Both the position numbers and the translations under genes were made by a program. From an uncultured Oscillospiraceae bacterium (GTDB taxonomy: Bacteria; Bacillota; Clostridia; Oscillospirales; Oscillospiraceae), in assembly GCA_944387635.1 (NCBI GenBank), contig CALXFT010000014.1, positions 1-43,522 of the forward strand: a stretch of 43,522 bases of DNA, read 5' to 3'. This document shows positions 1-43,522 of the stretch, piece by piece. The notes under the pieces are model-generated. The model ran no database searches. It saw nothing but the letters and a program-made list of their open reading frames with translations, and was not told where the DNA came from. The stretch's first letter is position 1. Every line of letters begins with the position of its first letter.

Positions 1-4
1 CGAA

Positions 5-73
5 GATATGCCGCAAATTGTGTTTGGGTCGATGGCTTCAGCGCACTATCTTGGGTGGCGTGAATAATTCAGG
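5..73. repeat. 69-bp terminal inverted repeat, left copy
   Basis: These 69 bases are the exact reverse complement of 43454-43522 at the other end of the window. After base 73 the two flanks diverge at once. In one frame the repeat reads as the end of an open frame (…WVDGFSALSWVA then stop), but no gene can be supported. Most likely this is a dispersed genomic repeat at which the assembly stopped on both sides; a true element end is the alternative. Confidence 0.9.
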
Positions 74-399
74 ATAAAGATAATCTGCCGGGCGAATTTT
101 GTTGTTTTCTGCGGTTTCCCGGTGCGGGCCGGGGCAGCCATGCTGTCACCGATGAAAGGAGCGGTGCAAAGAGCCTAATCTAAGATTTTCAGACATGCTT
201 GGACTGCTGGGAATACCTTACCATTCAGACCAATGTTGATGCCGCTTGAAATGCGAAGAAACCGGCGCGCCATTTCATTGTGAAATAACACGCCGGTTCC
301 TTCCAGCAACCCTGCTTGTCGGCCGTTACGTAAGTGTGTTTCTGATACTTCCTTATCGGCCTTCAGAAAAGGTCACGCCTTTTGACTTTTTCTCGGACT
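74..399. other. Non-coding stretch with hairpins, no gene seen
   Basis: No supportable gene. A hairpin lies at 260-298 (8-bp stem AACCGGCG/CGCCGGTT) with a second inverted repeat inside it (ATTTCA 272-277 / TGAAAT 281-286). A smaller stem, AAAAGG 367-372 / CCTTTT 378-383, sits just past the stop of the minus-strand GH3 gene and could act as its weak terminator. Short open frames here have no ribosome site or recognisable product. Confidence 0.5.
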
Positions 400-1557
400 T
401 CATACGGATTCCCCCTCCGGAAGAAGTCCCAGCTCCAGCTTCCACCGGAGCACACGGGAAACGGCCTCGTCCAGCCGGGAGCCTTCGATCCTGCCGGTTT
501 GCGCCGCTTCCAGGACGGCTTCATATTGGACCGCGTACTCCGTAGAACACAGCAGATCGTTTCCGGCCAGCACCGCAATGACGGCGGCCTCTCCGGCGCC
601 GTAGCTTTCGGTAATGGCCTCCATGGACAGATCATCTGTCAGGATCACGCCTTGGAAGCCCATGGTTTCCCGCAGGTATTCGTGGACAGCCGGAGAGAGG
701 GAGGCGGGAAGCTGCGGGTCCATGGCCTGAACAACGGTGTGGCTGACCAGAACGGCGTCGCAGCCCGCGGCAATGCCGGACGCGAAGGGAAGCAGATCCT
801 GCTGCTCAAATGTATCCAGGGAGCGGCTGTCTACGGCAACCCCGGTGTGCGTGTCGGCGTTGTTCCCGTATCCGGGGAAGTGCTTCAATACGCTTCCAAT
901 ACCGTAGGCGCGCATCTTCTTTACGGTCCGGTAGACAAAATCTCCGGTGGCCTCGGGGCTCTGCCCCAGGGACCGCTGATACATGAAAGCATCGGGCTCC
1001 GTGGATACATCGCAGACCGGACCCAGATTGACGTTGATGCTTAAGGAGGAGAGCAGCCGGCACTTCTCCTCCTCGACGGCCAGAGCCTGGTCCCGGCCGC
1101 CCTGGTCGAAGGATTCCCTGGGGGAGGGGAAAGGAGTCTGCCGAAAAGCGGGATACCGGCTGATCCTGGTCACGGTTCCGCCCTCCTCATCCACAGCGAT
1201 CAGAAGGGAGATTTTTGCGGCGGACTGATAACCGGCAATGGTATGGCGGATGCTGTCCGGAGTTTCTCCGTCGAAATCCTGACCGAAGAGGACCAATCCG
1301 CCCAGGTGGTATTGAGAGATGTCCTGAATTGCCGCAGCACTGTTGCAGCGGGCCAGAAACAGCTGCCCCACCTTTTCCTCCAAAGTCATCTCATCGAGCA
1401 AACTTTGGACTGGGTCCTGGGGGGCCTGGGTGGCAGGCACAGTGGTTTCCTCCGCGGGGAGATGGATTTTCTCTGTAGTTTCCATCGCGGGTTCCTCCGA
1501 TTTGGGAGCGGAGCATCCGGTGAGCATCAGACACAGGAGCAAGACGAGTAAACGCAT
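400..1557 (-). CDS. Exported GH3 beta-N-acetylhexosaminidase-like lipoprotein
   Basis: A 385-residue glycoside hydrolase family 3 protein of the NagZ type, expected to remove terminal beta-linked N-acetylhexosamine from muropeptides or glycans. The start is the ATG at 1557, preceded by AAGGAAG at 7 bases. A signal peptide ends in the lipobox LTGC (Cys about residue 15), followed by a Thr/Glu-rich linker, so the enzyme should be anchored outside the membrane, unlike cytosolic NagZ of Gram-negatives. Visible family motifs are KHFPGYG, the following D-x-HTG loop carrying the His of the catalytic dyad, and the LTDDLSM segment with the nucleophilic Asp. It lacks the C-terminal domains of large GH3 enzymes. 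Nothing nearby indicates a specific substrate. Confidence 0.85.
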   Translation of the reverse strand: MRLLVLLLCLMLTGCSAPKSEEPAMETTEKIHLPAEETTVPATQAPQDPVQSLLDEMTLEEKVGQLFLARCNSAAAIQDISQYHLGGLVLFGQDFDGETPDSIRHTIAGYQSAAKISLLIAVDEEGGTVTRISRYPAFRQTPFPSPRESFDQGGRDQALAVEEEKCRLLSSLSINVNLGPVCDVSTEPDAFMYQRSLGQSPEATGDFVYRTVKKMRAYGIGSVLKHFPGYGNNADTHTGVAVDSRSLDTFEQQDLLPFASGIAAGCDAVLVSHTVVQAMDPQLPASLSPAVHEYLRETMGFQGVILTDDLSMEAITESYGAGEAAVIAVLAGNDLLCSTEYAVQYEAVLEAAQTGRIEGSRLDEAVSRVLRWKLELGLLPEGESV

Positions 1558-1602
1558 ATCATTTCTTCCTTCTGCCATAAATTTTTGAATCCGTCAAAGG
1601 CT

Positions 1603-1881
1603 TCACAGGAGACGGAAAAACGCCAGAAGCCACAGAACCAGGCAGACCTGCGCCGCCAGGATCAGGGGGATGCCGATGGTGAACTTGGGATGCCTGGTCT
1701 TGTGACGAACGGTATACATACCGATAAGGCTGCCGATGCCGCCGCCCAGGACCGCTGTCAGCATCAGGGTAGACTCCGGGATCCGCCACTGATTTTTCTT
1801 TGCCTTGTGCTTGTCCGCAAGCATAAGCAGAAAACCTGCCGCATTGATTATAAACAGATAAGCCAGGATAAGTTTGATCAT
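1603..1881 (-). CDS. DUF1294 family small membrane protein
   Basis: A 92-residue protein with an N-terminal membrane segment, a short basic stretch (DKHKAKKNQWRIPE), a Gly-rich segment (GGGIGSLIGMYTVRHKTRH) and a C-terminal hydrophobic helix. This pattern is typical of the uncharacterised DUF1294 family; no function is known. The ATG at 1881 has AAAGGAA at 7 bases; a longer in-frame start at 2034 would run through the opposite gene and is rejected. The start lies only 28 bases from the start of the divergent lipoprotein gene. Confidence 0.75.
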   Translation of the reverse strand: MIKLILAYLFIINAAGFLLMLADKHKAKKNQWRIPESTLMLTAVLGGGIGSLIGMYTVRHKTRHPKFTIGIPLILAAQVCLVLWLLAFFRLL

Positions 1882-1909
1882 GTGGATGTTCCTTTCAGGG
1901 GGGATGGTT

Positions 1910-2413
1910 GTGAAAAAGTTTTGGATTCCGGCAGTGATTGCGCTGCTGCTCAGCGGCTGTGGAGCGCGGGAGACCTTTGAAACCGTGGCCGACGATCTGG
2001 CACAGCCTGCCATGGCGCAGGCCGGAACGGTCACTGTGGAGCTTCCCGACGATGCGGTAACGCCGGTGCTGGAGCAGGAGGGAGAACAGGTCTATCTGTG
2101 TCAGGATTATGAGCTCATCATTCAGACTCAGGCCTCCGGAGATCTCAACGGCACCATCCGCGCAATTTGCGGATTTGACAAGGAGGATCTGACCGTAATA
2201 CAGACCCAATCCGGTACGGCAGAGCGGTATGATTTTGTCTGGGCCTGCGCCGGAGAGGGCGGGGACCGATTGGGCAGGGCGGTGATTCTGGATGACGGGA
2301 ATTACCACTACTGCATGTCCGTCCTGCGGGATGCGAACCCGGAGGGGAAATCTCAGATTGTGTGGGACAACGTCTTCTCTTCCTTCCGCCTGTCGGAGCC
2401 GGATACTCTGTGA
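1910..2413 (+). CDS. Hypothetical lipoprotein
   Basis: A 167-residue protein of unknown function. It begins with a signal peptide (VKKFWIPAVIALLLSGCG) whose LSGC lipobox predicts lipid attachment. The mature part is acidic, with three widely spaced cysteines in the C-terminal half, and no enzyme motif can be seen. The GTG at 1910 is preferred because the AGGGGGG at 1897-1903 gives about 6 bases spacing, whereas the ATG at 1904 abuts the ribosome site. It diverges from the DUF1294 gene; both ribosome sites sit side by side in the 28-base gap, so each promoter must lie inside or beyond the other gene. Confidence 0.6.
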   Translation: MKKFWIPAVIALLLSGCGARETFETVADDLAQPAMAQAGTVTVELPDDAVTPVLEQEGEQVYLCQDYELIIQTQASGDLNGTIRAICGFDKEDLTVIQTQSGTAERYDFVWACAGEGGDRLGRAVILDDGNYHYCMSVLRDANPEGKSQIVWDNVFSSFRLSEPDTL

Positions 2414-2640
2414 AATTGTCCGCGCAATAAGCCGTCTTGCGGCTGAACAACGCCCGAAATGGCTGAGTGCCTCGGCGCTCAAGGCCTTTGGCCTGTTCCG
2501 TAGGCATTATGATAGCGGATTCTCCGAAAAAACGCAAGAAGGGAAACGGGGAAGCGGCGGCGATTTCTGATGAAAAACGCTTTCTTCTGACACAAAAGCA
2601 ACCGGGATAGGCGGGGTTTAACCCTTCGATTCGCCGAATT
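2414..2640. other. Intergenic, repeat-like segment, no gene seen
   Basis: No gene is supported. Around 2431-2460 there is a CCGTCTTG…GGCTGAACA segment that resembles 4724-4745 after the nfo gene, suggesting a dispersed intergenic repeat family. Confidence 0.35.
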
Positions 2641-2643
2641 GAA

Positions 2644-2688
2644 AAAAGATCCCGTGAAATCGGTGGTCCCGGTTCCATGGGATCTTTT
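2644..2688 (-). terminator. Terminator of the WYL regulator gene
   Basis: A 10-bp stem (AAAAGATCCC 2644-2653 / GGGATCTTTT 2679-2688) starts 8 bases after the regulator stop codon. Read on the minus strand it ends in a run of six T. Confidence 0.75.
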
Positions 2689-2696
2689 CGTGTGGA

Positions 2697-3686
2697 TTAT
2701 TTCGGATCGCTGTACTGCGCCAGAACTTCCCGGCACAGATCCTGACACATGTCGATCACGCTTTGCGGGGAGATAATTTGGGCCTTGCTGCCAAACCCAA
2801 TGACCCAGCTCAGGAAAAGGGGCGAGACCGCCACGTTGACCGTAAAGGAAAAGTGATCTTCTCCGTCCGGCAGCAGCATGGTCTCTCGTCCGAACCGGTC
2901 GATCACCACATTAATCAGGCTTTTGTGGAAACGCAGCTTTACGGCGGTGGTATCGCCGGAGTACATCTGGAAGAGCCGGTTGGCGTGCTCAATCAGGGCT
3001 TTTCCGGTCAGTTCCGGGCAGGGGGTGCGGGGCTGGTCGATGGGGGTGATGTCGCTCATCCGGTCTACCCGGTAGGAGGTGACCCCGTGACGGGAAGAGT
3101 GGGCCAGCAGATAGTAGTTCTCATTGTCCTGGCACAGGCCGTAGGGACTGGCCTGGTAGTCCCGGTCCCGGTAGTGACGCCTGCGGTCCAGGCCCCAGTC
3201 AAAATACTTAAAGGTGATCTGCTGATTCCGGGATATGGCCTCCTGGATGGCGTCTACATTGTAGTAAATGGTCTCGTTCATGCTCTTGACCCGGCCGCTG
3301 ACCAGCACATCCCGGCGCATGAGGCCGGCGTCATAGACGCTGCACTGACTGCACAGTTTTTCGATCAGCTCCCGGGACTTCTTTTCCGTCAGAAAGCGGC
3401 TGGACTGCACGGCGTCGATGAGCAGCTTCAGCTCCGGCAGTTCAAAATTCCGGGAGGCAATGTAATATCCGCCTTTCTTGCCTGGAATCGATATAATGTC
3501 CACACCGTACTCCTGAAGGGCTTGAATATCCGAGTAAATCGTCTTACGGTCGCACTGAATGCTGTGCTGCCGCTCCAGCATAGACATCAGATCCAACGCT
3601 CTCACCGGATGGCTCCGGTGGGAATTTTTTTGCAGATAATCCAGGATGTAGAAGATCCTCAGCTTGGGATTGTCTGAACCTGCCAC
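2697..3686 (-). CDS. WYL-domain transcriptional regulator (HTH_11/YafY type)
   Basis: A 329-residue regulator. It has an N-terminal winged helix-turn-helix (about residues 5-70, including the DRKTIYSDIQALQEYG recognition region), then a WYL domain with the SPYGL..DNENYYLLAHS and SYRVDRMSDI segments, and a C-terminal WCX extension. WYL regulators usually sense a small ligand or nucleic acid; the target here is unknown. The GTG at 3686 is preceded by GGAGGG at 6 bases; the longer ATG start would run through its own promoter. It diverges from endonuclease IV, so the two may share control. Confidence 0.85.
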   Translation of the reverse strand: MAGSDNPKLRIFYILDYLQKNSHRSHPVRALDLMSMLERQHSIQCDRKTIYSDIQALQEYGVDIISIPGKKGGYYIASRNFELPELKLLIDAVQSSRFLTEKKSRELIEKLCSQCSVYDAGLMRRDVLVSGRVKSMNETIYYNVDAIQEAISRNQQITFKYFDWGLDRRRHYRDRDYQASPYGLCQDNENYYLLAHSSRHGVTSYRVDRMSDITPIDQPRTPCPELTGKALIEHANRLFQMYSGDTTAVKLRFHKSLINVVIDRFGRETMLLPDGEDHFSFTVNVAVSPLFLSWVIGFGSKAQIISPQSVIDMCQDLCREVLAQYSDPK

Positions 3687-3750
3687 GATGATCCCTCCAA
3701 ATGGTTTGGTATTGAAAAACCTGCGGGCGGGGAGTGGATGTTTCTTTTTT

Positions 3751-3779
3751 ATTATAGCACATTCATAGCAGGCTTGCAA
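3751..3779 (-). promoter_or_regulatory. Promoter for the WYL regulator gene
   Basis: Minus-strand TTGCAA (3774-3779), 17-base spacer, TATAAT (complement of ATTATA 3751-3756): a near-consensus sigma-A promoter giving a leader of about 60 bases. Confidence 0.75.
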
Positions 3780-3789
3780 AGGGTCTTAT

Positions 3790-3818
3790 TTGCATTTCTT
3801 TGCCGTATATGCTATAAT
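3790..3818 (+). promoter_or_regulatory. Promoter for the endonuclease IV gene
   Basis: TTGCAT (3790-3795), 17-base spacer, TATAAT (3813-3818). Transcription would start near 3825, leaving a leader of about 20 bases before the GTG start. The -35 boxes of the two divergent promoters are only 10 bases apart. Confidence 0.8.
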
Positions 3819-3843
3819 GCTGCAAAAAAGGAGAGAGAAAATC

Positions 3844-4668
3844 GTGATTTTAGGTTGTCACTTGTCATCCACCGGCGGAAGTGCCGCCATGGTTAGGACG
3901 GCGGTTTCCATAGGCGCGAATACCTTCGCGTTCTTTACCCGCAATCCCAGGGGAAGTAAGGCGAAAAAAGAGAATCCGGAGGACGCGCGGCAGGCCGTGG
4001 AAATGCTCCGTGAGGGACATTTTGGCAAGCTGGTGGCCCACGGGGCCTATACCATGAATCTGTGCACGGCAGATCCGGAAGCCAGGTCCTTCGCGGCCCA
4101 GGTGCTGGAGGACGATCTGCGCCGCATGGAAATGCTCCCCGGAAATTTCTACAATTTTCACCCTGGAAGCCATGTGGGACAGGGAACGGAGGCCGGCATC
4201 GAATGGATTTCCCAGGCGCTGCGGAGGGCGCTGCGTCACGGATATCCCGTAACGGTGCTTTTGGAGACCATGGCGGGGAAGGGCAGCGAGATCGGCGGCC
4301 GGTTTGAGGAGCTGAAAGCCATTGTGGATGCTGTGGGCAGCGGCGAAGTGGGCGTCTGTCTGGATACCTGTCATGTCTATGACGGCGGCTACGATATTGC
4401 CGGGGATCTGGATGGGGTTCTGGCGGAATTTGACAGTGTGATCGGTCTGGACCGGCTGCGGGCCATTCATGTCAACGATTCCAAAAATCCCCTGGGCAGC
4501 CGCAAGGACCGTCATGCCTGCATCGGAGAGGGAACTTTGGGTCTGGAGACCTTCCGCGCCATTGTAAACCATCCGGCGCTCAGGGACAAGCCCATGATCC
4601 TGGAAACTCCCAACGAACTGCCCGGATACGCGCGGGAGATCGCTCTTTTGCGGGCCATGGAGGAGTGA
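3844..4668 (+). CDS. nfo: Endonuclease IV (AP endonuclease)
   Basis: A 274-residue TIM-barrel enzyme that cuts DNA 5' to abasic sites in base-excision repair. The metal-ligand motifs of the family are all present in order: AHGAYTMNL, NFHPGSHVG, LLETMAGKG, CLDTCHVYDGGYD, HVNDSK, KDRHACIGEG and ILETP. Length matches the family (about 280). The GTG at 3844 is chosen because AAGGAGAG (3828-3835) lies 8 bases upstream and the upstream ATG would precede the promoter -10 box. It is alone on its strand and diverges from the WYL regulator. Confidence 0.95.
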   Translation: MILGCHLSSTGGSAAMVRTAVSIGANTFAFFTRNPRGSKAKKENPEDARQAVEMLREGHFGKLVAHGAYTMNLCTADPEARSFAAQVLEDDLRRMEMLPGNFYNFHPGSHVGQGTEAGIEWISQALRRALRHGYPVTVLLETMAGKGSEIGGRFEELKAIVDAVGSGEVGVCLDTCHVYDGGYDIAGDLDGVLAEFDSVIGLDRLRAIHVNDSKNPLGSRKDRHACIGEGTLGLETFRAIVNHPALRDKPMILETPNELPGYAREIALLRAMEE

Positions 4669-4969
4669 GTTTTGCAAGGACAGCATATCATTCCTGCAAA
4701 ACTTAAGGGAAACTCTGAATCAACCGTCTTGGGCTGAACACCGGAGCTTTTGCTTCTGCGCGCGGCTTAAAAATGGGAAATATATACAAGATTCCTCCGT
4801 TTTTGAACTTTCGGCTGATCCAAAATCTCCCGGCGCCAGCGCTTTCCGATTTTGTCGAGGCACCTTAAGAAAAAGTTTATTTGACATACGGAGCAAAATG
4901 TGTCATTTTATATATATTCGGGAGAGGCCGGGAACCCTTGCCCCCTGAAACCGAAAGGCCGGTGAGATA
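4669..4969. other. Intergenic with hairpin, repeat fragment and possible promoter
   Basis: No gene. An imperfect hairpin (TTTTGCA…TGCAAAA, about 4671-4700) follows nfo. Bases 4707-4730 resemble 13315-13340 after livF (GAATCAA core). A TTGACA at 4881-4886 followed by an AT-rich stretch (TTTATA near 4907) may be the promoter of the FHA-SEDS operon, although the spacer (18-20) is long. Confidence 0.45.
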
Positions 4970-6697
4970 TTGGAACGATTTGAACAATTTTTGGACTATT
5001 TTGTAGAGGCGCCCCAGGAGCTGACAACAGAATATATTGGCTTTTTGCGTTACTGCGTCCCTGTTTTGACCGCGCTGCTTCTGCTGCGCTGCGCGCTGCC
5101 TCTGCTCACCTTCCGGCGGGAGCCGGAGATCTGGGCCTGGCTCAATATGCCGGACGGAAATCAGATCCCGATTACCCATTGGGAGACGGTCATCGGCCGC
5201 AGCAAAGGAAGCGATGTGACCATTGAGCTGTCTACCGTGTCCCGAAACCACGCTGTTCTGACCCGTTACGACGATGGAAGCTGGACCATTACCGACGCCG
5301 GTTCCAAAGGCGGAACCTTTGTCAACGGGAAGAATGTCCAGATCTGTGCTCTGGAGCCCGGAGATCGGATCTCCATCGGCGGTGTGGAAATGCGGCTCCA
5401 GCCCATAACGGAGCGGCAGGAGGAGCGGCAGGCCCAGCTGCGTACAAAGGCTGCCAGCGGGTGGGACGGCGTAATCAATCTGATGCTGCTGACCATTTTG
5501 CAGTGCCTGATGCTGCTCGGCTTTATGCTCAAATGCCAGCGGGAGGATTTTATCAGCGTTCTGCAGGGCTTTGGCGGCATTATTCTGAGCCAGTGGACGC
5601 TTTTCATCTTCTACGCGATCATCCGAAGGAAGTCCTTTGAGCTGGAGACCATGGCGTTTTTTCTGTGTACCATGGGCATGGCAGCCATTGCCACAGTGCG
5701 CCCGGATGAGACCGTAAAACAGATGATGGCGCTGATTCTGGGTGTCGTGGTGTTTTTGGTGATCGGCTGGTTCTTGCGGGATCTGGAGCGGGCCAAGCGC
5801 TTCCGCTATCTGGCAGTGGCCGCGGGCGTGGGCTTTTTGCTGATCACCCTGGTCTTCGGTACGGAGTACTATGGGGCGAAGAACTGGCTGATTATTAACG
5901 GCATGTCCCTGCAGCCTTCGGAACTGAGCAAGGTCTGCTTCGTATTTGCCGGTACATCCACCATGGATCGGATCGTAAATAAACGGAATCTGTTTTTGTT
6001 TATTGCCTATTCCATCGTCATCTGCGCCCTGCTGGCGGTGATGAATGATTTCGGAACCGCGCTGATCTTTTTCTGCGCCTTCCTGGTCATTGCCTATCTT
6101 CGCTCGGGCAGCGTAGGCACCATCGCGCTGGCAATCACGGCGCTTGGCTTTGCCGGTGTTCTGGCACTGCAAATTGCCCCTCACGCGCTGCAGCGCTTTA
6201 CCACCTGGCGGCACGTCTGGGAGGATCCGCTGTCCGGCGGCTATCAGCAGACCCGGGCCCTGATGTGCATTGCCGCCGGCGGACTGCTGGGGCTGGGGCC
6301 GGAAGGCGGACTGCTGCAATATGTTTTCGCGGCGGACTCCGACATCGTGTTCGCAACCATTTCGGAGGAGTGGGGCCTGCTGACGGCGGTGATGACTGTG
6401 GTTTGCATTCTGGTCTTCAGTTTGTTCACCATCCGGACCGTGCGGGTCGCGCGGAGCAGCTTCTACTCCATCGGCGCGTGCACGGCGGCCAGCGTGCTGC
6501 TGATCCAGACCATCCTCAATTGTCTGGGAACGGTGGATATTCTGCCGTTTACCGGCGTTACCTTTCCGTTTGTATCCAACGGCGGTACCAGCATGATCGG
6601 CGCCTGGGGGCTGCTGGCCTTTGTGAAGGCGGCGGACACCCGGCAGAACGCCAGCTTCGCGGTTCGCCTGGCCAAGAAGGGAGGCTCCAAAGATTGA
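4970..6697 (+). CDS. FHA domain-SEDS (FtsW/RodA/SpoVE) fusion, peptidoglycan polymerase
   Basis: A 575-residue fusion. After an N-terminal hydrophobic helix (about 28-46) comes a cytoplasmic FHA phosphothreonine-binding domain (about 55-145) with GRS (76-78), SRNH (91-94) and the D-x-GSKGGTFVNG loop. From about 165 on there is a multi-pass SEDS glycosyltransferase with the loop before GYQQTR, GGLLGLGPEGG, SDIVF.TISEEWG and a C-terminal PFVSNGGTSM motif. SEDS proteins polymerise lipid II with a partner PBP, and that partner is encoded next with overlapping stop/start. An FHA domain implies control by Ser/Thr phosphorylation, but no such kinase is in the window. The TTG start has GGTGAG very close (about 3 bases), so the exact start is uncertain. 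Whether it serves elongation, division or sporulation cannot be told. Confidence 0.9.
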   Translation: MERFEQFLDYFVEAPQELTTEYIGFLRYCVPVLTALLLLRCALPLLTFRREPEIWAWLNMPDGNQIPITHWETVIGRSKGSDVTIELSTVSRNHAVLTRYDDGSWTITDAGSKGGTFVNGKNVQICALEPGDRISIGGVEMRLQPITERQEERQAQLRTKAASGWDGVINLMLLTILQCLMLLGFMLKCQREDFISVLQGFGGIILSQWTLFIFYAIIRRKSFELETMAFFLCTMGMAAIATVRPDETVKQMMALILGVVVFLVIGWFLRDLERAKRFRYLAVAAGVGFLLITLVFGTEYYGAKNWLIINGMSLQPSELSKVCFVFAGTSTMDRIVNKRNLFLFIAYSIVICALLAVMNDFGTALIFFCAFLVIAYLRSGSVGTIALAITALGFAGVLALQIAPHALQRFTTWRHVWEDPLSGGYQQTRALMCIAAGGLLGLGPEGGLLQYVFAADSDIVFATISEEWGLLTAVMTVVCILVFSLFTIRTVRVARSSFYSIGACTAASVLLIQTILNCLGTVDILPFTGVTFPFVSNGGTSMIGAWGLLAFVKAADTRQNASFAVRLAKKGGSKD

Positions 6698-8067
6698 ATC
6701 GAATCACAAAGAGAACCTGGCTGATGGGGCTGTTTATCATGATCCTCGTGGGCGGGATGCTGTTTTTCCTGGGCGAGTATATGTTCTGCGCCTCGGACTG
6801 GGTGATCTTCTCCGGCTCGCCGCATATCTATAACGGTACCAATATCGGCTTCGGTACGGTGACAGACCGAAGCGGCGACGTCTTGCTGGATCTGACGGAC
6901 GGACGGACATATTCGGACAATTCCCTCACAAGAAAGTCTACGCTTCACTGGCTGGGGGATCGGGACGGCTACATCAGCGCCTCCGCGGTTTCCAACTATG
7001 CGGGGGAAATGGCAGGCTTCGACCGGGTGAGCGGAATCTATAATGCCTCCGGCGAAGGCGGCGTTGCCACACTGACCCTTTCCGCCCAGATTCAAAACGC
7101 GGCCCTGGAGGCCATGGGGAACCGGAAGGGGACCATCGGCGTATACAATTATCAAACCGGTGAGATCCTGTGCGCCGTTTCTACCCCCACTTATGATCCG
7201 GATAACGTTCCGGACATCGCTTCGGATGAAACCGGCGCGTACAATGGCGTGTATCTGAACCGTTTCATCCAGTCGTCCTATGTTCCCGGCTCCATCTATA
7301 AGATCGTCACCACCGCGGCAGCTTTGGACTGCGTTCCGGACATCGAGCAGATGAGCTTCACCTGCAATGGCAAGCTGGAGTACGGTACCGAGGCGGTCAC
7401 CTGTGAAAAGGCCCATGGTACGCAGAACCTGAAACGGGCCTTCGCCAACTCCTGCAACTGTGCCTTCGCTCAGGTGGCGGAGTTGATAGGGAAGAAGAAC
7501 ATGGTCCAGTACGTGGAAGCTTTTGGCGTTGCGGACAGCATCACCTTTGACGGGATCACCACAGCGGCGGGAAAGTACGATGTCTCTGAAGCGGCCCCGG
7601 TATCCTTTGCCTGGAGCTGCATCGGCCAGTACAACGATCTGGTCAATCCGGCAAGTTACATGGCTTTCATGGGGGCCATTGCCGGCGGCGGTTCCGGTGC
7701 GCGGCCGTATATCGTATCCAACGTCACCAGCGGCGGAAAAACGACCTATCAGGCGAAAACCGAAGAATCCGGGGACTTGCTCTCGGCCGAGACCGCGGCT
7801 GTGCTGCAAAGCTACATGCGCAACAATGTCCAGAGCGTCTACGGGGACTGGAATTTCCCCGGCCTGTCTGTATGCGCAAAGTCCGGAACCAGCCAGCTTG
7901 GCGGTGATCAGGCGCCCAATGCCATGTTTGCCGGCTTCGTGCAGAATGAGGAATATCCTCTGGCTTTTATTATTGTGGTGGAAAACGGCGGCTACGGCAG
8001 CCATACCTGCGTTCCGATCCTGAGTAAGGTTCTTGCCGCTTGCAAGAATGTGATGGATGGAGAATAA
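6694..8067 (+). CDS. Class B penicillin-binding protein (transpeptidase)
   Basis: A 457-residue membrane-anchored D,D-transpeptidase that cross-links peptidoglycan. One N-terminal membrane helix (about 8-30) is followed by a short dimerisation-type region and the catalytic domain with SIYK (Ser200 to Lys203), SCN (253-255) and KSGT (396-399). It matches the short PbpA type paired with FtsW/RodA proteins. The TTG at 6694 overlaps the stop of the preceding SEDS gene and has AAGGGAGG at 9 bases, so the two are translationally coupled. The order FHA-SEDS then PBP recalls the fhaB-rodA-pbpA cluster of Actinobacteria. Confidence 0.9.
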   Translation: MNRITKRTWLMGLFIMILVGGMLFFLGEYMFCASDWVIFSGSPHIYNGTNIGFGTVTDRSGDVLLDLTDGRTYSDNSLTRKSTLHWLGDRDGYISASAVSNYAGEMAGFDRVSGIYNASGEGGVATLTLSAQIQNAALEAMGNRKGTIGVYNYQTGEILCAVSTPTYDPDNVPDIASDETGAYNGVYLNRFIQSSYVPGSIYKIVTTAAALDCVPDIEQMSFTCNGKLEYGTEAVTCEKAHGTQNLKRAFANSCNCAFAQVAELIGKKNMVQYVEAFGVADSITFDGITTAAGKYDVSEAAPVSFAWSCIGQYNDLVNPASYMAFMGAIAGGGSGARPYIVSNVTSGGKTTYQAKTEESGDLLSAETAAVLQSYMRNNVQSVYGDWNFPGLSVCAKSGTSQLGGDQAPNAMFAGFVQNEEYPLAFIIVVENGGYGSHTCVPILSKVLAACKNVMDGE

Positions 8068-8132
8068 ATTCCTTTGTGCATTGCATACAAAAATACAGCA
8101 AAAACCCGTCAGTTTCTGTGGTGTTTTTCTCG

Positions 8133-8161
8133 TTGACAAATGTCCTTCGCTGAGATACAAT
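8133..8161 (+). promoter_or_regulatory. Promoter of the liv operon
   Basis: TTGACA (8133-8138), 17-base spacer, TACAAT (8156-8161): close to consensus. The predicted start near 8168 leaves a leader of about 260 bases before the binding-protein gene. Confidence 0.8.
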
Positions 8162-8193
8162 ACTTCCAGATTCTGACGGGGAGGTACATGATT

Positions 8194-8343
8194 ATGACAA
8201 GCGCCTTTGCTTCTTTTGGTCATAATTTCCACTGCTCCCGGGCAGCGGCATGTCCCTCCGCGCCAATGATTCCGGATTTGGACACTGCCGCACGGCTGGT
8301 AGTGTCCATTTGTTCTGTGTTCCTGTGCGAAAAGGGTACATAG
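8194..8343 (+). CDS. Possible 49-residue leader peptide
   Basis: An ATG at 8194 has GGGGAGG (8178-8184) 9 bases upstream, a better site than many real genes here, and opens a frame of 49 codons inside the liv leader. The peptide is not notably rich in Leu, Ile or Val and has no recognised domain. It overlaps both leader hairpins, so ribosome position could affect folding. It may equally be chance, since the hairpins could be purely RNA elements. Confidence 0.3.
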   Translation: MTSAFASFGHNFHCSRAAACPSAPMIPDLDTAARLVVSICSVFLCEKGT

Positions 8344-8370
8344 GCGTGACCGGAATTCTGTATGTATGAA

Positions 8371-8400
8371 GAAGCGGTTGCGAAATGTTGCCGCTTTTTT
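8371..8400 (+). terminator. Intrinsic terminator inside the liv leader
   Basis: Stem AAGCGG (8372-8377) / CCGCTT (8391-8396) followed by six T. It sits between the promoter and the first liv gene, so it would block the operon unless read-through or antitermination occurs. Confidence 0.6.
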
Positions 8401-8427
8401 ATAGTTTTTGAAAAAGGAGAGTTTATT

Positions 8428-9678
8428 ATGAAAAAGTTTGTCGCATTGTTATTGGCTGCCTTGATGGCCGTGTCCCTGTTTGCGGGCTGCGGCGCCTCCG
8501 GAGATGAGGGAACCACACCCCAGACCGAAGCCACCGGCAGCGCCTCCGGAGATGAGGGGACCACTCCTCAGAGCGAATCCACTGACAGCGCCAACGCCGG
8601 CAGCGAAGCCCCCGCGCTGAAAATCGGTATGACCGGCCCTCTGACCGGCTCCACTTCCGAATATGGTCTGGCCGTTCGCGGCGGTATGGAGATCGCTGTG
8701 GAAGAGATCAACGCCATGGGCGGTCTGCAGATCGAATTCCGGGCTGAAGACGACGAGGCCGACGGCTCCGATAAGGCTGTTTCCGCCTACAACACCCTGA
8801 AGGACTGGGGCATGCAGATCTTCGCCGGCGCGGTTACCACCGGTTCCTCTCTTGCCATTGCCGCCGAAACCGTCAACGACCAGATCTTCATGCTGACCCC
8901 CTCCGCTTCCGCCGCGGATGTTGCTATGACCGGTCCGAACATCTATCAGATGTGCTTCACTGACCCCAACCAGGGCGCTTCCGCTGCCGAGCTGATGGCT
9001 CAGGAATGGCCTGAGGCTGTGATCGGCGTCATCTATGACTCCTCCGACGCTTACTCCTCCGGTATTGCCGACGGCTTCCTGTCCAAGGCGGAAGAGCTGG
9101 GCCTGAATGTGGCTGTGGACGACGCGGCCTTTACCGCTGATAACAAGGCGGACCTGTCTACCCAGGTTACCCAGTGCAAGGATGCCGGCTGCGACATGGT
9201 CTTCCTGCCCTTCTACTACACCGAGGCTGCCCAGGTCCTTACTTATGCCGACACCATCGGCTACCAGCCCACCTTCTTCGGCTGCGACGGCATGGACGGC
9301 ATCCTGAATGTGGAAGGCTTTGACACCTCCCTGGCTGAGGGCCTGGTGTTGATGACCCCCTTCGACGCCAATGCCACCGACGAGGCCACGGTTTCTTTCG
9401 TGACCAAGTTCAAGGAAAACAACGACGGCAAGATCCCCAACCAGTTTGCCGCTGACGGCTATGACGTCATCTACGCTCTGTACGACGCCTGCGTTGCCGC
9501 TGGTATCGACGGGAACACCCCCGCTGAGGAAGCTTGCCAGCTGCTGCAGGAGCAGTTCGCCACCCTCACCATTGACGGTTTGACCGGCAAGGGCATGACC
9601 TGGGATGAAAACGGTATGATCGCCAAGGATCCCGCGGCCGTGGTGGTTACCGACGGTGTTTACGTCCCTCTGGGCTGA
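8428..9678 (+). CDS. livK: LIV-type ABC transporter substrate-binding lipoprotein
   Basis: A 416-residue binding protein of the branched-chain amino acid (LivJ/LivK, type I periplasmic fold) family. The signal peptide ends in the lipobox FAGC. Next comes a linker with an imperfect tandem duplication of ASGDEGTTPQ, then the ligand domain starting KIGMTGPLTGSTSEYG. The ATG at 8428 follows AAAAAGGAGAG; an earlier in-frame ATG is rejected because it precedes the leader terminator. First gene of livKHMGF. The family also carries urea, amides and aromatic acids, so substrate is by family only. Confidence 0.9.
   Translation: MKKFVALLLAALMAVSLFAGCGASGDEGTTPQTEATGSASGDEGTTPQSESTDSANAGSEAPALKIGMTGPLTGSTSEYGLAVRGGMEIAVEEINAMGGLQIEFRAEDDEADGSDKAVSAYNTLKDWGMQIFAGAVTTGSSLAIAAETVNDQIFMLTPSASAADVAMTGPNIYQMCFTDPNQGASAAELMAQEWPEAVIGVIYDSSDAYSSGIADGFLSKAEELGLNVAVDDAAFTADNKADLSTQVTQCKDAGCDMVFLPFYYTEAAQVLTYADTIGYQPTFFGCDGMDGILNVEGFDTSLAEGLVLMTPFDANATDEATVSFVTKFKENNDGKIPNQFAADGYDVIYALYDACVAAGIDGNTPAEEACQLLQEQFATLTIDGLTGKGMTWDENGMIAKDPAAVVVTDGVYVPLG
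8494..8580. repeat. Tandem duplication in the LivK linker
   Basis: The segment encoding ASGDEGTTPQ-T/S-E occurs twice in a row (about 45 bases each) with a few mostly silent differences, lengthening the linker between the lipidated Cys and the ligand domain. Confidence 0.7.
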
Positions 9679-9689
9679 GTTGGATAATG

Positions 9690-9715
9690 GGATGGGGAGG
9701 GAAGCCTCCCCATCC
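9690..9715 (+). other. Intercistronic hairpin after livK
   Basis: A perfect 11-bp stem (9690-9700 / 9705-9715) with a GAAG loop, 11 bases after the livK stop and without a following T-run. It is suited to protecting the livK message from 3' decay, giving more binding protein than permease. Confidence 0.65.
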
Positions 9716-9809
9716 TCCTGCGTCTTCGGCAGTCGATGAGAGCGGCACGCAAGCTCCGCCATTGCCGCCGTCATAGGCTGTCGAAATCTATACAGAAGAG
9801 AGGTAGCGT

Positions 9810-10691
9810 ATGCAAGTTCTGCAATATCTCATTAACGGTATCAGTATCGGCGCTGTTTATGCCATCATTGCCCTGGGCTATACCATGGTGTACGGCATTG
9901 CCAAAATGCTCAACTTTGCCCACGGCGACGTGATTATGGTCGGTGCGTACATTTCGTTTTGCGTGACCAATTACCTGGGACTTCCTGCCATCGTATCCGT
10001 CATTGCCGCGATGGGCGTATGTACCATTCTTGGCATTATCATTGAAAAGCTGGCGTATAAGCCTCTGCGGGGAACTTCCTCACTGGCGGTTCTGATCACA
10101 GCCATCGGCGTCAGCTACTTCCTGCAGAATGCCGCCCAGCTCATCTGGTCCAGCAGCCCCAAAAACTTCACCAGCATCGTCACCATGGACCCCATTGCCC
10201 TGTTCGACGGAAGGCTGATTATCACCGGGGAAGTGCTGGTAACCGTGCTGATCTCCGCGCTGGTCATGGTCGGTCTGACATTGTTCACCGGTAAGACCAA
10301 AACCGGCAAGGCTATGCGGGCGGTTTCGGAAGATCGGGACGCCGCCCAGCTCATGGGTATCAATGTCAACCAGACCATCTCCACCACCTTTGCCATTGGC
10401 TCCGCGCTGGCCGCGATTGCCGGTGTGCTGCTGTGCTCCACGGTTCCCACCCTTATGCCCACCACCGGCTCCATGCCTGGCATCCGGGCCTTTACTGCCG
10501 CTGTCCTGGGCGGTATCGGCTCGATTCCCGGGGCTATGCTGGGCGGTATCTTGCTTGGCATCATCGAAACGCTGTCGAAGGCGTATCTGTCCACCCAGTT
10601 CTCGGATGCCATTGTGTTCTCGGTGCTGATCATTATCCTGCTGGTCAAGCCCGCCGGTCTGCTCGGCAAGCAGGTCCAGGAGAAGGTGTGA
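9810..10691 (+). CDS. livH: LIV-type ABC permease LivH
   Basis: A 293-residue multi-pass permease. It shows the LivH signature: N-terminal NGISIGAVYAIIALGYTMVYG, then MLNFAHGD, AMRAVSEDRDAAQLMGIN and a Gly-rich AVLGGIGSIPGAMLGG loop. It forms the membrane channel with LivM. ATG with GAGAGG upstream. It is separated from livK by 131 bases holding a strong hairpin. Confidence 0.93.
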   Translation: MQVLQYLINGISIGAVYAIIALGYTMVYGIAKMLNFAHGDVIMVGAYISFCVTNYLGLPAIVSVIAAMGVCTILGIIIEKLAYKPLRGTSSLAVLITAIGVSYFLQNAAQLIWSSSPKNFTSIVTMDPIALFDGRLIITGEVLVTVLISALVMVGLTLFTGKTKTGKAMRAVSEDRDAAQLMGINVNQTISTTFAIGSALAAIAGVLLCSTVPTLMPTTGSMPGIRAFTAAVLGGIGSIPGAMLGGILLGIIETLSKAYLSTQFSDAIVFSVLIIILLVKPAGLLGKQVQEKV

Positions 10692-10700
10692 GGTGTCGTT

Positions 10701-11774
10701 ATGAAACAATTGCTGAAAAATAAAAACAGCCGCACCAATATGATTACATATTTGGTCGTCATTGTGGCTTACCTGATTATGCAGACCCTGAACTCCATGG
10801 ACATGCTGGGCAGCTCCGTGCGCGGCTATCTGGTGCCTCTGTGTGTCTATATTTCCCTGGCGGTGTCATTGAACCTGCTGGTGGGCATCTGCGGAGAACT
10901 GAGCCTTGGCCATGCCGGATTTATGGGCATCGGCGCCTTCTCCGGCATTGTGATCGCTTCTTTGCTCAAGGGCACCGTGCAGAGCGATACCCTTCGGCTG
11001 ATCGCCGCGATGATCGCCGGCGGCGCGATGGCAGGCGTTATGGGCTTTCTGATCGGAATCCCGGTTCTTCGGCTTCGGGGCGACTATCTGGCCATCGTCA
11101 CCTTGGCCTTTGGCGAGATTATGAAGAACATCGTCGGCAACACCTATGTAGGTGTGGATGATACGGGCTTCCATTTCGCCATTTCCCCCACGAAGATGCG
11201 GCTGGGGGAAGGGGGAAAGTATTTTATCAACGGACCTCTGGGCGCCACCGGCGTGGAGAAGCTTGCCAACTTCACCATGGGGTTCCTGCTGGTCATGGTG
11301 ACACTCTTTGTTGTGCTCAACCTGATCAACTCGAAGGAAGGCCGCGCGATCCGGGCCGTCCGGGATAACCGGATCGCGGCCGAATCCGTGGGCATCAATG
11401 TAACCGCGTTCCGGATGAAGGCCTTTGTGGTTTCCGCGTTCCTTGCCGGTATGGCCGGCGCTCTGTTCGGCCTGAACTATTCTGCCATCACCGCCACGAA
11501 ATTTAATTTCAACACCTCCATCAACATCCTCGTGTTTGTGGTGCTCGGCGGTATGGGCAATATTCTGGGCTCTGTAATTTCCGCGACAGTACTGTATATC
11601 CTGCCTGAGGCCATGCGCGGCCTGGAAGACTTCCGGATGATCCTGTATGCGGTGGTGCTGATCCTGGTTATGCTGTTTACCTGGTCTCCCAAATTCAAGG
11701 AAGCAACGGCGGTGTTCACAGGTAAGATCAAGGGCATTTTTAGGCCCGGAAAGGAGGCGGGGAACAATGAATGA
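10701..11774 (+). CDS. livM: LIV-type ABC permease LivM
   Basis: A 357-residue permease with the LivM pattern: N-terminal helices, ICGELSLGHAGFMGIGAF, PVLRLRGDYLAIVTLAFGEI, GRAIRAVRDNRIAAESVGIN, and the AxxAGMAGALFG and LGGMGNILGS segments. It pairs with LivH. It starts 9 bases after livH, and its stop overlaps the livG start by 8 bases, indicating translational coupling. Confidence 0.93.
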   Translation: MKQLLKNKNSRTNMITYLVVIVAYLIMQTLNSMDMLGSSVRGYLVPLCVYISLAVSLNLLVGICGELSLGHAGFMGIGAFSGIVIASLLKGTVQSDTLRLIAAMIAGGAMAGVMGFLIGIPVLRLRGDYLAIVTLAFGEIMKNIVGNTYVGVDDTGFHFAISPTKMRLGEGGKYFINGPLGATGVEKLANFTMGFLLVMVTLFVVLNLINSKEGRAIRAVRDNRIAAESVGINVTAFRMKAFVVSAFLAGMAGALFGLNYSAITATKFNFNTSINILVFVVLGGMGNILGSVISATVLYILPEAMRGLEDFRMILYAVVLILVMLFTWSPKFKEATAVFTGKIKGIFRPGKEAGNNE

Positions 11775-12618
11775 GTATTCCAAAAAAATGCTGAAGGTCC
11801 CCACCTACACACTTTTGCGCGAGCAGGACATGGATAAGCTGCCTGTCCTGGATGTGCGGAACCTGGGAATCGACTTTGGCGGTTTGACGGCTGTGGACAG
11901 CTTTAACATCACCATAGGCCCAACGGAAATCTCCGGACTGATCGGCCCCAACGGTGCGGGCAAAACCACCATTTTTAACCTGCTCACCTCGGTTTATCAG
12001 CCTACCCGCGGCAGCATCCTGATCAACGGCATTGACACCAAGGGTATGACCACCCACAAGGTGACAAAGCTGGGAATTGCCCGGACTTTCCAGAATATCC
12101 GCTTGTTTACGGATATGACGGCTCTGGACAATGTAAAGGTGGGGCTTCATAACGAGATTAAGTGTCCCTTTGTTTGCTCGCTGTTCCATGTGCCGCCCTA
12201 TCAGAAGGCGGAGAAACGGGCCACCGAGAAGGCCATGGAGCTTCTGGACTTTATGGGGCTTGCGGATATTGCGGATCAGAAGGCGGGAAGTCTGCCTTAC
12301 GGCGTCCAGAGACGTCTGGAGATTGTCCGCGCCCTGGCCACCAATCCCTCGATCGTTTTGCTGGATGAACCGGCTGCCGGTATGAACCCCAGCGAGACTA
12401 CGGAACTGATGCACCAGATCCGCCGAATCCGGGATACGTTCCATATCGCGATCTTCCTGATCGAGCATGATATGAATCTTGTGATGAACGTGTGCGAGGC
12501 CATTGCCGTGGTGAACTACGGACGTATCATTGCCAAGGGTACGCCGGATGAGATCCGGCAGGATCCGGCCGTTATCGAGGCATATCTGGGACGAGAGGAG
12601 GGAAAGGCCGAATGCTGA
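11767..12618 (+). CDS. livG: LIV-type ABC ATPase LivG
   Basis: A 283-residue ATP-binding subunit. Walker A is GPNGAGKTT, the signature is the LivG-type LPYGVQRRLEIVRALA, and Walker B is VLLDEPAAGMNP. The long insertion between Walker A and the signature (around FNLLTSVYQPTRG to the PPYQKAEKRA stretch) is normal for LivG. There is an N-terminal extension of about 25 residues before the ABC domain. It overlaps livM and livF. Confidence 0.93.
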   Translation: MNEYSKKMLKVPTYTLLREQDMDKLPVLDVRNLGIDFGGLTAVDSFNITIGPTEISGLIGPNGAGKTTIFNLLTSVYQPTRGSILINGIDTKGMTTHKVTKLGIARTFQNIRLFTDMTALDNVKVGLHNEIKCPFVCSLFHVPPYQKAEKRATEKAMELLDFMGLADIADQKAGSLPYGVQRRLEIVRALATNPSIVLLDEPAAGMNPSETTELMHQIRRIRDTFHIAIFLIEHDMNLVMNVCEAIAVVNYGRIIAKGTPDEIRQDPAVIEAYLGREEGKAEC

Positions 12619-13310
12619 AAATTGATGACATTCATGTCTATTACGGCGCGATCCATGCCATCAAGGGCGTTTCCTTCGAGGTCAACGACGGAGAGATTGT
12701 GGCCCTGATCGGAGCAAACGGCGCCGGAAAGAGCACCATTCTGAAGACCATTTCCGGCCTCATGCATCCCAGAAGCGGCTCTATCAATTTCTGCGGCCAG
12801 GACATCAGCCACACGGACGCGTATAAACTTCTGCGTACCGGCCTGGCCCATGTTCCGGAGGGGCGCCGGATCTTCCTGCAGATGACGGTGCAGGAGAATC
12901 TGGAAATGGGCGCCTACATCAATAAGGAAGTCTCCCAGGAAGACCTGGACCGGATCTTCACCTATTTCCCCCGGCTCAAGGAGCGGCGGAAACAGATCGC
13001 GGGTACCCTCTCCGGCGGCGAGCAGCAGATGCTTGCCATGTCCCGGGCGCTGATGAGCCACCCCAAACTGATGATGCTGGACGAACCTTCCATGGGCCTC
13101 GCGCCCATCCTGGTCGATCAGATCTTTGACATCATCCGGGAACTTCACAAGGCGGGTACTACCATTTTGCTGGTGGAACAGAACGCGCGCAAAGCCCTTC
13201 AGGTCGCGGACCGTGCCTATGTTCTGGAGACAGGCGTCATTACGCTGAACGGCACCGGTGAGGAGCTTGCCAATTCCGATGACGTTAAGAAAGCTTATCT
13301 GGGCGGGTAA
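12612..13310 (+). CDS. livF: LIV-type ABC ATPase LivF
   Basis: A 232-residue ATP-binding subunit. Walker A is GANGAGKST, the signature is LSGGEQQMLAMSRAL and Walker B is LMMLDEPSMGLAP, all typical of LivF. It overlaps the livG stop by 7 bases. Last gene of the operon; a terminator follows at 13403. Confidence 0.93.
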   Translation: MLKIDDIHVYYGAIHAIKGVSFEVNDGEIVALIGANGAGKSTILKTISGLMHPRSGSINFCGQDISHTDAYKLLRTGLAHVPEGRRIFLQMTVQENLEMGAYINKEVSQEDLDRIFTYFPRLKERRKQIAGTLSGGEQQMLAMSRALMSHPKLMMLDEPSMGLAPILVDQIFDIIRELHKAGTTILLVEQNARKALQVADRAYVLETGVITLNGTGEELANSDDVKKAYLGG

Positions 13311-13314
13311 AACA

Positions 13315-13385
13315 GGGGAACCTCGGAATCAATCGCCTTCTTTCATCCGAATTGATGAAAGATTTTAAAAGAGAATCCGTATAAA
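13315..13385. repeat. Fragment of the dispersed palindromic repeat family
   Basis: Bases 13362-13385 share an AAAGATTTTAAAAGAGAATC core and GTATAA with the repeat copies at 42057-42206 and 43305-43453, and 13345-13360 match them more weakly. The first part (13315-13340) resembles 4707-4730 instead. This looks like a partial or decayed copy. Confidence 0.55.
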
Positions 13386-13402
13386 TTGGATCATATCGCA
13401 AG

Positions 13403-13437
13403 CACCTCCTGCATACGTTTTGCAGGGGGTGTTTTTT
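13403..13437 (+). terminator. Terminator of the liv operon
   Basis: Stem CACCTCCTGCA (13403-13413) / TGCAGGGGGTG (13421-13431) with one wobble pair, followed by six T. Confidence 0.85.
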
Positions 13438-13587
13438 ATGTGTCGAAAAAATCACCTGCGGGGATGCTGTATTCTTTGGTTCGGATTCGGGCTGATCGTC
13501 GGTCACTGCCTGGAGAGCTGGTTTCTTTGCTGCTGCGGCGGCCTTGTGCTCATCGTCCTGGGCATCACAGTAATGCGGCGCAGATAG
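13438..13587 (+). CDS. Small Cys/Gly-rich membrane protein
   Basis: A 49-residue frame: a basic N-terminus (MCRKNHLRGCC), a hydrophobic Gly-rich segment, a CCC triplet, a second hydrophobic segment and a basic MRRR end. Small proteins of this type occur near spore-coat genes in Clostridia, but I cannot name a family. The only ribosome site is GGGGGTG, which is the 3' arm of the preceding liv terminator, 6 bases before the ATG. It lies 64 bases before sipL and may be co-transcribed with it. Six cysteines in 49 residues are unusual for a chance frame. Confidence 0.45.
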   Translation: MCRKNHLRGCCILWFGFGLIVGHCLESWFLCCCGGLVLIVLGITVMRRR

Positions 13588-13651
13588 GGTATATTTCATA
13601 CGGGATCGGAATAGGCTTTATCGATCATGTGGGATAAGGAGTGAGCCGAAA

Positions 13652-15148
13652 TTGGAACACAGTTTTGAAAGATCTCTTGCCTCCTGCCTGGACGTGGCCA
13701 TGCAGGAGACTCAGAACAGCGAGCAGACCCAGGAACTGAAGCTTCCGGAGGGAATGCCGGATGTGGGCAGCATTCTTTCGGTCTGGGGCCAGGTGGTTCT
13801 GCGGGGGAAGGAGTGGCGTGGGGACTGCGTCGCCATTTCCGGAGGGATTATGGTCTGGCTGTTGTATCTTCCGGAAAACGGAGCCGGACCGGAGTGCCTG
13901 GACAGTTGGATTCCATTTCAGATGAAGTGGGATCTGCCTGAGGATACGCCGGAGGGAGAAATCCGGGTCCAGTGTCTGCTTCGTTCGGCCGATGCCCGTT
14001 CCGTGTCCGCAAGGAAGATCATGGTCCGGACCGGGATCAGCGCCATGGCCACGGCTTTTGTTCCCAGGGATATAGAGATTGCGGCCCCGGAAAAAGCGCC
14101 GCAGGGCGCGGAGCTGCTTCGCAGCACCTATCCGCTTCGGTTATGGAAGGAGGCCGGAGAGAAAACGTTCGTGCAGGATGGAGAGCCCAGTCTTCCGGAT
14201 TCCGTGCCGCGTCCGGAAAAGCTGATCAGCTACCGTGTTGAACCGAGACTGACGGATCAGAAAGTGCTGGCGGACAAGGTGGTCTTTCGGGGCAATACCA
14301 ATCTGCACGTGCTTTATCGCGGGGAAGACGGACAACTTTACAGCTGGGAATTTGAACTGCCGTTTTCCCAGTACGCTCCGCTGAAAGGGGAGTACAGCGC
14401 GGAAGCCGCGGCGGATTTCCAGTTTTGTTCCACCAGTGTGGAGCTGGAGTTGGATGAGCATGGATCCATGCGGTTCCGTTGTGGCATGACTGCCCAGTAT
14501 TTGATCCAGGATAAATATCTTCTTGCTCTGGTGGAGGACGCGTACAGTCCCGGACGGGAGCTGAAAATGAGCAGAGAATTTCTGTGCGTACCCGTTGTGT
14601 TGGAAACCAGAAAGGACAGCGTCTATACAGAGACAACGGTTCCCGGGGATGTCAACCTGATTTCGGAAGTATGGGCATTTACTGAATTCCCGAGGATCAC
14701 ACGGCGGGAGGATTTGACGGAAATATCCGTGTCCGGAACCGTACAGTTCCTTGGCTACGGTTCGGACGGCGCGCTGCATTCCGCGGCGTCCCACTGGGAT
14801 GGAACGCAGAGCCTGAAGGCAGATCCGGAAAGCCGCCTGGCAGCCATTCCCATGCAGGTTCAGGCACAAGCTATGGCAGGAAACGGTTCGGTACATGTGA
14901 AGGTGGAAGCACCATCCAATATGACGGTGTTCACCAATCAGCAGTTCCCCATGGTGACAGGCGTCGAAATCGGAGATCCTATCAAGGCCGCCGCCAACCG
15001 TCCGTCCGTTATTTTGTGCAGGGCAGGGGACAAGCGGCTTTGGGACCTGGCAAAGGAGGCCGGAAGCACGGTATCCGCCATTCAGAGCATCAATAATCTC
15101 AAGGAGGAACCGGCCCCAAATCAATTGCTGCTGATCCCGGTGCCATAA
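13652..15148 (+). CDS. sipL: SipL-like spore envelope protein (SPOCS/DUF3794 plus LysM)
   Basis: A 498-residue protein with the layout of Clostridioides SipL: repeated SPOCS/DUF3794 beta-domains (about 30-140, 180-300 and 310-420) and a C-terminal LysM domain (about 450-498, ending NQLLLIPVP). SipL binds SpoIVA and is needed to encase the forespore with coat. There is no signal peptide, as expected for a mother-cell protein. The TTG at 13652 has AAGGAGTG at 8 bases. Genes downstream (BacA-like, ftsK/spoIIIE) also fit sporulation and envelope work. Other DUF3794-LysM proteins exist, so orthology is likely but not proven. Confidence 0.75.
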   Translation: MEHSFERSLASCLDVAMQETQNSEQTQELKLPEGMPDVGSILSVWGQVVLRGKEWRGDCVAISGGIMVWLLYLPENGAGPECLDSWIPFQMKWDLPEDTPEGEIRVQCLLRSADARSVSARKIMVRTGISAMATAFVPRDIEIAAPEKAPQGAELLRSTYPLRLWKEAGEKTFVQDGEPSLPDSVPRPEKLISYRVEPRLTDQKVLADKVVFRGNTNLHVLYRGEDGQLYSWEFELPFSQYAPLKGEYSAEAAADFQFCSTSVELELDEHGSMRFRCGMTAQYLIQDKYLLALVEDAYSPGRELKMSREFLCVPVVLETRKDSVYTETTVPGDVNLISEVWAFTEFPRITRREDLTEISVSGTVQFLGYGSDGALHSAASHWDGTQSLKADPESRLAAIPMQVQAQAMAGNGSVHVKVEAPSNMTVFTNQQFPMVTGVEIGDPIKAAANRPSVILCRAGDKRLWDLAKEAGSTVSAIQSINNLKEEPAPNQLLLIPVP

Positions 15149-15167
15149 ATTATCGAACAGGAGAATT

Positions 15168-15200
15168 GCCGCCGTCCCGGGGGAGAACCGGGGCGGCGGC
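15168..15200 (+). terminator. Strong GC hairpin after sipL
   Basis: A 13-bp GC-rich stem (15168-15180 / 15188-15200, one wobble) 19 bases after the sipL stop. No T-run follows, so it is either a terminator lacking a U-tract or the first helix of the structured region that continues to 15352. Confidence 0.55.
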
Positions 15201-15352
15201 TGACAGACTGTCGCAAGAAGGGAGAAGGTCTGCCACAGACAGATTAGCCCAAGCCAATGGCAAAAGGCAAGGGAACCCGGTCGAAACGGTTGGGGATTTC
15301 TGACGCCAACCGCGGGCCTTGGGCAGTTCAGGAACCCCCGATCTTCATTGGC
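15201..15352 (+). ncRNA. Candidate structured RNA with pseudoknot upstream of the BacA-like gene
   Basis: Hand pairing finds GCCCAAG (15247-15253) with CTTGGGC (15318-15324), enclosing CCCG/CGGG (15276-15279 / 15313-15316) and CGGTTGG/CCAACCG (15287-15293 / 15306-15312). GCCAATG (15253-15259) pairs with CATTGGC (15346-15352), crossing the first helix: a pseudoknot, or alternative pairing since they share base 15253. A short GTCTG/CAGAC hairpin lies at 15228-15240. It matches no family I recognise (not RNase P, tmRNA, SRP or a common riboswitch). It could be a leader of the downstream gene or an independent RNA. Confidence 0.4.
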
Positions 15353-15430
15353 AAAAAAAATACTGGAAATCGCGCCGAATGTATGATATTATAAAGCGTA
15401 AGGCATTTTATGAAAAGGGGAGGGACAGAC

Positions 15431-16267
15431 ATGGACCTGAACTGGATGCAAAGCATATTGTACGGACTGGTTTCCGGACTGACGGATATCCTGCCTGTCT
15501 CCGCGCGGGCGCACCAGGCGCTGTTGGAAAAATTCTTCGGAATCAGCGGCAATGAAGGGTGGATGGATCTGATCATTCACCTGGCGATCCTCGGCGCCCT
15601 TTACTTCAGCAGTCAAAGCCAGATCATACGGTTTTCCAGAGCAAGAGCTCTGGCTCGGGTTCCGAAGCGCAGAAGAAAGCGCCCGCTGGATGTTCGCACG
15701 CTGATGGACATGAGCATGCTGAAAACCATGCTCGTTCCCGCGTTCCTGGGGTTGGTATGCTATCAGTTCACCCGGGACATGGCGAGCAATCTTATGTTGG
15801 TGTCGGTGTGCCTTTTTATTAACGGCATCATTCTGTACATACCGCAGTTTTTTCCGACGGCGAACCGGGATTCCCGTACCCTGAGCCGGCTGGAGGGACT
15901 GCTGATGGGGCTGGGCGGGGCGGCTTCAATTTTTCCGGGCATATCCGCCATCGGCGCGGCTGTCTCCCTTGGCAGTATATGCGGTGTAGAGCGTGGATAC
16001 GCTTTGAACATGGCGCTGCTTTTGCAGATGATCCTGGAAGCCGGCTTTCTGGTTTATGATGTGATCGGACTTTTCGCCGGCGGAGCGGGTATGTTGTCGT
16101 TTTCCATTTTTCTGCGCATGATCCTTACCGGTGCCGTGGCCTTTTCGGCCAGTTTGCTGGCGATCCGGCTGATGCGATACCTGGCGTCCAATCACAGCTT
16201 CTCACTGTTTGGACTTTATTGCATGGGATTGTCGCTGTTTACTTTTATTTTAAATCTTATGGCATAA
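15431..16267 (+). CDS. Divergent BacA/UppP-like membrane protein
   Basis: A 278-residue multi-pass protein with the BacA/UppP fold pattern (undecaprenyl-diphosphatase, which recycles the peptidoglycan lipid carrier). The first family motif appears as SGLTDILPVSARAH where active enzymes have EGLTEFLPxSSTGH, and the second as FPGISAIG where they have PGxSRSG. Thus one catalytic Glu is Ser, the other Asp, one motif Ser is Ala and the key Arg is Ala. It may be inactive or bind another lipid. The start is the ATG at 15431 with GGGGAGGG at 6 bases, not the ATG at 15410. It lies between sipL and ftsK, 12 bases before the latter. Confidence 0.75.
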   Translation: MDLNWMQSILYGLVSGLTDILPVSARAHQALLEKFFGISGNEGWMDLIIHLAILGALYFSSQSQIIRFSRARALARVPKRRRKRPLDVRTLMDMSMLKTMLVPAFLGLVCYQFTRDMASNLMLVSVCLFINGIILYIPQFFPTANRDSRTLSRLEGLLMGLGGAASIFPGISAIGAAVSLGSICGVERGYALNMALLLQMILEAGFLVYDVIGLFAGGAGMLSFSIFLRMILTGAVAFSASLLAIRLMRYLASNHSFSLFGLYCMGLSLFTFILNLMA

Positions 16268-16279
16268 GGAGGAGAGATC

Positions 16280-19048
16280 ATGGCGGAAAAGAAAAATGCC
16301 AGCCGGGCAGAAAAGAAAGTCTCGGATGCCAAAACAAAATCCTCTGCTGCCGGATCCAACGGAAAAGCCGCGTCCAGGAAAGCCGAGAAAAAACCGGCTT
16401 CGCCGCCTAAAAAGCAGCCGAAGGTAAAGACGGAATACGACAAAACCGTTTCCGGCCATTTCATCGCGGCTGTTTTCAGCTTGGGATTCTTTATCCTGTT
16501 CACCATCATCGCCATCAATCCGGAAGGCGCTCTGCTGAAGGTGATTAAAGCAATTGTTCTCGGGCTCATCGGACAGGGTGGATTCTACTTTTCCATTCCC
16601 GCGCTGCTGTACTTGTTTGTGCTGCAGACCTTCTCCAGGAAAAACGCGGCGAATATGCGCAGCGTCTGCACCATTTGCTTTGCCTTTTTGTGCGGTGTGA
16701 TTTATCACCTTGTGGTTCAGACCCAGGGAATGGCCACCGGTTTTGCCATTATTTCCGACCTCTATCAGGGCGGAATCGCCGGAAATACCGGCGGCGTGCT
16801 CTGCGGCGGTGTAGGCGTTCTTTTGAGCTGGGCCTGTGGACGGCCGCTTTCCTTTATTCTGACCGGACTCGGCGCCGTCCTGTCTTTGCTGGGAGCCATG
16901 CAGATCACCATTCCCAGCATTATTCGTGCCATTGCCAACCGTCCCCGTGACGATTGGGAAGAGGAGGAGGATGACTACATTGAGCCCGCGGCCATTGTAG
17001 TCAATCACATTGCCAATAAACAAATCCAGCACAAACGGCAGGCCCGGGAGCGGGCCTTGCAGCCGTCACCGGTGAGTGAGGCGGAAGGTCAGATTCCTCC
17101 CCCTGCCAAGATGTCCAGCCCACAGGCCGAACGGGAGCGGGTCCCAGTGAAACCGTCCTCCCCGGCAGAGCCGGCAATGGTTCCCGCTGATCCGGTCAAA
17201 CACGCGCCGGGAAAGGGAGCGGCTTTTATGGACCGCATTGACCGGGAGATCAGCGCGCCCCTGGCAGGTACGTCGGAATATGTCCGGGAGGATATCCCGT
17301 CTGTATTTGATGATCCGGTACCGGAGGAGAGTCCATCTCCGTCCCGAATGCCGGAACTGAAATTGGACCGGTCCGAGCCTTCCCAGAAGAAGGCGGAACC
17401 TCAGGCAAAACCTCCGGTCAAGGCAGCGAAAGAGCCCAAATCCGGGAAGGCCTCCGCCAAGGACCCTTCGGAATCCGCGCGTCAGGTGGCCTCTGAGATT
17501 GCCAGATCCCAGCCTGCGCAGCAGGCGGAGTACTGCTTCCCGCCCATTGATCTGCTGAACCGGCCCTTGCGGGGCGGCATGGACGGGACCGAGGAAATGC
17601 GTGAGAATTCCCGACGGCTGAATGACACCCTGGCCAGCTTCAACATCGACGCCCACATCATCAACGTGACCAGAGGTCCCAGCGTCACCCGCTATGAGGT
17701 GGAATTGGATAAAGGCGTCCGTCTGAACAAGGTCACAGGCTGTGCCGACGATATCGCCTTGAGCCTGGGTGCTTCCGGCGTCCGCATTGCCGCGGTACCC
17801 GGAAAGATCTCCGTAGTCGGCATCGAGGTTCCCAACCGGACCGTCACCACCGTTTCTCTGCGGGAGGTCATTGATTCGGCAGAGTTTTCCAAAGCCAAAT
17901 CCAAAACCTCCATTGCCCTGGGCAAAAGCATTGACGGCAATTGCGTGGTGGGCAACATCGCGAAGATGCCGCACCTGCTGATTGCTGGCACTACCGGCTC
18001 CGGTAAGTCCGTATGCATGAACTCCATCATCATCAGCCTGCTGTACAAAGCTGGCCCCGAGGATGTGAAACTGATTATGGTGGACCCGAAGATGGTGGAA
18101 TTGGGAATTTATAACGGGATTCCCCATCTGCTGATCCCTGTTGTTACGGACCCGAAGAAGGCCGCGGGATCGCTGCAGTGGGCGGTGACGGAAATGCTGC
18201 GCCGTTATAAAATGATGTCGGATATGGGCGTCCGGGATCTGGAATCCTACAACGGCATTGTGGCGGCGGAGGACCCCGGCCAGAAGCTGCCGTCGGTTGT
18301 GATCATCATTGACGAGCTGGCGGACTTGATGATGGTCGCTGCCAAGGAAGTGGAGGACTCTATCTGCCGGATCGCTCAGATGGGACGCGCCGCGGGAATG
18401 CACCTGATCATTGCCACCCAGCGGCCCTCAGCCAATGTGATCACCGGTTTGATGAAGGCCAACATTCCCTCCAGAATCGCGTTTTCCGTGGCCTCCGCTA
18501 TGGAATCCCGGATCATTCTGGACACCATGGGCGCGGAAAAACTGGTGGGCAAGGGCGACATGCTTTACGCGCCCATCGGCTGCGGAAAACCCCTGCGGGT
18601 CCAGGGCTGCTTTGTTACCGACACGGAAGTAGAAGCCGTGGCGGAATATGTGAAAGAAAACTATTCTGCCGACTACAACCAGCAGGTTCTTGAGGAGATC
18701 GAAAAGAAGGCCCAGCAGACGGGGAAGAAGCCTGCCAGCGTGTCTGATCCAGATCCGGAGGATGAGGATCTGGAAGGCGATGAGATGCTCCCGGCCGCCG
18801 TGGATGTGATCCTGGAGACAGGACAGGCCTCCGTTTCCATGCTTCAGAGGCGGCTGAAGCTCGGCTACGCCCGTGCGGCCCGGATTGTGGATGAGATGGA
18901 GGAAAAGGGCATCGTGGGTCCCTTCCAGGGCTCCAAGCCCCGCGCCATACTGATCACCAAAGAGCAGTGGCAGGCCAGGAAAGGCGAGCAGACCCACCAA
19001 ATGGAATTCGAGGACCTGGATTACGGCATCCCGGATGAATTGGAATAA
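16280..19048 (+). CDS. ftsK: DNA translocase FtsK/SpoIIIE
   Basis: A 922-residue DNA pump that clears chromosomes through the division or sporulation septum. A basic N-terminus is followed by about four membrane helices (roughly 55-210), a long Pro/Ala/Lys-rich linker (to about 410), then the motor domain with Walker A GTTGSGKS (570-577) and Walker B IIIDE (Asp678, Glu679), the RAAGMHLIIATQRPS segment, and a C-terminal winged-helix gamma domain (about 840-905) that reads KOPS/SRS sequences. ATG follows AAGGAGGAG. It is probably co-transcribed with the BacA-like gene and ends at a shared bidirectional terminator. Only one copy is visible, so FtsK versus SpoIIIE roles cannot be separated. Confidence 0.95.
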   Translation: MAEKKNASRAEKKVSDAKTKSSAAGSNGKAASRKAEKKPASPPKKQPKVKTEYDKTVSGHFIAAVFSLGFFILFTIIAINPEGALLKVIKAIVLGLIGQGGFYFSIPALLYLFVLQTFSRKNAANMRSVCTICFAFLCGVIYHLVVQTQGMATGFAIISDLYQGGIAGNTGGVLCGGVGVLLSWACGRPLSFILTGLGAVLSLLGAMQITIPSIIRAIANRPRDDWEEEEDDYIEPAAIVVNHIANKQIQHKRQARERALQPSPVSEAEGQIPPPAKMSSPQAERERVPVKPSSPAEPAMVPADPVKHAPGKGAAFMDRIDREISAPLAGTSEYVREDIPSVFDDPVPEESPSPSRMPELKLDRSEPSQKKAEPQAKPPVKAAKEPKSGKASAKDPSESARQVASEIARSQPAQQAEYCFPPIDLLNRPLRGGMDGTEEMRENSRRLNDTLASFNIDAHIINVTRGPSVTRYEVELDKGVRLNKVTGCADDIALSLGASGVRIAAVPGKISVVGIEVPNRTVTTVSLREVIDSAEFSKAKSKTSIALGKSIDGNCVVGNIAKMPHLLIAGTTGSGKSVCMNSIIISLLYKAGPEDVKLIMVDPKMVELGIYNGIPHLLIPVVTDPKKAAGSLQWAVTEMLRRYKMMSDMGVRDLESYNGIVAAEDPGQKLPSVVIIIDELADLMMVAAKEVEDSICRIAQMGRAAGMHLIIATQRPSANVITGLMKANIPSRIAFSVASAMESRIILDTMGAEKLVGKGDMLYAPIGCGKPLRVQGCFVTDTEVEAVAEYVKENYSADYNQQVLEEIEKKAQQTGKKPASVSDPDPEDEDLEGDEMLPAAVDVILETGQASVSMLQRRLKLGYARAARIVDEMEEKGIVGPFQGSKPRAILITKEQWQARKGEQTHQMEFEDLDYGIPDELE

Positions 19049-19049
19049 G

Positions 19050-19090
19050 CACAAACAGAGCCTTACCGAGTCGGTAGGGCTCTGTTTGTG
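19050..19090. terminator. Bidirectional terminator between ftsK and the sugar ABC operon
   Basis: An 18-bp stem (19050-19067 / 19073-19090, one wobble) with a 5-base loop lies between two convergent genes. Confidence 0.8.
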
Positions 19091-19101
19091 TTAAGGCGAG
19101 G

Positions 19102-19941
19102 TTATCCCTTCACACCGCCGGAGGTCAGTCCCGCCACCAGATGCTTTTCAATGCACAGGAACAGGATGATGACGGGGATGGTGGCGTAGATGGAGGTCGC
19201 GAACAGATACTGCCACTGGATCATGTTGAACCCGTAGAACACATTGATACCCACGGTGATGGGCTTCAGCGCGTCGGTGGAGATCAGGGTCAGCGCGATG
19301 GTATATTCGTTCCAGGAGTTGATGAACACAAAGATCAGGGTGGTAATGATACCCGGGGCTGCCATGGGCAGCAGGATCCGGATCAGGGCCTGAACGGTGC
19401 CGCAGCCGTCGATCTTGGCTGCCTGCTCCATTTCCGAGGAAATAGAGGTAAACGTGCCTCTCAGAAGCCAGATGGCGAAGGCCTGGTTAAAGGCCGCGTT
19501 CAGCAGAATCAGGCCAAGCAGGCTGTCTTTCAATCCGATGGCGCTCATCATCCGGCTGATGCCTACCAGCAGCACAACAGGTGAGAACATCTGACTCATG
19601 ATCACCGCGCCCATGAAGAAGCCCTTGCCCTTGAAACGCATGCGGGACAGGGCATAGGCGGCGGGGATGCCGCACAGAATGGCCAGGATGGTCGCGCCGC
19701 CGGCAACGATGATGGAGTTGAGCATGTACTTGAGAATGGGCGCCTGCGTCCAAACATCGATCAGATTGTTCAGCTTCCACTCCTTTGGCAGAATACCCGC
19801 GGTTGTGGAATACATTTCTTCGTTGCTCTTGACCGCGGTGGTAAACATGACAAAATAGGGATAGAGAATGACGACACAGACCGCGAAGACAAACAGGTAC
19901 AGGAAAATACGCTTCCAGGGATTTTTGCTTCTCGTATTCAT
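19102..19941 (-). CDS. Sugar ABC permease, MalG type
   Basis: A 279-residue CUT1-family permease with six predicted helices and the EAA loop EQAAKIDGCGTVQALIRILLP. The C-terminus is GLTSGGVKG, a common ending of this family. It is the last gene of a three-gene importer operon, 3 bases after the MalF-type gene. No ATPase is encoded, as usual for Gram-positive CUT1 systems that share an MsmK-type ATPase. Confidence 0.9.
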   Translation of the reverse strand: MNTRSKNPWKRIFLYLFVFAVCVVILYPYFVMFTTAVKSNEEMYSTTAGILPKEWKLNNLIDVWTQAPILKYMLNSIIVAGGATILAILCGIPAAYALSRMRFKGKGFFMGAVIMSQMFSPVVLLVGISRMMSAIGLKDSLLGLILLNAAFNQAFAIWLLRGTFTSISSEMEQAAKIDGCGTVQALIRILLPMAAPGIITTLIFVFINSWNEYTIALTLISTDALKPITVGINVFYGFNMIQWQYLFATSIYATIPVIILFLCIEKHLVAGLTSGGVKG

Positions 19942-19944
19942 GGC

Positions 19945-20877
19945 TCAGTCCTCCCGTTCCGCCCGAAGGGTCATAATCATGTAAATACTGGCGCAGACAG
20001 CCAGGATCACGAAACCGATCACGGACACCGCGGCGGCTTCACCAAATTTGCCGTTGCTGAAGGAGAGGTCATACAGATAGGTGACAAGGGTATGGGTCTG
20101 ATCGGCGGGATCGCCTTTGGAAATGGTCCAGACGATGGGGAAGGAGTTGAATACATAGATGATATTCAAAACCGTAGACACCGTCAGACTGGGCATGACC
20201 AGAGGAAGGGTGACCTTGAACAGCTTCTGGAAGAAGTTGGCGCCGTCCATATCGCATGCCTCATACAAGGAGGTATCGATGCTCTGCAGGCCGGAGAGCA
20301 CACAGAAGGTGACAAAGGGGATGGTGACAAAAATGCCAATGAAGCATTCCCATGCGAAGAAGGCGCCGGGAGTGGCCGTCCAGTTGACATACTTGTCAAT
20401 GATGCCCAGATTGTACAGCAGCGCGTTCAAGGCGCCGTAGTCGGCGTTGATAATGTACTTCCAGACCACAGACTGGATGATCAGGGCGGTGGCCCAGGGG
20501 AAGACAATGAGGGCGCGGACGAACTTTCTGCCTTTGAACTCCACATTCAAAACCAGGGCCAGAATAAAGCCGAACACCGTCGATACGCCGACCACCACAA
20601 CGGTCCAGATCAGGGTGTTTTGCAGGGTGTTCCAGAAGGTCTGCTCTTTCAGAATGGAAGCATAGTTGGCAAGGCCGTTAAATTCCTTGTAAACGCCGAC
20701 TTTGGTGATCTCCGTGACAGACGCGCGGAAGACGTTGACAATGGGGATCATGATCATGCAGCACATCAAGATGATGCTGGGCAGAAGCCAGATATACGGC
20801 TCTACCTTGCGCATGGTTTGCAGCGTCTGGGAATTTGCGCCGTTCTTTTGACTCTGTATTTTTGCGCTTTTATTCAT
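19945..20877 (-). CDS. Sugar ABC permease, MalF type
   Basis: A 310-residue CUT1-family permease. The cytosolic N-terminus is basic, six helices follow, and the EAA loop reads YEACDMDGANFFQKLFKVTLP. It pairs with the MalG-type permease downstream and the binding protein upstream. A hairpin separates it from the binding-protein gene. Confidence 0.9.
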   Translation of the reverse strand: MNKSAKIQSQKNGANSQTLQTMRKVEPYIWLLPSIILMCCMIMIPIVNVFRASVTEITKVGVYKEFNGLANYASILKEQTFWNTLQNTLIWTVVVVGVSTVFGFILALVLNVEFKGRKFVRALIVFPWATALIIQSVVWKYIINADYGALNALLYNLGIIDKYVNWTATPGAFFAWECFIGIFVTIPFVTFCVLSGLQSIDTSLYEACDMDGANFFQKLFKVTLPLVMPSLTVSTVLNIIYVFNSFPIVWTISKGDPADQTHTLVTYLYDLSFSNGKFGEAAAVSVIGFVILAVCASIYMIMTLRAERED

Positions 20878-20901
20878 GGATGCGCCTCCTCGGAATAGAA
20901 G

Positions 20902-20930
20902 GAGGGACCGGACAGATGATCCGGCCCCTC
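20902..20930 (-). other. Intercistronic hairpin after the sugar-binding protein gene
   Basis: An 11-bp stem (20902-20912 / 20920-20930, one wobble) between binding protein and permease genes, without a T-run on the coding strand. Its position matches the hairpins after livK and the dppA-like gene. Confidence 0.6.
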
Positions 20931-20978
20931 TGGATTATGTTCTAAAATGAACGTGATTCGGGGGCAGTGTCAACGAAA

Positions 20979-22250
20979 TCAACCGCTGACCTGAGCCTGC
21001 AGAGCGTCCAGAGCCTCCTGGGCTGTGGTAAGACCCTGGCAGACTTTCTGCTCAACGTCGATGACACCGTTGCGGACATCCATCCATTCGGCCTTCTGCA
21101 TGGGATAGAAGGAGCAGGTGGGCAGAGTCGCGCAGAATGTGGCAAAGTATTCGCTGGAACCGGTGGCGCCGGAGTCGCCGCCGACCGTGTACTTCTCAGC
21201 GTTCTTAGACAGGTTCTCGGAAGCGTCCTCGGTAGCGGGCAGGAAGCCTTCGTAAACCATGTAGCCGGAGTAGGTCTCGCACTCATAGAAAGCGTCGTAG
21301 AACTTGGTGATGGCTTCGGTTCTGGCGGGATCGGCTTCCTCGGCCTTGGGATCCTTAAAGGTCATCAGCTGGTCACAGACGCCCAGGCCAATGCCCAGAC
21401 CGGGGATATTCACGGCTTCGTACTGAACGGTGGAGTCGGCGGAAATCATGTTCATGGGGCCGATCATCATGGCCAGGGTGCCGGCGGAGAAGGCGTCCTG
21501 CAGGGGGTAACGGGTATCGGTGTAGGGAGCGGAGTTGCAATAGCCCTTGTCGATCAGGGTCTTGATGAACTCAACGGCTTCCACATTTTCAGCGGAGTTC
21601 AGAGCCCAGTTGCCTTCCTCATCCACGAAGCCGCCGCCGAAGTTCCAGGTGTAGTAAGAGAACGCGGCCTGGCCTTCGTCAGTGGAGATATCCAGGCCCC
21701 AGGGGATAATGGAGTCGCCGTAAGTGGTCTTGATGGCCTCACAGGCAGTAAGCACTTCGTCCCAGGTAGTGGGCGCGGCGGCAATACCGGCACCTTCCAG
21801 CAGCTCGGTGTTGACAAACAGCGCGCGGCAGGAAGCCAGAATGGGAAGCGCCCAGACGGTGCCGTCCATCTCATTGGATTCCCAGAAGCTGTCGATGAAG
21901 TTTTCCTTGGTCGCCTCGGAAACATACTCCTCGGCGGGCATCAGCAAATCGCTGGCAACATAATCCGCAAAGCCGGAGATGTTCAGAATATCGGGCTGCT
22001 CATTGTTGGAGATCCGGGTGGTAACGACGGAATAGATGTCGTTCCAGGAAACGATCTCGACGTTCAGATCAATATCGGTGTTGGCAGCCTCGAAGTCCTT
22101 TTCAAACTCGGTCCACCAGGCCTGGGTGTAGTTGCCGTACTGGGAGATGATGACGTCAAGGGTGACCTTGCCACCGGTCTCACCGCCGCCGCAGGCGGCC
22201 AGAGACAGAACCATCGCCAGAATCAGCAGAACAGAGACGATCTTTTTCAT
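20979..22250 (-). CDS. Carbohydrate ABC substrate-binding lipoprotein (family 1)
   Basis: A 423-residue extracellular solute-binding protein (SBP_bac_1). The signal peptide MKKIVSVLLILAMVLSLAAC ends in a lipobox, followed by a Gly-rich spacer. The ligand domain begins VTLDVIISQYGNYTQAWWTEFEKDF, a usual CUT1 opening. ATG has AGGAGG at 9 bases. First gene of the operon with two permeases, divergent from nahK, which suggests that the sugar contains GalNAc or GlcNAc, for example lacto-N-biose or galacto-N-biose; that is inference from context. Confidence 0.9.
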   Translation of the reverse strand: MKKIVSVLLILAMVLSLAACGGGETGGKVTLDVIISQYGNYTQAWWTEFEKDFEAANTDIDLNVEIVSWNDIYSVVTTRISNNEQPDILNISGFADYVASDLLMPAEEYVSEATKENFIDSFWESNEMDGTVWALPILASCRALFVNTELLEGAGIAAAPTTWDEVLTACEAIKTTYGDSIIPWGLDISTDEGQAAFSYYTWNFGGGFVDEEGNWALNSAENVEAVEFIKTLIDKGYCNSAPYTDTRYPLQDAFSAGTLAMMIGPMNMISADSTVQYEAVNIPGLGIGLGVCDQLMTFKDPKAEEADPARTEAITKFYDAFYECETYSGYMVYEGFLPATEDASENLSKNAEKYTVGGDSGATGSSEYFATFCATLPTCSFYPMQKAEWMDVRNGVIDVEQKVCQGLTTAQEALDALQAQVSG

Positions 22251-22337
22251 TGCGCATTTCCTCCTGTATCCATTGGAATATGTATGCCGTCACGGCCTGA
22301 TTGCCGCGAAAGCCAAAAATGAAACCTCCGGACTTTG

Positions 22338-22351
22338 TGACAACTTTGTCA
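22338..22351. promoter_or_regulatory. Palindromic operator candidate TGACAA-CT-TTGTCA
   Basis: A perfect 6+6 inverted repeat about 20-34 bases downstream of the predicted start of the sugar ABC transcript, a position suited to repressor binding. Confidence 0.45.
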
Positions 22352-22378
22352 TTTTTGATTTGTCCGGGGGTTGATTTA

Positions 22379-22406
22379 AGTATACAGCATATTTCGGAGA
22401 AGTCAA
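22379..22406 (-). promoter_or_regulatory. Promoter of the sugar ABC operon
   Basis: Minus-strand TTGACT (complement of 22401-22406), 16-base spacer, TATACT (complement of 22379-22384). Confidence 0.7.
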
Positions 22407-22535
22407 TTAAAAAATGTCATTTTTGGGCTCAAACTTATGCGCAATGAACAATTTCAGACAAACATACAAATTAAAAATGGAAAAATTGTGCATATCTCTG
22501 ATAAAAATTATCCCTCTTTTCGATATGAAAATGTA

Positions 22536-22564
22536 TTGCAAACTCAGTTTGTCTGTGCTATACT
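22536..22564 (+). promoter_or_regulatory. Promoter of nahK with overlapping inverted repeat
   Basis: TTGCAA (22536-22541), 17-base spacer, TATACT (22559-22564) with an extended -10 TGC. An inverted repeat CAAAC-TCA-GTTTG (22539-22551) covers the -35 and spacer and may be an operator. The leader is about 107 bases. The rest of 22410-22677 is AT-rich with no supported gene. Confidence 0.65.
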
Positions 22565-22677
22565 GGAAGAAAAATATGGAAGACTTTCTGTTCTTTTATA
22601 TAATTCAACTTTTAGTTTACATTTATTTCACCGACTGACATCCCAATTACATATCTTATAAATAAGGAGCGACAAAC

Positions 22678-23799
22678 ATGGGGCAGATTTCTATTCCGCA
22701 AAACGCGCAGATTCTCAATGAGGTATTGGCGGCTTATGCCTTACCGGATACCCTTCTTGGCGCCGTGCGCTATGGTCAGGGCCACATCAACGACACCTAC
22801 TGCGTATTGTGCCAGCCGCAGGAGGGGGATTGCGTCCGTTTCATTCTCCAGGGCTTGAGCAGCGCCGCCTTCCCGAATCCGGACAAACTGATGGAAAACT
22901 TCGTGGGCATCACCGGATACATCCGGGAGCAGGTTCTTGCGGCCGGCGGCGATCCCAGCCGGGAGACCCTGAGCCTGGTAAAGACAAGGGACGGTCGGGA
23001 CTATTACATCGATTCCCAGGGGAAGTACTGGCGGCTGATGCCGTTCATAGAACATACAGACTGCTTCCAGTCTGCCACACCCCAGCTGTTCGAGGCCTCT
23101 GCCCGGGCCTTCGGCCGGTTCCAGTATATGCTCCGGGGCTATCCGGCCCATACGCTCCATGAGACCATTCCCCATTTTCACGATACCGAGGATCGGTTCG
23201 CGAAATTCCAGGCGGCACTGGCAGCGGACAAGCTGGATCGGGCAAAGGATGTGCAGGACGAGATCCGATTTGTGCTGAACCGCCAGGCGGATTGCTCTGT
23301 GGCCATGGAGGCTCTGCGGAGTGGGAAACTGCCCCTTCGGGTGACCCACAACGACACCAAACTCAACAATATCCTCATTGACCGGAAAACCGGAGAGGGG
23401 ATTTGCGTCATCGACCTGGATACCACTATGCCCGGTCTCAGCATCAACGATTTCGGTGATTCCATCCGTTTTGGCGCGAACCACTCCCGGGAAGACGAGA
23501 AAGACCTGTCCAAAGTCAACTTTGACATTTCTCTCTATGAAGCGTACACCAGAGGATTCCTGGAAGGCGCCCAGGGCAGTCTGACGCCTGCTGAGCTGGA
23601 ATACCTGCCCTGGGGAGCCCGGTTGATGACCCTGGAATGCGGCATCCGGTTCCTTACCGATTACCTGGACGGCGATCACTATTTCCACACCCAGTACGCA
23701 GGTCAGAACCTGGACCGGGCCAGGACTCAGTTCAAGTTGGTGCGGGATATGGAGGAGCAGTTTGAAGAAATGGCCGCCGTGGTCTGCAAATATATGTGA
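22678..23799 (+). CDS. nahK: N-acetylhexosamine 1-kinase
   Basis: A 373-residue aminoglycoside-phosphotransferase-fold kinase that closely resembles bifidobacterial NahK (LnpB), which makes GlcNAc-1-P and GalNAc-1-P in the lacto-N-biose/galacto-N-biose pathway. Shared motifs are GQGHINDTY, ETIPHFHDT, AALAADKLDRA, the catalytic RVTHNDTKLNNIL, IDLDTTMPG, DFGDSIRFGAN and EDEKDLSKVNF. ATG with AAGGAG upstream. The partner phosphorylase (lnpA) is not in the window. The gene diverges from a sugar ABC importer, consistent with uptake plus phosphorylation of N-acetylhexosamine sugars. Confidence 0.85.
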   Translation: MGQISIPQNAQILNEVLAAYALPDTLLGAVRYGQGHINDTYCVLCQPQEGDCVRFILQGLSSAAFPNPDKLMENFVGITGYIREQVLAAGGDPSRETLSLVKTRDGRDYYIDSQGKYWRLMPFIEHTDCFQSATPQLFEASARAFGRFQYMLRGYPAHTLHETIPHFHDTEDRFAKFQAALAADKLDRAKDVQDEIRFVLNRQADCSVAMEALRSGKLPLRVTHNDTKLNNILIDRKTGEGICVIDLDTTMPGLSINDFGDSIRFGANHSREDEKDLSKVNFDISLYEAYTRGFLEGAQGSLTPAELEYLPWGARLMTLECGIRFLTDYLDGDHYFHTQYAGQNLDRARTQFKLVRDMEEQFEEMAAVVCKYM

Positions 23800-23816
23800 T
23801 CCGTTTGGCATTTCAA

Positions 23817-23845
23817 AAAGGGGCGGCTTTGGCCGCCCCTTTCTT
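23817..23845 (+). terminator. Terminator of nahK
   Basis: An 11-bp stem (23817-23827 / 23832-23842) with a TTTG loop, followed by TTTCTT. Confidence 0.85.
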
Positions 23846-23899
23846 AGGTTGTTCCGTACACATTAAAAAATAGAAGTTTTTTCAGAATATGCGCGCCAC

Positions 23900-25096
23900 T
23901 CAAAGGGCATGCAGAGCAATGGCCTGGTCCAGGATGGCGTTTGCCGCGGCCTCCTTGGACTGCAGCGGCAGCTGAAGAAGGTTTTCCCGGGTAATGATGG
24001 TGATCACGTTGGTATCCACGCCAAATCCGGCTCCGGCCTGCTTCAGGTTATTGGCACAGATCATGTCCAGGTTTTTCTTCAGAAGCTTGTCCCGGCTGTT
24101 TGCGAGCATATTCTGGGTCTCCATGGAAAAGCCGCACAGGATCTGTCCCGGCCGCTTGTGCTGCCCCAGGTAGGCCAGAATATCCTGGGTCCGCTTCAGA
24201 GGGATGGCAAGCTCGCCGTCTCTCTTTTTTACTTTTTCGTTGCTGTACTGGGCGGGGGTATAGTCCGCCACGGCGGCGGCTTTGAAGATCAGGTCCGCCT
24301 CCTGGGCATGGGTGGTCACGGCGTCAAACATGTCCTGGGCGGTGACCACAGGCACAAGGTTCACAAACGGGGGCGGCGTGACCGATGTGGGGCCGGAGAT
24401 CACCGTGACCTCCGCGCCCCGGAGCATTGCCATTTTTCCGATGGCGTAACCCATCTTGCCGGTAGAATGGTTGGTCAGATACCGGACCGGGTCCAGCGGC
24501 TCCTGGGTGGGTCCCGCGGTGACAAGAACCCTTTTCCCCGCCAGATCGTGAGGCAGGGCCAAATGGCGCAGGATATGCTGCATCAGCGCCTCCGGCTCCG
24601 GGAGCTTTCCCTTGCCCACCGCGCCGCAGGCCAGCCGGCCGGAAGCGGGTTCAATCACTTCCCATCCGTATTTTTTCAGAAGGCCAAGATTGTCCTGGGT
24701 CACGGAATTTTCGTACATGTTGGTATTCATAGACGGGCAGATGAGCTTCGGACAGCGGCAGGCCAGGGCGGTGGTTGTCAGCATGTCGTCAGCCAACCCA
24801 TGGGCCAGCTTGGCGCAAACATTGGCGGTGGCCGGGGCGACGATCACCAGATCGGTACGGTCGGCCAGGGCGATGTGCTCCACCTGATGCGTGAAGTTTC
24901 GATCAAAGGTATCCACCATGACACGGCGGCAGGTAAGCTGCTCAAAGGTCAGAGGGGTGATAAACTGAGTCGCGTTCCGCGTCATAACCACCTCTACGGC
25001 GGCATGCTGCTTTTGCAGGGCCGAGGCCAGGGCCGCCGCTTTGTACGCGGCAATGCCGCCGGTCACCCCCAAAAGGATGGTTTTTCCTTTCAGCAT
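23900..25096 (-). CDS. coaBC: Phosphopantothenoylcysteine decarboxylase/synthetase CoaBC
   Basis: A 398-residue bifunctional CoA-synthesis enzyme (Dfp). The N-terminal flavin-dependent CoaC half shows GGIAAYKAA, the HQVEHIALAD active-site His segment, SMNTNMYENSVTQ and the GRLACG Cys. The CoaB half (from about 190) shows VLVTAGPTQEPLDPVRYLTNHSTG, the AAVADYTP stretch and KVKK. Its length is normal. It diverges from panT-coaX, which supplies pantothenate and phosphorylates it, so the three genes cover uptake, first and middle steps of CoA synthesis. Confidence 0.95.
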   Translation of the reverse strand: MLKGKTILLGVTGGIAAYKAAALASALQKQHAAVEVVMTRNATQFITPLTFEQLTCRRVMVDTFDRNFTHQVEHIALADRTDLVIVAPATANVCAKLAHGLADDMLTTTALACRCPKLICPSMNTNMYENSVTQDNLGLLKKYGWEVIEPASGRLACGAVGKGKLPEPEALMQHILRHLALPHDLAGKRVLVTAGPTQEPLDPVRYLTNHSTGKMGYAIGKMAMLRGAEVTVISGPTSVTPPPFVNLVPVVTAQDMFDAVTTHAQEADLIFKAAAVADYTPAQYSNEKVKKRDGELAIPLKRTQDILAYLGQHKRPGQILCGFSMETQNMLANSRDKLLKKNLDMICANNLKQAGAGFGVDTNVITIITRENLLQLPLQSKEAAANAILDQAIALHAL

Positions 25097-25128
25097 AGCG
25101 TTCCTCCTGTGTATTTTTTGTTTGTGTT

Positions 25129-25157
25129 ATTATACTCTTTTTGGTGAAGCCTGTAAA
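25129..25157 (-). promoter_or_regulatory. Promoter of coaBC
   Basis: Minus-strand TTTACA (complement of 25152-25157), 17-base spacer, TATAAT (complement of 25129-25134). Confidence 0.75.
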
Positions 25158-25200
25158 GCGGGATTTCCAACGGCCCGGCAAACCTGTGAAAGAAAATTAC

Positions 25201-25229
25201 TTGTAATTTATGAGTGATACTGGTATAAT
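25201..25229 (+). promoter_or_regulatory. Promoter of panT-coaX
   Basis: TTGTAA (25201-25206), 17-base spacer, extended -10 TGG and TATAAT (25224-25229). The leader of about 70 bases has short complementary segments (CCTCT/AGAGG, GGAAC/GTTCC) but no recognisable riboswitch. Confidence 0.75.
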
Positions 25230-25306
25230 ACCCTCTGGAACTGAGAGGTTCCAAATATGCGCTGTATCCTTCGATATGAGGAACGGCAGCAGGAGGTAAA
25301 CTTAAC

Positions 25307-25939
25307 ATGAAGAAAACCAATGGAAACACCCGGAATATGGCAATCCTTGCCATGCTCTGCGGTGTGCTTTTGGTCATGGGCCTGACGGGGATCGGATTTA
25401 TCCCCCTGCCGGTGATCAAGGCAACCACCATGCACATCCCTGTGATCCTGGGAGCGATTTTGCTGGGTCCGGGCGCGGGAGCCGTTTTGGGCGGCGTTTT
25501 TGGACTGTGCTCCGTATGGGTCAACACCACGTATCCGGGACTGCTGTCCTTTGCCTTTTCTCCGTTTATGTCCACGGAGGGGCTGGTCGGCTGCCTGAAG
25601 AGTCTGTGGATCGGCCTTGGGTGCCGGATTCTCTTCGGATTCCTTGCCGGATGGATTTGGCGGCTGGTGAAAAAATTCTGTCATCGGGACTATGCCGCAT
25701 TGCCCATTACGGCGGTGCTGTCCACCCTATGCCATACCGCTCTGGTAATGGGAAGTATCTATATTCTTTTGGCGCAGCAGTATGCCGAAGCGAAAAATGT
25801 CGCGCTGACGGCGGTTTTTGGCCTGGTTATGGGTACTGTCACCGCCTCCGGCATTCCGGAGGCCATTCTGGCCGCGATCCTGGTGACGGTCATCGGCAAA
25901 GCACTGCTTCGGCTGATGGAACGGATGAACTTACGATAA
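25307..25939 (+). CDS. panT: ECF transporter S component for pantothenate, PanT type
   Basis: A 210-residue membrane protein with about six helices and the S-component pattern of the PanT group: N-terminal MAILAMLCGVLLVMGLTGIGFIP, IKATTMHIPVILGAILLGP, and a Gly-rich GAGAVLGGVFGL segment. It would use shared EcfA/A'/T energising units encoded elsewhere. The start ATG follows AGGAGG at 7 bases. The assignment to pantothenate rests on family likeness and on coaX 11 bases downstream and coaBC divergent. Confidence 0.8.
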   Translation: MKKTNGNTRNMAILAMLCGVLLVMGLTGIGFIPLPVIKATTMHIPVILGAILLGPGAGAVLGGVFGLCSVWVNTTYPGLLSFAFSPFMSTEGLVGCLKSLWIGLGCRILFGFLAGWIWRLVKKFCHRDYAALPITAVLSTLCHTALVMGSIYILLAQQYAEAKNVALTAVFGLVMGTVTASGIPEAILAAILVTVIGKALLRLMERMNLR

Positions 25940-25950
25940 GGAGAATGACT

Positions 25951-26718
25951 ATGCTGCTTGCCATCGACATCGGAAATACCAACCTTGTGATCGGCTGCTT
26001 TCAGGACGATCAGCTTTTATTCAAAGCGCGGATCGCCACCGACCGCGCCAGGACCTCTGATCAATACGGTGTGGAGATCAAGAATATGCTCGAGGCCTAC
26101 GGCTTCCGGATCTCCCAGATCGACGACTGCATCATTTCTTCTGTGGTCCCGCCGGTGTTCAACTCGGTTCGGACCGGCGTTATCAAAATCATCGGAAAGC
26201 AGCCTATGGTGGTGGGGCCAGGTCTGAAAACCGGGCTGAACATTCAGATGGATGTGCCGTCCCAAGTGGGCAGCGACCGGATTGTGATCGCCGTGGCGGC
26301 CCTGGCTGAATACACGGCGCCGATGATCCTGATGGATCTGGGAACCGCCACGACCATTGAGGTTGTGGAGCCGGAAAACCGGTATATGGGAGGCGTGATC
26401 CTTCCCGGCGTCAAAGTGTCCCTGGACGCGCTGACCAGCCGCACCGCCCAGCTTCCCGGCATCAGCCTGGACAGTCCCAAGCACGTCATCGGCAAAAATA
26501 CCGTGGACTGCATGCGCAGCGGGATCATGTACGGTACCGCCGCCATGCTGGACGGGCTGATCGAACGGATGGAAGCGGAACTGGGACACACGGCCACGCT
26601 GATCGCCACCGGCGGCATGGCGCAATTCGTCACGCCGTTGTGCAAACGCGAGATCATTCTGGAGAAGAACCTGCTTTTGAAAGGTCTCAACATTCTGTAC
26701 CATAAGAACAAGCGATAA
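25951..26718 (+). CDS. coaX: Type III pantothenate kinase CoaX
   Basis: A 255-residue ASKHA-fold kinase making 4'-phosphopantothenate. Motifs present: DIGNTN near the N-terminus, GSDRI, the MDLGTATTIEV phosphate loop, GGVILPGV and ATGGMA. The ATG at 25951 has AAGGAG at 7 bases; the ATG six bases earlier is too close to that site. Its length is typical of the family. It is co-transcribed with panT and ends at a clear terminator. Confidence 0.95.
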   Translation: MLLAIDIGNTNLVIGCFQDDQLLFKARIATDRARTSDQYGVEIKNMLEAYGFRISQIDDCIISSVVPPVFNSVRTGVIKIIGKQPMVVGPGLKTGLNIQMDVPSQVGSDRIVIAVAALAEYTAPMILMDLGTATTIEVVEPENRYMGGVILPGVKVSLDALTSRTAQLPGISLDSPKHVIGKNTVDCMRSGIMYGTAAMLDGLIERMEAELGHTATLIATGGMAQFVTPLCKREIILEKNLLLKGLNILYHKNKR

Positions 26719-26729
26719 GATTTTCTGTC

Positions 26730-26765
26730 ACGACCCGGACGCCGTACGCGCCCGGGTCGTTTTTT
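26730..26765 (+). terminator. Terminator of panT-coaX
   Basis: A 9-bp stem ACGACCCGG (26730-26738) / CCGGGTCGT (26752-26760) followed by a T-run. Confidence 0.85.
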
Positions 26766-26820
26766 GCCCGGAAGCATACTGGGAAAGCATCCGTCATAGG
26801 CTTTTCCAGGAGTGATGCAA

Positions 26821-27648
26821 ATGATGTGTGCTTGGAATGAGCTGATTGGGATCTTGCCCCTGTGGATGCGGCAGGAGGTCGACCAAAGCGGAAAAGCCGA
26901 CGCCCAGGAACTCAGGCTTCGTTTAAAAGGACCTCCGGAGCTGGTGCTGGAAGGGACAAGCCGGTGGCTGGAGGGGACGGTGACCAGAGAGGATCTGTGC
27001 TTTGTAATCAATACCGCCAGTCGGTATTCCCCCTGGGCGGCCAGCACGTCGGCACAGGGATATCTGACCGCCCCCGGAGGCCACCGCATTGGCTTGTGTG
27101 GAGAAACGATCCTTCGCAATGGCGCGGCGGATGGGTTCCGGGAAGTCAGCTCTCTGTGCATCCGGATTGCCAGAGATTTTCCCGGCGTGGCCAAGGCCGC
27201 TGCCGGATGCGGCGGATCCGTGCTGATCTTGGGTGCTCCGGGATGGGGGAAGACCACCTTGCTGCGGGACCTGTCCAGGCAGATGGCGGATACAGAGCAG
27301 GTATGTGTGATCGATGAGCGAGGAGAACTGTTTCCGAATGGATTCCGGCGTGGGAAACGCATGGATATTCTGAGCGGATGCCCGAAGTCCCAGGGGATAT
27401 TGATGGCCCTGCGCACCATGGGACCTGACTGCATCACGGTGGACGAAATCACCCAAACAGAGGATTGCAATGCTTTGATCCAGGCGGCGCATTGCGGCGT
27501 GCGTCTGTTGGCGACTGCCCACGGAACTTCCCTGCGGGAGATCCGCCGCCGTCCGATCTACCGGCAACTGCTGGAGCAGTCCGTTTTTGACACCTTACTT
27601 GTCTTACGAAAGGACAAAACCTACAGAGGGGAGGCTCTGACAGGATGA
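26821..27648 (+). CDS. spoIIIAA: Stage III sporulation protein AA (ATPase)
   Basis: A 275-residue secretion-type ATPase of the A-Q feeding channel between mother cell and forespore. Walker A is GAPGWGKT (138-145), followed by the VIDERGEL Walker B-like motif and TVDEI. Two other starts exist just upstream (26812, 26815); the ATG at 26821 is preferred because AGGAG lies 8 bases away. First gene of a complete eight-gene operon whose reading frames overlap or abut. The operon is expected to be under sigma-E, but no convincing sigma-E box was found. Confidence 0.93.
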   Translation: MMCAWNELIGILPLWMRQEVDQSGKADAQELRLRLKGPPELVLEGTSRWLEGTVTREDLCFVINTASRYSPWAASTSAQGYLTAPGGHRIGLCGETILRNGAADGFREVSSLCIRIARDFPGVAKAAAGCGGSVLILGAPGWGKTTLLRDLSRQMADTEQVCVIDERGELFPNGFRRGKRMDILSGCPKSQGILMALRTMGPDCITVDEITQTEDCNALIQAAHCGVRLLATAHGTSLREIRRRPIYRQLLEQSVFDTLLVLRKDKTYRGEALTG

Positions 27649-28157
27649 GCTTAAAATGGATTGGCGCCATAATGGTGATCACCGGATGCACAGGATTCGG
27701 GTTGACCATTGCCGCTGGGTATCGCAGGGAGGTTGGGCTGTTGGACCGGCTTCTGCGGGCCCTTCAAGCTATGCGTTGGGAATTGCAGTATCAACTGACG
27801 CCGCTTCCGGAGCTTTGCCGCAAAGCGGGAACCGACGCAGGCGGTCCGATTGGGGAGGTCCTGGCGGCCCTTGCCAAGGAGCTGGACCGAAATAATATCC
27901 CGGAAGTCAACATCTGTATGCGATCCGCCCTGGAAGGCGCGGGGGATCTTCCGCCGTCGGTGCGCAGGCTTCTGATGCAGCTTGGCCGGACCTTGGGACG
28001 ATACGATCTTCCGGGTCAGCTCCAAGGGCTCCGGGCCGTGCAAAGCGCCTGTGAAAAACGGCTTTCCTTCCTGCAAAAAAACCGGGATGTTCGATTGAGA
28101 AGCTATCAGACCCTGGCCGTCTGCGCCGGTGTGGCTTTGGCCATTTTATTTATATGA
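27645..28157 (+). CDS. spoIIIAB: Stage III sporulation protein AB
   Basis: A 170-residue protein with one membrane helix at each end and a cytosolic helical middle, containing LRALQAMRWELQYQLTPLPELC typical of SpoIIIAB, which resembles GspF-type platform proteins. It overlaps the AA stop by 4 bases (ATGA). Confidence 0.9.
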   Translation: MSLKWIGAIMVITGCTGFGLTIAAGYRREVGLLDRLLRALQAMRWELQYQLTPLPELCRKAGTDAGGPIGEVLAALAKELDRNNIPEVNICMRSALEGAGDLPPSVRRLLMQLGRTLGRYDLPGQLQGLRAVQSACEKRLSFLQKNRDVRLRSYQTLAVCAGVALAILFI

Positions 28158-28354
28158 GTATGGACATTGACCTGATTTTCAAAATCGCGGCCATTGGCAT
28201 CATCGTCTCGATCCTGAACCAGGTGCTCTCCCGTTCTGGGCGGGAGGAGCAGGCCACCATGACAAGTCTTGCCGGTCTTGTGGTGGTCCTGATGATGCTG
28301 GCCCAAAAGATCGCCGATCTGTTTGATCTGGTGAAGACACTGTTTGAATTCTGA
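28154..28354 (+). CDS. spoIIIAC: Stage III sporulation protein AC
   Basis: A 66-residue two-helix membrane protein with IDLIFKIAAIGIIVSILNQVL and a C-terminal LFDLVKTLFEF, the standard SpoIIIAC pattern and length. Start and stop overlap both neighbours. Confidence 0.92.
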   Translation: MSMDIDLIFKIAAIGIIVSILNQVLSRSGREEQATMTSLAGLVVVLMMLAQKIADLFDLVKTLFEF

Positions 28355-28749
28355 TGGCACTGTTCTGGAAAGCGGCTGCGGCGGTGCTCCTGGCTGTGAT
28401 ACTGGGACTGACAGTTGGCAGACAGGAGAAGGATATCGCCCTTATGCTGACCCTTGCGGTATGCTGCATGATTTGCTTCATTGCCGTATTTTACCTGGAA
28501 CCGGTGCTGGACCTGCTCTGGGAGTGGGTGGAGTTGGGAGGCCTGGACGATGAAATACTCCGGAGCCTTCTCAAAGCGGTGGGGATCGCCCTGGTCGCCC
28601 AGACCGCCGGCCAGATCTGCAGCGACGCGGGAAACGCATCCATGGCCAGGACGATGCAAATGCTGGGATCGGCGGCGATCCTGTACCTCTGCGTACCCTT
28701 ATTTCAAGCCTTTATGAATTTTATACGGGAGATCCTGGGACAGTTATGA
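28354..28749 (+). CDS. spoIIIAD: Stage III sporulation protein AD
   Basis: A 131-residue membrane protein with about four helices and the KAVGIALVAQTAGQICSDAG motif characteristic of SpoIIIAD. Its start overlaps the AC stop (TGATG) and its stop overlaps AE. Confidence 0.92.
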   Translation: MALFWKAAAAVLLAVILGLTVGRQEKDIALMLTLAVCCMICFIAVFYLEPVLDLLWEWVELGGLDDEILRSLLKAVGIALVAQTAGQICSDAGNASMARTMQMLGSAAILYLCVPLFQAFMNFIREILGQL

Positions 28750-29792
28750 AACAAATGACATTACTTTTTGCTCTGCTGCTGGTATTTTTCCTTGCCATAC
28801 CGGCGTCAGCGGTGGAGATCACGGCTCCGGAAGCCCCGGAGTCAGCCAAGGACCATATGCCCCAGGAGACGGATTCCTTCGGAGAAGCCCTGTGGCAGCT
28901 TCTGGGATCGGTGCTGAAAACCCTGCGCCCGGATCTGAAGGCGGCCTGCGGTGTCAGCCTGTCTGTGATTACGGCGGTCCTGATCGTCAGTCTGCTTCGC
29001 ACATTCTCCGGAAGCGTAAAGTCCGTGTCCGAATTGGGCGGATGCGTCGTGATCGCCGGACTCCTGTTTCGGAACGCGGACACCATGATCGCCCAGGGAA
29101 CGCAAACCATACGGCAGCTCAGCGACTACGGAAAACTTCTGTGGCCGGTCATGACCGCCGCTATGGCCGCCCAAGGCGGCGTGACCACATCGGCGGCTCT
29201 GTATACCGCTACCGCGGGCTTTGACGCGATTCTGAGCAGCCTGATCTCCCGGGTCCTTGCGCCGATGATCTATCCGTTCCTGGCCCTCTCCCTGGGCAAC
29301 AGCGCGGTGGGAGAGGACATTCTCGGAAAAATGCGGGATCTGCTGAAGAATTCGATCAGTTGGTGCCTGAAGACGCTGCTCACCGTATTCACCACCTACA
29401 TGAGCATCACCGGGGTTGTCAGCGGAACCACGGACGCCGTGGCTCTGAAGGCGGCAAGAGTTGCCATTTCTTCCATGGTGCCGGTGGTAGGCGGGATCTT
29501 GTCCGACGCTTCGGAATCTGTCCTTGTCAGCACGGAGCTGGCGAAGAATACAGCCGGAGTCTACGGCATCCTTGCTGTACTTGCGGCGTTTCTGGAACCG
29601 TTCTTCCGAATCGGCATCCAGTATCTGGTTTTGAAAGCCACGGCAGCCGTCTGCGGACTGTTTGGCACCAAAAGGATCACAGATCTGATCGGGGATTTTT
29701 CCTGCGCCATGGGGCTCCTGCTGGCAATGACCGGATCTGTATGTCTGATGCTGCTGATCAGTACGGTATGCTTTATGAAGGGAGTGGGATAG
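28746..29792 (+). CDS. spoIIIAE: Stage III sporulation protein AE
   Basis: A 348-residue protein with a signal peptide (ending near PASAVE) and several membrane helices in the C-terminal two thirds. It carries the SSMVPVVGGILSDASESVL and RIGIQYLVLKATAAVCGLFG segments typical of SpoIIIAE. It is somewhat short for the family, mainly in the N-terminal region before the first core helix. Confidence 0.92.
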   Translation: MKQMTLLFALLLVFFLAIPASAVEITAPEAPESAKDHMPQETDSFGEALWQLLGSVLKTLRPDLKAACGVSLSVITAVLIVSLLRTFSGSVKSVSELGGCVVIAGLLFRNADTMIAQGTQTIRQLSDYGKLLWPVMTAAMAAQGGVTTSAALYTATAGFDAILSSLISRVLAPMIYPFLALSLGNSAVGEDILGKMRDLLKNSISWCLKTLLTVFTTYMSITGVVSGTTDAVALKAARVAISSMVPVVGGILSDASESVLVSTELAKNTAGVYGILAVLAAFLEPFFRIGIQYLVLKATAAVCGLFGTKRITDLIGDFSCAMGLLLAMTGSVCLMLLISTVCFMKGVG

Positions 29793-30265
29793 TGGATTGG
29801 CTTGGTCAGTATGTACTTTCCGTAAGCGCGGCAGCCTTGATTTGCGGGATCGTCACCGGCTTGACGGAAACGACCCCGGCAAAGGACATCATTCGTTTGA
29901 TGTGCGGATTGGCTCTGGCGATCCAGATCCTTTCTCCGTTGGGGGATCTGGATATCCAGGCGCTGGAAGAGTTCGCGCTTTCTTACGAGGCGGATGGGTT
30001 CGAGGCGGCGGCAATGGGTGAAAACATGGCCCGGGCATCTGCTGAGGATATCATAAAGGCAAAGACTGAAGCATATATTTTGGACAAAGCGGCCGCGGTG
30101 AATGCCACGATCACCGCAGACGTGACCTTGTGTCAGGACGGTCTGCCCGTTCCGGTGTCGGTAAGTCTCCGCGGCAGCGTGTCCCCTTACGCCAGAAAGG
30201 CCCTGGAGGACTATATTCAAAAGGAACTGGGGATACCAAAGGAGAATCAGCTATGGACTGGGTAA
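29792..30265 (+). CDS. spoIIIAF: Stage III sporulation protein AF
   Basis: A 157-residue protein with two N-terminal helices and a soluble ring-building-type domain ending in YIQKELGIP. The GTG at 29792 overlaps the AE stop by one base and has GGGAGTGG upstream. The upstream open frame seen in this reading frame lies inside AE and is rejected. Its 3' end overlaps AG by 13 bases. Confidence 0.88.
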   Translation: MDWLGQYVLSVSAAALICGIVTGLTETTPAKDIIRLMCGLALAIQILSPLGDLDIQALEEFALSYEADGFEAAAMGENMARASAEDIIKAKTEAYILDKAAAVNATITADVTLCQDGLPVPVSVSLRGSVSPYARKALEDYIQKELGIPKENQLWTG

Positions 30266-30759
30266 ATATCAAAAGAAAAGGCATAGATTTCCTGGTAAAA
30301 TATCGCCTGGTTTTTCTTATAGCGCTGATCGGAGTATTTCTGATGTCTTTGCCGGAAAGTGAGGCGGAACAGGCACCCCAAACGCCGCAGCTCACAACCG
30401 GCGAAGAATCTTCCGATCTCCAGGTCTCGCTGGAACAGATCCTTGGAAGGGTTGCCGGGGCAGGGGAGGTGGAGGTACTTTTGACCCAGGCGGCCGGTGA
30501 ACAGACCATTTACCAAGTCGATGACGACCGCTCAGAAGAGGATCAAAGCAAGAGCATCCGCCGGGAAACTGTGCTGATTACCAACTCGGCACGGGAGGAA
30601 ACCGGCCTGGTCCAGCAAGTGATCCCGCCGGTATATCAGGGGGCGATCATTTTGTGCCAGGGGGCAGACAGTGCTCAGGTAAGGCTTGCCATTGTGGGAG
30701 CTGTGGCCAACGCCACTGGTTTGACCTCGGATAAGATCAGTGTTTTAAAAATGAAATGA
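30253..30759 (+). CDS. spoIIIAG: Stage III sporulation protein AG
   Basis: A 168-residue protein with one membrane helix (about 17-37), an acidic linker and a ring-building motif domain (LEQILGRVAGAGEVEVLLTQ … IPPVYQGAIILCQGADS). SpoIIIAG forms the large ring of the channel. The ATG at 30253 is preceded by AAAGGAG. Confidence 0.9.
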   Translation: MDWVNIKRKGIDFLVKYRLVFLIALIGVFLMSLPESEAEQAPQTPQLTTGEESSDLQVSLEQILGRVAGAGEVEVLLTQAAGEQTIYQVDDDRSEEDQSKSIRRETVLITNSAREETGLVQQVIPPVYQGAIILCQGADSAQVRLAIVGAVANATGLTSDKISVLKMK

Positions 30760-30774
30760 ATAGGAGGCAATACT

Positions 30775-31341
30775 ATGAAAGTTTGGAAGAAGAACATGGT
30801 GGCTGCCGCGGTCCTGGTAACGGTCTGCGCGGGGATCTACGTCAATTGGTTCTATACCGAGCAGGCTACAACCGCCCAGCTGGAGGACACCCTGGACGTG
30901 GAGAAGGTTATGTCTGACGACGCGCTGGTTCTCAGTGAAGATATGGAGGCGATCTCCGCCGGAGAAGAGGTGGATACCACGGCCTCGGATTATTTTGCCG
31001 CCGTTCGTCTCTCACGGCAGCAAGCCAGGGACAACGCGGTCAATCTTCTGCAGGAGGCCATGTCCTATGAGGATTTGGAAACTGGTTCGAAGGATGTGGA
31101 ATCGGCCATGGAGCTGGAGCAGATCATTCAGACTGCCCTCAGCGAGGCGCAGATTGAGAGTCTGATCATTGCCAAGGGCTATGCCGACTGCGTAGCCTAC
31201 ATGTCCGGCGAAGGGATCTCCGTTGCCGTCGCCTCCCCGGAGGGTGGTTTGCAGCAGGCGGATGTGGCCGTGATCGCAGATATCGTCATGACCCAGTCGG
31301 ACTATTCCCTGGAAGACATCCGGGTCGTAGAGGTGCAGTGA
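30775..31341 (+). CDS. spoIIIAH: Stage III sporulation protein AH
   Basis: A 188-residue protein with an N-terminal membrane helix (about 8-26), an acidic linker, a helix starting YFAAVRLSRQQARDNAVNLLQEAM and a C-terminal beta-rich domain. This is the SpoIIIAH channel subunit that binds SpoIIQ across the forespore membranes. ATG with AGGAGG at 6 bases. Last gene of the operon. Confidence 0.92.
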   Translation: MKVWKKNMVAAAVLVTVCAGIYVNWFYTEQATTAQLEDTLDVEKVMSDDALVLSEDMEAISAGEEVDTTASDYFAAVRLSRQQARDNAVNLLQEAMSYEDLETGSKDVESAMELEQIIQTALSEAQIESLIIAKGYADCVAYMSGEGISVAVASPEGGLQQADVAVIADIVMTQSDYSLEDIRVVEVQ

Positions 31342-31363
31342 AGAAAGCAGTCCTGAACATGCC

Positions 31364-31396
31364 CCTGCTCCCTTTGCCGCAAGGCAGGGGAGCAGG
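31364..31396 (+). terminator. Probable terminator of the spoIIIA operon
   Basis: Stem CCTGCTCCC (31364-31372) / GGGAGCAGG (31388-31396) with an inner TGCC/GGCA helix, 22 bases past the AH stop. A T-rich stretch follows only after several bases. Confidence 0.55.
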
Positions 31397-31433
31397 TACA
31401 GTGATTTTACAAAAGATTTTCCCATTTTACTTA

Positions 31434-31462
31434 TTGACATGCGGCGGTTTATCCGATATAAT
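31434..31462 (+). promoter_or_regulatory. Consensus promoter of tRNA-Pro
   Basis: TTGACA (31434-31439), 17-base spacer, TATAAT (31457-31462): exact sigma-A consensus, 11 bases before the tRNA. Confidence 0.9.
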
Positions 31463-31473
31463 ATTCAAGATTT

Positions 31474-31550
31474 CGGGGTGTGGCGAAGCTTGGTATCGCG
31501 CTTGGTTCGGGTCCAAGAGGCCTCGGGTTCGAATCCCGACACTCCGACCA
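31474..31550 (+). tRNA. tRNA-Pro (anticodon CGG)
   Basis: A 77-nt cloverleaf: acceptor CGGGGTG/CACTCCG (one G-T wobble), D stem GCGA/TCGC, anticodon stem CTTGG/CCAAG around TTCGGGT with anticodon CGG at 31508-31510, T stem TCGGG/CCCGA with loop TTCGAAT, and encoded CCA. It has its own promoter and terminator. Confidence 0.97.
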
Positions 31551-31554
31551 GGCA

Positions 31555-31585
31555 GGGCCTGGAGCCAATGTGCTCCGGGCCTTTT
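31555..31585 (+). terminator. Terminator of tRNA-Pro
   Basis: Stem GGCCTGGAGC (31556-31565) / GCTCCGGGCC (31572-31581) with one wobble, followed by TTTT. Confidence 0.8.
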
Positions 31586-31860
31586 GCTTTGCTTGGGATT
31601 TCCTGCCCGGTAACGGGACAAATCCTGTAATTACACTCGGACAAAACAATGATAATCCGAACTACATTATCCAAGTGGGTAATGTAGTTTGGAGCCTAAA
31701 CTCTCCCGGAATTATCCTATACAAAATAAAAACGCTTAAAACTTAATGAGAATTCAACAACAAGCAAGAAAAGCAGAACAAATCGCAATAAAAAACGGCT
31801 GGATTACCAAAACCAAGGTAATCCAGCCAAAATAATTTTATACGCAATTTCTTGAAAGAG
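31586..31860. other. AT-rich intergenic segment with hairpins
   Basis: No gene. A perfect 10-bp inverted repeat lies at 31660-31669 / 31680-31689 (AACTACATTA/TAATGTAGTT). A perfect 12-bp stem at 31797-31808 / 31817-31828 is followed on the minus strand by a six-T run, so it can terminate minus-strand transcription from the transposase remnant or the aldolase gene. Confidence 0.55.
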
Positions 31861-32040
31861 CTATTTTGAGACAGCGCCTTTCTTTTGGAGATTTTTTACA
31901 GCCCCGTCTCTGACTTTTTGCGGTTGTCAGCTGCGGGGCATGACTTTTCTCCAGCCATGACGGTGCAGATCATAGTAAATCTGGCTGGTGCCAATGGAGT
32001 GGCTGCATTTGGGGGTGATCCCATATACTATGCCTTTTTT
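31861..32040 (-). pseudogene. Decayed IS630-family transposase remnant
   Basis: On the minus strand one frame reads SHSIGTSQIYYDLHRHGWRK and then VMPRS before an internal stop, followed by a Lys/Gln-rich stretch to a second stop at 31861. The YxDLHRHGWRKVMPRS block is typical of the end of the N-terminal DNA-binding part of IS630-type transposases. The catalytic DDE domain is missing. The remnant ends 17 bases before the stop of the aldolase gene, marking old insertion activity at the border of the accessory segment. Confidence 0.6.
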
Positions 32041-32056
32041 CTGTCGTGCGGAATTG

Positions 32057-32851
32057 TTAATCCAGCTCCTGCGCAATTCTGCGCATTTTTGCGGCTTCGT
32101 TGTTCCAATAGGTCTGGAGCTGAACCAACTGGTCGCCGATGCAGAAGTGACGGACCCCCAGCTTGATGTAGTATTCAGCAGCTTCTACAGACTGGATTTC
32201 ACACCTGGGCTGCACGCCGTGGGCCAAAGCGACTTCAATCATGTGGCGCTCTGCAGCTTTGAATTCGTCCAAGTGATCCTTCGTGTTCCAGCCACAGCTC
32301 ATGCAGTAATCAGAGGGGCCAAACTGCACCATATCCACACCGGGGATGGAGCAGATCTCTTCGATGTTATCCATGGCCACTTTCTTTTCAATCATGAATG
32401 CAAGAACAACATCACGCTGGCGGGCAGCGTGATCCATCTGAGACAACTTGGGCTGGAAGCCGATAAAGCGGCGGTTGGGGTACCCAAAGCGGCCGCCGTC
32501 GTCAGGTGTCTCAGGCTTGACAAGGCGCACGGATTCCCGAACATCATCAGGGGTCTGACAGTCTGTGAACAAAATGGCTTGGAAGCCGGAACCGATGGCC
32601 TTCTGTGCCACATAGGCACGGTTCTGGAAATCGACCTTGATCATGCTGCCCATACCGTGCAGCTCTGCGGCGCGGCAGATATCGTCCAAATCGCGCTGGG
32701 TGAATGCACTGTACTCAGCAAGGAACTCGATATAATCAAAGCTTCCGGAAGCACCGGCGGCTTCAGTGAAGAAGGGGTCTGTGCTCCACAGACGTGTTGC
32801 TACTGTAGGACGTCCACTGTTGAGGATCTGTCGGATTTTGTTGGTCTTCAT
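32057..32851 (-). CDS. HpcH/HpaI aldolase-family protein with altered active site
   Basis: A 264-residue class II aldolase/lyase barrel. The metal-site region is conserved: MIEKKVAMDNIEEICSIPGVD with the metal Glu, then FGPSDY. However the family D-x-E-H catalytic motif reads LAEYS (Asp to Ala, His to Tyr), and the Arg that holds the keto acid appears as Lys (MIKVDFQNRA). So it probably belongs to a side branch with changed chemistry or substrate. ATG with AAAGGAG at 8 bases. It diverges from the hydroxyacid dehydrogenase gene and is probably part of the same hydroxyacid/sugar-acid system. Typical members cleave 2-keto-3-deoxy acids to pyruvate plus an aldehyde. Confidence 0.75.
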   Translation of the reverse strand: MKTNKIRQILNSGRPTVATRLWSTDPFFTEAAGASGSFDYIEFLAEYSAFTQRDLDDICRAAELHGMGSMIKVDFQNRAYVAQKAIGSGFQAILFTDCQTPDDVRESVRLVKPETPDDGGRFGYPNRRFIGFQPKLSQMDHAARQRDVVLAFMIEKKVAMDNIEEICSIPGVDMVQFGPSDYCMSCGWNTKDHLDEFKAAERHMIEVALAHGVQPRCEIQSVEAAEYYIKLGVRHFCIGDQLVQLQTYWNNEAAKMRRIAQELD

Positions 32852-32912
32852 GTAGTTTAACTCCTTTTCTTAATTTGGTATTTTGTAACTGAATTTCGAA
32901 CCTGCGGTTACA

Positions 32913-32941
32913 AGTATATCAGTATAGAAATAGAAATGCAA
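32913..32941 (-). promoter_or_regulatory. Promoter of the aldolase-family gene
   Basis: Minus-strand TTGCAT (complement of 32936-32941), 17-base spacer, TATACT (complement of 32913-32918). Confidence 0.65.
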
Positions 32942-33046
32942 TAAAATATGTAAAAAAAGTCTTGGATTTGCGTAGAATTGTAGAATATGATCAAAATTGA
33001 AGGAAAAATTTGTTGAAATCAAACTACGAATTTTAAGCAAAAAATA

Positions 33047-33075
33047 TTGAAATAATACTACATGATTTGTATAAT
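33047..33075 (+). promoter_or_regulatory. Promoter of the dehydrogenase/glycerate kinase genes
   Basis: TTGAAA (33047-33052), 17-base spacer, TATAAT (33070-33075). The surrounding very AT-rich 32940-33070 contains ACTAC and GTAGAAT motifs (e.g. ACTAC near 33024 and 33057) resembling half-sites of the palindrome at 35485. Confidence 0.7.
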
Positions 33076-33136
33076 AATCCTGAGTTGAAGTAAACCATCT
33101 ACACTCTGCCATCTATATAATACGAGGAGGACAATT

Positions 33137-34102
33137 ATGAAAATCGTGGTTCTTGACGGTTATACGGAAAATCCTGGCGATTTGAGTTGGGAACCCCTGG
33201 CTGCGTTGGGGGATCTGACGGTCTATGACAGGACCAGCCTCACCAATCCCCATGAAGCAATTGCTCGCATCGCAGACGCTGAGGTGGTGTTTACAAATAA
33301 AACACCGATTACAAAGGCTGTCATGGATGCTTGTCCCAACATTCGGTTTATATCTGTACTGGCGACAGGCTATAACGTAGTGGATACTGCTTATGCCAGA
33401 GAGAAGGGAATCCCGGTGACCAATGTTCCTTCCTATGGTACCGCTTCGGTGAGCCAGTTTTCCATTGCTCTGTTACTGGAGATTTGTCACCACATCGGCC
33501 ATCATAACACCTCTGTTCATGAAGGAAATTGGGAGAACTGCGCGGATTGGTGCTACTGGGACTATCCGCTCATTGAGCTGGAAGGAAAAACGATAGGAAT
33601 CATCGGCTTTGGACGAATCGGCCAGGCCGAGGGACGGGTAGCCAAGGCTCTGGGAATGAAGGTGTTAGCCTATGACCTGTATCCCAATGACACCGGACGG
33701 GCTATTGGAGAATATGTGGATCTGGATATGCTGCTGGCTCAGGCGGATGTGATCACGCTACACTGTAATCTGACACCGGAAAATACTGGTTTTATCAATA
33801 AGGATACCATCGCCAAGATGAAGGATGGGGTCATCCTTATCAACAATGCCCGAGGTCAGCTGATCCACGAGCAAGATGTAGCAGATGCGCTAAATTCCGG
33901 AAAAATGGCCGCGGCAGGTCTGGATGTGGTGTACACCGAGCCGATCCGCGGGGATAACCCTTTGCTGAAGGCTAAAAACTGTATAATCACGCCTCACATT
34001 TCCTGGGCGCCGAAGGAAAGCCGTCAACGAATCATGGATTGCGCAGTGGCTAATGTGAAGGCATATCTGGCAGGTTCACCTGTCAATGTGGTAAATCCCT
34101 GA
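33137..34102 (+). CDS. D-isomer 2-hydroxyacid dehydrogenase (glycerate/hydroxypyruvate type)
   Basis: A 321-residue NAD(P)-dependent enzyme of the D-2-hydroxyacid dehydrogenase family, closest in pattern to glycerate dehydrogenase. It shows the catalytic-domain YNVVD stretch, the Rossmann IGIIGFGRIGQAEGRVA, the active Arg in NNARGQLI, Glu in VVYTEP and the His in THIS-type PHISWAP. It would interconvert hydroxypyruvate or a related keto acid and D-glycerate. ATG with GAGGAGG. It is followed 27 bases later by glycerate kinase, which supports glycerate as its product or substrate. Confidence 0.9.
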   Translation: MKIVVLDGYTENPGDLSWEPLAALGDLTVYDRTSLTNPHEAIARIADAEVVFTNKTPITKAVMDACPNIRFISVLATGYNVVDTAYAREKGIPVTNVPSYGTASVSQFSIALLLEICHHIGHHNTSVHEGNWENCADWCYWDYPLIELEGKTIGIIGFGRIGQAEGRVAKALGMKVLAYDLYPNDTGRAIGEYVDLDMLLAQADVITLHCNLTPENTGFINKDTIAKMKDGVILINNARGQLIHEQDVADALNSGKMAAAGLDVVYTEPIRGDNPLLKAKNCIITPHISWAPKESRQRIMDCAVANVKAYLAGSPVNVVNP

Positions 34103-34129
34103 ACTATTTTCAAAGGAGGCATTCAGCCC

Positions 34130-35371
34130 ATGAAACAGTCTTTGCATCAGGATGGCAGTATCATCATCCATCAAGCCATCCAGGAAGTGCTGCCGGATGA
34201 GGCGGTTCGCCGCGCTCTTCAGGATTTTCGGTCATCTGGCCGTCTGACTGTCATTTCCGTGGGAAAAGCGGCGTGGCAGATGGCAAAAGCAGCCTATGAT
34301 TGCCTGAGAGACCGGATTGGACAGGGAATTGTCATAACAAAATATGGCCATGCCATGGGTCCAATCCCCGGTTTTGACTGTTATGAGGCTGGTCATCCTG
34401 TACCAGATGAGAATTCATTTCGAGCTACTGCCAAGGCACTGGCTATGACTGAGCACTTGACAGAAGCGGATACAGTGCTGTTCCTGCTTTCCGGAGGAGG
34501 CAGCGCATTATTTGAACAGCCGTTGGTGTCCGGTGAGGAGCTTCAGAGCATTACCAGTCAGCTGCTGGCCAGCGGCGCCGATATTGTGGAAATGAACGGT
34601 ATCCGCAAACGGCTGTCGGCTGTCAAGGGCGGGCGCTTTGCCCAGTGGTGTGCACCTGCCCGAGTGTTCAGTATTATTCTCAGCGACATACTGGGAGACC
34701 CTCTGGACATGATTGCCTCTGGACCCACAGTTCCGGACAAATCCACTTGTGCGCAGGCAGTTCAAACCGCTGAAAAATATCATCTCTGCTTGTCAGAGAA
34801 GGCCAGGCAGCTGCTCAGCCAGGAGACGCCCAAGGAGCTGGAGGGGACAGAACAGAAAATCATGGGAAGCGTTCGTCAGCTTTGTCAGGCAGCGGCGGAA
34901 GCGTGCCGCAGCCTGGGCTATCAGCCAATCGTTCTCACAGATCGATTGTGCTGTCAGGCCAGGGAAGCGGGCTCTTTCCTGGGCAGCATTGCCAGGTCGC
35001 ATGCAGATACGCAGATCCCAATGGCATTCCTTGCAGGAGGCGAGACCGTGGTGAAGCTTACCGGAACCGGCAGAGGTGGGCGGAATCAAGAACTGGCACT
35101 GGCAGCGGCAGAGGGCATACAGGGACTGGAGAATGTGCTGATTTTCTCTTTTGGATCAGATGGTACCGACGGACCTACAGATGCGGCAGGAGGCATGGTC
35201 GATGGCAATACGCAGAAAAGGCTTTGTGACATGGGAATCTCCATCCACGCTGTGCTGGCCAACAACGATGCCTATTCTGCACTGGAAAAGGTGGATGGCC
35301 TGATTGTGACCGGCCCAACGGGAACCAACGTGAATGATGTAGCTGTGGTATTAATCCGACCAAAGACATAG
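34130..35371 (+). CDS. Glycerate 2-kinase, MOFRL family
   Basis: A 413-residue kinase of the GckA/TtuD group. The N-terminal DUF4147 domain has VGKAAWQMAKAA, GHPVPDENS and FLLSGGGSALFE. The C-terminal MOFRL domain has GGETVVKLTGTGRGGRNQE and SDGTDGPTDAAGG. These enzymes make 2-phosphoglycerate from D-glycerate, feeding lower glycolysis. ATG with AAAGGAGG. Probably in one transcript with the dehydrogenase. Confidence 0.92.
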   Translation: MKQSLHQDGSIIIHQAIQEVLPDEAVRRALQDFRSSGRLTVISVGKAAWQMAKAAYDCLRDRIGQGIVITKYGHAMGPIPGFDCYEAGHPVPDENSFRATAKALAMTEHLTEADTVLFLLSGGGSALFEQPLVSGEELQSITSQLLASGADIVEMNGIRKRLSAVKGGRFAQWCAPARVFSIILSDILGDPLDMIASGPTVPDKSTCAQAVQTAEKYHLCLSEKARQLLSQETPKELEGTEQKIMGSVRQLCQAAAEACRSLGYQPIVLTDRLCCQAREAGSFLGSIARSHADTQIPMAFLAGGETVVKLTGTGRGGRNQELALAAAEGIQGLENVLIFSFGSDGTDGPTDAAGGMVDGNTQKRLCDMGISIHAVLANNDAYSALEKVDGLIVTGPTGTNVNDVAVVLIRPKT

Positions 35372-35484
35372 GCATTGAGGAGCCATGCAAAGACACAACA
35401 AAGATAAATTTATCGCTGTTTGGGAATGGAAAGAAAAATTGTGTAGTTTTCACAAGAAACTGAATTTCTTTTTTGTAAATATGA

Positions 35485-35504
35485 TTGTAGTAATTTTACT
35501 ACAA
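35485..35504. promoter_or_regulatory. Palindromic operator candidate TTGTAGTA-ATTT-TACTACAA
   Basis: A perfect 8+8 inverted repeat with a 4-base centre, in the AT-rich region before the KDPG aldolase gene and overlapping possible -35 boxes. The form resembles GntR/FadR-type sites. ACTAC half-sites occur near the divergent promoters at 33.0 kb. No regulator gene is in the window. Confidence 0.55.
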
Positions 35505-35613
35505 ATATGTTATTATGGTGGTAGTGAATTTGAAGGAAGAAAATCAAAGCCCTCCGAAAAAGGCTGTAGGTTTGGGAAGGATTCCACACTCAAGATAGGA
35601 GGAATTTCATAGT

Positions 35614-36270
35614 ATGGATGAAATCTGTTCTCTCATTCTAAAGGAAAAGCTCATCGTCATTCTCCGGGGAATTCCCAAGGATTGTCTGGAAGACGTGTCT
35701 AAGGCAGTTATCCGAGGCGGCGTCAAGCTTATGGAGGTCACATTTAACCAGAAGAGCCAAGATCCCATTTTGGAGCTGACAACTCAGTTGGAAACCATTC
35801 GTGAGGCAGTGGGTGATCAGCTTTGCTTAGGGGCAGGCACAGTGCTGACGGTTGAGCAGGTGGAAGCAGCTTACCGTGCCGGCGCAAAGTACATCATCTC
35901 CCCGAACAGCTCCATGGAAGTGATCCGGCGCACCAAGGAGTTGGGTATGGTATCCATCCCCGGTGCAATGACCCCCACGGAAATTGCCAACGCGTGGCAG
36001 TGGGGTGCTGACATCATCAAACTCTTCCCGGCGGATGACTTGGGCTGCCACTACATAAAGAATGTGAAAGCGCCTCTGTCTCACATCCCGCTGCTGGCAA
36101 CCGGTGGTGTGAATCCCGATACGATCCCTCTGTTCTTGGAGGCTGGTGCAGTGGGTGTAGGTACTGGCATTTCCATTGCCAAACCGGAGCTGATTGCAGC
36201 CCGGGATTTTGACGGCATTGCAGATCTGGCCAGAGCCCACGTGGAGGCCGTTCATCGGGCAAGGGTCTAA
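35614..36270 (+). CDS. eda: KDPG/KHG aldolase
   Basis: A 218-residue class I aldolase of the Eda family, which splits 2-keto-3-deoxy-6-phosphogluconate or 4-hydroxy-2-oxoglutarate to pyruvate plus an aldehyde. The active Glu is in GGVKLMEVTFN, GAGTVLT follows, and the Schiff-base Lys is in DIIKLFPAD, then LATGGVNPD. The Arg after the EVT motif in E. coli Eda is Asn here, a change also common in Gram-positive members. ATG follows AGGAGG. Its own upstream region carries a strong palindrome. Confidence 0.88.
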   Translation: MDEICSLILKEKLIVILRGIPKDCLEDVSKAVIRGGVKLMEVTFNQKSQDPILELTTQLETIREAVGDQLCLGAGTVLTVEQVEAAYRAGAKYIISPNSSMEVIRRTKELGMVSIPGAMTPTEIANAWQWGADIIKLFPADDLGCHYIKNVKAPLSHIPLLATGGVNPDTIPLFLEAGAVGVGTGISIAKPELIAARDFDGIADLARAHVEAVHRARV

Positions 36271-36276
36271 TGCTAT

Positions 36277-36302
36277 TTAGCAATTGAAGCTTCCATTGCT
36301 AA
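36277..36302 (+). other. Hairpin after the KDPG aldolase gene
   Basis: TTAGCAAT (36277-36284) / ATTGCTAA (36295-36302) with GAAGCTTC self-complementary in the loop, 6 bases after the stop. No T-run; a weak terminator or mRNA end-protecting stem. Confidence 0.5.
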
Positions 36303-36322
36303 GACACTGTTTATGTGATACC

Positions 36323-36349
36323 CTTTTGCAACGCCTTTGGGTGCAAAAG
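36323..36349. promoter_or_regulatory. Inverted repeat CTTTTGCA/TGCAAAAG before the dppA-like gene
   Basis: A perfect 8-bp inverted repeat (36323-36330 / 36342-36349) with an 11-base centre, in the 225-base gap before the binding-protein gene. It could be an operator or a transcript hairpin; no convincing promoter was found beside it. Confidence 0.4.
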
Positions 36350-36495
36350 CCGGCGCAAAATGATTCCCAATGAAAACCGTGAATGTTCTTTTTATTGGGA
36401 CTCAAAGTAGGTACCCCTTTCCGAGTGCTGAGCACGGAACACTGTTCTGTGTTCATATAAAAATAAGAAAAGCCAACATGAAAGGAGCAATGAAA

Positions 36496-38121
36496 ATGAA
36501 AATGGCAAACATGAAACGCGCACTGGCAATTCTCTTGGTCTTCGCATCCCTGTTTTCCTTAGCCGCCTGTGGCAGCGGTACAAATGAAGAGGTGCTTGCA
36601 ACCGATGATGATGCCTCCGCCTCAGTGGAAAGTCCTGCAACTGAGGTAAGCGCTGCTGAGACCGGAAATGGCATTAAGCGCGGCGGTGTTCTGACTGTTG
36701 CAAAGATGACCAATATTACCTCCCTGGATCCAACTAAGAGTTCTTCTATTGATAACGACGGCTTTGTTTTGGCTCAGATTTTTGAAACCCTCCTGCGCCA
36801 GGACGAGGAAGGCAATATCATTGACGGTCTGGCTGAGTCCTACGAGGTAGCTGAAGATGGTCTGTCTATCACCTTCAAATTAAGAGAAGATGTTGTGTTC
36901 CATGATGGTGAGAAATTTAACGCCGAGGCTGCAAAGTTCAATCTGGACTGGTATATCAGTGAGGAATGTGGTCACATCAACTACTCATCTGAGCTAACTT
37001 ATGTGGACTCTATTGACTTGATCGATGAGTATACCATCCGTATGAATATGAGTGCGGTAGATGCAAGTATTCTCGCATCCATGACAGGTCTTTGCGGTTA
37101 TATGATCTCCCCAAAAACCATTAAGGAAGGCACTATCGCTACAAATCCCGCCGGTACTGGCGCATTCAAGGTCAAGGAATATGTGGAAGGCGACCATGTA
37201 ACTCTCGAGGCATTTGAGAACTACTACAGAATGGGGGAAGACGGTAAGCCTCTGCCTTACTTGGATGAGGTCGTTATCAAAATCATGACCGATGATGCAG
37301 TCCGCAGCGCCAATCTGGAAAGCGGTGACATCGACGGTGTGGATTATCACGGCTCCACCAATAGTATCCTGAAGTTTGAGAACAAGGAAGGTTTCCAGAG
37401 TCATACCGTTCCCTCTGTCAACAACTACTTCGTTTCTTTCAATCTGAATAACGAGGTTCTGGCTGATATCCGTGTCCGTCAGGCGATGGCTTATGCAGTA
37501 GACCGTCAGGAATTTATCGATGTGGTTCTGGAGGGCTATGGCACCACGGTTCCCTTTGTCGTCCGCAAAGACCAGTGGTACTACAGCGACTACAATCCCT
37601 ACACGTATGATCCGGAGAAGGCTAAGGAACTGCTGGCTGAGGCTGGCTATGCAGATGGCCTGACTGTTAAGATGTACTACATCTCCCGTGAACCCGATGC
37701 TACTGCTGTGCAGCTGATTCAGGCGCAGTTTGCTGAGGTTGGCATTACTATGGAACTGGAAGGCATGGATCGTCTGGCTTGGATCGATCTGGTCCGTACA
37801 CAGAAGAGTGGAGAATTGGGCTTTGGCGTTTTGGCAAACTTCGGCTATGATGCTTCCCGTCAGTTCAATTCCACCACATACTATGTCGATACGACGAAGG
37901 CAACTCGCCTGACTGAGCTGTTGCCCAAGACTCGCGCGAGCTTTGATAGAGATGAACGACTGAAATCTCTGCATGAGTACCAGAAGGAATATTTGGACAA
38001 CTGCTATCACCTGTTCGTTGGTCAGAACCAGCGCATTACCTCTTATAAGGACACCGTTCAGAATGTGAACTACCACTGGTATGCTGTTGCCAAGTACGAT
38101 GAAGTATGGCTGAGTGAATGA
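36496..38121 (+). CDS. Dpp/Opp-type ABC substrate-binding lipoprotein (family 5)
   Basis: A 541-residue extracellular binding protein of SBP_bac_5 (DppA/OppA/NikA fold). The signal peptide ends in LSLAAC, followed by an acidic Ser/Thr linker. The domain then has GGVLTVAKMTNITSLDPTKSS, the usual LRxDVVFHDGEKFNAE block and VRQAMAYAVDRQEF. The ATG at 36496 is 8 bases from AAAGGAG (36481-36487); neighbouring ATGs at 36490 and 36502 are less well placed. First gene of a five-gene importer. The family carries peptides, nickel or sugars and sugar acids; the neighbours suggest a hydroxyacid or sugar-acid derivative. Confidence 0.9.
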   Translation: MKMANMKRALAILLVFASLFSLAACGSGTNEEVLATDDDASASVESPATEVSAAETGNGIKRGGVLTVAKMTNITSLDPTKSSSIDNDGFVLAQIFETLLRQDEEGNIIDGLAESYEVAEDGLSITFKLREDVVFHDGEKFNAEAAKFNLDWYISEECGHINYSSELTYVDSIDLIDEYTIRMNMSAVDASILASMTGLCGYMISPKTIKEGTIATNPAGTGAFKVKEYVEGDHVTLEAFENYYRMGEDGKPLPYLDEVVIKIMTDDAVRSANLESGDIDGVDYHGSTNSILKFENKEGFQSHTVPSVNNYFVSFNLNNEVLADIRVRQAMAYAVDRQEFIDVVLEGYGTTVPFVVRKDQWYYSDYNPYTYDPEKAKELLAEAGYADGLTVKMYYISREPDATAVQLIQAQFAEVGITMELEGMDRLAWIDLVRTQKSGELGFGVLANFGYDASRQFNSTTYYVDTTKATRLTELLPKTRASFDRDERLKSLHEYQKEYLDNCYHLFVGQNQRITSYKDTVQNVNYHWYAVAKYDEVWLSE

Positions 38122-38173
38122 TTGTTTCGCATGATCCATTTGTCCAAGAATATATAGGTCCATAAAACTTCGA

Positions 38174-38201
38174 CGAGGCAATATGGTGTCATATTGCCTC
38201 G
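38174..38201 (+). other. Intercistronic hairpin after the dppA-like gene
   Basis: A perfect 12-bp stem (38174-38185 / 38190-38201) with a GTGT loop between binding protein and permease genes and no T-run, as after livK. Confidence 0.7.
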
Positions 38202-38235
38202 CCATAGTCAATCCAGATAAAGCGAGGTGCACCCT

Positions 38236-39186
38236 TTGGCGAAAAAGATTGTCAGGAAGGTTTTGCTTATGCTTCCTGTTTTATTTCTGGTCAGTATTAT
38301 CCTCTTTACTTTGATGGAAGTGCTGCCAGGTGATGCAGCATACGGTCTTGGTTCTGATGTGTCCGATGAATATATTCAACAGTTTAGGGAGGAGCATGGT
38401 TTAGACAAACCTGCCTATGTTCGTTACTTGGATTGGGTTACAAATATGCTGAAAGGTGATTTCGGCGTATCATTGATAAGTGGACTTCCTATTATTGACC
38501 GGATTAAGGTGCGTTTTCCGGTCACACTGGAGCTGACTTTGCTATCGATGATTGTGGCTGTGGTTATTGCCATTCCGGCAGGCATCCTCTCGGCTGTTAA
38601 GCGCAATACACTGCCGGATTACTTGACCAGTGTTCTGGCTATGGTCGGCGTAACCATTCCGCCTTTCTGGCTGGGAATGCTGATGGTCCTGCTGTTCTCC
38701 ATCACTCTGGGCTGGCTTCCGGCTTCCGGCTATGTGGAACTTACAGAATCCGTCAGTGAGAATCTGACCCGGATGATCATGCCTGCCTTGGCGCTGGGTA
38801 CCCAGTTCGCTGCTACCGTCACCCGTCAGACTCGCAGCGCTTTTCTGGAGACCCTCGATCAGGATTATATCGTTACGGCGAAAGCAAAGGGCCTGCCCCA
38901 AAGAGTTGTGATTTGGAAGCATGCGCTGCGCAATGCGCTTATTCCCATCGTCACCACGATTGGTATGCAGACCGGCCGCCTCTTCGGCGGTGCAGTGGTC
39001 ATCGAAACCGTTTTCACTCTGCCGGGCATTGGACGGGAGATTGTAAACAGCATCTTACTGCGAGACTATCCTGTGGTTATGGCTTTAATCATGATCGTTG
39101 CGTTTATTGTTATCGTCATTAACACCTTGATTGACATAATCCATGGCTTGATTGATCCCAGAATTTCTCAGAGTCAGCAGAGGTGA
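38236..39186 (+). CDS. Dpp/Opp-type ABC permease, DppB type
   Basis: A 316-residue permease with six helices, the N-terminal VRKVLLMLPVLFLVSIILFTLM, FGVSLISGLPIIDRI, the EAA-type loop DYIVTAKAKGLPQRVVIWKHALRNALIP and the FTLPGIGREIVNSI end motif. The TTG at 38236 is preferred since GAGGTG (38224-38229) gives 6 bases spacing; the GTG at 38227 overlaps that site. The gap to dppC is 9 bases. Confidence 0.9.
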   Translation: MAKKIVRKVLLMLPVLFLVSIILFTLMEVLPGDAAYGLGSDVSDEYIQQFREEHGLDKPAYVRYLDWVTNMLKGDFGVSLISGLPIIDRIKVRFPVTLELTLLSMIVAVVIAIPAGILSAVKRNTLPDYLTSVLAMVGVTIPPFWLGMLMVLLFSITLGWLPASGYVELTESVSENLTRMIMPALALGTQFAATVTRQTRSAFLETLDQDYIVTAKAKGLPQRVVIWKHALRNALIPIVTTIGMQTGRLFGGAVVIETVFTLPGIGREIVNSILLRDYPVVMALIMIVAFIVIVINTLIDIIHGLIDPRISQSQQR

Positions 39187-39195
39187 GGACAAGAT

Positions 39196-40047
39196 ATGAA
39201 ATATGAATCGAATTTCCGAAAGACCGTCAAAAAGTTTTTTCGCAGAAAGCTGGCGGTTGTGGGGCTAGTGATCTGCTTGGTCATGCTGTTCGTAGCGATC
39301 ATGGGGCCCTCTCTGTCCTCTTACTCTCCGTCAGAAACGGTAGTAGAGGACCGTTACCAGCCACCTTCCTCCGTACATCTGTTCGGTACTGACGATTTGG
39401 GTCGGGATATGTTTGCCCGGATTCTGGACGGCGCACGGATCACCGTGGCTGTCGGCGTGGGTTCTACGTGTATTGCCCTGGTAGCCGGAACCCTGTTGGG
39501 TTTGCTTGCGGGTTTCTTCGGCGGTGTGTTTGATACCGTTATTTCCTGCTTCATGGATGCGCTTTGGGCGTTCCCAGCCATTATTCTGGCGTTGGCGATC
39601 AATACAGTGCTGGGGCCAAGCCTGTTGAACATTTTTATTGCGATCGGTGTTGTCTATATACCAGACTTTTTCCGAATCGTCCGAAGCCGTACCATCACCA
39701 TCCGGGAACTCGAATATGTCATAGGTGCCCGAGCTATTGGACAGAACAGCATCAGCATCCTTTGGCACTATGTTCTTCCGAATATGTCTTCCACCCTGAT
39801 CGTGCAAACCACCCTGTGCTGCGCAAAGGCTGTCATTGCAGAAGCAAGCCTTTCTTTCCTGGGGTTGGGTGTTCCGCTGCCCATGGCAAGCTGGGGCTCC
39901 ATGCTGAAGAGCGGTTATCCTCTGCTGGAGCGTGCGCCGTGGCTGAGCCTGTTTCCGGGCATCTGCATCATGCTGCTGGTTCTGGGACTGAATTTCCTGG
40001 GTGATGGCCTGCGTGATGCGCTGGATGTCCGTATCCGTGATGACTAA
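39196..40047 (+). CDS. Dpp/Opp-type ABC permease, DppC type
   Basis: A 283-residue permease with the OppC N-terminal helix, FGTDDLGRDMFARILDGARI, the EAA-type loop EYVIGARAIGQNSISILWHYVLPN and SFLGLGVPLPMASWGSML. Its C-terminus (NFLGDGLRDALDVRIRDD) is the family hallmark. It pairs with the DppB-type subunit. Confidence 0.93.
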   Translation: MKYESNFRKTVKKFFRRKLAVVGLVICLVMLFVAIMGPSLSSYSPSETVVEDRYQPPSSVHLFGTDDLGRDMFARILDGARITVAVGVGSTCIALVAGTLLGLLAGFFGGVFDTVISCFMDALWAFPAIILALAINTVLGPSLLNIFIAIGVVYIPDFFRIVRSRTITIRELEYVIGARAIGQNSISILWHYVLPNMSSTLIVQTTLCCAKAVIAEASLSFLGLGVPLPMASWGSMLKSGYPLLERAPWLSLFPGICIMLLVLGLNFLGDGLRDALDVRIRDD

Positions 40048-40059
40048 GGGGGGATTGAG

Positions 40060-41073
40060 ATGAAGCAAGAGACAAATCAGGAATACCTGTTGGAAATTAA
40101 AGATCTGACAACTGCCTTCCTGTTTGATGGCAAACCAGTTCCAGTCACGGTAAATGTCAGTTACGGCATTAAGAAAGGCGAGATTCTTGGCATTGTGGGC
40201 GAATCTGGTTCTGGCAAGAGCGTTACGGTGAAATCCGTCCTTCGCCTGTTGCCTTCGCCCCCCAGTTCCATCCTCAATGGTGAAATTTACTTCCACGGAC
40301 AAAATTTGCTGACGCTAAAGGAAAAAGAGATGCAGAAGATTCGGGGAAATAAAATCTCCATGATCTTCCAGGAACCCATGACCTCATTGAACCCGGTCTA
40401 CACCTGCGGTAATCAGATCACCGAGACCATTATGCTGCACCAGCATCTTTCCAAAGAGGAAGCGCTGAAAAAGGCAGCCCGAATGCTGGATTTAGTAGGT
40501 ATCCCAGCACCGGAAAGCAGACTGAAAAGTTATCCCCACCAGCTTTCCGGCGGTATGCGCCAGCGGGTCATGATTGCTATGGCCTTAAGCTGTGAGCCGG
40601 AGCTTCTGATCGCGGACGAGCCTACCACAGCGCTGGACCCCACCATTCAGGCGCAGATCATTACCCTGATAAAGGAACTTCGGGATAGCATTGGCTTGTC
40701 TGTGATGTATATCACCCACGATTTGGCGGTAGTGGCGGAGATTTGTGATCGTGTTGTGGTTATGTACGCTGGTATGGTTATGGAAATCGCTGAGATACGG
40801 GATCTGTTCCATGCACCGCTGCATCCCTATACCCAGGGACTGATGCAGGCGATGCCTCGCATCAACCAGCAATCTGAAATGCTCTACAATATCCCCGGTA
40901 TGGTTCCCCATGCCACACAGATGCCAACAGGCTGTCGCTTCCAACCGCGGTGTCCCTATGCCACAGAAGTCTGTTCCCAAGCTTGTCCGGAATTGGTGGA
41001 TGCTGGCGATGGACATATGGTACGCTGTTTCCACTATGAGAAGCTTAGGAAGGAGAGGGTCCAGAATGGATGA
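40060..41073 (+). CDS. Dpp/Opp-type ABC ATPase, DppD type
   Basis: A 337-residue ATPase. Walker A is GESGSGKS, the signature [15 protein letters not shown], Walker [13 protein letters not shown], and the C-terminal oligopeptide domain carries the [21 protein letters not shown] cysteines, which in this family often bind an iron-sulphur cluster. It overlaps the next ATPase gene by 8 bases. Confidence 0.93.
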
Positions 41074-42028
41074 TTTGATCCAGGTATCCGGTTTAAAAAA
41101 ATACTACCCCATTACCAGCGGTGTATTGAAGCGGGTTACTGGCCACTACAAGGCTGTGGATGATGTGAGCTTTTCCATCGGCTACGGTCAGACCTTCGGT
41201 CTCGTAGGCGAATCTGGCTGTGGTAAGACTACGGTGGGAAAATCCATTCTCCGACTGATCGAGCCCACGGATGGACAGATCCTTCTTGAGGGAAAGGATC
41301 TGCGAGCAATGAACAGCGCACAGTTGCGCAGCGCCCGGAAAGATATGCAAATCATCTTCCAGGATCCTTACAGTTCTTTGAATCCTCGAATGACGGTGAT
41401 GGAGCTGATTTCCGAACCTATGAAGCTGCACAATCTGGCGTCCGGAAGCGAACTGCAAGATCGGGTATGTAACCTGTTGGAAACGGTCGGTCTGAGCCGC
41501 ATCGAAATGAAAAAATATCCCCATGAATTCTCCGGCGGCCAGCGTCAGCGTATCATGATCGCACGAGCCTTATCCGTCCAGCCGAAAATCATCGTCTGTG
41601 ACGAGCCTGTTTCTGCACTGGACGTTTCCATTCAGGCCCAAATTCTGAATCTGATGAAGGAACTGCAGCAAAACCTGGGAATTGCATATTTGTTCATCGC
41701 CCATGGTATGCCTGTGGTAAAGCATATCTCCCATCAGGTGGGTGTCATGTACTTGGGCAAGCTGGTGGAAGTGGCTGACAGTGAGTCTATTTTTAGCAAC
41801 TGTCTCCATCCCTATACCCAGGCCCTTATGTCCGCAGTGCCTATCCCAGACCCGGATGTGAAACGGAAGACCATGATCATCAAAGGAGAGGTGCCCAATC
41901 TGGCTGAGAAGCAAGAGGGTTGCCTGTTTGCTGGCAGATGCTCACGATGCACCGCTCGGTGCAGAGAGGAAGCCCCGATTCTCCGGGAAGTGGAAAGCGG
42001 TCACCAAGTTGCCTGCCACTGTGTTTGA
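41066..42028 (+). CDS. Dpp/Opp-type ABC ATPase, DppF type
   Basis: A 320-residue ATPase. Walker A is GESGCGKTT, the signature [15 protein letters not shown], Walker [13 protein letters not shown]. The switch region reads [12 protein letters not shown] where most members have SHDL, so the usual Asp after the switch His is Gly. The C-terminal Cys motif is [14 protein letters not shown]. The ATG at 41066 has AAGGAGAGGG upstream; the longer frame start is inside dppD. Confidence 0.92.
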
Positions 42029-42044
42029 TTATTTAATACTTTTT

Positions 42045-42073
42045 CTTGATTAAAATATTTAATTTTAATCAAG
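42045..42073 (+). terminator. AT-rich hairpin after the dpp operon
   Basis: A perfect 12-bp stem CTTGATTAAAAT (42045-42056) / ATTTTAATCAAG (42062-42073), 16 bases after the last dpp stop. Its right arm is also the first part of the repeat at 42057-42206. Confidence 0.55.
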
Positions 42074-42206
42074 AAGACACCGCCTTACGGCGTTGTCGAA
42101 TATGTGATTTTCGGAATGGAAAATCACATATTTCAGTCTCATATAATACGCTAATTAAAGTCTTTAATCCGAATTAATTAAAGATTTTAAAAGAGAATCA
42201 GTATAA
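42057..42206 (+). repeat. Three-hairpin composite repeat, copy A
   Basis: About 150 bases that align with the reverse complement of 43305-43453, with about 16 differences by hand count. Internal hairpins: a GC-rich CGCC/GGCG helix, the AATATGTGATTTTC/GAAAATCACATATT-type stem around 42099-42132, and an AT-rich stem with the AAAGATTTTAAAAGAGAATC end. The differences lie mostly in paired or loop positions of the GC stem and of the AT-rich arm. Confidence 0.85.
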
Positions 42207-42244
42207 GATGATCCGTGAAAAAGCATTGAATATAGGAGGAAATT

Positions 42245-43222
42245 ATGTTTAAGATTTTGATTACAGGACGCAATTTTGGAGCAGTCTCCAAGGATGATTA
42301 CAACTATTTCCTGGATCGGGGTTATGAGATCCTTCCCAATCCCTGTGCTGGCCGTGTTCCTTCTGAGGACGAACTGTGCGAAATGATCGTAGATGCCGAT
42401 GCCATCCTGATTGGCAATGACAGAATCACTGCTCGGGTCATGGATCATGCAAAACACCTGAAAGTCATCAACAAGTCTGGTATCGGTGTTGACAATATAG
42501 ACATCCCAGCAGCTACAGCCCGGGGGATTGCTGTGACCAACGTACCTGGTACCACAGCCAATTCAGTGGCTGAACTGGCAATGGGCTTTATCCTGAATAT
42601 CAGCAAGCTTATCACTTATACCAACCGCCGGGTTGTTTCCGGTATGTGGCCCTTGGACCGGGGCAATGACCTTTGCGGCAAGACCCTGGGCATTATCGGC
42701 TTTGGCCGGATTGGCCAGCGAATCGCCAAATTTGCCAATGCATTCGATATGAAGGTCATGGCTTATGACCCCTATTTTAACACGAAGGCTGCGGATTCTT
42801 TGAATGTGCAGCAGGCCACCTTGGATGAAATTACCGAGCAGTGTGACTACATCACCCTGCATGTCCCCAAGACTAGGGAAACGGAAAATCTGTTTGACGC
42901 GGAGCGCATCAGCAGAATGAAGAAGGGCTCCTATCTGATCAACGCAGCTCGGGGTGGCATTGTTGACGAAGATGCTCTGTATGATGCTCTGATGAGAGGC
43001 CACCTGGCTGGTGCTGCAGTGGATGTGCTGGCGCAGGAACCGCCTGTAGAGCGTCCGAAGCTGTATGACTGCGAGAACTTCCTGATCACCTCCCACTCCG
43101 GTGGCAACTCTAATGATTCTGTCGCAATGACTTGTAAGGTCAGCGCAGAAAATATTATTGCGGTTCTTGAGGGCCAGCAGTGCCACAATGTGGTCAATGC
43201 AAAGGAATTGGGACAAAAATAA
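42245..43222 (+). CDS. D-isomer 2-hydroxyacid dehydrogenase (phosphoglycerate dehydrogenase-like)
   Basis: A 325-residue NAD-dependent dehydrogenase. It shows NKSGIGVDNIDI, TTANSVAELAMG, the Rossmann LGIIGFGRIGQRIAKFA, the active Arg in NAARGGIVDEDAL, Glu in LAQEPP and a His in ITSHSGGN. No C-terminal ACT domain, so it is not a classic regulated SerA. ATG with AGGAGG at 6 bases. It stands alone between two inverted copies of the composite repeat, 216 bases after the dpp operon. Its substrate may be a hydroxyacid linked to the upstream cluster. Confidence 0.88.
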   Translation: MFKILITGRNFGAVSKDDYNYFLDRGYEILPNPCAGRVPSEDELCEMIVDADAILIGNDRITARVMDHAKHLKVINKSGIGVDNIDIPAATARGIAVTNVPGTTANSVAELAMGFILNISKLITYTNRRVVSGMWPLDRGNDLCGKTLGIIGFGRIGQRIAKFANAFDMKVMAYDPYFNTKAADSLNVQQATLDEITEQCDYITLHVPKTRETENLFDAERISRMKKGSYLINAARGGIVDEDALYDALMRGHLAGAAVDVLAQEPPVERPKLYDCENFLITSHSGGNSNDSVAMTCKVSAENIIAVLEGQQCHNVVNAKELGQK

Positions 43223-43247
43223 ACCTATCAAAGCAGAGATCATCCAT

Positions 43248-43306
43248 AAAAATCATGCGATAGAAAGGCGCCATTTCGGAGCTATTCTACCGCATGATTT
43301 TTTATT
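43248..43306 (+). terminator. Terminator of the last dehydrogenase gene
   Basis: A 12-bp stem AAAAATCATGCG (43248-43259) / CGCATGATTTTT (43291-43302) with an inner TAGAA/TTCTA helix and a T-rich end. Confidence 0.8.
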
Positions 43307-43453
43307 ATACTGATTCTCTTTTAAAATCTTTAATCATTTCCGATTAAAGATTTTAATTAGAGAATCATATAAGACGGGAATATGTGATTTTCTATTCCGA
43401 AAATCACATATTCGGCAGCGCCGCAAGGCGATGCCTTCTTGATTAAAATTAAA
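43305..43453 (-). repeat. Three-hairpin composite repeat, copy B
   Basis: Inverted partner of 42057-42206. Hairpin 1: GATTCTCT…AGAGAATC (43312-43319 / 43359-43366) continuing as TAAAATCTTTAATC / GATTAAAGATTTTA (43322-43335 / 43342-43355). Hairpin 2: a perfect 14-bp stem 43379-43392 / 43399-43412. Hairpin 3: GGCA-CGCC/GGCG-TGCC at 43414-43435. It runs straight into the 69-bp terminal repeat. Confidence 0.88.
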
Positions 43454-43522
43454 CCTGAATTATTCACGCCACCCAAGATAGTGCGCTGAAGCCATCGACC
43501 CAAACACAATTTGCGGCATATC
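43454..43522. repeat. 69-bp terminal inverted repeat, right copy
   Basis: Exact reverse complement of bases 5-73, directly abutting composite repeat copy B. The left copy has no composite repeat beside it, so the 69-bp module is separable from it. Confidence 0.9.

Follow-up and report, generated by a model that had tools for sequence, protein, structure and literature searches.

The segment at 8168–8427 of the analysed window (the whole 43,522-nucleotide stretch of DNA from an uncultured Oscillospiraceae bacterium) is a real and conserved leader, and comparison with its relatives makes it very likely that this leader controls the livKHMGF importer by ribosome-mediated (leader-peptide) attenuation of transcription. 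The sequence comparison supports a translated ORF, a segment rich in codons for branched-chain amino acids (BCAA; Leu, Ile and Val), two helices sharing an arm, and a stop codon located at the antiterminator. An earlier note on the same DNA had read the region as an attenuator or riboswitch of a LIV-type importer, and had guessed that its ligand is connected with the amino acid transported. The attenuator part of this reading is supported, an aptamer riboswitch is probably not present, and the proposed ligand was right in spirit, as the Leu/Ile/Val supply is probably sensed, most likely by a translating ribosome and not by an aptamer.

All features of the window described here lie on the forward (+) strand. 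The leader precedes livK (8428–9678), which encodes a LIV-type substrate-binding protein (PF13458, E = 2.3e-36); among solved structures, binding proteins for branched-chain amino acids are the closest to it. The livH, livM, livG and livF genes follow at 9810–13310 and are named after their best NCBIfam matches (LivH, LivM, LivG and LivF), all of which fall below the curated cut-offs. The near-consensus promoter described in the earlier note was found at 8133–8161 as a sigma-70-type sequence, TTGACA-17-TACAAT, with 11 of 12 consensus matches, and it is also present in the aligned relatives. The 8168–8410 segment folds with −95.2 kcal/mol, compared with a mean of −72.57 (SD 4.87) for 200 shuffled sequences (z = −4.65), and together with its conservation among relatives this value bears out the claim of a structured leader upstream of livK. 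Both hairpins noticed earlier stand out against shuffles: the one at 8279–8308, called P1 here (stretch 8278–8309, −20.1 kcal/mol, not reached by any of 200 shuffles), and the intrinsic terminator at 8366–8402, just before the ribosome site of livK (−16.7 kcal/mol, 1 of 200 shuffles as good). In the terminator, the 5′ arm (8366–8378) pairs with the 3′ arm and U-tract (8390–8402), as indicated by the fold against shuffles and by the comparison of relatives in alignment A2. A simple terminator scan flagged 8279–8308 as terminator-like and not 8366–8402, and its two terminator-like sites, against a shuffle mean of 2.3, represent no excess.

The earlier note had recognised no T-box or known aptamer and had proposed an Rfam scan, which agreed with it: there was no match on the leader at gathering scores, the best hit in E-value mode was L20_leader (E = 3.3, 14.3 bits vs a gathering score of 58.7), and the T-box model (RF00230) gave no match at the leader. 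The sole Rfam match in the window at gathering scores was a tRNA gene at 31474–31547 (+). A ligand-binding riboswitch using the same terminator/antiterminator pair would fit the strong structure and the intrinsic terminator before a transporter gene, yet it is very unlikely, given the lack of an Rfam match, the position of the strongly structured P1 within a frame-conserved ORF, and the variation, within one genus, of much of the sequence outside P1, the Shine-Dalgarno (SD) box and the switch arms. By eye, no conserved non-coding core could be recognised in the leader alignments.

The relatives on which the attenuator reading is based were collected by several searches. The closest LivK in the named collection (97%) belongs to a MAG labelled 'uncultured Bacilli bacterium' and the second closest (83%) to Candidatus Faecousia intestinavium; the host genus is presumably Candidatus Faecousia. 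A DNA search detected the leader in 38 of 101 genomes of the genus (the window's own counted), including 12 of the 28 good-quality ones, and gave no leader match in the other 63 (16 of the 28 good-quality ones), where the importer may be absent or the leader may have diverged. After orienting the strands, a LivK homologue was found downstream in 29 of the 30 fetched DNA-matched loci; the single locus without a LivK match downstream (L026) ends near a contig edge. The model R1, run on 400 genomes of the family with strict filters, identified 22 places in addition to the window. Of these, 14 precede LivK; the remaining eight were discarded, most of them resembling unrelated terminators and one, L035, being a small-ORF case of its own. 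Peptide profile A4 gave 21 places besides the window, ten of them upstream of LivK, and the 11 places without LivK in the locus, all at E = 2e-4 or worse, were rejected. All of the best nine A4 places besides the window (E = 1.1e-4 or better) lie upstream of a LivK homologue; four of them are rows of the profile itself (G001, G263, G265 and G423), two were known earlier without being profile rows (G240 and G440), and three are new (G254, G259 and G355). The window is the first row of this profile, which finds it at E = 7.1e-17.

Among the best 80 LivK loci of the named collection, the hairpin pattern occurs in 15, a spurious match in L106 being excluded. In one of these (L130) the listed ORF stops before the hairpin and is poor in L/I/V, and a further locus beyond the 15 (L062) carries a degenerate hairpin. 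None of the ten records that carry the labels Gemmiger, Flavonifractor, Roseburia or Butyricicoccus had the pattern (Pseudoflavonifractor was left out of this group). The leader is single-copy in the genome of the window, the next matches having E = 0.036 (R1) and 0.09 (A4), and no such leader was found within the 420 bases inspected at the other Peripla_BP_6 gene. In a locus of another genus (L035:1501–1649, reverse strand), an SD-led short ORF followed by a terminator-like hairpin was observed before a PF04392 gene; with its several Phe codons and an ABC substrate-binding protein encoded downstream, it is possibly another leader-peptide attenuator.

Altogether 54 candidate leaders were available, from which L023 and L027, having no recognisable P1, and L030 were dropped before the statistics, as were L081, L089 and L133 (no recognised P1). 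This left 48 leaders, the window included: 26 from L001–L030, 14 from the R1 search and eight from the LivK loci of the named collection. Alignment A2 consists of 27 leaders, with L023 and L027 left out and L030 kept. L030 was removed from the statistics because the ORF-choosing script took another frame. By eye, the second ATG after its SD box gives an in-frame DTA..VVSV peptide, the stop of which is located ~13 bases before the antiterminator arm; the stop position of +1 recorded for L030 comes from a different frame and does not enter the count of 26 stop positions given below.

The earlier note had overlooked an SD-led ORF at 8188/8194–8343. Its SD box, GGGGAGG, lies at 8178–8184, and the GGAGG core is invariant in 29 of 29 aligned leaders. 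The ORF starts at ATG 8188 (51 codons) or, in the same frame, at ATG 8194 (49 codons), with which the start of most relatives aligns, and ends with TAG at 8341–8343. Judged from its comparative pattern, this ORF looks translated. In the 29-leader alignment, the gaps around the central hairpin are by eye mostly multiples of three. In 45 of the 46 testable leaders among the 48, the first start after the SD box is in frame with the Asp codon of P1 (L046 is out of frame, and L036 and L044 have no SD box by the rule used); this test is somewhat favoured by selection, since the ORF script preferred long, SD-led ORFs, and L030, which had already been removed, would not pass the rule if taken literally. 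Over 26 leaders, the second codon position is better conserved than the third in the four codons after P1 (0.73 vs 0.53), and in the nine codons preceding P1 the three positions differ only slightly (0.60, 0.59 and 0.54). Within P1 the third position is the most conserved one (0.87), thus the RNA is under selection there. The position of the stop codon is equally regular: in 17 of 26 in-frame leaders it begins at the second base of the antiterminator arm, and in the remaining nine it begins 4–11 bases upstream of the arm, so that all 26 placements (from 11 bases upstream to 1 inside) fit an arm-covering ribosome. Consequently, a ribosome finishing the ORF would cover the arm, letting the terminator form. 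An early hairpin of the CTGC..GCAG type at 8231–8248, in the part coding for the N-terminal half of the peptide, is seemingly kept with changed letters in some relatives.

The amino acid composition of the peptide changes at P1. In the 48 leaders, 469 of 989 codons after P1 (47.4%) encode Leu, Ile or Val, compared with 9.2% before P1 (stretch up to 25 codons), 17.2% in LivK, and 17.7% and 10.0% in the other two frames. Extreme L/I/V runs occur in other genera, for example in L038 and L048. The window itself, with 3 of 11 codons after P1 (I, V and L), is far below its distant relatives; its putative regulatory codons, V V S I C S V F L C E K G T, span 8299–8340, with V V S lying in the 3′ arm of P1. 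Judged by these codons, the leader peptide points to branched-chain amino acids. The choice among synonymous codons is also unusual: after P1, Ile is encoded by ATT in 121 of 147 cases (82%; 25% in LivK and 33% in nine window genes), Val by GTA in 59 of 121 (49%; 4% and 10%, respectively) and Arg by CGA in 33 of 72 (46%; 1% and 5%). The codons favoured in the leader peptides are the ones rare in LivK. ATT is common before P1 as well (41 of 49 Ile codons), thus the ATT part of this bias is not specific; CGA accounts for 20 of 99 Arg codons before P1. The pair CGA-ATT recurs before the P0 element described below and before the stop in several leaders, and as a slow codon pair it may help to place the ribosome.

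Two other explanations of the ORF were weighed against these data. According to the first, the product of the ORF is a small membrane protein with a function of its own, transcribed together with the importer, and the terminator is a constitutive partial one. The hydrophobic C-terminal half and the recurring LDTA..VVSI motif would suit such a protein, which, being hydrophobic, would also be L/I/V-rich. However, L/I/V make up 47% of the codons after P1 as against 22% for F, M, W, A, G and Y together, the N-terminal half is highly variable, the length of the ORF ranges from 39 to 101 codons, and the stop sits at the antiterminator arm; the recurring motif, moreover, coincides with P1, where conservation at the wobble positions equals or exceeds that at the other two. 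We consider this explanation very unlikely. The second retains a leader peptide that senses something other than branched-chain amino acids, either as an attenuator responding to, e.g., cysteine or as a nascent-chain arrest peptide sensing a small molecule. The conserved peptide around LDTA..VVSI and the frequency of Cys codons (9.1% before P1 and 4.3% after it vs 1.8% in LivK) speak for it, but Cys is denser before P1, where stalling would occur far from the antiterminator, after P1 it reaches 4% against 47% for L/I/V, and the controlled genes encode a LIV-type importer, which leaves this explanation improbable, too.

P1 (8279–8308), located inside the leader ORF, is a candidate pause hairpin or first terminator. 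Its pairs are formed in 98% of the A2 cells with mostly one-sided changes, and across genera 44 to 48 of the 48 leaders can pair at each of the nine outer positions. The eight bases after P1 contain on average 5.6 U residues in the 22 leaders outside L001–L030 and 4.0 in the 26 within this set. P1 probably acts as a pause hairpin coupling polymerase and ribosome. It is a possible, though rather doubtful, extension that the attenuator has two gates, with P1 as a first terminator or obligatory pause testing the translation of the leader and the BCAA-controlled pair of helices as the second gate; expression would then need both leader translation and BCAA shortage.

The covariation check on relatives proposed in the earlier note gave a mixed outcome: the terminator was supported, as was an antiterminator that the note had overlooked, and the alternative helix it had drawn was not. 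In this antiterminator, GTGACCG at 8346–8352 pairs with CGGTTGC at 8375–8381, which overlaps the 5′ arm of the terminator; 93.7% of the cells are paired, and the hairpin has −9.0 kcal/mol, a value equalled in 4 of 200 shuffles. On A2, the terminator and P1 together are paired in 95.6% of the cells and contain 15 double-change cells vs 2.7 in shuffles (reached in 0 of 500), with both-sided changes in five pairs of the terminator and in just one of the 11 pairs of P1. Columns 136–142 of A2 are common to the terminator and the antiterminator. At column 139, the upstream pairing is A-U in 15 rows, G-C in six and unpaired in six, and the downstream pairing is U-A in eight, U-G in eight, C-G in seven and unpaired in four. 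The controls of the antiterminator were uneven: the double-change cells and the covariation score were each reached by 1 of 500 shuffles and the percentage of paired cells by 7 of 500, the count of double-change pairs was a weak control (36 of 500), and the number of further pair types was contrary, being as high in 497 of 500. When arms were swapped between species, the native arms were better in 2000 of 2000 permutations for terminator and antiterminator alike, and the result for both helices held in the 20 rows below 75% identity. As the rows are related, none of these permutation or shuffle fractions is a probability. Based on these comparisons, the antiterminator and the terminator are supported as mutually exclusive structures sharing an arm.

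The segment at 8244–8250, for which the earlier note had proposed an alternative pairing, is complementary to 8389–8395 in the window, but comparison did not support this helix: in 27 leaders the native arms gave −10.04 and the mixed ones −10.38, and 1724 of 2000 permutations were at least as good. A candidate anti-antiterminator, P0, is formed by ATTCCGG at 8269–8275 and CCGGAAT at 8350–8356, the latter overlapping the antiterminator arm. In fixed columns P0 is weak (60% of cells paired vs 52.8% when slid by one), and in the arm-swap comparison mixed arms were as good in 1 of 2000 permutations, or 0 of 2000 in the 20 rows. The folding model did not confirm the idea of a clear dominance of P0 in the ribosome-free RNA: the antiterminator had the same mean probability, 0.60, whether no ribosome was present or one was stalled after P1. 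Its loss when the ribosome is placed at the stop is a direct consequence of masking these bases in the model. For the full-length RNA, the terminator was preferred to the same extent (0.89) in each of the three states, thus the antiterminator would have to act kinetically by forming first.

In the mechanism we propose, RNA polymerase would start near 8168 and produce a leader carrying a ribosome site and the ORF of ~50 codons. P1 would form behind the polymerase, probably pausing it until the ribosome catches up. Under a shortage of charged Leu-, Ile- or Val-tRNA, the ribosome would stall on the BCAA-rich codons at P1 and after it, leaving 8346–8352 free to pair with 8375–8381 before the far arm of the terminator is made, and livKHMGF would be transcribed. 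With plentiful amino acids, the ribosome would reach the stop at 8341–8343 and cover 8346–8352, whereby 8366–8378 could pair with 8390–8402 and transcription would end before livK. We infer the stalling, the amino-acid response of the leader and its direction, the pausing role of P1 and the termination-favouring role of P0 from this arrangement.

The genome seems to possess another amino-acid sensing mode as well. It contains 15 T-box matches at E = 0.001 or better, five of them over the cut-off and none on the contig of the window. One of the 15, L144 (C15:18040–18291; 80.6 bits and thus under its cut-off of 93), has an aminotransferase IV gene on one side and, downstream, a PALP/ACT-domain gene on the other; these two are probably ilvE and ilvA (threonine dehydratase), respectively. 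With T-boxes and the livK attenuator in one genome, two sensing modes thus seem to coexist, and the RNA sensor for BCAA synthesis may differ from that for import. The T-box (RF00230) likewise provides amino-acid responsive antitermination, but does so by direct tRNA binding, whereas the livK leader would sense by translation.

The trp, his, ilv and leu attenuators operate on the same principle as proposed for the livK leader. With the enterobacterial ilvGMEDA, leu and trp systems it shares the short ORF with cognate codons, the mutually exclusive antiterminator and terminator, and the stop near the antiterminator arm; it differs from them in its target, an importer in place of a biosynthetic operon, in its occurrence in an Oscillospiraceae genus, in the lack of an Rfam match, and in the conserved hairpin, in many cases with a U-tail, that precedes the regulatory codons within the ORF. 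The leader-peptide attenuator class is described in PMC1183508. For ilvD of Staphylococcus aureus, a leucine-rich attenuator peptide was proposed (PMC5794164), i.e., a BCAA-rich leader peptide in a Firmicute controlling BCAA genes by attenuation, as suggested here; in that case, however, the target is a biosynthetic operon, and the antiterminator is built differently, the terminator stem-loop reportedly staying intact with its U-tract sequestered. The Corynebacterium ilvB-II motif, found first as a conserved RNA motif and later assigned to a BCAA-enriched uORF attenuator (PMC10272879), is similar to the livK leader in being a BCAA-enriched leader-ORF attenuator, but it belongs to the biosynthetic ilvB in Actinobacteria. 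Leader peptides were also proposed for hisS/hisZ in bacilli (PMC2965389), and the same paper predicts 205 attenuators of ABC transporter genes ('ABC-leaders'), in line with attenuation being common before ABC transporter operons; a BCAA leader peptide before livK was not found in the part of its text considered. Riboswitch candidates are known as the ilvD motif in Veillonella (PMC8632094) and the livJ motif upstream of LIVBP genes, mostly in Streptomyces (PMC11109978). The latter, too, is a leader RNA that precedes a gene for a LIV-type binding protein, but its SD box lies in an internal bulge of its own P1 stem, which sets it apart from the livK leader by description. In the top-ranked papers of our literature search, with subscription journals mostly outside its scope, neither a description of this leader nor a livK leader-peptide attenuator in Oscillospiraceae was recognised. 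Thus, the type of attenuation is known from trp/ilv-type control, and what appears to be new is its place, an importer in Candidatus Faecousia and its relatives.

The livK leader would add a comparatively well-supported leader-peptide attenuator, acting on an importer, in gut Clostridia known mostly from metagenomes. Its peptide would be independent support for branched-chain amino acids as the cargo of the importer, and such leader peptides could be miscalled as small proteins. According to the attenuator reading, BCAA uptake in these bacteria should follow the supply of aminoacyl-tRNA in the cell itself.
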